From Oscillibacter sp. (GTDB taxonomy: Bacteria > Bacillota > Clostridia > Oscillospirales > Oscillospiraceae): 64,000 nt of DNA. The notes beneath the pieces are model-generated. The model was not told the DNA's origin and did not search any database. It saw only the letters and a program-made list of their open reading frames with translations. Position 1 is the stretch's first letter, and each line of letters opens with the position of its first letter. Below, piece by piece: positions 1 through 64,000 of the stretch. Where the stretch lies: positions 1 to 64,000 of the forward strand of contig JAAVHC010000040.1 in assembly GCA_014799925.1 (NCBI GenBank), read 5' to 3'. Position numbers and translations under genes: made by a program.

Positions 1-90
1 GGGCAGGGAACGCAGGGCAAGGCGGAGGACACAGACGGGCTGACGCCCGTCAAGGACGACAACGCGGCCATGCGTTTTCTGGACCGCTGA
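1..90 (+). CDS. C-terminal end of an unidentified gene (partial)
   Basis: One frame is open from the first base to a TGA at 88-90 and encodes 29 residues ending in the hydrophilic sequence AAMRFLDR. The rest of the gene lies outside the window, so no family can be named. It runs in the same direction as the methyltransferase gene that starts about 125 bases later and could share its transcript. The call rests only on an open frame that ends cleanly before a gene with its own ribosome site. Confidence 0.4.
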   Translation, partial: GQGTQGKAEDTDGLTPVKDDNAAMRFLDR

Positions 91-179
91 ACTTTTCTCA
101 GTATTTTTGGGTGCTGCTCCAAGCCGCTTCTTGTCCACACAGAAAGCAGGCCCAGAACTATCGGCGGGAAAACACTCCC

Positions 180-197
180 CCGCGCCCGAGGGGCGCG
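180..197 (+). other. Small GC-rich hairpin just before the metH ribosome site
   Basis: CGCGCCC and GGGCGCG flank a short AG-containing centre and end a few bases before the GAAAGGAAA ribosome site of the next gene. It may be a weak terminator of the upstream gene or may affect translation initiation. No T-run follows it. Confidence 0.25.
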
Positions 198-214
198 AGA
201 GAAAGGAAATTTCT

Positions 215-2557
215 ATGTTTGAGCTGAAAAGTAATCTTCTTTTCGATGGAGCAATGGGAACCATGCTCCAATCCGCCGGTCTCCCGGCAGGGATGCCGCC
301 GGAAAAAATGAATCTTACCGCTCCGGAGGCGGTGGAAACGGTCCATGCCGCCTATGCCGCCGCGGGAGCGGACATCCTGACGGCCAACACCTTTGGCGCA
401 AATCGGAGAAAGCTGGGAGAGGACCCGGCCCCGTATATCGCCGCCGGGGTCCGGATCGCCCGCGGAGCGGCAGGGAAGGGGCGGTTCGCCGCCTTGGACG
501 TGGGCCCGCTGGGGGCCCTGCTGGAGCCCTTTGGGGAGATGTCCTTTGAGGAGGCCTACGCGCAATTTGCCGAAGTCATGGAGGCCGGGGAGCAGGCAGG
601 GGCGGACCTGGTGCTCATTGAAACCATGAGCGATTTGCTGGAGGTCAAGGCCGCCCTGCTGGCGGCGAAGGAGCGGACAAGCCTGCCGGTATTTGTCACC
701 ATGACCTTCGGAGAGGACGGAAAAACCTTCCTGGGGGTAGACCCGGCCGCCGCCGCCGTGACACTGACCTCCTTGGGAGCGGACGTCATCGGCCTCAACT
801 GTTCCATGGGGCCGGAAGGACTGCGCCCTGTTCTGAAAACCATTCTCGAAAGCACTTATCTGCCGGTGATGATTCAGCCTAACGCGGGCCTGCCCCGCCT
901 GGAGGATGGGGAAACGGTCTATGACGTGACCCCGGAGGCGTTTGCGAAATGGGGACGGAAGTTCCTGGCGGACGGCGCGGCCATTCTGGGCGGCTGCTGC
1001 GGCACGTCGCCGGAGCACATCCGCGCGCTGCGGCAGGTTCTGGACGAAAGCGCTCCGCCGGTGCGGCGGTATCCGGACGGGCTCTGCCGCCTTTGCGGCT
1101 GGCAGGGCGTGGCGGCGCTGACGGCGGCTTCGGTTGCCGTGGTAGGGGAGCGGCTCAATCCCACCGGCCGGCCCAGGATGAAAGAGGCCCTGTACGCCAG
1201 GGACTGGGACGCCGCCGCCGAAGCCGCCATCGCTCAGCAGGCGGAGGGCGCGGACTTCCTGGTGGTGAACGCCGGACTGCCGGATATCGACCAGAAGGAG
1301 GCCCTGCCACATCTGGTGCTGGCCATCCAGAAGGTATCGCCCCTGCCGCTGGTCATCGACTGCTCGGACCCGGCGGCGATGGAAAGCGCCCTGCGGGTCT
1401 GCCGGGGGCGGCCGATCCTGAACTCCGTCAACGGCCGGTCGGACAGCCTTGCGGCCATGCTGCCGCTGGCGGTGAAGTACGGAACGGGTCTGATCGTGCT
1501 GGCCCTGGATGAGCAGGGGATCAGCAGCGAGGCGGAGGCGCGCCGGGACACGGCCCTCCGGGCCGCTGGGGCGGCGGAGAAGGCCGGCGTGCGCCGGGAG
1601 GACATCCTGATCGACTGCCTGGCGCTGGCGGCCTCTGTCAGCCAGAGAGAGGCCCTTGTGGCGGCGGATGCCATCCGGCTGGTCCGGGCGGCGGGATATA
1701 AGACTCTGCTGGGAGTGTCCAACGTCAGTTACGGTCTGCCTGGACGGGACGAGCTGAACTGTGCTTTCCTGGCGGCCTGCCTGGCAGCGGGGCTGAATGT
1801 GCCCATCGTCAATACGGAATCCAGCCGCATACGGGACACCCTGGCGGCGATGAAGGCGCTGACCGGTGCGGATCAGGGCTGCGAGGCGTATATTTCCCGG
1901 TTCCAGCGCATCGGCGGGGCATCCCAGTCCATGAGACCGGAGACCATGCCCCTGGAGACGCTGATCGTAACCGGGCAGAGGTCCGGCGTTCCGGCGGCGG
2001 TGGAGGCGCTGCTGGAAAAAGAGGCGCCCATGGAGATCATCAACAGCCGCATTATCCCCGCTCTGGACCGGGTAGGGGAGCTCTATGAGCAGGGGAGCCT
2101 GTTTCTGCCCCAGCTGATGGCCTCCGCAGGGGCGGTCAAGGCCGCCTTTGACGTGGTGAGCGCCCGCCTGCCACAGGGGGCGGGGGAGAAGGGCGCTATC
2201 CTGCTTGCCACGGTGAAGGACGATGTGCATGATATCGGGAAGAACATTGTTAAAATGCTGCTGGAAAATTACGGCTACCGGGTCATCGACCTGGGAAAGG
2301 ACGTGCCGCCGGAGGCCATTGTAAAAGCCGCCCTGGAAACCAAGGCGGCTTTGGTGGGGCTTTCTTCCCTTATGACCACCACGGCTCAGAACATTGCCGT
2401 GACGGTCCGGGCCCTCCGCGAGGCGGGAGCGCCCTGCAAAATCATGGTAGGCGGCGCGGTGGTCACCCAGTCCTTTGCTGACCGGATCGGCGCGGACTTC
2501 TACACGAAGGACGCGGCCCAGTCGGCCAGAGTGGCCGCCGAGGTGTTTGGCCGGTAA
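215..2557 (+). CDS. metH: Cobalamin-dependent homocysteine methyltransferase (MetH type, no reactivation domain)
   Basis: This 780-residue protein should move a methyl group from methyltetrahydrofolate through cobalamin to homocysteine, making methionine. Residues 1-290 are a homocysteine S-methyltransferase barrel; the zinc-binding cysteine pair is visible in GGCCGTSPEH near residue 260. A pterin-binding barrel follows at about 305-560. A cobalamin cap and Rossmann module completes the protein, with DVHDIGKN near 669 supplying the cobalt-ligand histidine. The protein stops after the B12 module, so the AdoMet-dependent reactivation domain of the 1200-residue E. coli enzyme is absent. This is the common clostridial form, which relies on a separate activation protein that is not in this window. 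The ATG at 215 has a GAAAGGAAA ribosome site; the frame is open further upstream but without a good start. Some relatives act on other methyl acceptors. Confidence 0.9.
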   Translation: MFELKSNLLFDGAMGTMLQSAGLPAGMPPEKMNLTAPEAVETVHAAYAAAGADILTANTFGANRRKLGEDPAPYIAAGVRIARGAAGKGRFAALDVGPLGALLEPFGEMSFEEAYAQFAEVMEAGEQAGADLVLIETMSDLLEVKAALLAAKERTSLPVFVTMTFGEDGKTFLGVDPAAAAVTLTSLGADVIGLNCSMGPEGLRPVLKTILESTYLPVMIQPNAGLPRLEDGETVYDVTPEAFAKWGRKFLADGAAILGGCCGTSPEHIRALRQVLDESAPPVRRYPDGLCRLCGWQGVAALTAASVAVVGERLNPTGRPRMKEALYARDWDAAAEAAIAQQAEGADFLVVNAGLPDIDQKEALPHLVLAIQKVSPLPLVIDCSDPAAMESALRVCRGRPILNSVNGRSDSLAAMLPLAVKYGTGLIVLALDEQGISSEAEARRDTALRAAGAAEKAGVRREDILIDCLALAASVSQREALVAADAIRLVRAAGYKTLLGVSNVSYGLPGRDELNCAFLAACLAAGLNVPIVNTESSRIRDTLAAMKALTGADQGCEAYISRFQRIGGASQSMRPETMPLETLIVTGQRSGVPAAVEALLEKEAPMEIINSRIIPALDRVGELYEQGSLFLPQLMASAGAVKAAFDVVSARLPQGAGEKGAILLATVKDDVHDIGKNIVKMLLENYGYRVIDLGKDVPPEAIVKAALETKAALVGLSSLMTTTAQNIAVTVRALREAGAPCKIMVGGAVVTQSFADRIGADFYTKDAAQSARVAAEVFGR

Positions 2558-2610
2558 TCGGTTTGCTTCATCTATAGAGTTGCGAAATTCTATTCCTCTG
2601 ATCTTTTTTA

Positions 2611-2630
2611 GCGGATTCTATCATCCGCTT
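2611..2630 (+). terminator. Weak hairpin after metH
   Basis: AGCGGAT and ATCCGCT pair around a six-base loop about 55 bases after the metH stop. T-rich sequence lies on both sides. It is a plausible but short terminator for metH. Confidence 0.4.
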
Positions 2631-2654
2631 GCTTCTTATACCCTTTTTGATAAA

Positions 2655-2692
2655 AAGAGAATCCAAAGCTGTTCTCTGCTTTGGATTCTCTT
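2655..2692. terminator. Bidirectional intrinsic terminator between converging genes
   Basis: A 15-bp perfect stem (core GAGAATCCAAAGC with its complement, loop 2670-2677) sits between the end of metH on the plus strand and the end of the small zinc-ribbon gene on the minus strand. A TTTTT run follows the stem on the minus strand and a TTCTCTT stretch on the plus strand. It can serve both converging units. Confidence 0.8.
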
Positions 2693-2767
2693 CTCTTGGG
2701 GACTTGGCCTCTCAAAGAAAAACTGCTAACTTAATGACATTGAGCGTTTGCCTCCGGGGGCTTTTGC

Positions 2768-2992
2768 TCAATCCCCTGGTCCCGGATAAATCACCTTTCC
2801 GATGTTCCAGTTCCTGGCCACCCGGCGGGCGGCGTCCATGCGCTCCTCCTCATTTTTGTAGGACAGCTCGGCGGTATGGCATCCGCAGTCCACGCACTGG
2901 ACGTACAGGCACCAGCCGCCTTCCTCTTCGATAACGCCCGCGCCCTGGCAGCAGGGGCAGTCCTGCAAGTCGATTTCGTCAAAGGGATTCAT
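2768..2992 (-). CDS. Small Lar-like zinc-ribbon protein
   Basis: A 74-residue protein with two cysteine pairs, CPCC near residue 11 and CVDCGC near residue 35, followed by HTAE and a C-terminal ARRVARNWN helix. This Cys4 layout with a trailing A..WN segment resembles the Lar (restriction alleviation) family seen in phages and in many Firmicutes genomes. A function in restriction alleviation cannot be claimed from the sequence. The ATG at 2992 follows a GGGAGG ribosome site; an upstream in-frame start would lack one. The gene lies 67 bases after the DUF4097-type gene on the same strand and may be the last gene of the padR unit. Length and fold fit a soluble zinc-binding protein. Confidence 0.6.
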   Translation of the reverse strand: MNPFDEIDLQDCPCCQGAGVIEEEGGWCLYVQCVDCGCHTAELSYKNEEERMDAARRVARNWNIGKVIYPGPGD

Positions 2993-3059
2993 AGGGCAGA
3001 CCTCCCGTTTATAAATAGCAGAAGGATTGTACCATATTTCCCGCAAAAGAGCAACCCTG

Positions 3060-4385
3060 TCAATAGATGTCCAGATTGCCGCTGACGGTATCCACCTCGA
3101 TTTCGCAGCCGCCGTTGTTGCAGATATATTTACCGTTCTGCTTGCTCAATTCAAGACTGCTGTCGTTGAAATCGCCGGAGACCGTGTCATACTCCAGGAT
3201 GAATCCCATGTCATAGGGCAGGCCCAGCGAGATATCCCCGCTGATAGAGCTCACGCCGATAGACCGGATGGAGGGGCCTTCCACGGAGAACCAGATGTCT
3301 CCACTGGTCGTATTGAATTTGGCCCTTTCCGTATTACCGCTGGCAGTAAGGGAGACGTACCCGGAGACAGTCGAGACGGCGATGGCTTCGCTCTGGACGT
3401 TTCCGGAAATTTCGCCGCTGGTAGTGGAAACGTCCAGCGCATCCGCGTACAGGCCGGAGAGAAACAGTTCCCCGCTGATGGAGGACAGCTCCGCCTCCCT
3501 GGTGTAGCACTCCGTGGGCATAATCGCTCCGCTGGCAGTGGAGGCGGTCAGCGTTCCCAGCTCCAATTCGTTCAGCCAGACGTCGGCGGATGTGGTCGTG
3601 ATCTCCAGCTCTTCCATCATCCCATCCGGCACCAGCACGGTCAGCCACTTGCTGTCCTTCACGCCGCCCAGGCCGATGCCGTCCCGGTAGCGGATGGTCA
3701 GGGTGCCGCCGTCCTCCTGGAGGGACATGGCGGTCCGGCTGCTCAGCTCGGAGTGGGCGTATTCCCGGACTTCGACCGCATCTTCGTTCCAGCTCTGGAT
3801 GAACACCGTACCGGAGGCCCATTGGATGTCGATCCGGTCAATGGAGCCGGCATAAGTGGCCTCGCCGCCGCCGTACTCGTACCCCCCGATATAGGCAGCT
3901 TCCTGATAGTCATATGGCGCTGCTTCGACAGACGCCACTTCCATAACGGAATCAATGGCGGTAGGGGCAGAGACGTTTCTTCCCGCTCCGAAACCGTCTT
4001 CAATCAGGCCGCCGACCCAGCCGATGGCCACCGCGATGGCGACGACCCACAATATAACCTGGGCAATCTTCCGCCAGTTCGTTGTTTTAGGGGCCTGATA
4101 GCTCCGCGTCCCGCCGCCTCCGCCCAGCCGGGAGACGTCCGGGTAGGAGGGGGGCGCCGCGGGCCGCTGATCCGGCGGGGTGTAGGGGAGGCCCTCCTCC
4201 TCCATGATCCGCCGGGCGATGGTTTCGACGTCCTCCATGCCGGCCACGGCCTCCTCCTCGGTCATGCCTTCCTCCATCCGGTCGGCCAGCATCTCGGCGT
4301 AGTAGGTCAGGTGCTGTTCCGCCTGGTCACGGGTCAGACCATACAGGTGGTGGTATAGATTATTCAGAAATTGCACACGTGTCAT
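3060..4385 (-). CDS. DUF1700/HAAS plus DUF4097-type membrane protein
   Basis: A 441-residue protein in three parts. The first ~75 residues are a helical domain of the DUF1700/HAAS type, with a repeated acidic pattern such as MTEEEAV. One transmembrane segment follows near residue 130 (IAQVILWVVAIAVAIGWVGG). The remainder is a long beta-rich stretch with repeated TxSGxx and SISGxx motifs, typical of the DUF4097 beta-helix domain. Such proteins are usually encoded next to PadR regulators, as here, and are thought to take part in envelope-stress signalling, but no biochemical role is established. The ATG at 4385 has AAAGGAG ten bases upstream; the in-frame GTG nine bases earlier is too close to that site. 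The gene overlaps padR by about 26 bases, so the two are probably translationally coupled. Confidence 0.8.
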   Translation of the reverse strand: MTRVQFLNNLYHHLYGLTRDQAEQHLTYYAEMLADRMEEGMTEEEAVAGMEDVETIARRIMEEEGLPYTPPDQRPAAPPSYPDVSRLGGGGGTRSYQAPKTTNWRKIAQVILWVVAIAVAIGWVGGLIEDGFGAGRNVSAPTAIDSVMEVASVEAAPYDYQEAAYIGGYEYGGGEATYAGSIDRIDIQWASGTVFIQSWNEDAVEVREYAHSELSSRTAMSLQEDGGTLTIRYRDGIGLGGVKDSKWLTVLVPDGMMEELEITTTSADVWLNELELGTLTASTASGAIMPTECYTREAELSSISGELFLSGLYADALDVSTTSGEISGNVQSEAIAVSTVSGYVSLTASGNTERAKFNTTSGDIWFSVEGPSIRSIGVSSISGDISLGLPYDMGFILEYDTVSGDFNDSSLELSKQNGKYICNNGGCEIEVDTVSGNLDIY

Positions 4386-4698
4386 CTCCGGCACACTCCT
4401 TTATCAACTGATATACCCGCTGGATCTCCGGCCAGCTGTCCAGAAACTGGTCGATCATACGAACCCCTTCCGGGGTGATGCGGTAAAATTTTCGCAGCCT
4501 GCCGCTGTGCTCCACGGAATAGACGGTCAGGCAGCCCCCGCTTTCCAGCCGCCGCAGGATGGGGTAGAGAGTAGACTCTGAAATCTCGATGCAGCCGGAC
4601 AGGTCCTTGATGATCTGATAACCGTAGGAATCCCCCCGCCGCAGCAGGGAGAGGACGCACACATCCAGCAGTCCCCGCTTCAATTGTGGGTCTATCAC
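4360..4698 (-). CDS. PadR-family transcriptional regulator
   Basis: A protein of about 112 residues with the PadR winged helix: a DPQLKRGLLDVCVLSLL helix, the YGYQI segment and the recognition region SESTLYPILRRLESGG, followed by a C-terminal dimerisation helix. PadR proteins repress their own unit and often a neighbouring membrane protein. The start is uncertain. A GTG at 4698 is seven bases after an AAAGGGGG ribosome site and gives the family's usual N-terminus. An ATG at 4704 and a GTG at 4716 are also in frame but badly spaced. The stop overlaps the DUF4097-type gene. A consensus promoter with an inverted repeat over its -10 lies directly upstream, which suggests autorepression. Confidence 0.85.
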   Translation of the reverse strand: MIDPQLKRGLLDVCVLSLLRRGDSYGYQIIKDLSGCIEISESTLYPILRRLESGGCLTVYSVEHSGRLRKFYRITPEGVRMIDQFLDSWPEIQRVYQLIKECAGDDTCAISE

Positions 4699-4721
4699 AG
4701 CCATGCCCCCTTTCACACAAT

Positions 4722-4750
4722 ACTATACAACGCATAGTGCTTCTTGTCAA
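4722..4750 (-). promoter_or_regulatory. padR promoter with a possible PadR operator
   Basis: On the minus strand TTGACA and TATAGT are separated by 17 bases, a near-consensus sigma-A promoter. ACTAT and ATAGT form an inverted repeat with a seven-base gap at 4722-4738, covering the -10 and part of the spacer. A repressor bound there would block the promoter, which fits a self-regulated PadR unit. Confidence 0.7.
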
Positions 4751-4787
4751 GAGGTACAATGGAGACTTAAGGAAATCAAAAGAAACG

Positions 4788-4926
4788 GGCGGCGCATGGA
4801 TTTCTCCATGCGCCGCCTCCGGCGGATACTTTTTCTTGAAAGAAAAAGTATCCAAAAAGAACTTTTATTCCGAGCCTAAACCCTTTGCTATTCCTGGATT
4901 TCTGCCCGGTGACGAGGTTGCGCTTC
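4788..4926. repeat. Interspersed hairpin element, copy 1
   Basis: This gap between gdhA and padR holds two perfect hairpins followed by a conserved tail. The first is a 13-bp stem at 4788-4817 and the second a 14-bp stem at 4824-4853 (GGATACTTTTTCTT and its complement). The tail includes TTATTCCGAGCCTAAACCCT and GGATTTCTGCCCGGT. The same tail occurs at 51451-51540 with close to 90 percent identity by eye. No reading frame of note is present. It looks like an extragenic palindromic repeat family; the hairpins may also end transcription. Confidence 0.75.
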
Positions 4927-4945
4927 TAATCAGGGAATTGCTTCT

Positions 4946-6298
<1,353 letters not shown>

Positions 6299-6372
6299 AA
6301 TAGGTTTTTCCTCCTCAAATTTCCTTTGCAGAGCGGGCAGGATAGCTCCCCGCCCTCACTCCGTCTTGTGTC

Positions 6373-6401
6373 ATACTAACACGTTTTGGAGGAAAATACA
6401 A
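6373..6401 (-). promoter_or_regulatory. gdhA promoter
   Basis: TTGTAT and TAGTAT are spaced by 17 bases on the minus strand, ending about 75 bases before the gdhA start. The spacing and the -10 fit a sigma-A promoter. Confidence 0.65.
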
Positions 6402-6470
6402 CCAGATTTTTTGTGGAATCCCCTGCGCAGAATGTGGAAGTTTGTCTCGGTTTTTTGTGCAAAATGGACA

Positions 6471-6505
6471 TCCCCACCCGGCGGCGCTTTTCCGCGGGGT
6501 GGGGA
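6471..6505 (-). terminator. Hairpin after the SLH/cysteine-peptidase-like gene
   Basis: TCCCCACCC pairs with GGGTGGGGA, and GCGG with CCGC inside, only a few bases after the stop of the upstream minus-strand gene. A short T-rich stretch follows. It is a plausible intrinsic terminator separating this gene from gdhA. Confidence 0.55.
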
Positions 6506-6511
6506 AGGGGG

Positions 6512-7699
6512 TTATTCGGGATAGCGGGTGTAAGCCTTGACGGTGGAGCTGAGGTTGGAATTGCCAGTGCTCCACATTACCAGTCCACCACCGGCGTTGC
6601 CACCGCAATTGTGGAAGGCGTAGCTGCTGCCATTGAGATATGCATTGGAGCTGGCGATGCTAACGTGCGTGATTCTACCGTTTGAGTTGAGAACCACGAT
6701 AAGGTCTCCTGCACGAACCTGGCTGGGGTCAGTCACTTCACGAGCCGGGAAGCCGCTCTGACCGAAGATGCGGTCGGAGACCATAGCTGCCCAACCACCG
6801 CAAGCATATACGGTGTCGAGACCGAGAGTATCATTTTTGTTTTTGTATTTATTGAGGACAGCTTTTACGTCAGTGCTGTTATTGCCGGCCGTATAGTAGT
6901 GGTTGTTTGCAGCGTCCTTTTCACCCCATACAGTGCCGCTGGGATACTCTTCCTGAATCTGAGCCAGAATCTCCAGCACGTTTTCCGTGGTAATGTCCTT
7001 GCCGTTGGCCAGCTTGCTGGTTCCGGTTTCTTCGGGCTGCTCCGGTTGAGTCGGCTGCTCCGGCTGGGCGGGAGCGGAGCCGTTTATGAGGTTCATCATC
7101 CGGACGATCACCGCGCAGGCCTGCGCCCGGTTCATGTTGCTGTCACCGGAGAAGGTCCCGTCGGACATGCCGGTGATGATTTCCTTGGCGTAGCAGTTGG
7201 CAACCGCGTTGGCGTAGGTTGTATAGGATTTGCTGATGGTGCTCCAGTCTTTAATTTGGGTAGAGGCGTTTCTAATTTGGACGGAAGTTGCCTGCTTGCT
7301 GAAGGCGGACATAGTGCTGCTCAGTGCCATCGCCATCTCGTAGCGGTTCATGGGGTTGTCGTCAATGGAGGACAGACCCTTGGACATGCCCACATCTTCG
7401 GCCAATATGACGTAGAAGGTGTACCAGGGCGTGTCGCCGTCCGCCGCAAACCGGCTCAGCTCATCCGCATAGAACGTCCGAGTCATCATAGCCAGGAACT
7501 GGACGGTGCTGACCTCATCCTCTGGCCGGAAGGTCCCGTCCTCATAGCCCGTGATGATCCCCTGCGCCGCGCAGGTCATGATATCGTTATAGGCCCAGTG
7601 GCTCTCCGACACGTCGGAGAACCCATCGGCGGCCAGCGCCGGGACCGCCAGCGCCAGTGTCATCACCAGCGCCGTCAGCAGGGACAAAATTTTTCTCAT
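6512..7699 (-). CDS. Secreted SLH-domain protein with a papain-like (NlpC/CHAP-type) C-terminus
   Basis: A 395-residue secreted protein. The first 24 residues form a signal peptide (hydrophobic LTALVMTLALAVPALA, cleavage after ALA). SLH motifs follow, recognisable as FSDVSESHWAYNDI, GIITGYEDGTFRPEDEV and GMSDGTFSGDSNMNRAQA, which usually bind secondary cell-wall polymer. After a Pro/Gln/Glu-rich linker near residue 215, the C-terminal ~170 residues contain YACGGWAAMVSD with a candidate catalytic Cys and ITHVSIASS with a candidate His. This is the order seen in NlpC/P60 and CHAP cysteine peptidases or amidases. The catalytic assignment is an inference from motif spacing. The gene is monocistronic, with its own promoter and a hairpin after it. 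Confidence 0.75.
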   Translation of the reverse strand: MRKILSLLTALVMTLALAVPALAADGFSDVSESHWAYNDIMTCAAQGIITGYEDGTFRPEDEVSTVQFLAMMTRTFYADELSRFAADGDTPWYTFYVILAEDVGMSKGLSSIDDNPMNRYEMAMALSSTMSAFSKQATSVQIRNASTQIKDWSTISKSYTTYANAVANCYAKEIITGMSDGTFSGDSNMNRAQACAVIVRMMNLINGSAPAQPEQPTQPEQPEETGTSKLANGKDITTENVLEILAQIQEEYPSGTVWGEKDAANNHYYTAGNNSTDVKAVLNKYKNKNDTLGLDTVYACGGWAAMVSDRIFGQSGFPAREVTDPSQVRAGDLIVVLNSNGRITHVSIASSNAYLNGSSYAFHNCGGNAGGGLVMWSTGNSNLSSTVKAYTRYPE

Positions 7700-7732
7700 T
7701 CCTCTGCACTCCCTTTGAAATAAGATGATGAT

Positions 7733-7761
7733 ATCATATACCCGTTTTCGACAGATTGCAA
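7733..7761 (-). promoter_or_regulatory. Promoter of the SLH/cysteine-peptidase-like gene
   Basis: TTGCAA and TATGAT lie 17 bases apart on the minus strand, ending about 34 bases before the ATG. The fit to sigma-A is good. Confidence 0.6.
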
Positions 7762-7768
7762 GAGCTTT

Positions 7769-7798
7769 TCAGGGCGCGGCAGGACTGCCGCGCCCTGA
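7769..7798 (-). terminator. Strong hairpin at the end of the arginine cluster
   Basis: A perfect 14-bp GC-rich stem with a two-base loop lies about 33 bases after the argF stop. It has no clear T-run on the minus strand, so it is a likely but not textbook terminator for the arg transcript. Confidence 0.55.
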
Positions 7799-7830
7799 TG
7801 GCGTCTGTGTTGAAAGAGTATGTTTTTTTG

Positions 7831-8823
7831 TCAGCGGAGCGTGGCGTAAATCACGGCCTTGATGGTATGCATCCGGTTTTCGGCCTCGTCAAATACCACG
7901 GACTGCGGAGATTCAAACACCTGGTCGGTGACCTCCATCTCCGGCAGGCCGAACTTCTCGGCGATTTCCGCGCCGATGGTGGTTTTGGTGTCGTGGAAGG
8001 AGGGGAGGCAGTGCATGAAGATGGCGGACGGCTTGGCGTTGGCCATGGCGGCGGCGTTGACCTGATAGGGCTTCAGCAGCCGGATGCGCTCCTCCCAGAC
8101 CGCGTCCGGCTCGCCCATGGAGACCCAGATGTCGGTGTAGATCACGTCGGCGTCCCTGGTGCCCGCGTCCACGTCCTCCGTGAGGGTGACGGAGCCGCCG
8201 CTCTCCGCGGCGATGGCCTTGGCGGCTTCCACCAGCTCAGGAGCGGGGAACAGCTCTTTGGGGGCGCAGGCGGTGAAGTGCAGCCCCATTTTGGCGCAGG
8301 CGATCATCAGGGAGTTGCCCATGTTGTTCCGGGCGTCGCCCATATAGGTGAATTTCAGGCCCTTCAGACAGCCGAATTTTTCCTCCATGGTCAGCAGGTC
8401 CGCCAGCATCTGGGTGGGGTGGAACTGGTCCGTCAGGCCGTTCCAGACGGGCACCCCGGCGTACTTCGCCAGCTCCTCCACCCGCTCCTGACTGAATCCC
8501 CGGTACTCGATGCCGTCGTACATCCGGCCCAGCACCCGGGCGGTGTCGGCGATAGACTCCTTCTTACCCATCTGGGAGCTGCCGGGGTCCAGGTAGGTAA
8601 CGCCCAGCCCCAGGTCGTACCCCGCCACCTCGAAGGAGCAGCGGGTCCGGGTGGAGGTCTTTTCAAACAGGAGGACGATGTTCTTGCCCTCCAGATAGCG
8701 GTGGGGGACCCCAGCGCGCTTCATGTTCTTGAAATTTTTCGCCAGATCCAGCAGATATCTGATTTCCGCCGGAGAATAGTCCAGCAGCTTGAGAAAATGT
8801 CTTCCTCTGATGTTAACAGGCAT
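7831..8823 (-). CDS. argF: Ornithine carbamoyltransferase
   Basis: A 330-residue enzyme that makes citrulline from ornithine and carbamoyl phosphate, the sixth step to arginine. The carbamoyl phosphate loop [13 protein letters not shown] is near residues 54-66, FHPTQMLAD follows in the second half of the N-domain, and HCLPSFHD near 270 is the ornithine-side signature. HCLP-type sequences distinguish OTCase from aspartate carbamoyltransferase. The ATG at 8823 has an AAGAAGG ribosome site, 20 bases after the stop of the pseudouridine synthase gene. It is the last gene of the arginine cluster. The catabolic form cannot be excluded by sequence, but the arg gene context favours biosynthesis. Confidence 0.95.
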
Positions 8824-8843
8824 AGTTTGGCCTTCTTTCTTCG

Positions 8844-9491
8844 TTAATTGTGCTGAAATGCCGCAAGCTCTGCGGCAAATACATCCCAGACCTGCCCCTC
8901 CGGCAGGGCCTGGAACGTCAGCTCTTTCCCCGACGGGTGGGGGAAGGAGAGGGAAGCGCTCCACAGCGCCAGCTCTCCCGGTCCGCCTCCGTACTTCCCG
9001 TCGCCCGGCAGCGGCGTCCCCCGGCTGGCAAACTGCACCCGGATCTGATGTGTGCGTCCCGTGTGGAGCCGCACCCGGACCAGGGACAGGCCGTCTTTTT
9101 CCGCCAGGACCCGGTACGCCAGACTGGCCTCCTTCACGCCGCCCCGCGGCCGGCGGACCACGAAGCTCTTGTTCCGGACCTTGTCGTGGAGCAGGAGGTC
9201 CTGATAGGTCCCCTCGTCCGATTCCGGACGGCCCCGGACAATACAGAGGTATTCTTTTCGGAACGCGCCCCTGGTCATGGCGGCGGACAGCGCTCCGGCG
9301 GCGCGGCTGGTTTTGGCGCAGACCATCACGCCGCCCGCTTCCCGGTCCAGGCGGTGAACAGGGAAGATATCGCACCCCAGCTGATCCCGCAGCAGGGAAG
9401 GGAGGGCTCCGCCCGGTCCGTCCTGGCTCAGGACGCCGGGGGGCTTGAGGCATACCGCCAGCGCTTCGTCCTGAAACAGAATGGGAATCAT
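8844..9491 (-). CDS. RluA-family RNA pseudouridine synthase
   Basis: A 215-residue enzyme of the RluA/TruC type that isomerises uridine to pseudouridine in rRNA or tRNA. The catalytic HRLDREAGG motif is near residue 46, with the usual T/S-S-G replaced by [18 protein letters not shown] follows near 140, then the LPGDGKYG segment. It is shorter than typical RluA (about 220-300) and lacks an N-terminal S4 domain, so it probably belongs to the short subgroup whose target is not predictable. The ATG at 9491 overlaps the argD stop in an ATGA, so it is translated with argD. An RNA modification gene inside an amino acid operon is unusual but is likely just a passenger. Confidence 0.85.
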
Positions 9492-10666
9492 TTCATGACC
9501 TGGGCCATAATGGCCAGCCCCTTGTCGATCTCTTCTTTGGTGATGACCAGCGGCGGCAGCAGCCGCAGGGTGTCCGCCCCGGCGGTGAGGCACAGCAGGC
9601 CCGCCGCCATCAGCTGATCCTTCAGCTCCTTATGGGTCATGCCCTGGACGCCCACGCCGATCATCAGGCCCATGCCCCGGACGCCGGACACATAGGGACT
9701 CGACAGCCTGGCGATGCCGTCCCGCAGATACTGCCCCTTTTCCGCTGCCTGGGCCAGGAAATCCGGGGTCAGGGTGTCCATCACCACGCTGGCGGCGGCG
9801 GCGGCCATGGGGTTTCCGCCGAAGGTGCTGCCGTGGTCTCCGGTCCGGAGGACGTTCCGGCACTTCTCGTTGGTCATGAAGCCGCCGAAGGGCAGGCCCC
9901 CGGCAATGCCCTTGGCGAAGGTGACCACGTCGGGCTGGATGCCGAACTGCTGGTAGGCGAACATGGAGCCCGTCCGGCCCACGCCGGTCTGGACCTCGTC
10001 CACCAGCAGCAGCCAGTCCCGCTCCTCGCACAGCTTCGCCACGGCCTGGACGTAGTCCCGGTCCAGCGGGTTCACGCCGCCCTCGCCCTGGATCAGCTCC
10101 ATCATCACGCCGCACACGTCGTCCCCGGCGGCGGCCATGAGGCTGTCCATATTGTTGGCCTCGGCGTAGCGGAAGCCCTCGGTGAAGGGGAAGAAGAACT
10201 CATGGAAATGGTCCTGCCCGGTGGCCTTCAGGGTGGTGATGGTCCGGCCGTGGAAGGAGTTTTTCAGCGTAATAATGGCGGCCCGGCCCTCGCCGTACTT
10301 CTCGTAGGAGTACTTCCGGGCGACTTTGATCATGCCCTCGTTGGCCTCCGCGCCGGAGTTGCCGAAGAACGCCGCCGCCATCCCTGCGGCGGGGACCAGC
10401 TTGGACGCCAGAAGAGCGTAGGGCTCGGTGTAGAACAGGTTGGAGATGTGCCCTACTTTCATGGCCTGGTCATAGATGGCCCTGGCCCAGGTTTCGTTGG
10501 CGTAGCCCAGGGAGCACACGCCGATGCCGGAGGTAAAGTCGATATACTCTTTGCCCTCGGTGTCCCAGAGGGTGGCGCCGCGGCCATGGTCGATGGCAAT
10601 CTGGTTTCTTCCATAGGTCTGGAGGACGTAGCCCTCGTCCAGAGTCTTGATTTCATTGAAATTCAT
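9488..10666 (-). CDS. argD: Acetylornithine aminotransferase
   Basis: A 392-residue class III PLP aminotransferase that makes N-acetylornithine from the semialdehyde using glutamate. The [12 protein letters not shown] region, [18 protein letters not shown], the [14 protein letters not shown] cofactor region and FAKGIAGG with the PLP lysine are all present. Acetylornithine, succinyldiaminopimelate and ornithine aminotransferases are hard to separate by motif; the position between argB and argF decides the call. The ATG at 10666 has an AGGAG ribosome site that overlaps the very end of argB, leaving a 14-base gap. The frame is open for 45 further codons inside argB but those have no start signal. 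The stop overlaps the next gene. Confidence 0.93.
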
Positions 10667-10680
10667 AGGAAAATTCTCCT

Positions 10681-11544
10681 TTACCAGATCATGGTCCCGA
10701 TGCCCGCGTGGGACAGGACCTCGATCAGAATAGAGTGGGGGATCCGTCCATCCAGGATATGGGTCCGCTTCACGCCGTTCTTCACGGCGTCCATGCAGCA
10801 ATCCGCCTTGGGGATCATGCCCCCGGAAATGATTCCCTGGCCCACCAGCTCCGGAATCTCCGGCAGCCGTACCTGAGAAATCAGGGTATCCTCGTTGTTT
10901 TTATCCCGCAGCAGGCCCCGGATATCTGTCAACAGGATCAACTTTACAGCGCCTACCGCCACGGCGATTCTGGCGGCGGCGGTGTCGGCGTTGACGTTGT
11001 AGCTGGTATCCGCGTCGGTGCCCTGGGCCACGGTGGAGATGACGGGGATGAATCCGTCGTGAATGGCGTCCTGGATGACCTTGGGGTTCACCTCGGTGAT
11101 GTCGCCCACCAGGCCGTAGTCCACGCCGTCCTCCTGACGGCGCACGGCCTTCAGCATTCCGCCGTCCAGGCCGCACAGGCCCACGGCCTGCCCGCCCGCC
11201 CGGTTGAGGGTGGCCACAAGGTTCTTGTTCACCTTGCCGCACAGCACCATCTGGACTACGTCCATGGTCTCCTCGTCGGTGTAGCGCAGGCCGTTGACGA
11301 ACCGGCTCTCCTTGCCGGTTTTTTTCAGCAGCTCGTTGATTTCCGGCCCGCCGCCGTGGACCACCACCACGTTGATGCCCACCAGACGGAGCAGGATGAT
11401 GTCGTTGATGACGTCCCGCCGCAGCTCCTCGCTGATCATGGCGTTGCCGCCGTACTTGATGACGACCGTCTTGCCGTAGTACCGCTGGATGTAGGGCAGC
11501 GCCTCCACCAGCACCTGCGCCCGGTCGCTGTGATTGAGGTTCAT
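10681..11544 (-). CDS. argB: Acetylglutamate kinase
   Basis: A 287-residue amino acid kinase that phosphorylates N-acetylglutamate, the second step of the pathway and the usual site of arginine feedback. VIKYGGNAM near residue 28 is the phosphate-binding loop. VVVHGGGPEIN with the substrate-binding GGGP, and the C-terminal VKLILLTDIRG and GGMIPK segments are also present. The ATG at 11544 has a TTAAGGAG ribosome site. An N-terminal helix precedes the kinase core (HSDRAQVLVEALPYIQRYYG), a feature of arginine-sensitive hexameric enzymes; feedback inhibition is therefore inferred. The 83-base gap upstream carries a parS-like palindrome. Confidence 0.95.
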   Translation of the reverse strand: MNLNHSDRAQVLVEALPYIQRYYGKTVVIKYGGNAMISEELRRDVINDIILLRLVGINVVVVHGGGPEINELLKKTGKESRFVNGLRYTDEETMDVVQMVLCGKVNKNLVATLNRAGGQAVGLCGLDGGMLKAVRRQEDGVDYGLVGDITEVNPKVIQDAIHDGFIPVISTVAQGTDADTSYNVNADTAAARIAVAVGAVKLILLTDIRGLLRDKNNEDTLISQVRLPEIPELVGQGIISGGMIPKADCCMDAVKNGVKRTHILDGRIPHSILIEVLSHAGIGTMIW

Positions 11545-11604
11545 AAGCGTCTCCTTAATTGGTATATATCCAAACAGCAACTTGAGTTGCTTTATTAGAA
11601 CAAA

Positions 11605-11620
11605 CGTTTCACGTGAAACA
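11605..11620. promoter_or_regulatory. parS: parS-like ParB-binding site
   Basis: The 16 bases CGTTTCACGTGAAACA match the bacterial parS consensus TGTTTCACGTGAAACA at 15 of 16 positions. The inner 14 bases (GTTTCACGTGAAAC) form a perfect palindrome. It lies in the intergenic gap between argJ and argB. parS is the loading site for ParB and usually sits in the origin-proximal part of the chromosome. The identification is by pattern; ParB and ParA genes are not in the window. Confidence 0.75.
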
Positions 11621-11627
11621 TTGCCCC

Positions 11628-12854
11628 TTACGTCCGATAGTCCCCGTTGATCTTAATGTAATCATAGGTAATATCGCAGCCCCAGCAGGTGCAGCTCTCG
11701 CTGCCTTCGGCCATGGTGATGTCGATGTCCACCTCGTCCTCGGTAAGGATCTGCTTGGCCAGGTCCTCGTCAAAGCTCAGGCCCCGGCCCTGCCGGCAGA
11801 CCAGGATCTCCCCGGCGTCGGAGGCGAAGGAGACGTCCACCTTCTCCGGGTCGAACTTTTCCCCGGAGTAGCCCATGGCGCACAGCACCCGGCCCCAGTT
11901 GGCGTCGCAGCCGAAGATGGCAGCTTTGGTCAGGGTAGAGGAGATGACGGACTTGGAGATGGTCTCGGCCTGCTCCTCGGTAGCCGCGCCCCGGACGGTG
12001 CAGGTGATGAGATGTTTGGCGCCCTCGCCGTCCTTGGCCATGGACCGGGCCAGCAGATAGCACACCTCATGGAGCGCCATCACGAAGTCCACATAGCGGT
12101 CGTTCATCTCGGTGATCTCCGGATTGCCCGCCATGCCGTTGGCCAGGATGCAGCAGGTATCGTTGGTGGAGGTGTCTCCGTCCACGCTGATGCGGTTGAA
12201 GGTCAGGCGGACCACTTCCTGGAGGGCCTCCTGGAGCATTTCCTGGGAAATGGCGCAGTCGGTGGTCAGGAAGCAGAGCATGGTGCCCATATTGGGGTGG
12301 ATCATGCCGCTGCCCTTGGCGATGCCGCCGATATGGACGGTATGGCCGCCGATGAAGACCTCGGCGGCAAATTCCTTCTTCACCGTGTCGGTGGTCATGA
12401 TGGCGTGGGCCGCCGCGTCGCTGGCCTCGTCACTGTGCGCCAGCAGGCCGGCAAGCTCCGGCACGCCGTCCTCGATGACCTTGACATTCAGCGTCTGCCC
12501 GATGACGCCGGTGGATGCCACCAGCACGTCCTCGCTGGCGCAGCCAATGGCCCTGGCCGCCGCCGCGCACATCTTCTCCGCGTTTTCCTCGCCCTGGGGG
12601 GCGCAGGCGTTGGCGTTGCCGCTGTTGGCGATGATGGCCCGGACCCTGCCCTTTGCCAGGTGGTCCTTCGTCACGTGGATGGGAGCCGCCTTCACCACGT
12701 TTTTGGTAAACATCGCCGCCGCCGTGCAGGGTACGTCGGAGACGATCAGCGCCACGTCCTTCTTGTTTGTGTTGTGGGTCTTGACGCCCACATGGAGCCC
12801 TGCGGCCCGGAATCCAAGAGCGGCGCACACGCCGCCGGAAATTGTCTGACTCAT
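11628..12854 (-). CDS. argJ: Bifunctional ornithine acetyltransferase / N-acetylglutamate synthase
   Basis: A 408-residue precursor that cleaves itself into alpha and beta chains. It transfers the acetyl group from acetylornithine to glutamate, closing the acetyl cycle. The self-cleavage region KGSGMIHPNMGTML lies near residue 180-192, with the threonine nucleophile after G; the family normally has A there. GDTSTNDTC in the beta chain is also characteristic. With ArgJ present no separate ArgE is required, and none is seen. Whether it also uses acetyl-CoA (bifunctional) cannot be told from the motifs. The ATG at 12854 has a TTAAGGAGA ribosome site. A promoter candidate lies about 40 bases upstream, after two hairpins, so argJ may start its own transcript. 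Confidence 0.94.
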   Translation of the reverse strand: MSQTISGGVCAALGFRAAGLHVGVKTHNTNKKDVALIVSDVPCTAAAMFTKNVVKAAPIHVTKDHLAKGRVRAIIANSGNANACAPQGEENAEKMCAAAARAIGCASEDVLVASTGVIGQTLNVKVIEDGVPELAGLLAHSDEASDAAAHAIMTTDTVKKEFAAEVFIGGHTVHIGGIAKGSGMIHPNMGTMLCFLTTDCAISQEMLQEALQEVVRLTFNRISVDGDTSTNDTCCILANGMAGNPEITEMNDRYVDFVMALHEVCYLLARSMAKDGEGAKHLITCTVRGAATEEQAETISKSVISSTLTKAAIFGCDANWGRVLCAMGYSGEKFDPEKVDVSFASDAGEILVCRQGRGLSFDEDLAKQILTEDEVDIDITMAEGSESCTCWGCDITYDYIKINGDYRT

Positions 12855-12893
12855 TGGGAGATCTCCTTAATTTTGATATCTCTTCTTTGTTGT

Positions 12894-12921
12894 AGTATAT
12901 CTTCTTTTTCTTTGTGGACAA
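12894..12921 (-). promoter_or_regulatory. Candidate internal promoter before argJ
   Basis: TTGTCC and TATACT are 16 bases apart on the minus strand. They lie downstream of a terminator-like hairpin after argC, consistent with argJ-argB-argD-argF having an extra start site. The -35 is weak. Confidence 0.45.
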
Positions 12922-12950
12922 CCATTCGCCGTCTGGCGGCTTGGGCTGCC

Positions 12951-13007
12951 AGTGCCCGCTTTGCAGGCACTGCACGAGAAAAAGCAGCAAAAAGAAAAAC
13001 TTTTTGC
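12951..13007 (-). terminator. Two hairpins between argC and argJ
   Basis: CAGTGCC/GGCACTG form one stem and GCAAAAAG/CTTTTTGC (12987-13007) another, the latter followed on the minus strand by TGCTTTTTCTC. On the minus strand this resembles an intrinsic terminator placed about 25 bases after argC. It may attenuate expression of the second half of the cluster, or it may be a remnant of the hairpin repeats seen elsewhere. Confidence 0.5.
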
Positions 13008-13032
13008 GGCGAAACGTTGCTAAAAGGCCGGC

Positions 13033-13986
13033 CTATCGGGACGGCTCTGCCAGCCCGGTCTCCTCCGGGAAGCCCAGCATGATATTCATATTCTGCACCG
13101 CCGCCCCGGACGCGCCTTTCCCCAGGTTGTCCAGCCGGGATGCCAGCATGATCTGCTCCTCATTGCCGCAGACAAAGATCTGCAAGTCGTTGGTCCCCGC
13201 CAGATTGTTGGACCCGATGAATCCGCAGGCGGGCGCGTCGCCGGGCCGTACGGTGACGAACCGGGACCCGGCATAAAAATCGTTGTAGGCCTGTCGCAAG
13301 CGGTCCGGACCCGGTGCGCCCTTCAGCATGTCCAGATACAGCGGGACGGTCACCACCATGCCCTGGGGGAAGTCGCAGATCATGGGCATGAAGATGGGCT
13401 TGCGACCGAGGCCGCAGACCTGCATCATTTCCGGAATGTGCTTGTGGGCCAGGGTCACGGCGTAATGCCGGGGGCCGACCAGCTCGGCCTCCCGGTCCTC
13501 CGCCTCATACTGGGCGATGGCTTTTTTTCCGCCGCCGGTGTAGCCGGAAACGGCGTGGCAGGTCAGCGGCGCATTGGCGGGCAGCAGGCCGCCCTTGACC
13601 AGCGGCGCGATCAGGGAGATGAACCCTGTGGCGTAGCAGCCGGGATTAGCCACCCGCCTGGCCGTCCGGATGGCCTCCCGCTGGTCTCCGCCCAGCTCCG
13701 GGAAACCATACACCCAGCCAGGGGCGGTCCGGTGGGCGGTGGAAGCGTCAATGACGCGGGTGTCGGGATTCTCTACCAGTTCCACCGCCTCCGCGGCGGC
13801 GGCGTCCGGCAGGCACAGGAACACCAGATCCGCCGCGTTCATCAGCTTTTTGCGCGCGGCGGCGTCCTTCCGCTTGTCCTCGTCGATGAGCAGGAGCTCA
13901 ATGTCCTCCCGGCCCGCCAGCCGGTCATAGATCTGGAGGCCGGTGGTGCCCTCCTTGCCGTCAATATATACAACAGGTTTACCCAT
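13033..13986 (-). CDS. argC: N-acetyl-gamma-glutamyl-phosphate reductase, type 2
   Basis: A 317-residue NADPH-dependent reductase for the third step of arginine synthesis. The N-terminus VVYIDGKEGTTGLQI is the nucleotide-binding start of the short type 2 ArgC; type 1 enzymes are about 345 residues and begin with a GxxGYxG pattern. The catalytic cysteine is in NPGCYATG near residue 115, and HAVSGYTGGGKKA follows. Both are diagnostic for the family. The ATG at 13986 has a TTAAGGAG ribosome site inside the end of argH, giving an eight-base overlap and probable coupling. The type 2 form is less widespread than type 1 in Firmicutes. Confidence 0.93.
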   Translation of the reverse strand: MGKPVVYIDGKEGTTGLQIYDRLAGREDIELLLIDEDKRKDAAARKKLMNAADLVFLCLPDAAAAEAVELVENPDTRVIDASTAHRTAPGWVYGFPELGGDQREAIRTARRVANPGCYATGFISLIAPLVKGGLLPANAPLTCHAVSGYTGGGKKAIAQYEAEDREAELVGPRHYAVTLAHKHIPEMMQVCGLGRKPIFMPMICDFPQGMVVTVPLYLDMLKGAPGPDRLRQAYNDFYAGSRFVTVRPGDAPACGFIGSNNLAGTNDLQIFVCGNEEQIMLASRLDNLGKGASGAAVQNMNIMLGFPEETGLAEPSR

Positions 13987-15364
13987 GGCGGTACTCCTTA
14001 ATAAACTCGGCTAATTCTTCAATCTGTCTTGAGGTCTCCTCCACGGCGGGGCCGCCGTAGCTTCGCCGCTGGCCCATGCAGGTTTCCAGGCTGAGGGCCT
14101 CGTATACGTCCTCGCCAAACAGGGGAGAGATGCTTTGCAGCTCGTCCAGCGTCAGGTCTTCCAGCAGCTTACTGTTCTCGGCGCAATAGTATACCAGGTT
14201 GCCCACGGTCGTATAAGCGTCCCGGAAGGGCATGCCCTTCTTGGTCAGATAGTCGGCGCAGTCGGTGGCGTTGATGAACCCGCCGCCCGCCGCCTTCCGC
14301 ATATTCCGGGGCAGCACCCGCATGGTGGAGAGCATCCCGGTGAACACCGGCAGGCACATTTTCACCGTATCCACGGCATCAAACACCGGCTCCTTGTCCT
14401 CCTGCATGTCCTTGTTATAGGCCAGGGGGATGCCCTTCATGGTGGTCAGCAGGCCCATAAGGCTGCCGTATACCCGCCCGGTCTTGCCCCGGACCAGCTC
14501 GGCAACGTCGGGGTTCTTCTTCTGGGGCATGATGGAGCTGCCGGTGGAATAGGCGTCGTCCAGCTCAATAAACTTGAACTCCCAGCTGCACCAGAGGATG
14601 ATCTCCTCCGCGAAGCGGCTCAGGTGCATCATTAAGATGGACAGCGCGCTCAGAAGCTCGATGGCATAATCCCGGTCGCTGACCCCGTCCAGACTGTTGG
14701 AGCAGGGCGCGTCAAAGCCCAGCAGCCTGGCCGTCCGCCATCGGTCGATGGGGTAGGTGGTCCCCGCCAGGGCCCCGCTGCCCAGAGGGCAGACGTTCAT
14801 CCTCGCCTTGCAGTCGGCCAGCCTTGTCACGTCCCGCTGGAGCTGGGCGCCATAGGCCAGCAGATGCTGGGCAAAGGAGACGGGCTGCGCCCGCTGGAGG
14901 TGGGTATATCCCGGCATGACGGTCTCCTGATGCTGCTTCGCCTGGTTCAGGATGGCCTGCTGGAGGTCCAGAATCTGGCCCGTGATCGCCTCGATTTCCT
15001 TTCGGAGGTGGAGGCGGAGATCCACGGCCACCTGGTCGTTCCGGCTGCGGGCGGTGTGGAGGCGCTTGCCCGCCTCGCCGATGCGGGCCGTCAGCAGGGC
15101 TTCCACGTTCATATGGATGTCCTCGTTGTCTGCGGTAAATTCAATGCTCCCGGCCTCAATGTCGGCCAGGATGCCTTGCAGGCCGCTGGTGATCTGCTCC
15201 TTGTCATTCCTGGAGATGATGCCGCAGTCCGCCAGCATGGCGGCATGGGCAATGCTTCCTTCGATGTCTTCCCGATATAACCGGCAATCAAACTGGATGG
15301 ATGAGTTGAAGTCGTTGACCAAGCTGTCGGTTTCCTTGCGGAACCGTCCGCCCCAAAGTTTCAT
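13979..15364 (-). CDS. argH: Argininosuccinate lyase
   Basis: A 461-residue member of the fumarase/aspartase superfamily that splits argininosuccinate into arginine and fumarate, the last step of the pathway. It begins with MKLWGGRF, typical of ArgH. TARSRNDQVA near residue 105 and the superfamily signature GSSIMPQKKNPD near residue 275, with its catalytic serine loop, are present. The ATG at 15364 has a GCGAGGAAA ribosome site. Overlap with argC shows co-translation downstream. Upstream lies a 590-base hairpin-rich gap that separates it from argG. Confidence 0.95.
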   Translation of the reverse strand: MKLWGGRFRKETDSLVNDFNSSIQFDCRLYREDIEGSIAHAAMLADCGIISRNDKEQITSGLQGILADIEAGSIEFTADNEDIHMNVEALLTARIGEAGKRLHTARSRNDQVAVDLRLHLRKEIEAITGQILDLQQAILNQAKQHQETVMPGYTHLQRAQPVSFAQHLLAYGAQLQRDVTRLADCKARMNVCPLGSGALAGTTYPIDRWRTARLLGFDAPCSNSLDGVSDRDYAIELLSALSILMMHLSRFAEEIILWCSWEFKFIELDDAYSTGSSIMPQKKNPDVAELVRGKTGRVYGSLMGLLTTMKGIPLAYNKDMQEDKEPVFDAVDTVKMCLPVFTGMLSTMRVLPRNMRKAAGGGFINATDCADYLTKKGMPFRDAYTTVGNLVYYCAENSKLLEDLTLDELQSISPLFGEDVYEALSLETCMGQRRSYGGPAVEETSRQIEELAEFIKEYRHG

Positions 15365-15953
15365 CTTTTTATTTCCTCGCAGTTTCTTTGCGCCTGACCG
15401 GCGCAAGGGATAGTGGTTTCAGTTCGTTAGTCCGGGGCTTCTCGCCCCGGCCCCCGGGTACTTTTTGCTCGTGCAAAAAGTACCCAAAAACACGCCAGGA
15501 CCCAGGTCCTGGACCCCTTTTGGGCGTCGCCGGAGGCGACACCTCATGTTATGATTTGTTTTTGCGCTTTTCCTGTAGTCTGTCCGGTCTGAACCGGGCT
15601 GAGTCCCGTGTACAGGGCGAAGCGGCTGCCCAACGATGTTATCGGCAGACCCTACCGTATTGCTTCTGGTTCTCCCGGCGGTGGTCAGGCAATCAGACCA
15701 GAAGCGGTTTAGCTTCCGGTCGCAGCGAAACAAAATAAAAGCATTGGGGGATGCTCAAGGGGTCATGACCCCTTGAGAAAGCTTTTGGTACTTTTCCTTT
15801 GCGGGAAAGTACAGCTTTCGTCCCCCGCCTTGGCAAAGGCACATATAAGGGGAACCGGGGGCTCAATCCTGCGCGGCCATATCGAATGGCCGCGCAGGAT
15901 TGAATTGTGCATGACCCCTCGATGGGGTCATTGCACAATCCAACCCCCGGTAA
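15365..15953. repeat. Hairpin-rich noncoding gap between argG and argH
   Basis: I find no convincing gene in this stretch; a short minus-strand frame (15419-15733) is low-complexity and lacks homology signals. It holds a series of inverted repeats: TTGCGCC/GGCGCAA (15388-15406), CCGGGGC/GCCCCGG (15432-15450), a 13-bp stem GGGTACTTTTTGC (15456-15485), CCAGGACC/GGTCCTGG (15495-15512), GCTTCTGGT/ACCAGAAGC (15662-15705), a perfect 24-base palindrome (15754-15777), and the nested element at 15854-15951. The density suggests accumulated extragenic repeats rather than one regulatory RNA, but transcription read-through from argG must cross them all. Confidence 0.7.
15854..15951. repeat. Nested three-stem element after argG
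   Basis: An outer stem ACCGGGGG/CCCCCGGT encloses two hairpins. The first is a perfect 18-bp stem with an ATCGA loop (15863-15903). The second joins ATTGTGCATGACCCC to its near-complement around TCGAT (15904-15939), with one bulged base. It ends only three bases from the argG stop and could end transcription without a T-run. Its core ATTGTGCATGACC recurs at 53178-53190. Confidence 0.75.
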
Positions 15954-15954
15954 T

Positions 15955-17178
<1,224 letters not shown>

Positions 17179-17224
17179 GCTTATATCCTCCCACGCATTG
17201 CGCGCCGCATGTTGTTGTGAATAC

Positions 17225-17253
17225 ATATTACATCGTATCGGTTATTTATGCAA
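17225..17253 (-). promoter_or_regulatory. argG promoter with ARG-box-like half-sites
   Basis: TTGCAT and TAATAT are exactly 17 bases apart on the minus strand. TGCATAAATA overlaps the -35 and TGTATTCA follows the -10; both resemble halves of the Firmicutes arginine-repressor box. Control by an ArgR/AhrC-type repressor is an inference, since no argR gene is in the window. Confidence 0.6.
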
Positions 17254-17529
17254 TACAAACTTTCTCCGAATTAGAGCGGCTCTCTTGGACCTTCCTTGTG
17301 CATTTTACCGGATAGCCTGGGATTCAAACCACAAAGCGGTCGGGAACAATTCCTGTCCGCTCCGCCGCGCGCAGCTCTCTTTCATGTGAGGTTTTATTCA
17401 TAATATGCGGCATAATTGCATATCAAATTTCAGGAACCCGCCGGCGGAGAAAAGGCGCGTTTGGGACAATTTACCCAAAACGGACGGGAAAAATTAGCAC
17501 AAAAGCGAATGGCTTCTGCCAGATGATTC

Positions 17530-17538
17530 TGCTATAAT
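17530..17538 (+). promoter_or_regulatory. Extended -10 promoter of the purine permease gene
   Basis: TGCTATAAT is a perfect extended -10. No good -35 is seen 17 bases upstream, as is usual for this promoter class. It lies about 70 bases before the ATG. I looked for a purine riboswitch in the leader and saw none; the leader is too short. Confidence 0.6.
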
Positions 17539-17606
17539 GACGATAGATTGGCAACCCCCCGGCCGGCGGACGTGCAGGCAGCAAACATTTCAGGAGGTTA
17601 AAAGTC

Positions 17607-19076
17607 ATGAAAAAAACTACACAGGCAACCAGGACCGCGGAGTACACCAGTCCCTATGAGTTCCACGGGCGGATCCCGCTCCAGCAGGCCATCCCGCTTG
17701 GCCTTCAGCACGTGCTGGCCATGTTCGTGGGAAACCTGACGCCGCTGATGATCATCTGCGGTATCTGCGGCATCACCACGGATGAACCCGCGCTCTATGT
17801 CACGCTGCTGCAAAACGCCATGCTGGTGGCGGGTATCATCACCCTCATCCAGCTCTGGTCCATCGGACCCATCGGCGGACAGGTGCCGGTCATCATGGGC
17901 ACCAGCTCCGGCTTCCTGGGCGTCATGCGGGGCGTAGCCGCCAGTTCCGCATTTACCAGTGGGATCGCGGCCTACGGCGCCATTATCGGCGCGGGCATGA
18001 TCGGCGGACTGTGCGAGGCCGTGCTGGGCTTTTTCATCAAGCCCCTGCGGAAATTCTTCCCGCCGGTGGTTACGGGCACGGTGGTGCTGTCCATCGGTCT
18101 GAGCCTGATCAGCGTGGGCGTCAATTCCTTTGCCGGCGGTAACGCCAACAGGGATTTTGGCTCTCTGGAGAACCTGTTTGTAGGTCTGGTGGTCCTGACT
18201 GTCATCGTCATTCTCAAGCACTTCACCAAGGGCCTGACCAGCACCTCCTGCATCCTGTTTGGAATTATTGCGGGATATGTTTTATGCACGATCATGTCCT
18301 TTATCCTGCCTACCACCGCCACCGCTGTAGTAGACGGGCAAACTGTGGAGTACACCAAATCCTGGGTGGTGGACTGGAGCCGGATCGGACAATCCGACTG
18401 GTTCTCGATTCCGAAGATCATGCCGGTGCGGCCCGTTTTTGACATAAACGCCATCCTCTCCATTATTATCATGTTCCTGGTCACTGCCGTGGAGACCATC
18501 GGCGACATCTCCGGGTGCATCGAGGGCGGCATGGGCCGTGAGGCCACCGCCAGGGAGCTGTCCGGCGGCGTCGTCTGCGACGGCTGCGGTTCTTTCATCT
18601 CCTCTCTGTTCGGCACGCTTCCCACCACCTCCTTCTCTCAGAATGTGGGCCTGGTGACCATGACCAAGGTGGTCAACCGCATGGCGCTGACCTGCGGGGC
18701 CATCTTCCTGGTGCTGGCGGGCCTGAGCCCCAAGCTGGCGGCGGTCATCTCCATTATGCCCCAGAGCGTCCTGGGCGGCGCGGCGGTCATGATGTTCGCC
18801 TCCATCGCCGTATCCGGCATCAAGCTGCTGACCAAGTACGGCATCACCAACCGGGTGGTCACCATTGTCTCCATCGCCATGGGTCTGGGCTTCGGCCTGG
18901 GCGCCACCAGCGGCGCGCTGGCGGGGATGCCCGAGCGGCTGCAGCTGGTCTTTGGCGGCTCCGGCATCGTCCCGGCGGCAGTGCTGGCCATCATCCTCAA
19001 TATCCTGATCCCCAAGGAGCAGGAGGACCTGGACAACGAGGCGAGGGTAAACGGCACGGCGGCTGACATCCAGTGA
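17607..19076 (+). CDS. NCS2-family xanthine/uracil permease
   Basis: A 489-residue integral membrane protein of the nucleobase-cation symporter 2 family, with about 14 hydrophobic segments. QHVLAMFVGN near residue 35 is the helix 1 signature. VETIGDISGCIEGG near 300 and SSLFGTLPTTSFSQNVGL near 335 are the substrate-site regions. The loop before helix 8 and the SFSQNVGL motif favour the xanthine/urate (PbuX/UacT-like) branch over uracil (UraA), but specificity is not certain. The ATG has a strong CAGGAGG ribosome site. The gene is monocistronic, with an extended -10 promoter before it and a 16-bp terminator hairpin after it. Confidence 0.88.
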   Translation: MKKTTQATRTAEYTSPYEFHGRIPLQQAIPLGLQHVLAMFVGNLTPLMIICGICGITTDEPALYVTLLQNAMLVAGIITLIQLWSIGPIGGQVPVIMGTSSGFLGVMRGVAASSAFTSGIAAYGAIIGAGMIGGLCEAVLGFFIKPLRKFFPPVVTGTVVLSIGLSLISVGVNSFAGGNANRDFGSLENLFVGLVVLTVIVILKHFTKGLTSTSCILFGIIAGYVLCTIMSFILPTTATAVVDGQTVEYTKSWVVDWSRIGQSDWFSIPKIMPVRPVFDINAILSIIIMFLVTAVETIGDISGCIEGGMGREATARELSGGVVCDGCGSFISSLFGTLPTTSFSQNVGLVTMTKVVNRMALTCGAIFLVLAGLSPKLAAVISIMPQSVLGGAAVMMFASIAVSGIKLLTKYGITNRVVTIVSIAMGLGFGLGATSGALAGMPERLQLVFGGSGIVPAAVLAIILNILIPKEQEDLDNEARVNGTAADIQ

Positions 19077-19096
19077 TCGGATCTGTCCTGTGAAAC

Positions 19097-19133
19097 AAGC
19101 ACCCTGTCCCGCATCCCGCGGGACAGGGTGCTT
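19097..19133 (+). terminator. Terminator after the purine permease gene
   Basis: A perfect 16-bp stem (AAGCACCCTGTCCCGC and its complement) with a five-base loop lies 20 bases after the stop. The T-run is weak. It also stands between two convergent genes and could act on both strands. Confidence 0.7.
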
Positions 19134-19161
19134 TGACTGTAGGGGGCAGATGGGTTGAACC

Positions 19162-21360
19162 TTACGCGGCGATGCCCATCAATTCAGCTACCATGCTCAT
19201 GAGCACGCGGTAAACAATGACCCACATCTCCGCGCGGCTGATGGGCTGGTCGGGACGGAAGGTCCCGTCGGCGTAGCCGTTCACGGCGCCGGTTGCCGCC
19301 AGAGCGGCCACAGCGCCGTCATCCGTATCGGAGAAGGGGGCGTCAGAGCTGTCCTCCAGTTCCAGAATGTCCACCAGCAGGCGGGCAAAGGCGGCGCGGG
19401 TAATGGGTTCCCCGCCATTCCCGGTCTCAGGACGCTGATCCATCAGACGCTCCAACATATCGGCGGCATCGTTCCAGACGGCCGGGGAGCAGGGCCGGAT
19501 GCAATTGTCCTCGTCCTTCTCAATCAGACCGCCGGCATACAGGGCGTAGACCTCCTCAGCAAACCACTCGTAACCGGTCAGGTCTTCCGGAGGCAGCTGA
19601 GCCAGGCGGTCGTCCACGTTCATGGCCTCCCGCAGAGTCTGGGCCAGCTCGGAGATGTACTCCGGGGAGATGGGGTTGGCCATCCCCAGCCGGGTAAAGC
19701 TCTCCTGGAAGCCAACATCGCCGGGCAGAGCGACGAACTGAAGATACTCGTCCACTACATCAAAGTAATCCCTGCTCCGGGTCTCCAGCCAGAAGTTGAA
19801 AGCGCCGGCGGCAGAAGTGGCGTAGCTGATGTAGTAGCAGGGACTGGTGAAGGTATGGGAAATGCCGCACCAGCCGACCATCTCGTCGCGGGGATCGTCA
19901 GCGGGGACCAGACCGTACTCGGCGGCCAGCTGGCGGTACTTCCGGTTGATCTTCTGTAAGGTCAGGTCCTCCTCGGCGTAGACGAACTGCTGAAGCTCGT
20001 CATGGATGGCGCCCTGAACGATCACGGAAACCAGATTGCACAGCTGGTAGTCCAGAACGAACTGGCCGCTCTCGCCGAAGATGTCGTCGTACCAGTGGCT
20101 GAACAGCAGCTCCAGACCCTGGGAATGGACCTCGGCCGCGTCATAGCTGGAGACGGGAGCATACCAGCTGTTGTCGGCCCAGAAGTAGTGGTTGTAGTGA
20201 CCAAACTCGTGGACCATGGTGGCGAAATCGTAGATATTGCCATAAGGGGTATTGAAGAAGAAGGGGGCGTTCATGCTGTGGAGGATGGTGGTAAAGCCGC
20301 TGCCGTCCTTGCGGTCATCCTCCTCAATGTCATACAGGCCGTGCCGGAGCATATAGGCGAAGGCTTCGCCCATCTCGCTGGACATCTGGTCAATGTAGAA
20401 CTCCACCAGTTCCAGGGTGTCCCGGCCGGTATAGCCGCCGTAATAGACCTCCATGTCCACGCCGGCATAGTACAGATCGTACAGGTCGCTGTACAGCTCA
20501 TAGAAACCGCCGTCCTTCACCGCCTGATGGAAGGCGCGGATATCCTCCTGGGTGTAATCGCGGCCATAGACGGCCTCGTAGGCGTAATCCACATAGCTGC
20601 CGTATCCATTGGAGGCGGCGATCTCCTTGCGCAGATCGACCATGCGCAGATAGAGCTCGCCCAGAATCTCGTTCTGCTTCCTGGCACAGGCCGTGGAAAT
20701 GGCGCTGTAGTCCTCGTAGGAGATCTCGCCGAAATAGTAGGCGTAGTAGGCGTCGTTGTCGGTCCACTCCCCGCCGTTGTACGCAACGGTGATGCCGGCG
20801 GAAGTCTGATAGTACTCGGTCTCCAGCTCGGTCTCTCTGGCGCTGAGGGCCAGCTCCTCCTCGCTTCTGGCCTCGTACCCGAGGTAGTACGCCGCGTTTT
20901 CCTCCGTCAGCAGCTCCCTGAGGAACGCGCCGCAGGGGGACTCCAGGAGCGCGCGCATCATGAGACTGTACGCGTCGATGGCGACATCATAGGCGCCGGT
21001 GAGGTACGCCTTCTCGGCGGCTGCTTCCTCATCCATCACGTTGGCGCTCTGACGGATGCTGATCAGGGTATACATGGTCGCCATTTCCATCAGACGGTCG
21101 ATGACGGCGCTGCAGCGCTCCTCCGCCTCGGCGGCGTTGGCGGCGTCGGCGGCCAGCGCCTGGATGGCGGTCATTTCCTCCAGCAGGGGCTCCACTTCAA
21201 TATGCTCATAGGCCATATCGGCGTAGTCCATGCCGGCGTGCTCGCGCCCGGAGAAGAAGCTGGTCCCGCGGACGCCGGCCTCCTCCGCCGCCAGCGCCGC
21301 CGGGCACATGGACAGCAGGAGAGAAAACGCCAGCAGCAAGGTCAGAATTTTCTTTCTCAT
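19162..21360 (-). CDS. Cell-surface M3-family oligoendopeptidase with SLH anchor
   Basis: A 732-residue secreted zinc peptidase. Residues 1-24 form a signal peptide ending AALA. The central ~550 residues match the PepF/M3 family; the zinc motif HEFGHYNH is near residue 382, with the third ligand expected in YDAAEVHSQGLE about 25 residues on. The C-terminus (about 610-732) carries SLH motifs, clearest in GAVNGYADGTFRPDQPISRAE, so the enzyme is probably held at the cell wall. Most PepF enzymes are cytosolic, so a signal peptide plus SLH points to a role in using external peptides. It has its own promoter and no operon partners. Confidence 0.85.
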   Translation of the reverse strand: MRKKILTLLLAFSLLLSMCPAALAAEEAGVRGTSFFSGREHAGMDYADMAYEHIEVEPLLEEMTAIQALAADAANAAEAEERCSAVIDRLMEMATMYTLISIRQSANVMDEEAAAEKAYLTGAYDVAIDAYSLMMRALLESPCGAFLRELLTEENAAYYLGYEARSEEELALSARETELETEYYQTSAGITVAYNGGEWTDNDAYYAYYFGEISYEDYSAISTACARKQNEILGELYLRMVDLRKEIAASNGYGSYVDYAYEAVYGRDYTQEDIRAFHQAVKDGGFYELYSDLYDLYYAGVDMEVYYGGYTGRDTLELVEFYIDQMSSEMGEAFAYMLRHGLYDIEEDDRKDGSGFTTILHSMNAPFFFNTPYGNIYDFATMVHEFGHYNHYFWADNSWYAPVSSYDAAEVHSQGLELLFSHWYDDIFGESGQFVLDYQLCNLVSVIVQGAIHDELQQFVYAEEDLTLQKINRKYRQLAAEYGLVPADDPRDEMVGWCGISHTFTSPCYYISYATSAAGAFNFWLETRSRDYFDVVDEYLQFVALPGDVGFQESFTRLGMANPISPEYISELAQTLREAMNVDDRLAQLPPEDLTGYEWFAEEVYALYAGGLIEKDEDNCIRPCSPAVWNDAADMLERLMDQRPETGNGGEPITRAAFARLLVDILELEDSSDAPFSDTDDGAVAALAATGAVNGYADGTFRPDQPISRAEMWVIVYRVLMSMVAELMGIAA

Positions 21361-21414
21361 GCTTTTTTCTCATCCTTTCTTGACACTTGGTCAGTTTTTG
21401 GCAATGCCGCGTCA

Positions 21415-21443
21415 ATTATACATATCATGTCCGCGTTTTTCAA
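21415..21443 (-). promoter_or_regulatory. Promoter of the M3 peptidase gene
   Basis: TTGAAA and TATAAT are 17 bases apart on the minus strand, about 55 bases before the ATG. This is a near-consensus sigma-A promoter, back to back with the addB promoter. Confidence 0.75.
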
Positions 21444-21483
21444 GACTCCGCCGACAGGATATCCGCAAATTTTCCAGAACGCG

Positions 21484-21512
21484 TTGAAGATCGGGCCGGC
21501 ATCTGTTATACT
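21484..21512 (+). promoter_or_regulatory. addBA promoter
   Basis: TTGAAG and TATACT are 17 bases apart, about 27 bases before the addB start. Good sigma-A fit. The divergent gene's promoter is 40 bases away. Confidence 0.65.
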
Positions 21513-21538
21513 GGAGCAAAAGACAGGGGGGATGCGGA

Positions 21539-24500
21539 ATGATGCGAATCTGGATGGGACGGGCCAACACCGGGAAATCCCGCCGGGTACTGGAGGAGAT
21601 CAGAGAAAGGGGCGGGCCGGCTCTGCTGCTGGTGCCGGAGCACGCCTCCCATGGCTCGGAGCTGGACCTGTGCCGGGTGTGCGGCCCAGCCGCCGCGCGG
21701 TACGCGGAGGTGCTGAGCCTGCGGCAGCTGGCGACCCGCGTGCTGGAGCGTACCGGGACATTGGCGGACGGGGTCCTGGACGCGGGGGGAAAGCTGCTTT
21801 TGATGCAGCTGGCCCTGCGGGAGGCGTCGCCCCAGCTGACGGTGTACGCCCGGCCCAGCCGCCGCGCGCCCTTCCTTCAGGAGCTGGTGGCGCTGTGCGA
21901 TGAACTGACCGCCTGCCGGGTGCGTCCGGAGGACCTGGGGGAGGCCGCTCCGCTCCTGGAGGGCGTCAGCGGAGAAAAGGCCAGGGACGTTGCCCTGATC
22001 TACGCCGCCTACCTGGCCCGGCTGCACCAGGAGGGGACGGACCGCCGGGACCGGATGGAAAAGCTGATCGATTATCTGGAGGCGTCCGGCTACGCAAGGG
22101 GAAAGGACGTCTACCTGGACGGCTTCACCTATTTTACCGTCCAGGAAATGAAGGTGATCGAGATCCTCCTGCGGACCGCCCGCTCGGTGACGGTCACGCT
22201 GCTGGGGGACAACAGCGGCTGGGAGATGTTCCAGCAGAGCATCCGGGCCCAGAGCCGCCTGGAGCGTCTGGCGGCGGACTGCGGCGTGGGATGCGCCGTC
22301 GAGCTGCTGCCGGCAAAGGAACCGGAAGACGCGCTGTCCCACCTGGCGGAGCGCTTTTTCGGCCCGATGGAGCCCTGGAGGGGCGACTGCGCCGGGGTGG
22401 AGCTGGTGAAGGCGGAGAGCATGTTCGCGGAAACGGAGTACGTGGCGGCGAAAATCCTGGAGCTGGTGCGGACGGGGAAGTACCGGTTCCGCGACATCGC
22501 CGTGGCGGCCCGGAATCTGGACGAATACGCCGCTACCATTGAGAATGTCTTTGAGCGGTACGGCGTTCCGGTCTATCTGAGCCGCCGCAGCGACGTGCTG
22601 GAGAAGCCGGTATTGAGCCTGCTGGCAGGCGCTCTGGACGCGGTGACGGGCGGCTATGAGTACGAGGATATGTTCCGCTGGCTGAAAACCGGTTTGGCCG
22701 GCATCTCCGACCAGGAGTGCGACAAGCTGGAGAATTATGTCATTACCTGGGACATCCACGGCTCCATGTGGGTCCGCGAGGAGGACTGGACCGCCAACCC
22801 CGCCGGCTGGCAGGAGGAGTTCACGCGCCCCCAGCGGGAGGAGCTGGAGGAAATCAACGCCATCCGCCGCCGGGTAGGCGGTCCGCTGGGGCGCCTGGCC
22901 CAGGGGCTGAAGGACTGCGAGGGCGCGTCGGAAAAGCTGCGGGTCCTGTGGTGTTTTCTGGAGGAGCTGGGACTGGCCCGGCAGCTGGAGGAGCGCACCG
23001 CCCGGCTGGAGGAGCTGGGAGAGCTCCAGCGCGCCCAGGAGTACGGCCAGCTGTGGGAGCTGCTGTGCGGCGTGATGGACCAGTTCGCCGGTATGCTGGA
23101 GGACATGCCCCTGGACCGGGAGGAATTCGTCCGGCTGTTCAAGCTGGTGCTGACGCAGTACGACGTGGGCACCATCCCGGCCTCCCTGGACCAGGTGCAG
23201 GCCAGCCAGATCACCCGCAACGACCGGCACCGGATGAAGGTGCTGTTCCTCATGGGGGCCAATGACCACGTGCTGCCCGCCGTGCAGACGGGCACGGGGC
23301 TTTTTACCCGCGAGGACCGGGAGCAGCTACTGGAAAGGGGCATCGAGCTGGCTCCCAGCGGCATGGACGTATTCCATATCGAGCTGCAAAACCTGTACGC
23401 CGCCCTGGCGCAGCCTGCGGAGCGGCTGTACGTCTCCTGGCCCGCGGCGGATCTGTCGGGAGCGCCGCTGAGGCCCTCCTTCGTCGTGGGAAGGGCCAGG
23501 GCGCTGCTGCCGGGCGTGCGGGAATGCGCCGGCGGGGGCCCTGCCTGCCGGCTCACCGCGATCTTGCCGGCGCTGGAGCTGGCAGGCGGGGAGAAGGATG
23601 GGGCGCTGTGGCGCTATTTCGCGGAGAGCGGCCGGTACGACGGCGCTCTGGCCGCCATGGAGCGGGCCGCCGGGATGAACCGGGGGCGCCTTTCTCCCTC
23701 CGCGGTGGAGACGCTGTACGGTTCCAGCTGCCGCATGTCCGCCAGCCGCATCGACAAGATCAACTCCTGCCACTTCGCCTATTTCATGCAGTACGGCCTC
23801 CGCGCCAAGGAGCGGACGCCCGCGGGCTTTGACGCCTCCCGGATCGGCTCCTTCCTCCATTTCGTCCTGGAGAGGGTGACCAGGGCCGTCATGGACCGGG
23901 GAGGCTTCGGCTGGGTGGAGGACAGGGAGCTGCGCCGCCTGACCGGCGAGGCGGTGCAGGCGTACATGGATCAGGCCCTGCCGGGGTTTGACAAGCGGGA
24001 GGAGCGGTTCAAATATCTGTTCCGCCGCCTGCGGAAGACGGTGGAAACCATTGTGGCCAATGTGGCCGATGAGCTGGCGAACTCGGACTTCGTGCCGGTG
24101 GCTTTCGAGCTGGGATTCGGCGAGGGGGAGGACATGCCCCCGGTGACCGTCCGCATGGGGGACGGCAATCTTACCGTGGCGGGCCGGGTGGACCGGGTGG
24201 ACGGCTGGCTGAACGACGGAAAGCTGTATCTGCGCGTCATCGACTACAAATCCGGCAAAAAGGCGTTCGATCTCAGCGACGTCCGCCACGGCCTGAACAT
24301 CCAGATGCTGCTCTACCTCTTTGCACTGGAGCGGGAGGGGAAACAGGCGTTTGGTCATGAGATCGTGCCGGCGGGGGTGCTGTATCTGCCCGCCAGGGAC
24401 ATCCTGGTCAGCAAGCCCAGGGGAGCGGACCCGGAGGAGGTCCGTGCGGCGCTGGACAGGGAGCTGCGCCGCAGCGGACTGGTCCTGTCCCGGCCGGAGG

Positions 24501-24865
24501 TGCTCCGGGCCATGGAGCACAGCGCGCTGGAGGAGCCCAGGTTCCTGCCGCTGTCCGTGAGGAGCGGCGGCATAGCCGGCGGACTGGCCACCGCCGAGGA
24601 GCTAGGAAAGCTGGGAAAATATGTGGACCATCTGCTGAAAAAAATCGCGCGGGAGCTCCGCGGCGGCGTGATCGACGCCGATCCATGCTACACCAGCGAG
24701 AGCGACAACGCGTGCGTCTACTGTGAATTTGCTTCCGCGTGCCATTTCACCGACGGAGCGGGCGGCGACTATCGCAAGCCCCTCCGCCCCGTGAAGCCGG
24801 AGGAATTCTGGGGACAGATCGACAAAATTGCGGGGGAGGAGGAGAAAACGTGGGCATCCAACTGA
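21539..24865 (+). CDS. addB: AddB subunit of the AddAB helicase-nuclease
   Basis: An 1108-residue subunit of the Firmicutes double-strand-break resection enzyme, the functional counterpart of RecBCD. The N-terminal GRANTGKSRR is the degenerate Walker A of AddB. The C-terminal nuclease domain shows VIDYKSGKK near residue 905. The iron-sulfur cluster cysteines are visible as CVYCEFASAC (CxxCx5C) near 1060, with the distant partner in INSCHFAYF near 745. AddB cuts one strand and carries the Chi-recognition activity. A GGGGGG-type ribosome site precedes the ATG-ATG start. The stop overlaps the addA start by 16 bases, so the subunits are translationally coupled. Confidence 0.95.
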   Translation: MMRIWMGRANTGKSRRVLEEIRERGGPALLLVPEHASHGSELDLCRVCGPAAARYAEVLSLRQLATRVLERTGTLADGVLDAGGKLLLMQLALREASPQLTVYARPSRRAPFLQELVALCDELTACRVRPEDLGEAAPLLEGVSGEKARDVALIYAAYLARLHQEGTDRRDRMEKLIDYLEASGYARGKDVYLDGFTYFTVQEMKVIEILLRTARSVTVTLLGDNSGWEMFQQSIRAQSRLERLAADCGVGCAVELLPAKEPEDALSHLAERFFGPMEPWRGDCAGVELVKAESMFAETEYVAAKILELVRTGKYRFRDIAVAARNLDEYAATIENVFERYGVPVYLSRRSDVLEKPVLSLLAGALDAVTGGYEYEDMFRWLKTGLAGISDQECDKLENYVITWDIHGSMWVREEDWTANPAGWQEEFTRPQREELEEINAIRRRVGGPLGRLAQGLKDCEGASEKLRVLWCFLEELGLARQLEERTARLEELGELQRAQEYGQLWELLCGVMDQFAGMLEDMPLDREEFVRLFKLVLTQYDVGTIPASLDQVQASQITRNDRHRMKVLFLMGANDHVLPAVQTGTGLFTREDREQLLERGIELAPSGMDVFHIELQNLYAALAQPAERLYVSWPAADLSGAPLRPSFVVGRARALLPGVRECAGGGPACRLTAILPALELAGGEKDGALWRYFAESGRYDGALAAMERAAGMNRGRLSPSAVETLYGSSCRMSASRIDKINSCHFAYFMQYGLRAKERTPAGFDASRIGSFLHFVLERVTRAVMDRGGFGWVEDRELRRLTGEAVQAYMDQALPGFDKREERFKYLFRRLRKTVETIVANVADELANSDFVPVAFELGFGEGEDMPPVTVRMGDGNLTVAGRVDRVDGWLNDGKLYLRVIDYKSGKKAFDLSDVRHGLNIQMLLYLFALEREGKQAFGHEIVPAGVLYLPARDILVSKPRGADPEEVRAALDRELRRSGLVLSRPEVLRAMEHSALEEPRFLPLSVRSGGIAGGLATAEELGKLGKYVDHLLKKIARELRGGVIDADPCYTSESDNACVYCEFASACHFTDGAGGDYRKPLRPVKPEEFWGQIDKIAGEEEKTWASN

Positions 24866-27800
24866 CGGATCATCAGCGCGCCGTGGTAGAGGACCGGGGC
24901 GGGCGGGTACTGGTATCCGCCGCCGCGGGAAGCGGAAAGACCCGCGTGCTGGTGGAACGGCTGTTCCGCCGCGTGCTGGGGGAGGAGCGGGCGAACCTGG
25001 ACGATTTCCTCATCATCACCTACACCCGCGCCGCCGCCGCCGAGCTGCGCCAGCGCATCGCGCAGGAGCTGGGCCGCCGCATGGCGGAGCGGCCGGGGGA
25101 CCGCCATCTTCAGCGGCAGCTGCTGCTGGTGTACCAGGCGGACATCAAAACCATTGATTCCTTCTGCACCAGCCTTCTGCGGGAAAACGTGCATTTGCTG
25201 GACCTGGGAGAGCAGGGGGGCCTGACGGCGGACTTCCGCGTTCTGGACGAGGGGGAGGCGGAGCTGCTGCGGCGGAGGGTGCTGCCCCGGGTACTGGAGG
25301 AATTTTACACGGACATGACGCCCGGCCAAATGCAGCTGGCGGACTGCTTCGGGTTCGGCCGGGACGACCGGGGGCTGGAGGATCTGGTCCTGGAGCTGCA
25401 CAACCGGGTTCAGAGCCATCCCTACCCGGAGCGCTGGCTGGCGGAGCAGAAAACCGGCTGGGCCGGTTTGCCGGAGGATGGGGGCGAGACGGCGTTTGGC
25501 CGCGCCCTGCTGTCCCGTTTATCCCGCAAGGCACGCCATTGGGCCCGTCTGCTGGAAAACGCGCGGGAGGATATGCGCGCCGACGCCGGCGTGGAACGGG
25601 CGTACGCGCCCGGCTTCGCCGCCGCCGCCGCACAGCTGGCCGCTCTGGCGGAGGCGGCGGAAACCGGCTGGGATCAGGCGGCGGAAAGGATCCCTGTCTT
25701 TCCCAGGCTGTCCGCGGCCCGGAAGTGCGAAATTCCGGAGCTGAAGGAAAGAGCAAAATCCCTGTGGGACCGCTGCAAGAAGGAAACTGCCGGATTCTGC
25801 GCCATTCTGCATACCGCCGGAAGGGAGGCCGGAGAGGATCTGCGCCGCTCGGCTCCCGCCATGGAAGCGCTGCTGGACCTGTGCGTGGATTTTTCGTCGG
25901 CATACCAGAAGGAGAAGCTGCGGCGGAACGCAACCGATTTCTCAGACCAGGAGCACTATGCCGTGCGCCTGCTGCTGGGAGAGGCCGGCTGTCCCACCCC
26001 GCTGGCGGAGGTGACGGCGGGGCGCTATCGGGAGGTGATGGTGGACGAATACCAGGACACCAATCAGGTGCAGAACTGTATTTTCGACGCCATCTCTCAG
26101 GGAGGACGAAACCTGTTTACCGTGGGCGATGTGAAGCAGTCCATCTACCGCTTCCGCCTGGCGGACCCCACCATCTTCCTGGAGCAGTACCGCGTTTATC
26201 CCGACGCGGCGGACGCGGCGGAGGGAGAGCCGCGCCGCATCCTCCTCAGCCAGAACTTCCGCTCCCGGGGCCCGGTGCTGGACGCGGCCAATTTCGTATT
26301 TTCCGCCGTGATGAGCCGGGAGATGGGGGACGTGGATTACGGGGAGGCCGAAAGACTGCATTTCGGCGCGGACTATCTGCCGCCCAGAGAGGACTGCCAG
26401 ACGGAGTTCCATCTGCTGGTTCCCGCGCCAGAGGAGGATGAGACGGAAGAAAAGATCCCCGGACCGCTGCTGGAGGCGCGGTTCGCCTCGGAGCGGATCG
26501 CCGGGCTGCTGGAGGAGGGATATCCTGTCGCCGATGAGGACACCGGCGCGCTGCGGCCCTGCCGCCCGGAGGATATCGTCATTCTTATGCGCTCCCCGGG
26601 CCCCCGGCTGCGGTATTATACCAGGGCGCTGGAGGAGCGGGGGATCCCCTGCGCCACCCAGGAGGACGAAGGGTTCTTCTCCTCCATGGAGGTGGCGGTG
26701 ATCTGCTCCCTGCTGGAGATTCTGGACAACCCCAGGCAGGACGTACCCCTGATCGCCGTTCTGCGCTCTCCTCTGGCGGGCTTCACGCCGGACCGGCTGG
26801 CGCTGATCCGGGGACTGCACCCCGCCGGAGACTTCTATGAGGCGCTGTCCGCATCCGGGGAGGAGGACTGCGTACAGTTCCTGGAGCAGCTGGAGGAGCT
26901 GCGGAGCCTGGCCAGGGACATGAGCGTCCACCGGCTGATCTGGCGGATCTACAACCAGATGAACGTGCTGGGCGTCTTCGGCGCGATGGCCGGGGGAGAG
27001 CGGCGGCGGGAGAAGCTGGTCGCCCTTTATGAGCACGCCCGGAATTTTGAGGGCGCGGGCTACAAGGGGCTTTTCGCCTTCGTTTCCCACCTCCGCCGGC
27101 TGCTGGAAAACGGGGAGCAGCCCATGACCGCCTCCGGCTCGCCGGTTGGCGGGGTGCAGATCATGAGCATCCATAAGTCCAAGGGACTGGAGTTCCCCAT
27201 CGTCATCCTGGCGGATCTGGGGAAGCGGTTCAACCGGACGGATTTACAGACGCCGGTGCTGGTGCATCCCAAGCTGGGGCTGGGACCGCTGTATATCGAC
27301 CTGGACCGCCGCATCCGTTATCCCACCATCGCGCGGGAGGCGGCGGCGGACCTCCTGAGCCGCGAGTCCCGGTCCGAGGAAATGCGGGTGCTGTACGTAG
27401 GCATGACCAGGGCAAAGGAGAAACTGATCATGACCGCGTCCATGCCGGCCGCCGCCCGGCGGCTGAAGGACCTGGCGGCGCTGTCCGCCCTGCCGGTGCC
27501 GCCGGAGACGGTGGATGGGGCCCGCTCCATGGCGGAGTGGATCCTGCTTCCCCTGTTGCAAAGACCGGAGGCCGTCTCCCTTCGGGAGCTGGCGGAGCAG
27601 GAGGAAGGGAGCTGGGCGCTGACAGAGGACGCGCCCTGGCTGGCAGCGGTCCACGACGCGGGAGGCTATCGCAGCGCGCCCGCCGCCGGCGGGCAGCGCG
27701 CGGAGACCGCCGGCGGCGGGGAGGCTCTGAGCGTAGACCGGGCGGCGCTCGATTTTGTATACCCCTATCAGGCGGCCTGCGCCGTTCCCACCAAGCTCAC

Positions 27801-28425
27801 CGCCACGCAGCTCAAGGGCCGCGAAAAGGATAAGGAAATCGCGCAGGAAACCGTCCAGCCTTACGTGCGCCGGGAGTTTGCCGCGCCCCGCTTCCTGTCG
27901 GGAGAACATCCGCTCAGCGGCGCGGAGCGCGGCACCGCAACCCATCTGGTGATGCAGTATCTGCCCCTGGCGGAGGACACGGACGTAAGCGCCGTAGTGG
28001 AGGACCTGGCCGGACGCCGCCTGCTGACCCGGGAGCAGGCGGACGCGGTGGACCAGTCGGCCATCCGCCGCTTTCTGACGTCGCCGCTGGCCGGACAGCT
28101 GCGGCAGGCGGAGCGGAGAGGGCAGGTGGAGAGAGAGTACCGGTTCAGCCTGCTGCTGCCGGGAGAGGAATACTTCCCGCAGCTGAACGGCGGGGAGGAG
28201 GTCCTGCTTCAGGGCGTTGTGGACCTTTTCGCCGTGGAGGACGGAGCGGTTACCGTCGTGGACTTCAAGACAGATTACGTCACGGAGGAAACGCTGGAGG
28301 AAAAAGCGGACTCTTACCGGCCGCAGCTGGCGGCCTACAGCGCCGCGCTGGAGCGGATCCTGGAAACGCCGGTGAAGCGGCGGGTGCTGTATTTCTTCCG
28401 CACCGGGCAAATTGTGGAGGTATAA
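24850..28425 (+). CDS. addA: AddA subunit of the AddAB helicase-nuclease
   Basis: A 1191-residue UvrD/PcrA-type helicase with a C-terminal RecB-like nuclease. Walker A is SAAAGSGKTRV near residue 22; the helicase motif VDEYQDTNQVQ is near 400 and QSIYRFR near 430. The nuclease motif VVDFKTDYV is near 1138. The start is a GTG at 24850 with a GGGGGAGGAGG ribosome site inside the end of addB; it gives the usual IQLTDHQ N-terminus. An upstream ATG in the same frame would lie within addB and lacks support. With addB this provides recombination-dependent repair and may also degrade linear phage DNA. Confidence 0.95.
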   Translation: MGIQLTDHQRAVVEDRGGRVLVSAAAGSGKTRVLVERLFRRVLGEERANLDDFLIITYTRAAAAELRQRIAQELGRRMAERPGDRHLQRQLLLVYQADIKTIDSFCTSLLRENVHLLDLGEQGGLTADFRVLDEGEAELLRRRVLPRVLEEFYTDMTPGQMQLADCFGFGRDDRGLEDLVLELHNRVQSHPYPERWLAEQKTGWAGLPEDGGETAFGRALLSRLSRKARHWARLLENAREDMRADAGVERAYAPGFAAAAAQLAALAEAAETGWDQAAERIPVFPRLSAARKCEIPELKERAKSLWDRCKKETAGFCAILHTAGREAGEDLRRSAPAMEALLDLCVDFSSAYQKEKLRRNATDFSDQEHYAVRLLLGEAGCPTPLAEVTAGRYREVMVDEYQDTNQVQNCIFDAISQGGRNLFTVGDVKQSIYRFRLADPTIFLEQYRVYPDAADAAEGEPRRILLSQNFRSRGPVLDAANFVFSAVMSREMGDVDYGEAERLHFGADYLPPREDCQTEFHLLVPAPEEDETEEKIPGPLLEARFASERIAGLLEEGYPVADEDTGALRPCRPEDIVILMRSPGPRLRYYTRALEERGIPCATQEDEGFFSSMEVAVICSLLEILDNPRQDVPLIAVLRSPLAGFTPDRLALIRGLHPAGDFYEALSASGEEDCVQFLEQLEELRSLARDMSVHRLIWRIYNQMNVLGVFGAMAGGERRREKLVALYEHARNFEGAGYKGLFAFVSHLRRLLENGEQPMTASGSPVGGVQIMSIHKSKGLEFPIVILADLGKRFNRTDLQTPVLVHPKLGLGPLYIDLDRRIRYPTIAREAAADLLSRESRSEEMRVLYVGMTRAKEKLIMTASMPAAARRLKDLAALSALPVPPETVDGARSMAEWILLPLLQRPEAVSLRELAEQEEGSWALTEDAPWLAAVHDAGGYRSAPAAGGQRAETAGGGEALSVDRAALDFVYPYQAACAVPTKLTATQLKGREKDKEIAQETVQPYVRREFAAPRFLSGEHPLSGAERGTATHLVMQYLPLAEDTDVSAVVEDLAGRRLLTREQADAVDQSAIRRFLTSPLAGQLRQAERRGQVEREYRFSLLLPGEEYFPQLNGGEEVLLQGVVDLFAVEDGAVTVVDFKTDYVTEETLEEKADSYRPQLAAYSAALERILETPVKRRVLYFFRTGQIVEV

Positions 28426-28468
28426 CTGTCCATATCTGGCTATATGACCAGTTTTTAGAATTTTTCCC

Positions 28469-28497
28469 TTGTAATTTTTCCAAAAACGGTGTAAACT
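28469..28497 (+). promoter_or_regulatory. Promoter before the CarD-type gene
   Basis: TTGTAA and TAAACT are 17 bases apart, about 70 bases before the ATG. It would drive the carD-ispD-ispF unit. Confidence 0.55.
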
Positions 28498-28566
28498 GGA
28501 AACAGGACGCACCATGTATGCCGGACAGATCACGCGGAGAACGTATGAAGGGGAGGCGGAGGGAAT

Positions 28567-29061
28567 ATGTTTTGCGTAGGGGACAAGGTTGCCCATCCTA
28601 TGCACGGAGCAGGGGTAATTGATGAAATTGTGACGGAAACCGTGGCCGGAGCCCAACAGGATTACTATGTGTTCCGTATGCCTGTCGGCGGGCTGACGCT
28701 GAAAATTCCAACCGCCGCCGGAGAAACCTCCGGCCTGCGGGGCATATGGGAGCTCAAACGGATCGAGCAGCTGCTGCGGGATCTGTCCGGGCTGGAGGTA
28801 GAGCGGTTCACCGGCAGCTGGAACCAGCGTTACCGGGAAAACATGCAGAAATTGAAGAGCGGCGACCTTTACGAGGTGGCCAGAGTGATCAAGGGGCTGA
28901 TCCACAGGGAGAGCGAGCGGGGACTGTCCACCGGGGAGCGCAAAATGCTCCGCACGGCCAAGCAGATCCTGATCTCCGAGATGGTTCTGTCTACCGGGGA
29001 AGCCTATGGCGATCTGGAGCAGCAGGTCAATTCAGCAGTGGCGGGAGGCGTAAAAGGGTGA
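28567..29061 (+). CDS. CarD/CdnL-family RNA polymerase-binding regulator
   Basis: A 164-residue protein with the N-terminal RNA-polymerase-interaction domain shared with TRCF: FCVGDKVAHPMHGAGVI at residues 2-18 and YVFRMPVGGLTLKIP near 38. The C-terminal helical DNA-binding domain runs from about 70 onward, including LSTGERKML. CarD proteins bind the polymerase beta lobe and stabilise the open complex at rRNA and other promoters. The ribosome site is GGGGAGGCGGAGGG. The stop overlaps the ispD GTG in GTGA, so this regulator is encoded with isoprenoid genes. The carD-ispD-ispF arrangement is known in several bacterial lineages. Confidence 0.9.
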   Translation: MFCVGDKVAHPMHGAGVIDEIVTETVAGAQQDYYVFRMPVGGLTLKIPTAAGETSGLRGIWELKRIEQLLRDLSGLEVERFTGSWNQRYRENMQKLKSGDLYEVARVIKGLIHRESERGLSTGERKMLRTAKQILISEMVLSTGEAYGDLEQQVNSAVAGGVKG

Positions 29062-29798
29062 ACAAGCTTTTTTCCAAACTGTTTCGAAAGAAGAGGCCGG
29101 GAGGCCATCCGTTTTGCAGCGTGATCGTGGCCGCTGCGGGCTCGTCCAGCCGCATGGGCGGCGAAAACAAGCTGATGCAGCCCATTGACGGCGTCCCGGT
29201 TCTGGCCCATACCCTGATGGCCCTCAACAGGGCGGAACTGGTGGATGAAATCGTGGTGGCCGCCCGGGAGGAGGATCTGCTGCTTTTCGGGGACCTGTGC
29301 AAAATCTACGGCGTCACCAAGCCGGTCAAAATCGTCCGGGGCGGGGAAAGCCGCCTGGAGTCGGTATACCTGGCCTCTCTGGAGTGCCAGGCGGACGCGG
29401 AGTTTCTGGCGGTCCATGACGGGGCGCGGCCGCTGGCCGCGGCGGAGCTCATTGACCGGACCATCGCGCTGGCGCACCGTACCAACGCCGCCGCGCCCGC
29501 CGTGCCGGTGAAGGATACCATAAAAGTGGTCAGGGACGGTAAAGTGGAAAGCACGCCTGAGCGCGACTCCCTCCGCGCCGTTCAGACGCCCCAGGCCTTT
29601 GACGCGTCCCTGCTGCGGGCGGCGCTGGAGAGCGCCCGCGCGTCAGGCGAGACGATTACCGATGATTGCGCCGCTGTGGAGCGCCTTGGCAAGGAAATTT
29701 ACTTGACAGACGGAGACTACGAAAATATCAAGATCACTACGCCGGAGGACCTGCTTCTGGCCGCTGAGCTCCTGCACAAGAGGGGGCTCCAGTCATGA
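29058..29798 (+). CDS. ispD: 2-C-methyl-D-erythritol 4-phosphate cytidylyltransferase
   Basis: A 246-residue enzyme of the MEP isoprenoid pathway that joins CTP and methylerythritol phosphate. The nucleotide-binding [13 protein letters not shown] is near residue 24, VHDGARPL near 122 and PVKDTIK near 155, all standard IspD motifs. The GTG at 29058 overlaps the preceding stop and has GGGAGG upstream; it adds a basic N-terminal extension of about 20 residues before the catalytic core. The stop overlaps ispF in ATGA. The coupling of ispD with ispF matches their consecutive or near-consecutive steps. Confidence 0.95.
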
Positions 29799-30277
29799 GC
29801 GTCCCTCGGATCGGACAGGGGTATGACGTCCACCGGCTGGCGGAGGGCCGTCCGTTGGTCCTGGGCGGCGTAACGATTCCCTGGGAAAAGGGACTGCTGG
29901 GCCATTCTGACGCGGATGTGCTGCTGCACGCGGTGATGGACGCACTGCTGGGCGCGGCGGCTCTGGGGGATATCGGCCATCTGTTCCCGGATACGGATGA
30001 GCGGTACAAGGGGGCCGACAGCCGGGCCCTGCTGCGAAGGGTGAAAGCGCTTCTCACGGAGCGGCAGTTCGCGATTGGCAATGTGGACGCAACCCTGGTT
30101 GCGCAGAAGCCGAAGATCGCGCCCTATATCCTCCAGATGCGGCAAAACATCGCGCAGGACCTGGACGTCCCCCTGGACGCGGTCAGCGTGAAGGCGACCA
30201 CGGAGGAGCGCCTGGGCTTTACCGGCGACGGCTCCGGCATGTCCGCTCAGGCTGTCGCCCTGCTATTTAAGGAGTGA
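29795..30277 (+). CDS. ispF: 2-C-methyl-D-erythritol 2,4-cyclodiphosphate synthase
   Basis: A 160-residue trimeric enzyme that closes the cyclodiphosphate in the MEP pathway. [11 protein letters not shown] at residues 5-15 contains the zinc-binding Asp and His. [22 protein letters not shown] near 33-54 and [12 protein letters not shown] near 130 complete the signature. The start overlaps ispD by four bases. The gene ends the unit; a strong GC hairpin follows at 30344-30378. Confidence 0.96.
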
Positions 30278-30343
30278 CAAGCCGCAAACGATTTTTTGAA
30301 CGAACAGGAATCTCCTCCGGACTACCGGAATTTCAACAGAATC

Positions 30344-30378
30344 AGCCGCCCCCTCCCGGCCGCCGGGAGGGGGCGGCT
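30344..30378 (+). terminator. Strong GC hairpin after ispF
   Basis: A perfect 16-bp stem with a three-base loop lies about 65 bases after the ispF stop. No T-run follows, so it is a hairpin of terminator strength without the usual tail. The rest of the 209-base gap (30278-30486) shows nothing else of note. Confidence 0.55.
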
Positions 30379-30486
30379 GTACGATATGGCCGCGTGCCGA
30401 GAGAGCCGTTTTGATCCGTGAGCGTCCGGCGGCGAAGGAACAGGGATGGCGTCCGGCGCATATATTGATGACGGGAGGCGGTATCA

Positions 30487-30741
30487 TTGTATTATCTGCT
30501 GTTGAGCCGCTCCATCACCCACGCCCAGCGCATGAGCCGCACCCTGGAACGGGCAGGCATCACCGCCCGCTTTTTCCGCCCTCCCATGGGACTTACCGAC
30601 AGAGGGTGCAGCTACGCGGTCCGGATCGGAGAGGGAAACCTTCCCGCCGCGATGAACCGGCTGCGCGGCGAGGGCCTTGCGCCTGTGCGCGTTTTTCATG
30701 CGGGCAGCGATGGGGCGTTCAGCGAAATCACCATATCATAA
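30487..30741 (+). CDS. DUF3343 protein (putative Se/S carrier-like)
   Basis: An 84-residue protein matching DUF3343, a short alpha/beta domain described in Pfam as a putative selenium/sulfur carrier-like protein. Recognisable parts are the YYLLLSRSITHAQRM beta-alpha unit, the FRPPMGLTDRGCSYAVRI segment with the single conserved cysteine, and the C-terminal VFHAGSDGAF. The cysteine would be the persulfide- or selenium-carrying residue if the family proposal is right. The start is TTG at 30487 with GGGAGGCGG upstream; no ATG fits. It is followed 55 bases later by a class V aminotransferase, a frequent pairing that supports a sulfur or selenium role. Confidence 0.75.
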   Translation: MYYLLLSRSITHAQRMSRTLERAGITARFFRPPMGLTDRGCSYAVRIGEGNLPAAMNRLRGEGLAPVRVFHAGSDGAFSEITIS

Positions 30742-30796
30742 GGAAGGGCCGGTCCTCAAGGGGCCGGCCCCTCTGGAATCGCCGGGAGGAAGCGCG

Positions 30797-31903
30797 ATGA
30801 TCTACTTTGACAGCGCGGCCACCACGCTGCAAAAGCCGGCCTCTGTGCCGTCGGCGGTGGCGGACGCCGTGAGCACTATGACGACCCCCGGACGGGGGGA
30901 CCACCCCGCCGCCCGCCTGGCGGCTGACCTGACGCTGCAATGCCGGATGGCGGCGGCGGAGATGTTCGACGTGCCCCAGCCGGAAAACGTTGTTCTGACC
31001 GCCAACGCCACCCATGGTCTGAATATGGCCATCCGCAGCCTGGTATCGCCGGGAGATACCGTGGTCATCTCCGGCTATGAGCACAACGCCGTCACCCGGC
31101 CCCTCCACGCCATCGGGGGCGTTTCATGCAGGATCGTCAACGGGCGGCTTTTTGACCGGGAACAGATGGCGGAGGGCTTTCGCCGGGCGGTGGACGGCGG
31201 CGTGAAAGCGGTGATCTGTACCCATACCTCCAATGTGTTCGGGTATACCCTGCCCATGGACGATATCGCGGCCATCTGCCGGGAGCGCGGGGTCCCGCTC
31301 ATCGTGGACGCGTCTCAGTCCGCCGGTATTCAGCCGGTGAGCCTTGGCCGCTGGGGAGCGGCTTATGTGGCCATGCCGGGACATAAGGGGCTCTATGGCC
31401 CACAGGGGACCGGGCTGCTGCTGTGCGGAGAGGGGCAGACGCCGGTTCCGCTGATGTCGGGCGGCACCGGCAGCTTGTCCCGGCAGCAGGATATGCCGAA
31501 TTTTTTGCCGGACCGCCTGGAGGCCGGGACTCAGAACATCCACGGCGCGGCGGGATTGCTGGAAGGGATGAAATTTGTCCGCTCCCTGGGACTGGAGGAG
31601 ATCCGGCGCAGGGAGAGCCAGGTCATCCGGGCTCTGGCCGACGGCCTGGAGAGAAGAGGGGGATACCGCGTTTTTGCCGACCCGGCGGGAGACGGCTCCG
31701 TGCTCAGCGTCCTGCCGATGAAGGAAGCTCCCGAAACGCTGGCGGACCGGCTGGCGGAGCAGGGCGTGGCCGTGCGGGCGGGGCTCCACTGCGCGCCGCT
31801 GGCCCATCGGACGGTGGGGACGGAGGAAACCGGGACGCTGCGCTTTTCCGCCTCTGTGTTCAACACGCCGGAAGAGGCGGAGGCGGTGCTGCGGATGATG
31901 TGA
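30797..31903 (+). CDS. Class V aminotransferase, cysteine desulfurase-like
   Basis: A 368-residue PLP enzyme of the NifS/SufS superfamily. IYFDSAATTLQKP begins the protein. ATHGLNMAIRSL is near 75, VDASQSAG near 170 supplies the Asp for the pyridine nitrogen, and MPGHKGLYGPQG near 195 supplies the PLP lysine. GLHCAPLAHRTVG near 332 carries a cysteine at the active-site loop position, as in group II desulfurases. A role in removing sulfur or selenium from cysteine or selenocysteine is likely; the exact acceptor is not known. The ATG at 30797 has GGGAGGA upstream. The pairing with DUF3343 is the main context clue. A terminator follows. Confidence 0.85.
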   Translation: MIYFDSAATTLQKPASVPSAVADAVSTMTTPGRGDHPAARLAADLTLQCRMAAAEMFDVPQPENVVLTANATHGLNMAIRSLVSPGDTVVISGYEHNAVTRPLHAIGGVSCRIVNGRLFDREQMAEGFRRAVDGGVKAVICTHTSNVFGYTLPMDDIAAICRERGVPLIVDASQSAGIQPVSLGRWGAAYVAMPGHKGLYGPQGTGLLLCGEGQTPVPLMSGGTGSLSRQQDMPNFLPDRLEAGTQNIHGAAGLLEGMKFVRSLGLEEIRRRESQVIRALADGLERRGGYRVFADPAGDGSVLSVLPMKEAPETLADRLAEQGVAVRAGLHCAPLAHRTVGTEETGTLRFSASVFNTPEEAEAVLRMM

Positions 31904-31916
31904 GGGAGACGGGAGG

Positions 31917-31957
31917 ATGAGGCAGGCGCGGCGGCGCCTGCCTCATATAAATTTTTT
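31917..31957 (+). terminator. Terminator after the cysteine desulfurase-like gene
   Basis: A 13-bp stem (ATGAGGCAGGCGC and complement) with a four-base loop is followed by ATAAATTTTTT. It is a good intrinsic terminator. Confidence 0.85.
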
Positions 31958-32082
31958 ATGAATATTCCCCCGAAAATGTTTTGCGGAAACCGGTTTGCAC
32001 GCCGGTTTTCACTTTTTTGCCCGAAAAAAATGGGGTGTTTTCCAAATCCGAATTTTTTGGAAAAAATCCGACCGATAATTTG

Positions 32083-32111
32083 TTGCATTTTTTTCAGCTT
32101 TAGAGTAAAAT
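32083..32111 (+). promoter_or_regulatory. cdaA operon promoter
   Basis: TTGCAT and TAAAAT are 17 bases apart, about 40 bases before the cdaA ATG. The preceding A/T-rich stretch (31958-32080) also has AAACCGG/CCGGTTT with a T-rich tail, possibly a second terminator. Confidence 0.7.
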
Positions 32112-32151
32112 GTAAGCTACTTATGGAATTCTTTTTTAATGGAGGGAAGCC

Positions 32152-33054
32152 ATGGACGCAATGGAAGTATTGACAAACCAGGGCTACAAGCTCAGCAGCT
32201 TCGTCATGTCCCTGCGGCTGTGGGACGTGCTGGACATCCTGGTGATCGCTTACCTGATCTACCGCCTGCTGATGGTGGTGCGGAAAACCAACTCCTCCCG
32301 GCTGATCAAGGGGGTATTGGTGGTTATCCTCGCCCTGTGGCTGTCCTCCGGCAGGATGCAGGCGCTGAACTTCGTTCTGGGCAAGATCATGGAGTGGGGC
32401 ATCGTGGGCCTGATCATCCTGTTCCAGCCGGAGATCCGCCGGGTGCTGGAGCAGGTGGGGAGCAGCCGCCTCCCCTTCCTCCAGATGTTCTCCAAGCCCC
32501 AGGTGGACCGGCATATCATTGAGGAGGCCATTCAACAGACGGTGTCGGCCTGCGGAGACATGAGCAAGTCCCGCACCGGCGCGCTGATCGTCTTCGAGCG
32601 GCACAACCAGCTGGACGAGCACCTCCGCAGCGGCACCAGGCTGGACGCCGAGGTGTCCTCGGAGCTTCTGAAGAACATCTTCTTCGTCAAGGCGCCCATG
32701 CACGACGGAGCGGCGCTCATCCGGGAGGGCCGGGTGCTGGGCGCGGGCTGCATGCTCCCTCTGAGCAAGAACGTGAACCTGAGCCGCGACCTGGGAATGC
32801 GCCACCGGGCGGGCATCGGCATGAGCGAGAACTCCGACGCCGTGGTGGTGCTGGTCAGCGAGGAAACGGGCTCCATCTCCGTGGCCGTGGGCGGGATGCT
32901 CAAGCGGCATCTGATGACCGAGACCCTGGAGCAGCTGCTGCGCAACGAGCTGCTGCCCCAGCAGGAAGAGAACGAGGAAAACGGAAAGAAGCGCAAGAAC
33001 CTGAAGGGTCTGCTGGCGAAGGATAAGAAGGGCGGTGGAAAAGCGGATGAGTGA
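32152..33054 (+). CDS. cdaA: Membrane diadenylate cyclase
   Basis: A 300-residue enzyme that makes cyclic di-AMP from two ATP. Three hydrophobic segments occupy about residues 25-90. The DisA_N catalytic domain follows with MHDGAALI near 183 (DGA motif) and GMRHRAGIG near 216 (RHR motif). The C-terminal ~40 residues are charged and disordered, rich in Lys and Glu. Cyclic di-AMP controls potassium and osmolyte uptake and cell-wall balance. The ATG at 32152 has GGAGGG upstream. The stop overlaps cdaR by eight bases, the standard cdaA-cdaR arrangement. Confidence 0.96.
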   Translation: MDAMEVLTNQGYKLSSFVMSLRLWDVLDILVIAYLIYRLLMVVRKTNSSRLIKGVLVVILALWLSSGRMQALNFVLGKIMEWGIVGLIILFQPEIRRVLEQVGSSRLPFLQMFSKPQVDRHIIEEAIQQTVSACGDMSKSRTGALIVFERHNQLDEHLRSGTRLDAEVSSELLKNIFFVKAPMHDGAALIREGRVLGAGCMLPLSKNVNLSRDLGMRHRAGIGMSENSDAVVVLVSEETGSISVAVGGMLKRHLMTETLEQLLRNELLPQQEENEENGKKRKNLKGLLAKDKKGGGKADE

Positions 33055-34282
33055 AAAAGTCAACAAGATTCTCTATATCGTACTGAGCCTTCTGCTGGCC
33101 ATCGCGTTCTGGCTGTTCGTGGACGACGCCCTGGGCAACACGACGAGTGAGAATTTTACCAACGTGCCCGTGGTCTTTATCGGGGCGGAGGACACCCTTC
33201 CCAGCCGGGGGCTGATGCTGGCCGAGGGCGGCGACGCCACCGTGGACCTGCGGCTCAGCGGTCCACGGTCGGTGATTTCCGAGCTGAAGCGGGGAGGCGT
33301 CCGGGTTTCGGTCAATCTCAACGACATCAACGCCGTGGGTCCCTACAGCAGGACCTACGATCTGCTTACGCCGGACAATGTCAACAAGAGCGATATCACC
33401 ATCGAGTACCGCTCCCGCATCAACATCACCGTCCAGATCACCAACCTGTACTCCCGTGAGATCCCCGTCAGAATGGACGTTGTGGGGTCGGTGGATGAGC
33501 CGTATGTGCATGTGGCCGAGCGGCAGACGACAGAGCCGTCCGTGATTACGCTCAGCGGCCTCCAGAGCGAGGTGGATCAGGTCGTGTCCGCCCGCGTGGA
33601 GGTGGATATCAACGGCGCCACCAGCACGATCTGGCAGGAGTACAGTTATAAGCTGCTGGACGCGGACGGCAACGAGGTGGAGCTCCGGAATATGAAGGTT
33701 TCCGATCAGCGGGTGAATGTGACCGTGCCGATCCATATGATGAAGACGCTGCCGCTGAACGTAAAGATCAAGGAATCCGCCGGTTCCCGGGAGGCCAACG
33801 CGGTCTGGAGCCTGGAACCCTCCTCCATCACGGTGTCGGGCGATCCCTTGAGCCTGGAAACCATTGATGAAATCTTTATGGGCGAGGTGGATCTGAGCGC
33901 CTATGTCGCCGATGGCGATTATGAGCAGGAGATCAAGCTGCCCGCCGAATGCGAAAACATCAGCGGAAATAAAGTCGCCATCCTGTCCATTCGTTTCCAC
34001 GGCCTGGATACCAGGCTGATTCAGGTAACCAATATCAAGCCAACCGGCCTCAGCGAGAGGCAGAGCTTTGACCCGATTACCACATCGGTGGACGTACTGC
34101 TGCGCGGTCCCGCGGAGGATCTGGAGCAGGTGACTGCGGAGGATGTCCGCATTGTGGTGGACCTGTCGGAGTATACCTCCGACGGCACGGTGACCGTCCC
34201 GGCAACCGTCTTTGTGGACGGCTACAGCGAGGTGGGAGCCATAAGCGCCTACAATGTTACCGGCAAGATCATATCCAGGTAG
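33047..34282 (+). CDS. cdaR: YbbR-domain regulator of CdaA
   Basis: A 411-residue protein with one N-terminal transmembrane helix (ILYIVLSLLLAIAFWLFV, residues 8-25). Several YbbR beta domains on the outer face follow, each ending in a pattern like VTVPI or VTVPATV. CdaR binds CdaA and adjusts its activity. The ATG at 33047 overlaps cdaA; a GTG 12 bases earlier is also in frame but less likely. The usual third gene of this operon, glmM, is not next: an RseC-like gene starts 11 bases after the stop. Confidence 0.92.
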   Translation: MSEKVNKILYIVLSLLLAIAFWLFVDDALGNTTSENFTNVPVVFIGAEDTLPSRGLMLAEGGDATVDLRLSGPRSVISELKRGGVRVSVNLNDINAVGPYSRTYDLLTPDNVNKSDITIEYRSRINITVQITNLYSREIPVRMDVVGSVDEPYVHVAERQTTEPSVITLSGLQSEVDQVVSARVEVDINGATSTIWQEYSYKLLDADGNEVELRNMKVSDQRVNVTVPIHMMKTLPLNVKIKESAGSREANAVWSLEPSSITVSGDPLSLETIDEIFMGEVDLSAYVADGDYEQEIKLPAECENISGNKVAILSIRFHGLDTRLIQVTNIKPTGLSERQSFDPITTSVDVLLRGPAEDLEQVTAEDVRIVVDLSEYTSDGTVTVPATVFVDGYSEVGAISAYNVTGKIISR

Positions 34283-34293
34283 GAGGATTTTTC

Positions 34294-34701
34294 ATGACAC
34301 AGACCGCTACCGTGACCGCTCTGCCCGCCGCTCCCGGCGGCATGGTGGAGCTGACCATTACCCGGCAGACTGCCTGCGGGCACAGCTGCGACGGCTGCGG
34401 CCGATGCGCGGGAAAGGCTCCCGACCTGGTCATCCGGGCCGGCAGCGACATCCCCGTGTCGCTGGGGGATAAGGTGGAGGTCTACAGCGATAACAGGGTC
34501 CTGGGCGCGGCGGCGCTGGTGTATGGGCTGCCGGTGGTGCTGTTCCTGCTGGGGTATCTCCTGCCGGCCTCTCTGCCGGAGGGATTGCGGTATCTCTGCG
34601 GCGGAGCGGGATTCCTGCTGGGGCTCGCCGGGGCGGTGATCTGTGACCGCCGGGTGAAGAAGGGGTCAGGCATGTCCTACCGGATCACCAGAAAGCTGTA
34701 G
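34294..34701 (+). CDS. RseC/SoxR-reducing-type membrane protein
   Basis: A 135-residue protein of the RseC family. The N-terminal half carries the four-cysteine motif ACGHSCDGCGRC near residues 28-39. Two transmembrane helices follow at about 70-87 and 97-117. In enterics RseC is linked to SoxR reduction together with the Rsx electron-transport complex. Clostridia carry stand-alone copies of unknown partner, and a metal- or FeS-binding redox role is inferred from the cysteines. The ribosome site is AGGAGG and the gap from cdaR is 11 bases, so it belongs to the cda operon. Confidence 0.85.
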   Translation: MTQTATVTALPAAPGGMVELTITRQTACGHSCDGCGRCAGKAPDLVIRAGSDIPVSLGDKVEVYSDNRVLGAAALVYGLPVVLFLLGYLLPASLPEGLRYLCGGAGFLLGLAGAVICDRRVKKGSGMSYRITRKL

Positions 34702-34708
34702 GGCGGCG

Positions 34709-35605
34709 GTGTTCGGCTATGTGCGGCCTTCCATGGCCCGCCTGACGGAGGAGGACCGGGCCCGCTTCAGCGGAGTCTATTGCGGCCTTTGCCGCGTGCT
34801 GGGGGAGCGGTATGGTCAGACGGCCCGAATGATTCTCAATTACGATTTTACGTTCCTGGCGGTCCTGCTGTGGCCGGAGGAGGACGCCCCGCCTCTCCAT
34901 CGGGGCTGTATCGCGCATCCCTTTGCCGGCCGGGACTATTTCCCGGGAAACAAAGCGCTGGAGCTGGCGGCGGATGAAAGCGTGATCCTGGCCTGGTGGC
35001 AGATTCAGGACGTCCTGGCCGATCCGGAAAAGGGGAAGGGAAAGTACCGGGCCGCGTCCCTGGCGCTGAAGTCCGCCTACCGCAGGGCGAGAGAGCGCCG
35101 CCCCGCCTTTGACGCCGTGGCGCGGGAGCAGCTGGAACGGCTGCGGGAACTGGAGGAGGCGCGGTGTCCGTCCCTGGATGAGCCGGCGGACGCTTTCGCC
35201 AGGATTCTCTCCGCCGCGTCGGGGGAAGTGGACGACCCGGTGAAGCGCCGGGTGCTGGAGCAGCTGCTGTACCATCTGGGGCGGTGGATCTACCTGGTAG
35301 ACGCCGCCGATGATCTGGCAAAGGATTTTTCCAGCGGAAGCTATAATCCTCTGATCTTCCGGTTCTCACTGGACGAGGGGGCGCTGACCGGAGAGGCCAG
35401 GGAGAGCCTGGCGGCTTCCCTGGACCACTCCATCCGCCTGATGGCGGCGGCCTATGAGCTGTGGGATTTCGGGGTGTGGAGCCCCGTTATGCGAGCGACG
35501 GTTTACGAAGGGCTCTTTCTTGTGGGAAGGGCTGTTTTGGAGGGAACATTTCAAGCCCATGATATGACCTTTCGTATCATGGGCAGGAACAAGGAGCAGC
35601 TATGA
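34709..35605 (+). CDS. DUF5685 family protein
   Basis: A 298-residue protein starting at a GTG eight bases after the previous stop; the ribosome site is weak. It opens with FGYVRPSMARLTEED and CGLCRVLGERYG near 26-37. A mostly helical body follows, with YLVDAADDLAKDFSSGSYNP near residue 196. This pattern matches DUF5685, for which no function is established. The DDLxKDxxxGxYNP stretch recalls the helical, Asp-rich regions of isoprenoid-synthase-like folds, but that is a resemblance only. It overlaps the DnaJ-domain gene by four bases and is a member of the cda operon by spacing. Confidence 0.75.
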   Translation: MFGYVRPSMARLTEEDRARFSGVYCGLCRVLGERYGQTARMILNYDFTFLAVLLWPEEDAPPLHRGCIAHPFAGRDYFPGNKALELAADESVILAWWQIQDVLADPEKGKGKYRAASLALKSAYRRARERRPAFDAVAREQLERLRELEEARCPSLDEPADAFARILSAASGEVDDPVKRRVLEQLLYHLGRWIYLVDAADDLAKDFSSGSYNPLIFRFSLDEGALTGEARESLAASLDHSIRLMAAAYELWDFGVWSPVMRATVYEGLFLVGRAVLEGTFQAHDMTFRIMGRNKEQL

Positions 35606-36243
35606 CCGATCCCTATGAAGTCTTGAACATCCCCCGCACCGCCTCCGACGAGGAGGTCAAGAAGGCCTATCGCGACCTGGCCCGAAAATACCATCCGGAC
35701 AACTACCACGATAATCCGCTGGCGGATCTGGCCCAGGAAAAGATGAAAGAGATCAACGCTGCCTACCATGCCATTCAGCAGGAGCGGGGGAGCAAAAGCG
35801 GCGGCGCGTCATATTCCGGCGGCTATGCTCAGCAGTCCTATGGCGGCTATCAGTACCAGCAGCGGACCGCGGGCAGCCCCGCTTTCCAGCAGGTGAGGAT
35901 GGCCATCAACCGCAACGACCTGGGCATGGCGGAGCAGCTGCTGGACCGGATGGACGACCATAACGGCGAGTGGAATTTCCTCAAGGGGACCATCTGCTAC
36001 CGCCGGGGCTGGGTGGACGAAGCCAGGCGGTATTATCAGACCGCCTGCCAGATGGACCCCGGCGACGCCGAGTTCCGTCAGGCACTGAACTTTGTGGAGA
36101 ACAACCAGGCTGGCTACCGTCCGGAGGGGTACGAGGTGTTTTCCTCCGGCTGCGGCGGGGACAACCTGTGCGGACGGCTGGCGTGTACCTATCTTATGTG
36201 CAACCTGTGCAGCGTTGGCGGGATGAGATTTTTCTGCTGCTGA
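35602..36243 (+). CDS. DnaJ-domain protein with TPR and cysteine-rich tail
   Basis: A 213-residue protein. Residues 3-60 are a J domain with the KYHPDNYHD motif near 30, so it should stimulate an Hsp70 ATPase. A Gly/Tyr/Gln-rich linker (about 68-95) follows, then two TPR-like helical repeats (about 98-160). The last 35 residues hold eight cysteines, including CGGDNLCGRLACTYLMCNLC and a terminal CC. The G/F region and zinc-finger arrangement of canonical DnaJ are absent. The tail may bind metal or attach to a membrane; this is inferred. The start overlaps DUF5685 in ATGA. A weak hairpin follows at 36267-36290. Confidence 0.85.
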   Translation: MTDPYEVLNIPRTASDEEVKKAYRDLARKYHPDNYHDNPLADLAQEKMKEINAAYHAIQQERGSKSGGASYSGGYAQQSYGGYQYQQRTAGSPAFQQVRMAINRNDLGMAEQLLDRMDDHNGEWNFLKGTICYRRGWVDEARRYYQTACQMDPGDAEFRQALNFVENNQAGYRPEGYEVFSSGCGGDNLCGRLACTYLMCNLCSVGGMRFFCC

Positions 36244-36266
36244 CAGGATGGATCAGGTCAATGATC

Positions 36267-36290
36267 ATTCCCGCGATTTTATGCGGGAAT
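36267..36290 (+). terminator. Weak hairpin after the DnaJ-domain gene
   Basis: ATTCCCGC and GCGGGAAT form an eight-base stem with an A/T loop 24 bases after the stop. No T-run. It probably marks the end of the cda operon. Confidence 0.4.
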
Positions 36291-36435
36291 AGCGTCTGAT
36301 TGAATGCCGTTTTGCCCGCCCCTTGCGTGGCGGACGCGAAACATGGAATATATGACGCCGGCAATTCATGATTCCTGCAAGTTTTTGGATTGTTTCATTG
36401 CCGGGGCAATATCATACTGGAGGGAGAGAATTCAT

Positions 36436-37326
36436 TTGGTTAAAAGCATGACCGGTTACGGCCGGGCCCGGCGGACATTGCATGGACGGGATATCACCGT
36501 GGAGGTCCGGAGCGTCAATAACCGCTATCTGGACTGTTCGGTGAAGATGCCCCGCGCTTACATCTTCGCGGAGGACGCCATCAAGGCCCTGGTGCAGAAG
36601 AGCGCCAGCCGGGGCAAGGTGGATGTGTTCGTTACCGTGGAGTCCAGGGGCGCGGAGGAGACGGTCGTTTCCGTCAATGAACCGCTGGCGAAGAGCTATA
36701 TGGCGGCGCTGAATCAGCTCATAGAGCTGCCGGAGGGCGGCGGACGGGTGAAGGGAAAGTATTGTGTCACCGATCTGGCCCGCCTGCCGGACGTGCTCAC
36801 GGTGACGAAGGCCGAGGAAGATCTGGAATCCCTGTCCGCCGATCTGTGCGCGGTGACAGAGGAGGCCCTGACCGCCCACGCCGCCATGCGGGCCAGGGAG
36901 GGGCAGAAGCTTGCCGAGGACATCCAGGGCAGGCTGCATACCATCGAGTCCATCACGGGCATGGTGGAGGCGCGGTCGCCGCAGACGGTGGCGGAGTACC
37001 GGGAGAAGCTGCTGGCCCGGATGCAGGAGGTGCTGCAAAGCGCCACGATTGATGAGAGCCGCATCCTGACGGAGGCCGCCATCTTTGCCGACAAGGTGGC
37101 GGTGGACGAGGAGACGGTGCGCCTGCGCAGCCATCTGTCCCAGCTGAGGGAAATGCTGCAAAGCGGCGAGCCCATCGGCCGGAAGCTGGACTTCCTCATT
37201 CAGGAGGTCAACCGGGAGTCCAATACCATCGGTTCCAAGTGCAGCGACGTGGAGATCGCCCGGAACGTGGTGGAGCTGAAGGCCGAGGTGGAAAAGATCC
37301 GGGAGCAGGTGCAGAACATTGAGTAG
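36436..37326 (+). CDS. yicC: YicC/YloC-family endoribonuclease
   Basis: A 296-residue protein of the YicC family, recently recognised as an endoribonuclease acting on small RNAs and mRNA. The start is a TTG at 36436, giving the family's VKSMTGYGRA N-terminus, with GGAGGGAG ten bases upstream; an ATG four codons later is the alternative. EVRSVNNRYLD near 28-38 and the C-terminal acidic LDFLIQEVNRESNTIGSK near 255-272 are the conserved active regions. It begins the conserved run yicC-remA-gmk-rpoZ. Its stop overlaps the remA start. Confidence 0.9.
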   Translation: MVKSMTGYGRARRTLHGRDITVEVRSVNNRYLDCSVKMPRAYIFAEDAIKALVQKSASRGKVDVFVTVESRGAEETVVSVNEPLAKSYMAALNQLIELPEGGGRVKGKYCVTDLARLPDVLTVTKAEEDLESLSADLCAVTEEALTAHAAMRAREGQKLAEDIQGRLHTIESITGMVEARSPQTVAEYREKLLARMQEVLQSATIDESRILTEAAIFADKVAVDEETVRLRSHLSQLREMLQSGEPIGRKLDFLIQEVNRESNTIGSKCSDVEIARNVVELKAEVEKIREQVQNIE

Positions 37327-37597
37327 GGAAAACGGTACAGAGCTGGTAAGCATCGGCTATGGCGGCATGGTGTCCGCCAGCCGGCTGATCGCCGTGGTGG
37401 GCCCGGACTCGGCGCCGGTCAAGCGCCTGATTTCCGAGGCGAGAGAGCGGAGCATGCTCATTGACGCGACCTTTGGCCGCAAAACGGCGGCGGTGCTGGT
37501 GATGGACAGCGACCATGTGATCCTGTCCGGTCTGCCGCTGGAGAAGCTGGCCCCCCGGTTTGGCGTTGATCCCGTGGTATGGGAGGATGAACCCTAG
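37319..37597 (+). CDS. remA: RemA-like DUF370 regulator
   Basis: A 92-residue protein matching DUF370/RemA, a DNA-binding regulator of matrix and osmolyte genes in Bacillus that forms ring-like multimers. VSIGYGGMVSASRLIAVVGP at about 10-29 and EARERSMLIDATFGRKTAAV are diagnostic. The start shown is a TTG overlapping the yicC stop and gives about nine extra residues relative to Bacillus RemA. A start at CTG 37343 would match the family better but is a rare codon, so the N-terminus is uncertain. The position between yicC and gmk is conserved. Confidence 0.85.
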   Translation: MSRENGTELVSIGYGGMVSASRLIAVVGPDSAPVKRLISEARERSMLIDATFGRKTAAVLVMDSDHVILSGLPLEKLAPRFGVDPVVWEDEP

Positions 37598-37683
37598 GCG
37601 GGCGGCCAATTCACTCTGACAAATTGATATGATCTCAGCTTATTGCCCGGTAACGAAAAATTCAATATAAAGGGGGAGTTTCT

Positions 37684-38277
37684 GTGAGACGAGGAAAGAC
37701 GTTCATCATCTGCGGCCCCTCCGGCGTGGGGAAGGGCACTCTTGCGGCAAGGCTGCTGGCCGATGATCCTGCGCTGTATTTCTCCGTATCCGCCACCACC
37801 AGGCCTCCCCGGCCCGGAGAGGTGGATGGCGTTCACTATCACTTCCTGTCCGTGGAACAGTTTGAAAAGTGGATCGAAGAGGATCAGTTTCTGGAGCACG
37901 CGCAGTTTGTAGGCAACCACTACGGCACCCCGCGGCTCTATGTGGACGACGCCATGGACCAGGGGCGGGACGTGCTGCTGGACATTGAAATCCAGGGCGC
38001 GGACCAGGTGAAACGGAAGATGCCCGACGTGGTGCGCATCTATGTGGCCCCCCCCAGCTGGGAGGAGCTGGAGCGGCGGCTGACCAGCCGGGGCACCGAG
38101 GACATGGAGAAGGTACAATCCCGTCTGGCCAGGGGCAGAGAGGAGATTGCCGCGGCCAGGGATTTCGATTATTTCGTCATCAACGATACGGTGGACCACG
38201 CCGTGGAGGAGATCCGCGCCATTATGGCCGCCGAGCACTGCCGCCCGGATGAGCGCCTCGCGCTGCTCGACCGTTAG
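37684..38277 (+). CDS. gmk: Guanylate kinase
   Basis: A 197-residue enzyme converting GMP to GDP. The P-loop FIICGPSGVGKGTL is at residues 7-20, SATTRPPRPGEVDGVHYHF near 37-55 binds GMP, and LLDIEIQGADQVK follows near 99. The GTG at 37684 has AAAGGGGGAG upstream and gives the normal N-terminus. The neighbours rpoZ and remA are those of other Firmicutes. Confidence 0.96.
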   Translation: MRRGKTFIICGPSGVGKGTLAARLLADDPALYFSVSATTRPPRPGEVDGVHYHFLSVEQFEKWIEEDQFLEHAQFVGNHYGTPRLYVDDAMDQGRDVLLDIEIQGADQVKRKMPDVVRIYVAPPSWEELERRLTSRGTEDMEKVQSRLARGREEIAAARDFDYFVINDTVDHAVEEIRAIMAAEHCRPDERLALLDR

Positions 38278-38318
38278 TTTTATCAACTGAAATCTATTTA
38301 AGAAGGAATGATGTTATC

Positions 38319-38537
38319 ATGATGCTCTATCCCGCTATGAACAAGCTGACTGCCAATGTGCCCAATCGTTATCTGCTGGTAAACGTGGTGGCCCGCCGGG
38401 CCCGCCAGATCGCTCAGGAGGCGGAGGACGCCGGAGAAAAGATGGACGCGAAGCCCGTGACCCTGGCGATCCATGAGGTCGCCGAGGGTAAGATTTCCGC
38501 CGCGGCGTCGGATATTACGATCAAAGACGTAGAATAA
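38319..38537 (+). CDS. rpoZ: RNA polymerase omega subunit
   Basis: A 72-residue protein with the omega pattern: NRYLLVNVVARRARQIAQEAE at about 16-36 and a KPVTLAIHEVAEGKI segment that docks on the beta-prime C-terminus. Omega helps assemble the polymerase. Two ATG codons are adjacent at the start, with AAGAAGGA upstream. It directly follows gmk, as usual. A short terminator-like hairpin follows before priA; coaBC, often next, is absent here. Confidence 0.92.
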   Translation: MMLYPAMNKLTANVPNRYLLVNVVARRARQIAQEAEDAGEKMDAKPVTLAIHEVAEGKISAAASDITIKDVE

Positions 38538-38545
38538 GTCCAAAC

Positions 38546-38566
38546 AAAGCGGCGAGGCCGCTTTTC
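38546..38566 (+). terminator. Short hairpin between rpoZ and priA
   Basis: AAAGCGGC and GCCGCTTT pair around GAG, followed by TTCGC. It resembles a weak intrinsic terminator that would partly separate priA from the upstream unit. Confidence 0.5.
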
Positions 38567-38598
38567 GCGTGAAATGAGGGCATAACCGAGGTGATCCC

Positions 38599-41052
38599 AT
38601 GGAGCTGGCCAATATCGCCCGTGTGGCGGTTTCCGCCGCTACGTATACCATTGATAAGCCATACGATTACCTGATCCCGGAGAAGCTGCTCCAAAAGGTC
38701 CGGCCGGGAGTCCGGGTAGTCGTACCCTTTGGAAAAGGCAATAAAACCAGCGAAGGATTTGTTCTGGCTGTGGGCCAGGACAGTAAGCGGGCGGAGCTGA
38801 AGGCTGTCAGAGAGGCTCTGGACGACGAGTGCATCCTGGGGCCGCAGCAGATCAAGCTGGCCCTCTGGCTGCGGGAGCGATACTTCTGCACACTATACAA
38901 CGCGGTGAAGGTTCTGCTGCCGGCCGGACTGTGGTACCGCCTCCGGGAGATCTGCACGCTATCTGTGGACCGGGAGGCGGCTCTGGAGGCCGGGGGCAGC
39001 GAGAAGGAGAGCAGGGTTCTGGAGACCCTGGCCGCCCATGGCGGCAGCGCCGAGATGGAGACCCTGCAGCTGGCCTGCGGCGAGACGGCGGGAGCTGTGG
39101 CGCGGGAGCTGCAAAGGCGGGGCCTCCTCACCATTGACGCCGCCGCGGACCGGAGGGTCTCCGACAAGCATGCCCGTCAGGTGTCCCTGGCGGTTTCGGC
39201 GGAGGAGGCCATGGCCGCCGTGGAGGGCAAACGCCGCAGCGCCCCGATGCGCTATGAGGTGATAAAGCTCCTGTGCGCCATTGGCAGCGCGTTGTCCAGT
39301 GATGTCTGCTATTTTACCGGCGCATCCATGCGGACGCTGAACGGTCTGGAGAAAAGCGGACTGGTTGCGTTTTCCCAGGTGGAGGTCCTGCGGGTGCCGA
39401 AGCCGGAGGCGGCGGACGGCGCGCCTATTGTCCTGACCGGGGAACAGCAGGCGGCCTATGACGACATTCTGGAACGGTTGGAGGCGGGCACGGCGTCCTG
39501 CGCTCTGCTCTACGGCGTCACCGGCAGCGGCAAGACGTCGGTATACATCCGGCTTCTCCAGGAGGTGGTCCGCCGGGGAAAGCGTGGAATGATCCTGGTT
39601 CCGGAGATTGCCCTGACGCCGCAGATGATGGCAAAATTTACCGCTTACTTTGGGGAGCGGGTGGTCATGCTTCACAGCGGACTGCGGATGACCGAGCGGT
39701 ATGACCAGTGGAAGCGGGTTCGCCGGGGTGAGGTGGATATCGTCCTGGGGACCCGCAGCGCGGTATTCGCGCCGCTGGATAACCTGGGAATGGTCATTTT
39801 GGACGAGGAGCACGAGGGCAGCTACCAGTCTGAGAACCCGCCCCGCTACCATGCCAGGGATGTGGCAAAGTTCCTGTGCTCCCAGCAGGGGGCGGTCCTA
39901 GTACTGGGCTCGGCCACGCCGTCGGTGGAGACCACCTTTCAGGCGCAAAGGGGCGTATACCAGAAGCTGATCCTGCGCTCCCGCTTCAACCGGCAGCCCC
40001 TGCCCAGAGTGGTGATTGCCGATATGCGGGACGAGGTTCGCGCCGGGAATAACGGCATGATCAGCGGAACGCTGCGCCGGGAGCTGGCGGAAAACCTGGA
40101 CAGGGGAGAACAGAGCATCCTGTTCCTCAACCGCCGGGGCAGCAGCCGGATGCTGCTGTGCGGCGAGTGCGGGGAGGCGCCCCAGTGCCCGCGATGCAGC
40201 GTGTCCTTAACCTACCACAGCGCCAACGGACGGTTGATGTGTCACTACTGCGGCCATTCGGAGCGGGCGCCCGGACAGTGCCCGGAGTGCGGCGGCCTGA
40301 TGAAGCAGATCGGCGCCGGCACACAGAAGGTGGAGGAGGAGCTGAAGGAGCTGTTTCCCTCCGCCGGCGTGCTCCGTATGGACGCGGACACTGTGTCCGG
40401 CAATCACGAGGCGCTGCTGCATCAATTTGAAAAAGAAAAAATTCCCATTCTCCTTGGCACGCAGATGGTCGCCAAGGGGTTGGATTTTGAAAATGTGACC
40501 CTGGTCGGCGTGGTGGCGGCGGACCTGGGTCTGTATGTGGACAACTACCATGCCGCCGAGCGGACCTTCAGCCTGCTGACCCAGGTGGTGGGCCGCGCCG
40601 GCCGGGGAAGCAAGGACGGCCGGGCGGTCATCCAGACCTATACCCCGGATAACGAGGTCATCACCAGCGCCGCGGCCCAGGATTACAACAGCTTTTACGC
40701 CGGAGAGATCCGGATTCGGCGGGCCAGAAGATACCCTCCGTTTGCGGACATGTTTACGCTGACGGTGTCCGGTCCTGAAGAAGGGGCGGTGCTCCGCGCC
40801 GCCGCCCAGCTGCGGGAAGCGATGCGGAGCGGGGTGCGCTATCCCACCGCCGCAAATATGTCCGTGGAAATTCTGGGTCCGGCGCCGGCGCCCGTTGTAA
40901 AAGTGAATAACCGCTTCAGATATCGGGTGTTCTGGGTGGGAAAAAACGATCATACGACAAGAGAGCTTATTTCCTATTATATCCGGGCATTTCACCAGAA
41001 GAAGGAAAACAGGGGAATGAACCTGTTTGTGGACTGCAACGCCGAGGATTAG
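38599..41052 (+). CDS. priA: Primosomal replication restart helicase PriA
   Basis: An 817-residue superfamily 2 helicase that reloads the replisome at stalled forks. The N-terminal DNA-binding part has YDYLIPEKL and GVRVVVPFG. Walker A is LLYGVTGSGKTSVY near residue 309 and the DEEH box is in VILDEEHEGSY near 402. Zinc-binding cysteines follow in CGECGEAPQCPRC near 517 and CHYCGHSERAPGQCPECGG near 544-562. The ATG at 38599 has GAGGTGA upstream. It is the first of a close run through def and fmt. Confidence 0.96.
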   Translation: MELANIARVAVSAATYTIDKPYDYLIPEKLLQKVRPGVRVVVPFGKGNKTSEGFVLAVGQDSKRAELKAVREALDDECILGPQQIKLALWLRERYFCTLYNAVKVLLPAGLWYRLREICTLSVDREAALEAGGSEKESRVLETLAAHGGSAEMETLQLACGETAGAVARELQRRGLLTIDAAADRRVSDKHARQVSLAVSAEEAMAAVEGKRRSAPMRYEVIKLLCAIGSALSSDVCYFTGASMRTLNGLEKSGLVAFSQVEVLRVPKPEAADGAPIVLTGEQQAAYDDILERLEAGTASCALLYGVTGSGKTSVYIRLLQEVVRRGKRGMILVPEIALTPQMMAKFTAYFGERVVMLHSGLRMTERYDQWKRVRRGEVDIVLGTRSAVFAPLDNLGMVILDEEHEGSYQSENPPRYHARDVAKFLCSQQGAVLVLGSATPSVETTFQAQRGVYQKLILRSRFNRQPLPRVVIADMRDEVRAGNNGMISGTLRRELAENLDRGEQSILFLNRRGSSRMLLCGECGEAPQCPRCSVSLTYHSANGRLMCHYCGHSERAPGQCPECGGLMKQIGAGTQKVEEELKELFPSAGVLRMDADTVSGNHEALLHQFEKEKIPILLGTQMVAKGLDFENVTLVGVVAADLGLYVDNYHAAERTFSLLTQVVGRAGRGSKDGRAVIQTYTPDNEVITSAAAQDYNSFYAGEIRIRRARRYPPFADMFTLTVSGPEEGAVLRAAAQLREAMRSGVRYPTAANMSVEILGPAPAPVVKVNNRFRYRVFWVGKNDHTTRELISYYIRAFHQKKENRGMNLFVDCNAED

Positions 41053-41143
41053 AAAAAGCGCCTCCGGATCTGCTTTCCGGGGAGCGGTCCAGCGTTTATG
41101 AATCAAACAGGTTTATTCCCGTCAGTAGGAGGTTACAATAACG

Positions 41144-41650
41144 ATGGCAATCAGAAAAATTGTCACCCAGGGCGATGACCGCCTGAGTAAAAAATGCCGC
41201 ACGGTGACCGATTTCAATCAGCGGCTCCATGACCTTTTGGACGACATGAAGGAAACCCTGACGGAAGCCCAGGGCGTGGGCCTGGCGGCCCCGCAGGTGG
41301 GAGTTCTCCGGCGGGTGGTCGTCATTGCCGGCGAGGATGAGGATATGCTGGAGCTGGTGAATCCGCGTATTCTGGAGCAGTCCGGTGAGCAGTCCGGACC
41401 TGAGGGATGCCTCAGCGTTCCAGGCAAGTGGGGGATGGTCACCCGGCCCAATTTTGTCCGTATCGAAGCCCAGGACCGCTATGGCGACTGGTTTGAGGTC
41501 GAGGGAGAGGAGCTGATGGCCCGATGCTTCTGTCATGAGATCGAGCATCTGGACGGCCACCTCTATGTGGAGCACATCGACCACTTCCTGACGGAGGAGG
41601 AGCTGGATGCCTACTACGCGGAGCAGGAGGCACAGGAGGAGGAGAAGTAA
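41144..41650 (+). CDS. def: Peptide deformylase
   Basis: A 168-residue metalloenzyme that removes the formyl group from new proteins. The three motifs are GVGLAAPQVG near 44-53, EGCLSVPG near 87-94 with the metal-binding cysteine, and HEIEHLDG near 130-137 with two histidines and the catalytic glutamate. Motif 3 has E in place of the common D (HEIDH), a tolerated change. It precedes fmt, which adds the formyl group, by two bases. The ATG has AGGAGG upstream. Confidence 0.96.
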   Translation: MAIRKIVTQGDDRLSKKCRTVTDFNQRLHDLLDDMKETLTEAQGVGLAAPQVGVLRRVVVIAGEDEDMLELVNPRILEQSGEQSGPEGCLSVPGKWGMVTRPNFVRIEAQDRYGDWFEVEGEELMARCFCHEIEHLDGHLYVEHIDHFLTEEELDAYYAEQEAQEEEK

Positions 41651-41652
41651 CC

Positions 41653-42570
41653 ATGCGCGTCGTATTTATGGGAACGCCGTCCTTTGCCGTTTCCGTGCTG
41701 CGGCACCTGGTAGAGGACCGCTGGGACGTGGCTGCCGCCTACACCCAGCCAGACAAACCTAAAAACCGGGGGATGAAGCTGGTCCCAACGCCTGTGAAGG
41801 AATATGCCATTACACACGATATCCCTGTTTATCAGCCGGAATCCTGCCGGGATGAGGCGGTTTTGTTGGAGCTGAAGGCACTGAAGCCGGATGTGATCGT
41901 GGTGGCGGCTTACGGAAAGCTGCTGCCCCAGGCACTGCTGGACATTCCGGAAAAAGCGATCATCAACGTCCACTCCTCGCTGCTGCCCCAGTACCGGGGC
42001 GCCGCGCCCATCAACTGGGCGGTTCTCAACGGCGATGAGGAAACCGGCGTTACCATCCAGTATATGGCGGCGGAGCTGGACGCCGGAGACATTCTTCTGA
42101 CCAGGAAAACGCGGATCGACCCGCAGGAGGACGCGGGACAGCTCTATGACCGGTTGGCCGAACTGGGCGGCGAGGCCGCCTGCGAGGCGCTGGCCCTGCT
42201 GGAGCAGGGCAGGGCCCCCAGGACGCCCCAGGTATATGGGCCGCAGTATCAATACGCGTCCATGCTCTCCAGGGAAATGTCCCCCTTGGACTGGACGAAG
42301 CCCGCCGGTTCCCTGTTCAATCAGGTTCGCGGCCTGATCCCCTGGCCCTGCGCCGTTACGGATGTGGCGGGAACGCGCTGGAAGATTTTCCGGGCCCATG
42401 TGGGGGAGGACACCGGCAAAGCGCCGGGAAGCATCCTCTCCGCCGATAAAAACGGCATTGCCGTGGCCTGCGGAGACGGAAAGGCCCTGGTGATTACCGA
42501 GCTTCAGGCGGACGGCGGCAAACGCATGGCCGCCGCCGACTATCTGCGGGGGCATCCGGTCAAATTCTGA
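41653..42570 (+). CDS. fmt: Methionyl-tRNA formyltransferase
   Basis: A 305-residue enzyme that formylates initiator Met-tRNA using 10-formyltetrahydrofolate. VVFMGTPSFAVSVL begins the formyltransferase domain, and NVHSSLLPQYRGAAPINWA near 110-128 is the catalytic SLLPxYRGAAPI loop. The C-terminal OB-like domain covers about 205-305. Two bases separate it from def, so the pair is coupled. Confidence 0.96.
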   Translation: MRVVFMGTPSFAVSVLRHLVEDRWDVAAAYTQPDKPKNRGMKLVPTPVKEYAITHDIPVYQPESCRDEAVLLELKALKPDVIVVAAYGKLLPQALLDIPEKAIINVHSSLLPQYRGAAPINWAVLNGDEETGVTIQYMAAELDAGDILLTRKTRIDPQEDAGQLYDRLAELGGEAACEALALLEQGRAPRTPQVYGPQYQYASMLSREMSPLDWTKPAGSLFNQVRGLIPWPCAVTDVAGTRWKIFRAHVGEDTGKAPGSILSADKNGIAVACGDGKALVITELQADGGKRMAAADYLRGHPVKF

Positions 42571-42619
42571 TTCCCGCTGTCCGCCCGCATTTTTGATTTC
42601 GCAGAAGAAGGAAAACGAC

Positions 42620-43321
42620 ATGCCTTTCTATTATGATTCCATTTATTGGCTTCTGCTGATTCCCGTGCTGATCCTCTCGGTATACGCCCAGATTCAGGTC
42701 AGCTCCAGCTTTAACCGCTACAGTCAGGAGCGCAACCGGCGGGGCGTTACCGGGGCCCAGGCCGCGTATGAGGTGCTGCGGGCGCACGGCGTCCATGACG
42801 TGGACATCCGTCCCTGCGAAGGGAAGCTTACCGACCACTACGATCCCCGCAGCAACGTCATCTACCTCTCTCAGCCGGTATACCACGCATCTACGGTGGC
42901 GGCGGTGGGCGTGGCCGCCCACGAGGCGGGACACGCTGTGCAGTACGCCTTGGGGTATGGTCCGGTGAAGGTCCGCGCCGCGATCATTCCGGTGACGCAG
43001 CTTGGTTCCCAATTTGCCTTTATCGCATTGATACTGGGGATGCTTCTGTACCATCAACCGCTGTTTCTCGTGGGGATCGTGCTGTTTGGCACGACGACCC
43101 TGTTTCAGCTGGTGACCCTGCCGGTGGAGTTTGACGCCTCCGCACGGGCGCTGGGGACCATCGAGGGGACCAATTTGCTGGATGAGGACGAGAGGAAGGG
43201 CGCGAGGAAGGTCCTTACCGCCGCCGCGCTGACCTATGTGGCGGCTTTGCTGATGAGCCTGCTCCAGCTGCTTCGGTATTTGCTGATTTTTGCCGGACGG
43301 GACAGCAGGAGGCGCAGATGA
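42620..43321 (+). CDS. yugP: YugP-type zinc metallopeptidase
   Basis: A 233-residue membrane protein. An N-terminal helix at about residues 6-22 is followed by a cytosolic-looking segment with VIYLSQPVYHASTVAAVGVAAHEAGHAVQ; the zinc-binding HEAGH is near residue 101. Two or three more hydrophobic segments follow. This matches the YugP/DUF2201-like membrane peptidase family, whose substrates are unknown. The ATG at 42620 has AAGAAGGAAAA upstream. The stop overlaps rsmB in ATGA. A YugP gene between fmt and rsmB recurs in clostridia. Confidence 0.88.
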   Translation: MPFYYDSIYWLLLIPVLILSVYAQIQVSSSFNRYSQERNRRGVTGAQAAYEVLRAHGVHDVDIRPCEGKLTDHYDPRSNVIYLSQPVYHASTVAAVGVAAHEAGHAVQYALGYGPVKVRAAIIPVTQLGSQFAFIALILGMLLYHQPLFLVGIVLFGTTTLFQLVTLPVEFDASARALGTIEGTNLLDEDERKGARKVLTAAALTYVAALLMSLLQLLRYLLIFAGRDSRRRR

Positions 43322-44634
43322 ATACGGGAAGGGAAGCGGCCCTGGAAACCCTCACTGCCTGCCGCAGGCTGGACGCCTGGTCGGACAACAACCTGAAGAC
43401 CGCCTGCCGTGGGCTGGACCGCCGGGAGGCGGCGCTGGCGGCCAGGCTGACCTATGGCGTGCTCCAGAACCGGGCGCTGCTGGATTTTTACCTCGACGCC
43501 CTTTGCAGCCAGCGGTTTGAAACCCTGGAACCCTTTATCCGGGACGTTCTCCGGCTGGGGGCGTATCAGATTCTATACATGGACCGCGTGCCGGACAGCG
43601 CCGCCGTGGATGAGAGCGTGGAGCTGGCGAAGCGGAAGAACCGCCGGCGGGCGGCGGGCATGATCAACGCCGTCCTCCGGCGGCTGAGCCGGGAAAAAGG
43701 GCGGCTGCCGGAGATCCCGGAGGAAAATCCGGCGGAGTTCCTGGCCCTGCGTTACAGCCATCCGAAGTGGCTGGTGGAGCGGCTCCTGCCTTTATTGGGC
43801 AGGGAAGAGGCGGAGGCGTATCTCCGCCTGGACAACGGCAGCGTGCCCACGGTGATCCAGCGCAATCCGCTGCGGTGTGAAGCGGCGGAGCTGGCGGAAA
43901 GCCTGACCGCCTCCGGCGCGGTCCTGACGCCTCATCCCTGGATGCCGGACTGCTGGCAGCTCTCCGGGGGAGGCAGCATAGAGACCATGCCGGCTTTCCG
44001 GAAGGGCTGGTTCCAGGTGCAGGACGCCGCCGCCAGGGCGGCGGTGCTGGCCATGGGGCTGGAGCCCGGCCGGCGGGTGCTGGATGTATGCGCCGCGCCG
44101 GGAGGAAAGTCCTTTGCCGCCGCGATGATCATGGAAAATCAGGGAGAAATCATTTCCTGCGACATCCATCGCCACAAGATGTCTCTCATTGAGCGGGGCG
44201 CGGAGCGCCTCGGCCTGTGCTGTATCCATCCGGAGCCGGCCGACGGCCGCCAGTGCAGAGAGGAGTGGCTGGAGGGCTTCGACGCGGTTTTGTGCGACGT
44301 ACCCTGTTCGGGCCTGGGCATTATCCGGAAGAAACCGGATATCCGCTACAAGGACCCTGCGCAATTGGCCGGCCTGCCGAAGGTGCAGAGCGCGATCCTG
44401 GACAATGCCGGCCGGTACGTAAAGTCCGGCGGCGTGCTGCTGTACACCACCTGTACCATCTTACCAGAGGAGAATCAGGATGTAACGGAGGCGTTTCTGA
44501 TCCGCCATCCTGAATTTAAACAGGAGAGCGTTTCCCTGCCGGGCTTCCGCGAAGAGAATGACGGCAACCTGACCCTGTGGCCTCAGCGCCATGAGACGGA
44601 TGGCTTTTACATCTGCAAAATGAGGAAATCATGA
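43318..44634 (+). CDS. rsmB: 16S rRNA m5C967 methyltransferase
   Basis: A 438-residue enzyme with an N-terminal NusB-like RNA-binding domain (about 1-140) and a C-terminal AdoMet-dependent methyltransferase. VLDVCAAPGGKS near 255-266 is the AdoMet loop. The two catalytic cysteines lie in CDVPCSGLG near 326 and in YTTCTI near 379. The start overlaps yugP and the stop overlaps rlmN by four bases each, so the gene is part of a coupled run. Confidence 0.94.
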   Translation: MNTGREAALETLTACRRLDAWSDNNLKTACRGLDRREAALAARLTYGVLQNRALLDFYLDALCSQRFETLEPFIRDVLRLGAYQILYMDRVPDSAAVDESVELAKRKNRRRAAGMINAVLRRLSREKGRLPEIPEENPAEFLALRYSHPKWLVERLLPLLGREEAEAYLRLDNGSVPTVIQRNPLRCEAAELAESLTASGAVLTPHPWMPDCWQLSGGGSIETMPAFRKGWFQVQDAAARAAVLAMGLEPGRRVLDVCAAPGGKSFAAAMIMENQGEIISCDIHRHKMSLIERGAERLGLCCIHPEPADGRQCREEWLEGFDAVLCDVPCSGLGIIRKKPDIRYKDPAQLAGLPKVQSAILDNAGRYVKSGGVLLYTTCTILPEENQDVTEAFLIRHPEFKQESVSLPGFREENDGNLTLWPQRHETDGFYICKMRKS

Positions 44635-45668
44635 AGAGAGACATACGATCCATGACGCCGGAGGAGCTGACGGCGTCGCTCAGGGAACTGGGGGAGCCGG
44701 CCTTTCGCGGCAAGCAGATTTTTGCCTGGCTCCATCGGGGCGTCCGCTCCTTTGACGAGATGAGCGATATCGCGAAGCCCCTGCGGGAGAAGCTGGCGGG
44801 CATATACCGGATAGACGGGCTGCGCGCGGCCCGGAAGCAGTGCTCCCGAACGGACGGCACGGTGAAATACCTCTGGGAGCTCCATGACGGGAATTGTATT
44901 GAAACCGTACTGATGCGGTATCATCATGGCAACACCGTCTGTATTTCCAGCCAGGTGGGCTGCCGGATGGGGTGCGCGTTCTGCGCCTCGACCCTGGGAG
45001 GGAAGATCCGGGACCTGACGCCGGGGGAGATGCTGGAGCAGGTGATTTTCACCCAGCTTGACAGCGGACTGCCTGTGTCCAATATTGTGCTGATGGGCAT
45101 CGGGGAGCCGATGGACAATCTGGACAATGTGCTGCGGTTCCTGGAACTGGTGAATCATCCGCTGGGCCTGCACATCGGGATGCGGCATATCAGTCTGTCC
45201 ACCTGCGGCGTGATCCCCGGCATCCGGCGGCTGGGAGAGATGGACTTGCAGCTGACGCTGTCGGTGTCCCTTCACGCGCCGGACAGTGAGACCAGAAGCC
45301 GGATCATGCCGGTGAACCGGGCCTATGACGCAGAGGAGCTGTTTGCGGCCTGTCACGAGTATTTCCAGAAGACCGGCCGGAGGATCAGCTTTGAGTACGC
45401 CATGATCGACGGCGTCAATGACGCCGACTGGCAGGCGGACCTGATCGTGAAGAAGCTGCGGGGGATGCCGGGGCATGTCAATCTGATCCCGCTGAATGAT
45501 GTGGCGGAGTCTCCGCTGAAGCCCAGCCGCCGGGTGCGGGCGTTCCAGCAGCGGCTGGAGCGCCAGGGCGTCACCGCTACGGTACGGCGCAGCCTGGGGG
45601 GCGACATCGACGCCAGCTGCGGACAGCTGCGGCGGAAGGCAATGGAAAGCGAGGGAGTCAACGTATGA
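44631..45668 (+). CDS. rlmN: Dual-specificity 23S rRNA/tRNA adenine-C2 methyltransferase
   Basis: A 345-residue radical-SAM enzyme methylating A2503 of 23S rRNA and A37 of some tRNAs. The FeS cluster motif is CRMGCAFCAST near residues 110-120. GIGEPMDNLDNV follows near 153, and a cysteine near the C-terminus (in DASCGQLR, about 332) would be the methyl-carrying residue. The protein opens with an N-terminal helical RNA-binding part. It overlaps both neighbours in ATGA. Confidence 0.95.
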   Translation: MKRDIRSMTPEELTASLRELGEPAFRGKQIFAWLHRGVRSFDEMSDIAKPLREKLAGIYRIDGLRAARKQCSRTDGTVKYLWELHDGNCIETVLMRYHHGNTVCISSQVGCRMGCAFCASTLGGKIRDLTPGEMLEQVIFTQLDSGLPVSNIVLMGIGEPMDNLDNVLRFLELVNHPLGLHIGMRHISLSTCGVIPGIRRLGEMDLQLTLSVSLHAPDSETRSRIMPVNRAYDAEELFAACHEYFQKTGRRISFEYAMIDGVNDADWQADLIVKKLRGMPGHVNLIPLNDVAESPLKPSRRVRAFQQRLERQGVTATVRRSLGGDIDASCGQLRRKAMESEGVNV

Positions 45669-46405
45669 TGAACATATGGGGGATGACGGACATCGGACTT
45701 GTGCGGCGGGAAAATCAGGACGCCTACGCCGTCCGCGTCAGCGAGGCCAGCGGCCATACGGTTTGCGTGGTTTGCGACGGTATGGGAGGCCCCGGAGGCG
45801 GCAGGCTGGCCAGCCGTCTGGCGGTAGACGCGTTTATGGATTCCTGTCTCGCGAACCTGCGTCAGGATATGAGCTGGGAGCAGGTGAAGGAGATTGCCGC
45901 TTTCGCGGTGGCCGCGGCCAATACCGCGGTCTATGAGCGCGCCTGCGCCGACCCCGGCCTGTTTGGCATGGGGACGACCCTCGTATCCGCCATCATTCTG
46001 GACGGACGGGCTGTGCTGAATAACGTGGGGGACAGCCGGGCTTATCTCATCCATGACGGCAGGATCACCCGGCTTACCAGGGACCACTCCCTGGTGGAGC
46101 ATCTGGTGGAACAGGGAGATATCACCGAGGAAGAGGCCCGGAACCACCCTCACCGCAACCTGATTACCCGGGCCCTGGGCCCTGACCGGTCGGCGCTCAG
46201 CGACAGCTATGAGGCGGTCCTGGAGCCGGGGGACTGGCTGCTGCTGTGTACCGACGGCCTGGTGGGAACGGTGACAGACCAGGAGATGGTCCGGGAGCTG
46301 GTGACGAGCGCGGATGACAACAAACGCCTTGACCGCCTGCTGGAGCTGGCGAAAAAGCGGGGCGCGCCGGACAATGTGACCGCGGTGCTGCTGCGGCGGC
46401 AGTAA
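45665..46405 (+). CDS. prpC: PP2C-type Ser/Thr protein phosphatase
   Basis: A 246-residue metal-dependent phosphatase that reverses the adjacent PrkC kinase. DIGLVRRENQDAY near residues 9-21 and VCDGMGGPGGG near 36-46 hold metal-binding aspartates. NVGDSRAYLI near 119 and GAPDNVTAVLL at the C-terminus complete the family pattern. The start overlaps rlmN. PrkC begins 28 bases later. Confidence 0.95.
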   Translation: MMNIWGMTDIGLVRRENQDAYAVRVSEASGHTVCVVCDGMGGPGGGRLASRLAVDAFMDSCLANLRQDMSWEQVKEIAAFAVAAANTAVYERACADPGLFGMGTTLVSAIILDGRAVLNNVGDSRAYLIHDGRITRLTRDHSLVEHLVEQGDITEEEARNHPHRNLITRALGPDRSALSDSYEAVLEPGDWLLLCTDGLVGTVTDQEMVRELVTSADDNKRLDRLLELAKKRGAPDNVTAVLLRRQ

Positions 46406-46432
46406 ACCGGCGAAAGAAAGGAATGCCTGACT

Positions 46433-48400
46433 ATGGAACGATACATAGGAAAGATGCTGGATAACCGCTATGAGATCCTTGAGGTGATCGGCACCGGCGG
46501 CATGGCGGTGGTATTCAAGGCGAAGTGCCACCGGCTGAACCGTCTGGTCGCCATTAAAATGCTGAAAAAGGATCTCAGCGAGGACGCGGAGTTTCGCCGC
46601 CGGTTTCACGATGAGTCCCAGGCCGTCGCCATGCTCTCCCATCCCAATATCATGGCCATATACGACGTGAGCCGCCGGGGGGATATGGATTATATCGTCA
46701 TGGAGCTCATCGACGGCATCACGTTGAAGCAATATATGGAGCGCCGCGGCAAGCTGAACTGGCCGGAGGCCCTCCACTTTATCACGCAGATCATGAAAGG
46801 CCTCAGCCATGCCCACAGCCGCAGCATCGTTCACCGGGACATCAAGCCGCAGAATATCATGGTCCTCCGGGACGGCACGGTGAAGGTGACGGATTTTGGC
46901 ATCGCTTTTCTGGCCAATGGTTCCAATCCGTCCAACGAGGCGATTGGTTCTGTTCACTATATTTCTCCGGAACAGGCGAAAGGGGACTATACCGATAACC
47001 GCAGCGATATCTATTCCGCCGGAGTCGTGCTCTATGAGATGCTGACCAGCCGCCTGCCTTTTGAGGGCTCGGACCCGGTGAGCGTTGCGGTGCAGCATTT
47101 CAGCGCCGTGCCGCTGAATCCAAGGGAGCTGGACCCGGAGATTCCGGAGGCGCTGGAGCAGATCTGTATGAAGGCCATGGCCCCGGACCGGAACCGGCGG
47201 TATTCTACGGCCGACGAGATGGTCGCCGACCTGGAGGCTTTTCGCCGGGATCCCACCATCAATTTTGAATATTCCGCCGAGGAGCTGCGCCGGGAAACTT
47301 CCAGAGGCACGGACGAGCCCACCCAATATCTTCCCAATACGGGGGTGACCAGAACGAAACAGAATCATTATACGCCGCCGCCGGCGGAAGAGGACGACGA
47401 GGAGGAATACGAACGGCCCAGGAGCAACTGGTGGAAGATTCTGCTGCTGATCCTGATTGTGGCCGGCGTGGGATATTTTGGCGCAACCCGGCTGTACAGC
47501 AGCATTATGGACAGCTTCAAGCCCCAGGATATACCGGAATATACCGTCCCCTCCATCGTCGGCATGACGGTGGAGGAGGCGGAAGAGCTGGCGGAGATCA
47601 AGGGAATTTTTGAGATCGTAGAGGATGGCCACGAGTACAGCGGCGAGTACGCCGAGGGCCAGATCATCCGCCAGACGCCCGACGCGGGCCGGACCCGGAA
47701 AAATGCCAGCAGCGAGCTGATTCCCATCAATGTCACAGTCAGCAACGGCGCCCGTTCCGGCGCCATGCTGAACGTCGTCGGGGAGGAGGCCCGCGCCGCC
47801 CGCCTTCGCATCCTGCAAACCAAGGGACTCAGCGAGCTGAACCTGAATATTGTGGAGGCGGAGGAGCAGGAGTACCATGATGAAATTGAGGCCGGCTGCG
47901 TCATCCGGACCGACCCCGCGGCGGACACCATGCTGGGAGAAGGCGACACCGTCACCCTGGTGATCAGCAAGGGACCGGAGATCAAATATTCGACGATGGT
48001 TTCCTGTGTCGGCCAGACGGTGGAATGGGTCCAGACCAAGATGGCGGAGCTGAACCTGGTGGCCGAATTTGAAAAGGTAGAGGGCTCCGAGGAGGAAGGG
48101 ACGGTCCTGACCCAGAGCGTGGACAGCGCGACGGAAGTGGAACAGGGATCTACCGTTACCTTCACCTACAGCAACGGGGAAAAACTGCTGGAGTATCCTG
48201 TCAGCTTCCATGTTCCTTTCAGCCCGGAGGAAGTGCTGGTTCAGTTCTTCCTGGATGACGATCTGGTGCTGGATACCACGGTGCCCGGAGATTATGGCGT
48301 AATCGAGCAGACGCTGCAGGCAAAGGCCGGCGTCCACCGTCTGCGGATTTATGCCGATGAGCAGCTCTGGCGGGACGATGATCTTACGTTCGGTGAGTAG
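46433..48400 (+). CDS. prkC: PASTA-domain Ser/Thr protein kinase
   Basis: A 655-residue membrane kinase that senses muropeptides and acts in growth and spore germination. The kinase domain (about 11-275) has VIGTGGMAVVFKA, the lysine in VAIKML and the catalytic HRDIKPQN near 138-145, then VTDFGIA. A transmembrane segment follows near 340-358 (ILLLILIVAGVGYFGA). Three PASTA domains follow outside, starting near 370, 440 and 515; each opens with V-P-S/VVG-like residues. A C-terminal beta domain of about 85 residues follows. The ribosome site is GAAAGGAA. The pairing with prpC is universal in this group. Confidence 0.95.
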   Translation: MERYIGKMLDNRYEILEVIGTGGMAVVFKAKCHRLNRLVAIKMLKKDLSEDAEFRRRFHDESQAVAMLSHPNIMAIYDVSRRGDMDYIVMELIDGITLKQYMERRGKLNWPEALHFITQIMKGLSHAHSRSIVHRDIKPQNIMVLRDGTVKVTDFGIAFLANGSNPSNEAIGSVHYISPEQAKGDYTDNRSDIYSAGVVLYEMLTSRLPFEGSDPVSVAVQHFSAVPLNPRELDPEIPEALEQICMKAMAPDRNRRYSTADEMVADLEAFRRDPTINFEYSAEELRRETSRGTDEPTQYLPNTGVTRTKQNHYTPPPAEEDDEEEYERPRSNWWKILLLILIVAGVGYFGATRLYSSIMDSFKPQDIPEYTVPSIVGMTVEEAEELAEIKGIFEIVEDGHEYSGEYAEGQIIRQTPDAGRTRKNASSELIPINVTVSNGARSGAMLNVVGEEARAARLRILQTKGLSELNLNIVEAEEQEYHDEIEAGCVIRTDPAADTMLGEGDTVTLVISKGPEIKYSTMVSCVGQTVEWVQTKMAELNLVAEFEKVEGSEEEGTVLTQSVDSATEVEQGSTVTFTYSNGEKLLEYPVSFHVPFSPEEVLVQFFLDDDLVLDTTVPGDYGVIEQTLQAKAGVHRLRIYADEQLWRDDDLTFGE

Positions 48401-49280
48401 GGGCAGAATCCGGAAGGCCCTCAGCGGCTTCTATTATGTGGATGTGGACGGAACGACCCTGACCTGCCGCGCCAGGGGAAAGTTCCGGCAGGAGGGCCGC
48501 AGCCCGCTGGTAGGGGACTGGGTAGAGGTCCGGGAGACCGGTCCGGGGGAGGGCATGGTCTGGGAGATCCATCCCCGGCGAAACGCTTTTGACCGCCCGG
48601 CGGCAGCCAATATTGACCAGCTGGTGGTCGTCGCCTCCGCCGCGATTCCCGTTACGGACCCGTTTCTGATTGACCGTGTCTCCGCTATCGCGGCGCTGAA
48701 AAACTGCGATGTGGCGGTATGCGTCAACAAGTGCGATCTGGAGCCGGGAGATGAGCTGGCAGCAATTTACCGGCAGGCGGGCTTTCCAGTTGTCCTCACC
48801 AGCGCAGAAACGGGGGAGGGGACGGAGGAGCTGGCCGGCCTGCTCCGAAACAGGATATCCGCCTTCACCGGCAATTCCGGCGTAGGGAAATCCAGTCTCC
48901 TAAACGCCATTCAGCCGGACTTTTCCCTCCGGGTAGCGGCTGTCAGTGAAAAGCTGGGCCGCGGTAAGCACACCACCCGGCATGTGGAGCTCTACCGCCT
49001 GGACTGCGGGGCAGAGGTGATCGACACGCCGGGGTTCAGCTCCTTCGACGCTCAGGAGCTTGATCTGGAGCTGAAGGAACGCCTGCCGGAGTGCTTTGCG
49101 GAGTTTCGTCCATACCTGGATGACTGCCGTTTTGTCGGGTGCAGCCACACCAGGGAGAAGGGCTGCGCCGTATTGAAGGCGGTCCGGTCCGGGGAGATTC
49201 CCTCCAGCCGACATGGAAGCTACGTAAGGCTTTATCATGAACTGAAGGATTTGCGGGCATGGTCGGTTCCGCGCCGCTAG
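48378..49280 (+). CDS. rsgA: Ribosome small-subunit GTPase RsgA
   Basis: A 300-residue GTPase with permuted motifs that checks 30S maturation. An OB fold (about 6-70) precedes the GTPase part, where NKCDL (G4) near 124 comes before GNSGVGKSSLL (G1) near 172 and DTPGFSSF (G3) near 216, the hallmark order. The C-terminal zinc site is seen in CRFVGCSHTREKGC near 253-266. The start is uncertain: the ATG at 48378 overlaps prkC by about 23 bases, and a GTG at 48393 is also possible. The last codons and the stop lie inside a terminator stem. Confidence 0.94.
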   Translation: MILRSVSRGRIRKALSGFYYVDVDGTTLTCRARGKFRQEGRSPLVGDWVEVRETGPGEGMVWEIHPRRNAFDRPAAANIDQLVVVASAAIPVTDPFLIDRVSAIAALKNCDVAVCVNKCDLEPGDELAAIYRQAGFPVVLTSAETGEGTEELAGLLRNRISAFTGNSGVGKSSLLNAIQPDFSLRVAAVSEKLGRGKHTTRHVELYRLDCGAEVIDTPGFSSFDAQELDLELKERLPECFAEFRPYLDDCRFVGCSHTREKGCAVLKAVRSGEIPSSRHGSYVRLYHELKDLRAWSVPRR

Positions 49281-49302
49281 GCGGCGCGGAACCGACTTTT
49301 TT
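49262..49302 (+). terminator. Terminator overlapping the end of rsgA
   Basis: A perfect 16-bp stem (GTCGGTTCCGCGCCGC and complement) has a three-base loop that is the rsgA stop codon TAG, followed by six T. The left arm codes for the last residues of RsgA. This ends the long housekeeping operon. Confidence 0.92.
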
Positions 49303-49365
49303 GTTTGGCGACATACGCCCGGAACGGGAAGAGGTCCCGGTCCGCACCACCGTCACCTCCCTGTA

Positions 49366-49371
49366 TATAAT
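49366..49371 (+). promoter_or_regulatory. Candidate -10 before the small-protein/spoVM unit
   Basis: TATAAT occurs about 33 bases before the ATG of the 47-residue peptide, after the rsgA terminator. No matching -35 is visible at 17 bases. A new promoter is needed here because transcription should stop at 49302. Confidence 0.35.
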
Positions 49372-49403
49372 GGTAGTAGACCAGGGAACAGGAGGGAAGA
49401 TAC

Positions 49404-49547
49404 ATGAGAAACTGGTACTGGATCGGACCCTGCGCCGTGACAATGGGCCTGGGAATTCTGGTTGCGATTATATTTCCGACGGGAGTTCTTCTGTTCCTTG
49501 TGGCATTTCTGCTGATCGCCTGCGGCTGCGGCTGTATGCGAAAGTGA
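49404..49547 (+). CDS. Small hydrophobic peptide with a CGCGC-like tail
   Basis: A 47-residue open frame with a very good ribosome site (GGAGGGAAG, four bases before the ATG). It starts MRNWYWIGPC and continues with an uninterrupted hydrophobic stretch of roughly 28 residues, long enough for one membrane span or a hairpin. It ends ACGCGCMRK, with three alternating cysteines. I do not recognise a family. It lies 15 bases before spoVM on the same transcript, so a role in sporulation or forespore membranes is possible but only inferred. Confidence 0.6.
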   Translation: MRNWYWIGPCAVTMGLGILVAIIFPTGVLLFLVAFLLIACGCGCMRK

Positions 49548-49562
49548 GGAAAGGAGGCCGTT

Positions 49563-49637
49563 ATGAAGATTGTCGTTGTGAAGTCCCCGAAATTTCTGAA
49601 CGGGATTTTGAAGAGAATCTTTAAAATGAAAGAATAA
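49563..49637 (+). CDS. spoVM: SpoVM, stage V sporulation protein M
   Basis: A 24-residue peptide, MKIVVVKSPKFLNGILKRIF plus MKE-type end, with the SpoVM layout: beta-like N-terminus, the KxPKFLxGIL amphipathic helix, and a basic C-terminus. In Bacillus the 26-residue SpoVM recognises the curved forespore membrane and anchors SpoIVA. The helix proline (P9) needed for correct localisation is kept. The ribosome site GGAGG is strong. Its location just after prkC-rsgA matches the known gene order. Confidence 0.92.
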   Translation: MKIVVVKSPKFLNGILKRIFKMKE

Positions 49638-49704
49638 TCCGGCGTGTCCGCCTCATAGACTGGAACCAGTAAAGGCCGCCATACGCTGAAGGAGGACGCC
49701 GAAT

Positions 49705-51237
49705 ATGGAACTGAAATTGCAAAAAGCCGACCATGAATATTATGAAACCATCTGTTTTGATCCCTTTCCCTGTGAGACCATGCGGGAAAACATCGTGCCG
49801 GACAGCTGCGGGGACATTGCCCGCATCGTGGACACGACCGGCATTGTGTGTCTTACAGGACGGGAGCTGACCGGAGACGGACGCTTCTGCGCCAGCGGCA
49901 GCGTAGAGGCGTCGGTGCTCTACATACCGGAGAAGGAGGAGGGACTGCACTCCCTGCATTTCCAGATTCCTTTCCAATGCTATGGCGAGGGGCGGGGAGA
50001 CGACTCCTGCGAGAATCTGGAGATCCGGGGAGAGCTGCGGAGCATCGACACCCGCGTCCTGAATCCGCGAAAAGTACTGACCAGAGCCAATCTGGTGCTG
50101 TATCCCACGCTTTGCCGGCATGTATCTCTGTCGGTTTGCACCGGCGTAGCCGAAGCGGCCGCGGAGAACATCCAGCTGCTGCGGGAGCAGAAGCAGACCA
50201 GAGTGGCGGCGGGCGTACGGGAGAAGGAGTTTACCTTCGCCGAGGAGCTCCCCCTGTCGCCGGGCCGGGGCGGGGCTGAGGAGATCCTGTCCACGCGTGT
50301 GGACATCCGTGGCGCCGACAGCAAGCTGATCGGGAGCAAGCTGGTGGTAAAGGGATTCCTGGCCGCGTCGGTGCTGTATCGGGAGAGCGGAGGGCGGTTG
50401 GGACTGCTCCAGCAGGAGCTGCCTTTTTCCCAGATCCTGGAGGGCAGCGGCTTTGAAGAGGACTGCGAGAGCGAGGCGTCCTACCGGCTGCTGAGCCTGG
50501 ACTGCCGCATTGGCAGTGAGAGCGCCCCGGATGACGCCTGTACCCTGACACTGTCCGTTTCTCTCTGCACCCGCGTCACGATCTGGAAGCAGCTGGAAGT
50601 CGATTTTATCGCGGACCTATACAGTACCGCCGCCGCCGTCACCTGCCAGATGGACGCGCTGGAACTGGGGGAGGACAGCCAGCAGAGCGTCCGGCGGCAG
50701 AACGTCCGGGAGCTGTTGGAGACCGGGGCCGCCGTCCGTTCGGTGATCGACACGGAGATCAGCTGCGGCGGAGCCAGGCTGGAAGGGGAGGAGTGGAAAA
50801 TCCCCCTTTGGGCGCGATGCCTCTACGTAGATGAAAATGACGCCCTGGGCAGCGTCCGGCGGGAGTTTACCGCCGCCATTCCCGCCGAGCTGGAGAGCGG
50901 AGGCTGGGAGTGTGAGGCGAAAGCGGCGTGCCGCGGGGATATTATCGCCAACATTACGCCGGAAGGAATCGAGCTGCGGTTCCCGGTGGAGTGCGAGATA
51001 TCCACCTCCCGCCGGCGGCGCTGCCTGTGCGTCAGCGGGGGAGAGGTCGAGGACGATTCCCAGGAGCGCGGCCCCATGCCCTCCCTGATCCTGCGAAAGC
51101 CGGGGGAGGGGGAGACCCTGTGGGAAATTGCCAAGCAGTACAGGGCCACCCGCGAAGGGATTCTGTCAGTGAATGAGCTGACCGATGAGAGCCAGATTAC
51201 CCCGGACCGGCTGCTGCTGATCCCGCGGGCCAGATGA
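49705..51237 (+). CDS. SipL-like SPOCS/LysM spore coat assembly protein
   Basis: A 510-residue protein made of repeated SPOCS (DUF3794) beta domains, roughly at 30-140, 175-290 and 310-425, and a C-terminal LysM domain (about 462-508) containing GEGETLWEIAKQY and LLLIPRA. This is the architecture of Clostridioides difficile SipL, the functional stand-in for SpoVID, which binds SpoIVA through its LysM domain to build the coat basement layer. The ATG has AAGGAGGA upstream. It follows spoVM by 67 bases, and spoIVA is 6 kb away, supporting the assignment. Other SPOCS-LysM proteins exist, so the symbol is left open. Confidence 0.85.
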   Translation: MELKLQKADHEYYETICFDPFPCETMRENIVPDSCGDIARIVDTTGIVCLTGRELTGDGRFCASGSVEASVLYIPEKEEGLHSLHFQIPFQCYGEGRGDDSCENLEIRGELRSIDTRVLNPRKVLTRANLVLYPTLCRHVSLSVCTGVAEAAAENIQLLREQKQTRVAAGVREKEFTFAEELPLSPGRGGAEEILSTRVDIRGADSKLIGSKLVVKGFLAASVLYRESGGRLGLLQQELPFSQILEGSGFEEDCESEASYRLLSLDCRIGSESAPDDACTLTLSVSLCTRVTIWKQLEVDFIADLYSTAAAVTCQMDALELGEDSQQSVRRQNVRELLETGAAVRSVIDTEISCGGARLEGEEWKIPLWARCLYVDENDALGSVRREFTAAIPAELESGGWECEAKAACRGDIIANITPEGIELRFPVECEISTSRRRRCLCVSGGEVEDDSQERGPMPSLILRKPGEGETLWEIAKQYRATREGILSVNELTDESQITPDRLLLIPRAR

Positions 51238-51244
51238 ATACCGG

Positions 51245-51277
51245 GAGGACCGGAGGCAAAGCCTCCGGTCCTCTTTT
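51245..51277 (+). terminator. Terminator after the SipL-like gene
   Basis: A perfect 13-bp stem (GAGGACCGGAGGC and complement) with an AAA loop, followed by TTTT, starts eight bases after the stop. Confidence 0.88.
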
Positions 51278-51304
51278 ATGACAGCTGGGACGCATCGGGC
51301 GGTG

Positions 51305-51333
51305 TTGACAAACCGGAGGGGACCTGTTATCAT
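51305..51333 (+). promoter_or_regulatory. Promoter upstream of the repeat and the GNAT gene
   Basis: TTGACA and TATCAT are exactly 17 bases apart. Transcription from here would cross the hairpin repeat at 51341-51540 before reaching the GNAT gene, giving a leader of about 220 bases. Confidence 0.65.
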
Positions 51334-51340
51334 GAAAAAA

Positions 51341-51540
51341 CGGTATCATACTTTTTCTTGAAAGAAAAAGGTCCCGGACGGACGGCCAAATCCGCTCTTT
51401 TCTGCGCAGTTTAGCTTAGCCCGCCGCACGGTAACCCTTGATACCTATAATTGAAAGAAAAAGTATCAAAAAGAACTTTTATTCCGAGCCTAAACCCTCT
51501 GCAAATCCAGGATTTCTGCCCGGTCACGATATTGCACTTT
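51341..51540 (+). repeat. Interspersed hairpin element, copy 2, split by an insertion
   Basis: This copy shares the conserved tail of the element at 4788-4926, including TTATTCCGAGCCTAAACCCT and GGATTTCTGCCCGGT. The 13-base stretch TTGAAAGAAAAAG occurs twice, at 51358-51370 and 51451-51463, bracketing 80 bases not present in copy 1. That looks like a small insertion or duplication in the hairpin arm. No gene is seen in this 325-base gap. Confidence 0.75.
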
Positions 51541-51562
51541 AATAGTACCAGGAGGATACGTT

Positions 51563-52042
51563 ATGCCAACCATCACGCTTCACCGGCCCGCCATGGACGA
51601 GCTGTCCTTCCGTCAGAGCTTGCTGGCGGATCCCGCCACCATGGCCTTCAACCACGCCTATGGCGGAACCATTGATTTCCCAGCAGAACGCTGGGCGGAC
51701 TGGTATGCCAGGTGGGTAGAGGATGACACAGGGCAGCGGTTTTACCGTTATCTGTACGACGCCGGACGGGCCGCTTTCGTGGGGGAGGTCTCCTATCACT
51801 TTGACAACGAATTGAATGCGTACATCTGCGATGTCATCGTTCCGGCTGCGCACCGGGGCAGGGGATGCGGCTCCCGGGGACTGACGCTCCTCTGTCAGGC
51901 GGCGAAGGAACGGGGAGTGAGCCGCCTTCAGGACAATATCGCTGTCGACAATCCATCGGTCTCCATTTTTCTGAAATCCGGCTTCTGGGAGACGTACCGG
52001 AACGATGAATATATCCTGGTAGCGAAAGATCTGCGGCCATAA
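51563..52042 (+). CDS. GNAT-family N-acetyltransferase
   Basis: A 159-residue acetyl-CoA-dependent enzyme. The GNAT core is recognisable from GEVSYHFD near residue 74, ICDVIVPAAHRGRGCGSRGL near 88-107 (acetyl-CoA pyrophosphate loop R-G-x-G-x-G/S), and DNPSVSIFLKSGFWE near 131-145 (the B motif). The acceptor is unknown. The ATG has CAGGAGGA upstream. The gene stands alone after a repeat. Confidence 0.85.
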   Translation: MPTITLHRPAMDELSFRQSLLADPATMAFNHAYGGTIDFPAERWADWYARWVEDDTGQRFYRYLYDAGRAAFVGEVSYHFDNELNAYICDVIVPAAHRGRGCGSRGLTLLCQAAKERGVSRLQDNIAVDNPSVSIFLKSGFWETYRNDEYILVAKDLRP

Positions 52043-52099
52043 GTGGCAGATTATACAAACAGTTTCCCGCCGTACCGGTTACTTTTTTTGTTTTTTCTG

Positions 52100-52127
52100 T
52101 TGCAATCCATTGGAAATGTGGTAAAAT
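52100..52127 (+). promoter_or_regulatory. fba promoter
   Basis: TTGCAA and TAAAAT are 16 bases apart, about 34 bases before the aldolase ATG. Confidence 0.6.
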
Positions 52128-52160
52128 ATACCTAACTTCACCGTAAGGAGGACTACAATC

Positions 52161-53129
52161 ATGCCCCTTGTTACCACAACCGAAATGTTCAAGAAAGCCT
52201 ATGACGGCGGTTACGCCATCGGCGCTTTCAACGTCAACAACATGGAAATCGTTCAGGGCATCACCGAAGCCGCCAAGGAAGTCAACGCTCCCCTGATCCT
52301 TCAGGTTTCCAAGGGCGCCCGTGCCTATGCCAATCACACCTATCTGGTCAAGCTGGTGGAGGCCGCCATCATCGAGACCGGCTTGCCCATCTGCCTGCAT
52401 CTGGACCACGGCGACAGCTTCGAGACCTGCAAGAGCTGCATCGACGGCGGCTTCACCTCCGTCATGATCGACGCCTCCAGCAAGCCCTTTGCCGAGAACA
52501 TCGAGATCACCAAGAAGGTGGTCGAGTATGCCCATGACCACGGCGTGGTGGTCGAGGCCGAGCTGGGCAGCCTGGCCGGCGTAGAGGACGAGGTCCAGGT
52601 TTCCGCCGAGGATTCCTCCTACACCCGTCCCGAGGAAGTGGAAGAGTTCGTGTCCAAGACAGGGTGCGATTCCCTGGCCATTGCCATCGGCACCAGCCAC
52701 GGCGCTTATAAGTTTACCGCCGCCCAGTGTACCCGCAATGAGAAGGGCGAGCTGGTTCCTCCGCCCCTGCGCTTCGATATTCTGGATGAGGTCGTCAAGC
52801 GTCTGCCCGGCTTCCCCATCGTGCTCCATGGCTCCTCCTCTGTGCCCCAGGAGTTCGTGAAGATGGTCAACGCCAACGGCGGCAAGATGCCCGACGCCGT
52901 CGGCATTCCTGAGGAGCAGCTCCGTCAGGCAGCCCGCAGCGCCGTCTGCAAGATCAACATCGACTCCGATCTGCGTCTGGCCATGACCGGCACCATCCGG
53001 CAGTTCTTCTGCGAGCATCCCGACAAGTTTGATCCCCGCGAGTATCTGAAGCCCGCCCGCGCCGCCATCAAGGAGCTGGTCAAGCACAAGCTGATCGACG
53101 TCCTGGGCTGCGACGGCAAGGCGTTCTAA
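52161..53129 (+). CDS. fba: Class II fructose-bisphosphate aldolase
   Basis: A 322-residue zinc-dependent aldolase of glycolysis and gluconeogenesis. GAFNVNNMEIVQGI near 21-34, the zinc ligand in LHLDHGDSFETC near 81-92, the glutamate in VEAELGSLAGVED near 134-146, and the second and third histidines in GTSHGAYKF near 178 and VLHGSSSVP near 220 are present. The codon choice is strongly biased to C-ending codons, more than in neighbours, as expected of a highly expressed gene. It has its own promoter and a nested hairpin element after it. Confidence 0.96.
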   Translation: MPLVTTTEMFKKAYDGGYAIGAFNVNNMEIVQGITEAAKEVNAPLILQVSKGARAYANHTYLVKLVEAAIIETGLPICLHLDHGDSFETCKSCIDGGFTSVMIDASSKPFAENIEITKKVVEYAHDHGVVVEAELGSLAGVEDEVQVSAEDSSYTRPEEVEEFVSKTGCDSLAIAIGTSHGAYKFTAAQCTRNEKGELVPPPLRFDILDEVVKRLPGFPIVLHGSSSVPQEFVKMVNANGGKMPDAVGIPEEQLRQAARSAVCKINIDSDLRLAMTGTIRQFFCEHPDKFDPREYLKPARAAIKELVKHKLIDVLGCDGKAF

Positions 53130-53163
53130 AATCGGATTATTCATCGTAAACTGACACATGCGG

Positions 53164-53227
53164 CAGCGCCGCCCATGATTGTGCATGACCGCTCGATGCG
53201 GCTGCTGCAATATCCTGGGCGGCGCTG
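53164..53227. repeat. Nested hairpin element between fba and the CLC gene
   Basis: An outer perfect 12-bp stem CAGCGCCGCCCA/TGGGCGGCGCTG encloses an inner arm starting ATTGTGCATGACCGC around TCGAT. The inner core matches the element at 15904-15928 (ATTGTGCATGACC then CTCGATG). It may end fba transcription and belongs to the same repeat family. Confidence 0.7.
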
Positions 53228-53252
53228 TTTCCGCGGGAAAGGAAAAGGAAGC

Positions 53253-54497
53253 ATGCCGGAGAAATGGAATGCGGTCCTGAACCGCGTCACACGCTATTTG
53301 CGCTTCTTCTTCAAGTGGACGGCGCTGGCCCTGCTGGCCGGCTGCTCCTGCGGAGCGGTGGGCGCGCTGTTCCACCATGCGGTGAGTTGGTCGGACGGCC
53401 TTTTCGCCGCCCACGGATGGTTATTGTATTTTCTGCCGGCGGCCGGTCTGTGTATTGCGTTGATGTATCATCTGGCGGGTGTGGAGCGGGACCGGGGGGC
53501 CAATCTGGTGATGCTCTCCCTGCGTACCGGCGATCCGATGCCACACGGGGTGGTCCCCAGGATCTTTACCGGTACGGTCCTCACCCATCTCTGCGGCGGT
53601 TCCGCCGGCAGGGAAGGGGCGGCGCTGATGATTGGCGCCGGCATCTCCGCCGGATTCGAGCGGCTGCTGCGCCTGAACAAGGAGGACGCGAAGCTCATGA
53701 CGATGTGCGGCATGTCCGCCCTGTTTTCCGCCGTATTTGGTACGCCGGTAACCGCCGCCGTGTTCAGCATGGAGGTTGCCGCCGTGGGCGTATTTCACTA
53801 CAGCGCCATGTACCCCTGCCTGATGGCCAGTCTGGTGGGGTGGGGGATCAGCAGCCTGCTGGGCACCATGCCGGAGCGCATGCCGATGGCCGCGGTACCG
53901 GCGGGGAACGCCGGGAATATTCTGCGAGTGGCGGCGCTGGCGCTGCTGTGCGCGCTTTGCGCCATCCTGTTCTTATCCGTCATACACCTGGCGAGCCATT
54001 TGTATCAGCGTTATCTGCCGGATATTTTCCTGCGGGCGGCAGCGGGCGGCGTCCTGGTCGTCGCCGTGACGCTGCTTCTGGGGACGCGTGATTATAATGG
54101 AGCCGGTATGGAGCTGGCCATCGCCGCCGTGGAGGGACGCGCTGTTCCCTGGGCGTTTTTGGTAAAAATCCTTCTGACCGCGCTGACCATGGGCGCGGGG
54201 TACAAGGGCGGCGAGATCGTTCCAGCCTTCTTCATTGGAGCGACCCTGGGCTGCACGGTGGGGCCGCTGCTGGGCCTGGATGCCGGATTTGCCGCCTGCA
54301 TTGGGCTGATTGCGCTCTTCTGCGGCGTGGTCAACTGCCCCATTGCGTCCATCGTTTTGTCTGTGGAGCTGTTCGGCGGCGGAGGACTGTGGTTCTTTGC
54401 CGTGGCCTGCGGAGTGAGCTATCTCATGAGCGGGTATTATTCATTGTACGCAGAGCAGAGAATTATTTACTCCAAACTGGGAAAAATGGAAGAGTAA
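53253..54497 (+). CDS. CLC-family chloride channel/transporter
   Basis: A 414-residue membrane protein with about ten hydrophobic helices in the CLC pattern. GGSAGREGAALMIGAG near 115-130 corresponds to the GxxGREGP motif, keeping the gating glutamate but with Ala for Pro. Further on, CGVVNCPIASIVLSVELFG near 360 fits the helix N region. At the position of the inner proton glutamate of E. coli ClcA, the segment AAVFSMEVAAVG appears to have Val, which would favour uncoupled or channel-like behaviour; this depends on a hand alignment. The ATG at 53253 has GGAAAAGGAA upstream. The terminator at 54504-54545 follows directly. Confidence 0.85.
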   Translation: MPEKWNAVLNRVTRYLRFFFKWTALALLAGCSCGAVGALFHHAVSWSDGLFAAHGWLLYFLPAAGLCIALMYHLAGVERDRGANLVMLSLRTGDPMPHGVVPRIFTGTVLTHLCGGSAGREGAALMIGAGISAGFERLLRLNKEDAKLMTMCGMSALFSAVFGTPVTAAVFSMEVAAVGVFHYSAMYPCLMASLVGWGISSLLGTMPERMPMAAVPAGNAGNILRVAALALLCALCAILFLSVIHLASHLYQRYLPDIFLRAAAGGVLVVAVTLLLGTRDYNGAGMELAIAAVEGRAVPWAFLVKILLTALTMGAGYKGGEIVPAFFIGATLGCTVGPLLGLDAGFAACIGLIALFCGVVNCPIASIVLSVELFGGGGLWFFAVACGVSYLMSGYYSLYAEQRIIYSKLGKMEE

Positions 54498-54503
54498 ACG
54501 GAG

Positions 54504-54545
54504 AAAACCCTTGGGGCGGCTGCAAGCTGTCCCAAGGGTTTTTTT
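54504..54545 (+). terminator. Terminator after the CLC gene
   Basis: AAAACCCTTGGG pairs with CCCAAGGGTTTT around a 15-base loop, followed by more T. It starts six bases after the stop. Confidence 0.9.
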
Positions 54546-54614
54546 ATAGTCCGGCCGGTTGCCCGGCAAACATAGCGGCAAGGCCGCTGTCACCTGCCTT
54601 TCCAGGAATTACAT

Positions 54615-54643
54615 TTGAAAAAGAGTTACAAAAGAGTTACAAT
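54615..54643 (+). promoter_or_regulatory. Promoter of the LysM-CAP gene with an 11-base tandem repeat
   Basis: TTGAAA and TACAAT are 17 bases apart. Two exact, adjacent copies of AAGAGTTACAA (54621-54631 and 54632-54642) fill the spacer and most of the -10. The 11-base period is about one helical turn. Confidence 0.7.
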
Positions 54644-54686
54644 TTACTTGCTGCTTCAAACCGGACCAATCAAGGAGGTACATACC

Positions 54687-55292
54687 ATGAAAAAATTTGC
54701 CGCGTTTATCACCGCGTCGGCCCTGACCGCGGCGCTCACCACGTCTGCCGCCGCCGCAAATCTGAGCCATACCGTCGTTTCGGGGGACACCATGTGGAAG
54801 CTGGCGGTGAAATATCAGGTGGGAACCAGCGAGATCATCGCCGCCAATCCGCAGGTGGCCAACCCGAACCTAATCTATCCCGGCCAGATCCTGAACATCC
54901 CGCAGCTGTCGGATACCGTCCTCAGTTATGAGTCTGAGGTGATCCGGCTGGTCAATGAGATCCGCGTGGAAAACGGTCTGAAGGCCCTGACCACGAATTG
55001 GGAGCTCTCCCGGGTTGCCCGGTACAAGTCCGAGGACATGTCCACCGCCCGGTATTTCTCCCATACCAGCCCGACCTACGGTACGCCCTTCCAGATGATG
55101 AAGTCCTTCGGCCTGTCCTATCGGACCGCCGGAGAAAATATTGCCTATGGCCAGAGAACGCCTGCCGCCGTAGTGGACGCGTGGATGAACTCCAGCGGCC
55201 ACCGTGCCAACATCCTCAACGCCTCCTATACGCAGATCGGCGTGGGATACTGCGCCAGCAGAAACTATTGGACGCAGATGTTCATCGGCTGA
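54687..55292 (+). CDS. Secreted LysM-CAP domain protein
   Basis: A 201-residue exported protein. A signal peptide (residues 1-25, ending SAAAA) is followed by one LysM domain at about 27-72 (VVSGDTMWKLAVKYQVGTSE and YPGQILNIP), which binds peptidoglycan. A CAP/SCP domain (about 80-201) contains VNEIRVENGLKAL, FSHTSPTYG, GENIAYG and SSGHRANILN. This is the layout of bacterial YkwD/SafA-like proteins found in sporulating clostridia. The CAP activity in bacteria is undefined. The ATG at 54687 has AAGGAGG upstream. It has its own promoter. Confidence 0.9.
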   Translation: MKKFAAFITASALTAALTTSAAAANLSHTVVSGDTMWKLAVKYQVGTSEIIAANPQVANPNLIYPGQILNIPQLSDTVLSYESEVIRLVNEIRVENGLKALTTNWELSRVARYKSEDMSTARYFSHTSPTYGTPFQMMKSFGLSYRTAGENIAYGQRTPAAVVDAWMNSSGHRANILNASYTQIGVGYCASRNYWTQMFIG

Positions 55293-55401
55293 TCCGCAGC
55301 TCTTTTTCCGCGTCCAGGCGTATTTACGGACGTGGGCGTATGCACGCTGCGCGTACGGAATACCCTGCGGATCAATCGGAAATAGAGCGTTTTTCACAAG
55401 A

Positions 55402-55438
55402 ATCACCCCTCCCGCATATACTGTGCGGAAGGGGTGAT
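55402..55438 (+). terminator. Hairpin overlapping the ribosome site of the Amidase_6 gene
   Basis: ATCACCCCTCCCGCA pairs with TGCGGAAGGGGTGAT (one mismatch) and is followed by CTTTT, forming a likely terminator for the LysM-CAP gene. The right arm contains AAGGGG, the apparent ribosome site of the next gene, whose ATG is at 55444. The stem would therefore hide that site. Confidence 0.75.
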
Positions 55439-55443
55439 CTTTT

Positions 55444-55968
55444 ATGCTGGAATCATGGAATCACAGGCTGCTGCCCTATAACCGGGAGGCCGCTGTCCGG
55501 TATGCCCAAAAATGGGCCTATGGCAGGAACCCTGCTTTTTATGATTATGAGAAAATCGGAGGGGACTGTACCAATTTTGCCTCCCAATGCGTTTATGCCG
55601 GCAGCGGGGTGATGAACTATACCAAGGATTTTGGCTGGTATTATATTGATGCCAATCGTAAGGCGCCCGCCTGGACCGGGGTAGAGTATTTCTATCAGTT
55701 TATGACCCGAAAGGATGAGAGCGCAGGGCCCGTGGCCCAGGAGACTTCCATCAGCCAGCTGCTGCCGGGAGATGTGGTGCAGTTATCCTTTGATGGGGAG
55801 AACTGGAACCATTCACCGGTGGTGGTACGGCTGCTGCGTCAGCCCGCTCTGACGCCTGCCGACGTATGGATTGCCGCCCACAGCTATGACGCTGATAACC
55901 GGCCCCTGAATACGTATGACTATCGGGGCATCCGGTTTCTGCATTTTATCGGGGTGCGGAAGCCGTAA
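55444..55968 (+). CDS. Amidase_6-type (putative amidase) domain protein
   Basis: A 174-residue protein that is almost entirely one Amidase_6 domain. It has YNREAAVRYAQKWA near the N-terminus, the candidate catalytic cysteine in GGDCTNFASQCVYAG near 41-55, and a histidine in WNHSPVVV near 119-126. This is a papain-like arrangement related to NlpC/CHAP enzymes that may act on cell-wall peptides. No signal peptide is present, so it may act in the mother cell or spore. The ATG sits in the T-run of the preceding hairpin, and translation could depend on hairpin opening. An alternative start was not found. Confidence 0.85.
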   Translation: MLESWNHRLLPYNREAAVRYAQKWAYGRNPAFYDYEKIGGDCTNFASQCVYAGSGVMNYTKDFGWYYIDANRKAPAWTGVEYFYQFMTRKDESAGPVAQETSISQLLPGDVVQLSFDGENWNHSPVVVRLLRQPALTPADVWIAAHSYDADNRPLNTYDYRGIRFLHFIGVRKP

Positions 55969-55977
55969 TCCAGAAGG

Positions 55978-56979
55978 CTATTTGGGGAGTTTTATCCGGC
56001 CCAGCGGGTTGGCCCGCGCGGCTACCCGCAGCGCCTCGTTGTCAATGTGCGTGTAGATCTCCGTGGTATTCAGGTGCTCGTGCCCCAAAACCTCCTGCAC
56101 CGCCTTGACATCCACGCCGTTTTGCAGCATCAGGGTGGCCGCGGTATGGCGGAGCTTATGAGAGGAATATTGGGTGCTGTCCAATCCGGCCTGAGAGATA
56201 TGCTTTTTCACCAGCGCGTGGACATTGGAGCGGCTGATGCGCTGGTCACGGGTAGAGAGGAACAGCGCGTTCTGATCCTTGCCCGTGACGGGCCGACGGA
56301 CCGCCAGATAGCGATTCAGCGCCGTTTTGCAGGCGTCGTTGAGATAAACGATGCGGACCTTGTTGCCTTTGCCCAGGACGCGCAGAGCGTCGCCCTGGAT
56401 ATCTGTCAGATTCAGCCCGATGAGCTCGGAGATTCGCAGGCCGCAGTTCAGGAACAGCGTCAGAATGCAGTAATCCCGCTCGCTGTTGGCGCCGGTCACA
56501 TTTTCCAGCAACTCCACGCTTTCATCCAGCGTCAGGTACTTGGGCAGCGTTTTCTTCAGCTTGGGAGAGTCCAGCTCCTTGACCGGGTTGTCATCCAGTA
56601 GATGCGCCTTCTGGGTAAGGTAGTTGAAAAAAGAACGAAGCGTCGCAATTTTTCTGGCGCGCGTGGAAGCGCTGAGTCCATAGCCGGTTTTGTCGCTGTT
56701 GGGCTGCTGGGCCCGGTCGCGGCTGAGGTAGGTCAGATATCCGTACACATCTGTCAGCGTAATGGTCCGGATCAGCGAGATGTCCACGTCCATAATGGAG
56801 ATCTCATCCAATTCCATATTTCTGAGCGAGCGGTCCCGGGTTTGCTTGATGTAACGGAAGAAATTACGAAGATCCAGAAAGTATTCGTCAACAGTTTTCT
56901 GGGAGTGAGCTTTAATCGTCTCATGGTAGGATAGAAAGTCGCAGAGGATCTGCGGCGCGTCTTCACGGTAGTCTGTCAT
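55978..56979 (-). CDS. XerC/XerD-type tyrosine recombinase
   Basis: A 333-residue site-specific recombinase. An N-terminal SAM-like core-binding domain covers about 7-125. The catalytic domain shows R182 (CGLRISEL), the lysine of GKGNK near 204, H274 and R277 (HKLRHTAAT), H300 (LGHEHL) and the nucleophile Y309 (EIYTH), so all active residues are kept. It is slightly longer than XerC/XerD of Bacillus (about 300), with an insert near residues 85-100. It may be the chromosome-dimer resolvase or an accessory recombinase. A 28-base inverted repeat with 11-6-11 design lies 58 bases upstream. It converges with the Amidase_6 gene. Confidence 0.9.
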   Translation of the reverse strand: MTDYREDAPQILCDFLSYHETIKAHSQKTVDEYFLDLRNFFRYIKQTRDRSLRNMELDEISIMDVDISLIRTITLTDVYGYLTYLSRDRAQQPNSDKTGYGLSASTRARKIATLRSFFNYLTQKAHLLDDNPVKELDSPKLKKTLPKYLTLDESVELLENVTGANSERDYCILTLFLNCGLRISELIGLNLTDIQGDALRVLGKGNKVRIVYLNDACKTALNRYLAVRRPVTGKDQNALFLSTRDQRISRSNVHALVKKHISQAGLDSTQYSSHKLRHTAATLMLQNGVDVKAVQEVLGHEHLNTTEIYTHIDNEALRVAARANPLGRIKLPK

Positions 56980-57036
56980 AGCGTATCCGCTTCGGCATTG
57001 TCATTTTGGGGAAAAATGCGTTTACGCCTCCCCTGA

Positions 57037-57064
57037 ATTGAACAAAATTTTTATTTTGTTCAAT
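57037..57064. repeat. 28-base inverted repeat, site 1 (11-6-11)
   Basis: Two perfect 11-base arms, ATTGAACAAAA and TTTTGTTCAAT, flank a six-base centre. The site is 58 bases upstream of the recombinase gene. The same outer ten bases in each arm, at the same distance, recur at 63256-63283. It may be a recombination site or an operator. The remainder of this 325-base gap (56980-57304) holds only the spoIVA terminator. Confidence 0.7.
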
Positions 57065-57185
57065 CACGCCAGTGCCCAGGCGGCCTCCTCTCTCCGGTGC
57101 ATTTCCGCGCTCCGCGGCGGGACCAGCGGCGGATATTCATCCGGCCTCTGTTTTTATTATACCACCGTTGTCAAGGCGCTGCTGA

Positions 57186-57222
57186 CGGCAAAAAAGCGGC
57201 AGAATCCGCCGCTTTTTTGCCG
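57186..57222. terminator. Terminator after spoIVA
   Basis: A perfect 15-bp stem (CGGCAAAAAAGCGGC and complement) with a seven-base loop contains the T-run within the stem. It lies about 80 bases after the spoIVA stop on the minus strand. Confidence 0.8.
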
Positions 57223-57304
57223 CATGTCGAAACCTAACTCCGCGCCCCGATTATTGCCCCGATTATTCGCCGTAATTCTACAGCGGCCGGAGCGGCGCGG
57301 TCGT

Positions 57305-58783
57305 TTATAGAATAATGCAGATCAGTCCGCCGCTTCCTTCATTGACGATCCGCTGCAGCGTCTCCTGGAACTTGAGCCGCGCGTCCATGGGCATCCGGTA
57401 GAGCTTTGCCTGCAAGTCCTCGTTCACCAGTTCATGGAAACTGCGGCCAAAAATATTGCTCTCCCAGATTTGCGTGGGATCGCCGCTGAATTTTTCCATG
57501 AGGTAGTTCACCATGTCCTCGCTCTGCTTCTCGTTGCCCACAATGGGCGATACGGTGGATTCAATATCCACTTTAAACATGTGAATGGACGGCGCGCTTG
57601 CCTTCAGCTTTACGCCGTAGCGTCCCCCCTGCCGCATGATCTCAGGCTCCTCCAGCAGCAGTTCCTCCATGGTGGGCATGACGATGCCGTATCCTGTCTC
57701 GTAAACGTTGGAAAGCGCGTCGGACACCTTGTCAAATCTGGCTTTTACGCCGGCCAGCTGGGTCAGAAGGTCCATCAGGTCCCCGTCATCCGATACGGTG
57801 AAGCCGGACTGGGTGGACAGCGTCTCGTAGAACAGGGACCGCGGTAATTGCAGCTCCGCTGAGGCAACCCCCTTCCCCAGGTCGATGGACAGTACCCGGC
57901 TGAGGGAAATGTTCTCCTGCTCCCCCATCTCCTTCACGACCGCATCGACGTCCCGGATATGGGCCATTTTACCGCCGCCGTCCCGGACGACGCTATATAC
58001 CGCCGATTGAATGGGATGGCCTACCGGCAGCGCGTCGATCCAGGTGGGAAGGAAGAACCGCAGCTCCCGCAGAGGGAACTCATAGAGAATGGACTTGATG
58101 ATGTAGGTAATGGACTCCTCTGTCAGCTCCAGGCAGTTCACCGGCAGGCATTGCACGCCGAACCGGCTCTCAATGTCCCGGCCAATGCTGACAGCCCGGC
58201 TGCTCCTGGGGTCCGTGGAGTTCAGCAGGACCACGAAGGGCTTCCCCAGCTCCTGCAGCTCCGTAATCACCCGTTCCTCCGCCTCCAGATAGTCCTCCCT
58301 GGGAATATCGGTGATGGAGCCGTCGGTGGTGATGACCACGCCCACGGTGGAGTGCTCCTGAATAACCTTCCGGGTTCCGATCTCGGCGGCCTCCGCCATC
58401 GGGATCTCGTGGTCCAGCCAGGGGGTCATGACCATCCGCGGCACGCCGTCCTCAAACTGTCCCATGGCCCCCTGGACCATGTAGCCCACGCTGTCAATGA
58501 GCCTCACCGCAAAGGTGGCCCCGCCATCCAGCGTGATATCAACGGCTTCCTCCGGAACAAACTTGGGCTCCGCCGTCATGATGGTGCGGCCGCTGCCGGA
58601 TTGGGGCAGCTCGTCAATGGCCCGCTCCCGGCGATAGATATTATCAATGTTGGGGATGACGCAGGTCTCCATAAAACGCTTGATAAAGGTGGACTTCCCC
58701 GTCCTCACCGGACCCAGCACTCCCACAAACAGAGATCCGCCGGTACGTGTGGCAATGTCCTGATAGAGATCTGAATTTGTCAT
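57305..58783 (-). CDS. spoIVA: SpoIVA, spore coat morphogenetic ATPase
   Basis: A 492-residue cytoskeletal ATPase that polymerises over the forespore to form the coat base. The N-terminal TRAFAC-type domain has Walker A GVLGPVRTGKSTFIKRF near residues 23-39 and a Walker B-like RLIDSVGYMV near 90. The middle and C-terminal domains are typical, with the conserved end KLYRMPMDARLKFQETL. Length and sequence match Bacillus SpoIVA (492 residues). The ATG at 58783 has GGGAGG upstream. A sigma-E-type promoter precedes it. SpoVM and a SipL-like protein, its partners, are encoded 6-9 kb away. Confidence 0.97.
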   Translation of the reverse strand: MTNSDLYQDIATRTGGSLFVGVLGPVRTGKSTFIKRFMETCVIPNIDNIYRRERAIDELPQSGSGRTIMTAEPKFVPEEAVDITLDGGATFAVRLIDSVGYMVQGAMGQFEDGVPRMVMTPWLDHEIPMAEAAEIGTRKVIQEHSTVGVVITTDGSITDIPREDYLEAEERVITELQELGKPFVVLLNSTDPRSSRAVSIGRDIESRFGVQCLPVNCLELTEESITYIIKSILYEFPLRELRFFLPTWIDALPVGHPIQSAVYSVVRDGGGKMAHIRDVDAVVKEMGEQENISLSRVLSIDLGKGVASAELQLPRSLFYETLSTQSGFTVSDDGDLMDLLTQLAGVKARFDKVSDALSNVYETGYGIVMPTMEELLLEEPEIMRQGGRYGVKLKASAPSIHMFKVDIESTVSPIVGNEKQSEDMVNYLMEKFSGDPTQIWESNIFGRSFHELVNEDLQAKLYRMPMDARLKFQETLQRIVNEGSGGLICIIL

Positions 58784-58816
58784 AGTTACCTCCCATGCGC
58801 CGCCGCGCGTTTTTGT

Positions 58817-58841
58817 AAAACCTCCGTGCGTGGGAGGTTTT
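58817..58841 (-). other. Leader hairpin before spoIVA
   Basis: AAAACCTCC and GGAGGTTTT form a nine-base stem in the predicted spoIVA leader, about 35 bases before the ATG. It is upstream of the real ribosome site and has no T-run. Function unknown. Confidence 0.4.
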
Positions 58842-58856
58842 CATCTTGCTATTGAA

Positions 58857-58885
58857 ACTGTATGAGAGCCTGACCGGAAATATGC
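58857..58885 (-). promoter_or_regulatory. Sigma-E-type promoter of spoIVA
   Basis: On the minus strand GCATATT and CATACAGT are separated by 14 bases. This agrees with the Firmicutes sigma-E consensus (-35 KMATATT, -10 CATACAMT) except for one position. It lies about 75 bases before the spoIVA ATG, and spoIVA is a sigma-E gene in Bacillus. Confidence 0.85.
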
Positions 58886-58902
58886 AGGGAGAAACAGTAT
58901 AA

Positions 58903-58941
58903 ACGAGGGACCGCCCCGGCGATGCCGGGGCGGTCCCTCGT
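58903..58941 (-). terminator. Terminator after the SLH/MucBP gene
   Basis: A perfect 18-bp stem with a three-base loop lies about 22 bases after the stop of the upstream minus-strand gene; TTATACTGTTT follows. It insulates spoIVA from that gene. Confidence 0.8.
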
Positions 58942-58962
58942 CTGGAGAATGACGAGCCTGTG

Positions 58963-61197
58963 TCAGTTGGGGGTATAATAGACCACAACCGTTGAATCTG
59001 CGGAGCTTGCGGTACCTTCGATCCTCGTCTCCTCCGGCGTATAGCCGTCAATGACCGTGGGGGGGAAGAGGTATGTCGAATCCGAATTGCACAAGTGCCT
59101 GTAGTACCGCAGCACCTGATTGGTCTGCCGGTCCCGGCATTCAATCGTGACGACGGGATTTTCCTGTTTTGCCTGCCTCGTCTTGTCGGAGAGCAGATTC
59201 ATCATCCGTACCAGCACCACGCAGGCCTGGGCGCGGGTCATGTTCTCCTCCCCGTGGAAGCACCCGTCCTCCATGCCGGTGAGGATGCCGTAGTAATAGC
59301 AGACGGGAACCTCCGCCCGATAGAGCTGGTACCAGTTGGACTGCGGGAACTGATCATAATCCTTGATGGAGGAATTGTTTTCGTATGGATTGTAAGTCGG
59401 ATTCTCGTTTGAGGGGTTTGTGCCATACCGAAGCAGCGTCTGGCGGGCGATGGCGGCCATGTCGTAGCGGTTGATGGGGGTGTCGGCCACCACCACCTCG
59501 GGCCAGCCGCCGTACTTGCGGATATTTGAAAAGAGATCCAGCTTGTACGAAAACGCGGTCTGCATATTGGGGTAGTACCAGGGCTTCCCGGTGGTATCAG
59601 TGACCTTCTGGACCTCGTCGTTGAAGAAGGCTCTGGTGATCATGGCGACGAACTGCGCGTAGCTCACCGTGCCATCCGGGTCAAACCTCCCGTCGCCCAC
59701 GCCGTTGACGATCCCCTTCTCCACGCAGGTCCGGATGTAGTCCAGGGCCCAGTGGTTGTCGGCCACGTCCTTGAAGGGGCTGGGCGTGCTGGGGGTGGAC
59801 GTGCTGGGAGTGGACGCGCCGCTGGCGGCGTCGATGGCGGTCAGGCCGGAGGCGTCCAGCGTATAGAAGATGAGCTTGTCGGAACGGTTCGCGTACCAGA
59901 CCACCTTGCCATTGAAGTAAATGGGCTGGCAGTCGGACAGCTTGCCGGAGCCCGTCCGGATCGTGCCGGTCTGTCCGCTGGCGTCATAGGTGGTCCAGCT
60001 GATCTCCCCCCTGGCGGACTTCCAGATAATGTAGCCGCCGGAGAGGCTGGTGGGAACCACAAACGGGTTGCCCTGGTCGGGGTCGGTGTTCGGATCCCAG
60101 TTCATCAGGTCGGCCTTGGCGTTGGTGATCTGCCGGACCTGGAAGTAACTTAATTCCCCGCCGCCGGTCCCCGCGACAGTCAGTTTAATGTCTTTTTTCG
60201 CGATATAGGCGAGCTTGACCTGATACAGGTCGCCGAGGGCCGCGGAGGGCTCCTGCGTATAGGCCAGCAGATACCCGTTGGTGGTCTCCGCCATGCCGCC
60301 CAGCATCGCGCCGGTGTAGTTGAAGCCGGTCTTACCGGGAAATTCAGGGGTCAGCACATCTCCAAAACGGTCGCCGTCGTTCCAGTCCTTACGGATGTCG
60401 GCCTCCCTTATATCTGTATTGGGACGCTCCCTCCTGCCTCCGTCTACCAGCATCTCCATCTCTATTGCCCGTGGGTAGGCGTCTCCATGGTTTGCCGTGA
60501 TGAAGTTCCCCTGGGAATCCACCATGATGAGCTGATTGAAGGAGTGGGACACACGACCGATGAAGCCGCCGTCGCAGTTTGTTTCCGTGACCGTCATATC
60601 GCTTTCCCGGATCGTGATCTGCATACTGGCCTGGTGGTTTTTGCCGTCGCTGCTCTTATACATCTCGTGGCAGGTGAGGATATGCAGGATGCCGTTGGAC
60701 TCCGCGCAGCTCACCGTGCCGGCGTCGAACGGTTTATAAGTATTTGCTCCATAGACGCTGGCCTTCCCCAGATACTGCCAGTCCTTGCTGTACTTGAGGA
60801 CCCGGATCACCTCCACGCTGTCGGATTCGTTGGGGTTATTCTGCCCGGTGATGATGAAGTTGTAGTTTTCTCCGGCGTAGAACCCGCCCCAGACAGGCAG
60901 GCCGTCGTATGTGATATACTTACCGGACAGGAACCTGAACGAGCGGTCGTATTCCTCCACCCGGAGTTGGTTCGTCGTGTCGTAGCCGGGAGCCTCCACG
61001 CGGGTCAGCCCGCCCTTTGCGTTGGCATACAAGAAGAATTTCGTGGTAGCTGCCCAATAGCTGGAATACTCGTGAGAAGGGTTGTGGGATATGCTGGGTC
61101 CCGCGTCTGAGCTCCCCGACGCGAGGGCGGGAGCGCAGAGAGAAACGCTCAGCACAAGGGCAAGGACCAGGGATAAAACGCGCGGTGGTTTTTTCAT
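58963..61197 (-). CDS. Large secreted SLH-domain protein with MucBP-like end
   Basis: A 744-residue exported protein. The signal peptide covers about residues 1-27 (LVLALVLSVSLCAPALA). The N-terminal ~450 residues are beta-rich with repeated aromatic and Gly-Asn-Asp segments; I do not recognise the domain, though propeller-like repeats are possible. A low-complexity Thr/Ser/Pro linker near 475 is followed by SLH motifs (FKDVADNHWALDYIRTCVEKG; GILTGMEDGCFHGEENMTRA). The last ~65 residues resemble a MucBP-type beta domain with VIDGYTPEETRIEG and VVVYYTPN. It probably sits on the SLH layer and binds something external. The ATG at 61197 has GGAGAGG upstream. A structured leader precedes it. Confidence 0.75.
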   Translation of the reverse strand: MKKPPRVLSLVLALVLSVSLCAPALASGSSDAGPSISHNPSHEYSSYWAATTKFFLYANAKGGLTRVEAPGYDTTNQLRVEEYDRSFRFLSGKYITYDGLPVWGGFYAGENYNFIITGQNNPNESDSVEVIRVLKYSKDWQYLGKASVYGANTYKPFDAGTVSCAESNGILHILTCHEMYKSSDGKNHQASMQITIRESDMTVTETNCDGGFIGRVSHSFNQLIMVDSQGNFITANHGDAYPRAIEMEMLVDGGRRERPNTDIREADIRKDWNDGDRFGDVLTPEFPGKTGFNYTGAMLGGMAETTNGYLLAYTQEPSAALGDLYQVKLAYIAKKDIKLTVAGTGGGELSYFQVRQITNAKADLMNWDPNTDPDQGNPFVVPTSLSGGYIIWKSARGEISWTTYDASGQTGTIRTGSGKLSDCQPIYFNGKVVWYANRSDKLIFYTLDASGLTAIDAASGASTPSTSTPSTPSPFKDVADNHWALDYIRTCVEKGIVNGVGDGRFDPDGTVSYAQFVAMITRAFFNDEVQKVTDTTGKPWYYPNMQTAFSYKLDLFSNIRKYGGWPEVVVADTPINRYDMAAIARQTLLRYGTNPSNENPTYNPYENNSSIKDYDQFPQSNWYQLYRAEVPVCYYYGILTGMEDGCFHGEENMTRAQACVVLVRMMNLLSDKTRQAKQENPVVTIECRDRQTNQVLRYYRHLCNSDSTYLFPPTVIDGYTPEETRIEGTASSADSTVVVYYTPN

Positions 61198-61226
61198 GGT
61201 GATACCTCTCCATTTCATAAATTTCC

Positions 61227-61285
61227 CGACGGTGCAGACCCTGGGGGCGGCGCTCTGTTCCCATCCCCCGTGGGCCTCCCCGTCG
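61227..61285 (-). ncRNA. Folded leader segment before the SLH/MucBP gene
   Basis: CGACGG and CCGTCG close a fold with two further nested pairings (GGCCC with GGGTC, GGGGG with CCCCC) about 30-90 bases before the ATG. It lies just after the terminator of the RNA at 61291-61492. I do not recognise a riboswitch class; it may simply be GC-rich leader sequence. Confidence 0.35.
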
Positions 61286-61290
61286 AGACA

Positions 61291-61492
61291 ACAAAAGCGG
61301 CGCAGGGCAAATAATCCCTACACCGCCGGAAGCTACGCACACGCCTATCCGATTCCCCTCTTGTAAATTAGGGGGAAAGCTGTTAGAATAGTTTCGGCGC
61401 AGTAATCTGCTGTGTGGGAGGCCTTTTCTCCTGCATAGGGGCTGGCAGTATTCGCGGTACTTCCAGCCCTGCCTTTTGCTTCTGTGTCTCGC
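61291..61492 (-). ncRNA. Unassigned structured RNA of ~200 nt with its own promoter and terminator
   Basis: The predicted transcript starts about seven bases after the TACAAT box and ends at a strong terminator. Inside are a long hairpin built on GGGCTGG/CCAGCCC with an inner AGTA/TACT extension, a GCAG/CTGC hairpin and TTCCCC/GGGGAA. The end is an 11-bp stem (two G-U pairs) at 61297-61326 followed by TTTTGTT. The size resembles 6S RNA, but I could not build the 6S rod-like fold. It could be a free small RNA or an attenuating leader of the SLH/MucBP gene. Confidence 0.6.
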
Positions 61493-61498
61493 AGATTC

Positions 61499-61527
61499 AT
61501 TGTACCGCATATTCTGGAAGATTGCAA
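61499..61527 (-). promoter_or_regulatory. Promoter of the structured RNA
   Basis: TTGCAA and TACAAT are 17 bases apart on the minus strand, within a gap without genes. This is a strong sigma-A match. Confidence 0.7.
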
Positions 61528-61572
61528 GGGCGATTTCGACACAACTTCATTTTCGCTCGCTGTACGGCCGGC

Positions 61573-61634
61573 GCGGCGGTGAAGCAGCCCCGGATTGTAT
61601 TTTCATACAGTCCGGGGCTGTCTGCGTCCGCCGC
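61573..61634. repeat. Composite hairpin upstream of the pfk gene
   Basis: An outer GCGGCGG/CCGCCGC stem surrounds a 16-base near-perfect inner stem starting CAGCCCCGGA, with a TTTC loop at 61601-61604. It is about 150 bases before the pfk promoter. Neither strand has an adjacent gene end that needs a terminator. Together with the RNA gene, it is the main content of the 683-base gap 61198-61880. Confidence 0.65.
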
Positions 61635-61784
61635 TGTAAGAAGCGGGACCTTTTCCGAGTGTGAATAAATGACATTGCCGCCTGCCGCTCCTCTTTTACC
61701 CGCGTGAAGCGTTGGAGGGTCCGCTTTTGGCGTTTTTTACACCCGGCATCCGCAAACAGACGCCGCTTCCATGCAAAAAATCTG

Positions 61785-61813
61785 TTTACAACCATGGAAA
61801 ATCTTGCTATACT
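61785..61813 (+). promoter_or_regulatory. pfk promoter
   Basis: TTTACA and TATACT are 17 bases apart, about 67 bases before the pfk ATG. Confidence 0.7.
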
Positions 61814-61880
61814 AAAGACAGAGCGTCACTTTACAAAAAGGAAAACTCTTCATGCTGAAGAAATGGGAGGAATACAAACT

Positions 61881-63113
61881 ATGTTAAAAGGCGCATGTAT
61901 CATCGGTCAGTCCGGCGGCCCCACTTCCGTCATCAACGCCAGCGCTTACGGCGTGATCCGCACCGCTCTGGACAGCGAGGCCATCACCAAGGTCTACGGC
62001 GCGGCCCACGGCATCAAGGGCGTACTGGGCGACCAGCTCTACGACATGACCCAGGAGGATGCCGGTGAGCTGGAGAACCTGCTCTATACCCCCTCCTCCG
62101 CCCTGGGCTCCTGCCGGTACAAGATCGCGGATCCCGACGCGGACGACACCGATTATAAGCGCATCCTGGAGATCTTCAGGAAGTACGACGTCCGTTACTT
62201 CTTCTACAACGGCGGCAACGACTCCATGGACACCTGCAACAAGATCAGCAAGTATATGCAGAAGGTGGGCTACGAGTGCCGTGTCATGGGCGTGCCCAAG
62301 ACCATCGACAATGATCTGTTCGGCACGGACCACTGCCCCGGCTTCGCCTCCGCCGCCAAGTATATCGCGACAAGCTGCATGGAGGTCTACCACGACGTCC
62401 GTGTGTATGACACCGGCATGATCTGCATCGTCGAGATCATGGGCCGCCACGCCGGATGGCTCACCGCCGCCGCCGGGCTGGCCACCGCTATGGGCGCGGG
62501 TCCCGACCTCATCTATCTGCCTGAGACCGACTTCGACATGGATAAGTTCATCGCCGAGGTGAAGAAGGTCTATGCCGAGCGCGGCAACTGCATGGTGGCC
62601 GTGTCCGAGGGCATCCACTACGCCGACGGCTCCTTCGTTTCCGAGGCCAAGACCTCCGCCACCGACGGCTTCGGTCACGCCCAGCTGGGCGGTCTGGCCG
62701 CCATGCTGGCCGACATCGTCAAGAAGGAGACCGGCGCAAAGGTTCGCGGCATCGAGCTGAGCCTGCTCCAGCGCTGCGGCGCGCATCTGGCTTCCCAGAC
62801 CGATATCGACGAGTCCTTCATGGCCGGCAAGGCCGCCGTGGAGAACGCCGTGGCGGGCCTCACCGACAAGATGGTGGGCTTTGAGCGCTGCATCGAGGAT
62901 GGCAAGTACGTCTGCAAGACCAAGCTGTTCAATCTCACCGACGTGGCCAACACGGAGAAGAAGGTCCCCCTCGAGTGGATCAACGCCGACCATAACGGCA
63001 TCGAGCAGGCCTTCGTGGACTACGCCCTCCCCCTCATTCAGGGCGAGACCAAGATGAAGAAGGAAAACGGCCTGCCCCGCTTTGCCAAGCTGAAGAAGGT
63101 CATCGCAAAGTAA
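61881..63113 (+). CDS. PPi-type 6-phosphofructokinase
   Basis: A 410-residue phosphofructokinase. GQSGGPTSVINA at 9-20 is the phosphate loop, GGNDSMDTC near 110 replaces the GGDGS of ATP enzymes, and PKTIDNDLFGTDH near 138 has the lysine typical of pyrophosphate-dependent enzymes (ATP enzymes have PGTIDND). IMGRHAGWL near 192 and the longer C-terminus also fit the PPi class. It would phosphorylate fructose 6-phosphate reversibly using PPi, an energy saving in fermenting bacteria. The start is ATG 61881 with GGGAGGA upstream; the frame is open further 5' but without signals. Codons are strongly C-ending, as in fba, suggesting high expression. Confidence 0.9.
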   Translation: MLKGACIIGQSGGPTSVINASAYGVIRTALDSEAITKVYGAAHGIKGVLGDQLYDMTQEDAGELENLLYTPSSALGSCRYKIADPDADDTDYKRILEIFRKYDVRYFFYNGGNDSMDTCNKISKYMQKVGYECRVMGVPKTIDNDLFGTDHCPGFASAAKYIATSCMEVYHDVRVYDTGMICIVEIMGRHAGWLTAAAGLATAMGAGPDLIYLPETDFDMDKFIAEVKKVYAERGNCMVAVSEGIHYADGSFVSEAKTSATDGFGHAQLGGLAAMLADIVKKETGAKVRGIELSLLQRCGAHLASQTDIDESFMAGKAAVENAVAGLTDKMVGFERCIEDGKYVCKTKLFNLTDVANTEKKVPLEWINADHNGIEQAFVDYALPLIQGETKMKKENGLPRFAKLKKVIAK

Positions 63114-63120
63114 GTCGGGT

Positions 63121-63240
63121 CCAGGGGCGACGCGCCCCTGGCGGAGTCCAGAGGCGGAGCCTCTGGTGGGTTTGGGCAACGCCCAACACTCGACCGTTAA
63201 AAGAAGCAGCCGGTCCCCCCTTCCGGAGGGCCGGCTGTTC
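63121..63240 (+). terminator. Tandem hairpins after pfk
   Basis: Three perfect small hairpins follow one another: CCAGGGGCG/CGCCCCTGG, CCAGAGGC/GCCTCTGG and TTGGGC/GCCCAA, each with a three-base loop. A fourth, larger hairpin at about 63204-63240, followed by TTGTATCTTT, looks like the true terminator. The first three resemble the CCAGGACC hairpin near 15495. Confidence 0.7.
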
Positions 63241-63255
63241 TTGTATCTTTCAACA

Positions 63256-63283
63256 ATTGAACAAAACTTAACCTTTGTTCAAT
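63256..63283. repeat. 28-base inverted repeat, site 2 (11-6-11)
   Basis: ATTGAACAAAA and CTTTGTTCAAT flank a six-base centre; ten of the eleven arm positions pair. Its outer arms are identical to site 1 at 57037-57064. It overlaps the stop codon of the minus-strand gene that follows. Confidence 0.65.
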
Positions 63284-64000
63284 CTCGGGCGGGATTGCCA
63301 GAAATAATCCATTCTTTCAATTCAGGTGCGGTGTAGAACGCCGAGGTCGTTTCCTCCTGCGTCTCATAGATCATCAGTACGCTGGACCTCTCCTCACTGG
63401 CCAGCAGCCACAGGGTGCCGCCGTCCACCAGAGGCAGGTTCCAGATGGTGTAGTCCACCTCCCCTGCCCCGGCGCCAATATAGGCGTCAGTCTCACTGCC
63501 CCAGGTATAGAACCGGCTCTCCCGCTCCGCCGACCGGAGCAGACGCACAAGCTCGGCGGTATTTCCGTCAAACATCGGGATATCCTCCTCCGCCAGCTCC
63601 AGCAGCAGGTCCGCCAGCGGCGACCAGGTGTCGTCCGGATGGTCCTCCGCATAGCTGTCGTAGTTTCGCAGGTTCTCCAGCAGGCTCAGATGATCATCTC
63701 TCTTGTCATCCAGCCACCACAGGCTGTCGTACAGCCGTCCCTCCTTCCGGAAGGTTGCCAGCAGATTTTCGTCAGTATTCACCAGCTGCTCGCTGTGCGC
63801 CAGCAGAGCGTTGATCTCCTCCATAAAGGCATTGATCTCCTCCGGGTCATACTGGTGTATATCCGCAAAGCTGGAATCAAAAATGAGGTCAAAGTCTACA
63901 GAGTTTCCCTGCACCACCACTTCCTCGCCGCTGGCCGTCAGATAGAACAGCTTATAGCTGTAATAGCAGCTCCCGCCGCCCATATAGGGAGTGTACTGGA
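63279..64000 (-). CDS. Unidentified protein, 5' end outside the window (partial)
   Basis: A minus-strand frame is open to the window edge, giving at least 239 residues. The nearest ATG in the window is at 63983, but codons before it (reading QYTPY) continue the frame and look like natural protein, so the true start is probably outside. The visible part is soluble and acidic, with a helical section around MEEINALLAHSEQL and a beta-rich end including DYTIWNLPLVDGGTLWLL. I do not recognise a family. No signal peptide or membrane segment is seen in this portion. The stop lies within the 28-base inverted repeat. Confidence 0.7.
   Translation of the reverse strand, partial: QYTPYMGGGSCYYSYKLFYLTASGEEVVVQGNSVDFDLIFDSSFADIHQYDPEEINAFMEEINALLAHSEQLVNTDENLLATFRKEGRLYDSLWWLDDKRDDHLSLLENLRNYDSYAEDHPDDTWSPLADLLLELAEEDIPMFDGNTAELVRLLRSAERESRFYTWGSETDAYIGAGAGEVDYTIWNLPLVDGGTLWLLASEERSSVLMIYETQEETTSAFYTAPELKEWIISGNPARD

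Follow-up and report, generated by a model that had tools for sequence, protein, structure and literature searches.

To our knowledge, transcription attenuation by antisense RNA has been described at a handful of single loci, mainly plasmid-borne. In the Staphylococcus aureus plasmid pT181, an 87-nt antisense RNA (RNAI) is counter-transcribed within the untranslated leader of repC, and when this RNA is absent a pre-emptor base-pairs with the terminator's 5' arm, acting during transcription (PMC5703833). In pIP501, RNAIII and repR form a related arrangement in which an antisense-induced terminator lies in a long leader and the antisense promoter sits midway (PMC5703833), and in Shigella the antisense RNA RnaG attenuates the surface-protein gene icsA through kissing loops and an antiterminator structure (PMC5394118). 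Engineered pT181 attenuators have been made into orthogonal sets, independent of one another via changed antisense hairpins and loops, and the lack of natural attenuators has been named a roadblock in synthetic biology (PMC3753616).

We analysed a window of 64,000 nt from Oscillibacter sp. (assembly GCA_014799925.1, contig JAAVHC010000040.1), in which a sequence-only reading of positions 61291-61527 had proposed an RNA upstream of a surface-protein gene that might be a stand-alone, 6S-sized small RNA, a new attenuator or a riboswitch. Comparison of this sequence with its relatives indicates that the locus is probably a chromosomal antisense-RNA transcription attenuator with pT181-type anatomy. 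As in pT181, a terminator lies between promoter and gene, an antisense promoter and an antisense terminator are present, a pre-emptor falls within the stretch that the antisense RNA would cover, and that RNA is short (~86 nt predicted here versus 87 nt). Whereas pT181 is a single-copy arrangement on a plasmid that serves a rep gene and copy-number control, the unit described here is chromosomal, occurs as multiple paralogues and stands before exported-protein genes. With pIP501 RNAIII/repR it would share the arrangement of an antisense-induced terminator, and its antisense promoter likewise lies inside the leader, although the pIP501 system belongs to plasmid replication control and includes the Cop repressor. 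RnaG/icsA resembles it in placing antisense attenuation and an antiterminator before a surface-protein gene, but is a single virulence-plasmid locus with a 450-nt antisense RNA, relief by VirF and no paralogue family. As location, genes, copy number and sequence all differ, the unit is not filed with any of these three systems. Its features in the window are as follows.

61499..61527, minus strand: leader (forward) promoter, -35 TTGCAA at 61527-61522, 17-bp spacer, -10 TACAAT at 61504-61499, predicted start at ~61492
61290..61492, minus strand: leader RNA if terminated, ~203 nt, predicted from the promoter and terminator positions
61439..61469, plus strand: P1 hairpin, the antisense terminator hairpin, with a hypervariable 7-nt loop, then TGCCTTTTGC
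61417..61431, plus strand: P2 hairpin, core GGAG/CTCC, hypervariable loop at 61421-61427, helix extended on the antisense strand
61412..61419, minus strand: segment A, putative antiterminator (pre-emptor) TCCCACAC, pairing with D
61396..61402, minus strand: segment B, CTGCGCC, the 3' half of P3 and alternative partner of C' (GCGTAG, 61338-61333)
61361..61389, plus strand: antisense promoter inside the leader, -35 TTGTAA at 61361-61366, 17-bp spacer, -10 TAGAAT at 61384-61389
61396..61481, plus strand: predicted antisense RNA of ~86 nt with three GGC/GCC-closed hairpins, its 5' end complementary to leader segment B
61297..61326, minus strand: leader terminator, D GCGGTGTAGGG at 61326-61316 and D' CCCTGCGCCGC at 61307-61297, then TTTTGTTGT
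61224..61288, minus strand: post-terminator stem in the read-through mRNA, TCTCGACGG at 61288-61280 with CCGTCGGGA at 61232-61224
58963..61197, minus strand: predicted controlled gene, a secreted 744-aa SLH-domain protein, ATG at 61197, SD TGGAGAG at 61212-61206

A consensus scan of positions 60000-63000 returned three promoter-like sites versus 1.5 in shuffles and four terminator-like sites versus 2.4, so barely above the shuffles that one-sequence evidence for the promoter and terminator would be weak. Their reality, as far as sequence can speak to it, is confirmed by conservation across copies, for the ~240-bp unit recurs as a family of repeats. Searching at the DNA level gave seven copies in its own genome and others in genomes of the same genus, and a covariance model built from 55 copies found 14 in its own genome, with copies in 86 of the 300 genomes and 45 of the 106 genera sampled from the source's bacterial family, in 33/295 genomes sampled from the order and in 7/398 from the phylum. 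A GTDB pattern scan located at least 115 stretches, mostly in Oscillospiraceae and including the isolates Flavonifractor sp. An82 and An10, and paralogues number up to 18 or more per genome. The leader promoter TTGCAA-17-TACAAT, placed on the minus strand as in the earlier reading, keeps its 17-bp spacing in 120 of 129 distinct copies, and the intrinsic terminator which that reading had called recurs in 113 of the 129, the missing ones being mostly at contig ends or in truncated copies. That reading had overlooked both the other copies of the unit and the promoter on the opposite strand, which carries -10 TATAAT in 117/129 copies, -35 TTG in all, and a spacer of exactly 17 bp in 128/129 (27/30 in diverged members). 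A second sequence class in the window's own genome (L157-L160; G000:C44, C62, C69, C59), with P2 GAGTG..CACTC and CTCAGCAC as segment A, has the same architecture with signal-peptide genes downstream.

The leader and antisense promoters face each other ~100 bp apart in every copy, a geometry that would also suit regulation by convergent transcription, in which colliding polymerases act without RNA pairing; we consider this very improbable, as it gives no reason for the fold and terminator of the antisense RNA, for the divergence of the loops or for the covariation of the A:D pairing. The predicted antisense RNA folds at -41.8 kcal/mol and ends in P1 and a T-run, and across 55 sequences 98.4% of cells were paired with 119 double changes, compared with 29.6 after shuffling and 10-21 in slid structures. 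On the leader side, where the internal hairpins of the earlier reading were recovered as P1, P2 and P3 downstream of the promoter, a 205-nt RNA folded better than 200 of 200 shuffles (z -3.7). The strand on which each helix is selected can be read from wobble pairs, since a helix selected as RNA can keep G-U pairs on the strand that is transcribed, and these read as A-C on the opposite strand. The 12-bp P1 helix has 208 A-C on the sense strand (G-U on the antisense strand) versus 3 G-U on sense across 129 copies and is therefore selected as antisense RNA, while the leader terminator helix has 99 G-U on sense versus 6 A-C (53 sequences) and is therefore selected as sense RNA; functional RNA thus appears to be made from both strands of the unit. 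The post-terminator stem, kept in 103/103 copies with room, is likewise under sense-strand selection to judge from 136 G-U versus 35 A-C. In the window (61224-61288) and its relatives, mRNA stability or translation control are possible roles for this stem.

The pairing that would hold the terminator open was sought in leaders cut inside the terminator loop. When these were folded, segment A (TCC[C/T]ACAC) paired with D at a probability of at least 0.5 in 102 of 113, yet with A shuffled as a control 57/113 still formed the pairing, which makes folding by itself modest evidence. Among close relatives neither A nor D varies much, and the pairing there rests on complementarity, the TCCT class of A always occurring with D GTGTGGG (17/17). 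Joint changes in the two segments are seen among 26 diverged members (CTCAGCAC with GTGTTGGG, CACTCAACAC with GTGTTGAGTG and CCATACAC with GTGTATGG, for example), and none of 2000 permutations gave a mean duplex as strong as the cognate A:D pairing of these members. Covariation in relatives, on which the earlier proposal had been made to depend, is thus found both in the antisense fold and between A and D. A competes with D' for D, which makes A:D and D:D' mutually exclusive. Pairing of B with D as the antiterminator was rejected, its median probability being ~0 in the truncated leaders, in which A pairs with D instead. The full leader at equilibrium forms the terminator with a median probability of 0.91 (0.74 for the window copy), rising to 0.99 (0.95 for the window copy) with the 5' part of the leader blocked; because the terminator is already favoured at equilibrium, antitermination must be kinetic and occur during transcription. 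The predicted antisense start lies opposite segment B, which is 5-8 nt, nearly always 6-8, from the reverse -10 in 129/129 copies, and the antiterminator falls within the region that this RNA would mask, namely P1, P2, A and B. By masking A and B, the bound antisense RNA should release D to form the terminator.

Divergence among paralogues is concentrated in the loops of P1 and P2. In 16 near-identical copies of the JAAWQS genome (G007), which precede a 60-aa ORF and not surface-protein genes, we counted 0.44 differences per site for the loop of P1 and 0.68 for that of P2, compared with 0.025-0.037 in the flanks and the P1 stem. Both loops were shared by two copies of one genome in 0 of 242 pairs, and the loops are all different among copies of other multi-copy genomes as well. 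Such divergence is what one would predict for antisense RNAs that each have to recognise only the leader of their own copy, and would fit paralogues that act as insulated parallel switches. YUNR is a common motif of antisense recognition loops; the loops of the unit show no enrichment for it. In the JAAWQS genome, L021, L087, L121, L124 and L137 are near-identical copies before the ~60-aa ORF (MVDYKKMYLTMFNATEDAINALENVRQ...), which has its own terminator; many JAAWQS contigs break at this cassette, which looks recently amplified, and its protein gave no convincing Pfam or PHROG match.

The loops also bear on whether the leader is instead a ligand- or protein-sensing, riboswitch-like attenuator with the reverse promoter as a minor or regulatory extra. 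An alternative antiterminator/terminator leader before functionally related genes is what such a sensor would offer, but a ligand pocket common to the paralogues would not give hypervariable loops, and the 17-bp reverse promoter (128/129) and the antisense selection of P1 would be left unexplained. Because the two antisense loops vary most and the counter-transcribed RNA is conserved in promoter, fold and terminator, we disfavour the riboswitch of the earlier reading and hold a sensor of this kind to be quite improbable, a judgement to which the lack of an Rfam match adds, though a protein or ligand input to the unit may yet play a part.

The genes downstream are mostly of one kind. In the window, the ~95-nt gap between terminator and gene start given by the earlier reading holds (ATG 61197), and of its SLH/MucBP assignment the SLH part is supported by Pfam while MucBP has no Pfam match at E<=1e-3. 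Across the family, a gene with a signal peptide or lipobox, as called by a simple hydrophobicity rule and not by a dedicated predictor, begins 82-158 nt after the terminator in 80 of 102 copies with room. Domains in 68 such proteins include BspA-type LRR (24), SLH (13), fibronectin-like (8-13), transglutaminase (5) and copper amine oxidase N-terminal (4), and lipoproteins are also among the exported products. In the window's own genome 11 of 14 copies precede a signal-peptide gene by reading, the exceptions being L023, which has lost a terminator arm, the degenerate L156, and L155 without a clear gene; further exceptions include genes resembling AMP-binding synthetases and, in G007, the 60-aa ORF. 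The former are preceded by the unit at L057, L101, L138 and L143, where the proteins start MTGYPS(I/V)DKPWLKYY or are diverged relatives, and look like AMP-binding synthetases, not surface proteins. A blastn search of the unit against 72,556 plasmids and 50,697 phages gave no match, and in view of this result and of the exported-protein genes the unit, which would work like pT181, is not filed as a member of that plasmid family. One G007-type copy, in which the sense terminator part is replaced by other sequence, lies on an IMG/VR contig filed as viral (L146, IMGVR_UViG_3300035326_000454).

This gene context also weighs on the possibility that the plus-strand RNA acts chiefly in trans, as a small RNA whose two variable loops recognise other mRNAs, the leader side being incidental. 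The antisense RNA is indeed well folded, with four conserved helices, its own promoter and terminator and strongly varying loops, and some copies (L023) keep the antisense part without a sense terminator. We nevertheless judge this unlikely: conservation of the antisense part extends to the promoter, terminator and antiterminator of the leader, whose terminator is selected on the sense strand, and the distance to the signal-peptide gene downstream is fixed. A stand-alone RNA of the 6S kind, for which the ~200-nt length, promoter and terminator would speak, has next to no probability, given the many paralogues per genome, the coupling to downstream genes and the lack of a 6S match. The Rfam search that the earlier reading had suggested for the minus strand, only one of the two strands that matter, gave no match, and at gathering thresholds Rfam 15 matched no part of the unit, 6S and curated riboswitch models included; in 17 relatives it returned only a tRNA. 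A permissive scan yielded only chance microRNA and snoRNA matches, mostly on an unrelated inverted repeat (61568-61637). This long, near-perfect repeat upstream of the leader promoter (GCAGCCCCGGATTGTATTTTCATACAGTCCGGGGCTG within GGCGG..CCGCC) is possibly a two-way terminator, yet no long T-run follows it on either strand. A type I toxin-antitoxin was rejected, as the aligned leaders, read by eye, have no conserved ORF; the frames that begin at the ATG in CCCTATGCAGGA are short, not conserved and not hydrophobic, unlike a small hydrophobic toxin. The earlier interpretation as a whole is thus partly supported, its proposal of a new attenuator of a surface protein being strengthened by the recurrence of the unit, with a terminator and a covarying antiterminator, before exported-protein genes.

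We infer that the cell makes both RNAs of this probable attenuator, that the two bind to each other and thereby bring about termination, and that paralogues are insulated from one another. Polymerase would start at the leader promoter, and in the nascent leader A (TCCCACAC) would pair with D once D emerges, inside a long nested hairpin; with D held by A, D' would be left without a partner, and transcription would read through into the surface-protein gene. The ~86-nt counter-transcribed RNA, starting exactly opposite B, would meet the leader through the two variable loops and then cover P1, P2, A and B, whereupon the freed D could form D:D' and transcription would stop ~95 nt before the start codon. 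Since every paralogue has loops of its own, its antisense RNA should act on the leader of that same paralogue.

No earlier description of the unit family was found in the freely readable literature searched; a human-microbiome survey that reports unnamed candidate RNAs in their thousands may include the unit in its supplements (PMC8040213). Where the engineered pT181 sets are laboratory-designed, this family is apparently a natural set, and offers synthetic biology over a hundred candidate attenuators. With loops that diverge ~15-20x faster than the flanks among paralogues, the family allows direct tests of how RNA-RNA specificity evolves. On balance we lean towards an expanded set in which up to about 18 genes per cell, mostly for surface or exported proteins, would each be under a private RNA switch; if true, the set would be naturally orthogonal and might let gut bacteria switch their surface proteins individually. 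Antisense attenuation would here form a widespread chromosomal regulon class, absent from Rfam 15, that may control surface display in abundant gut bacteria.
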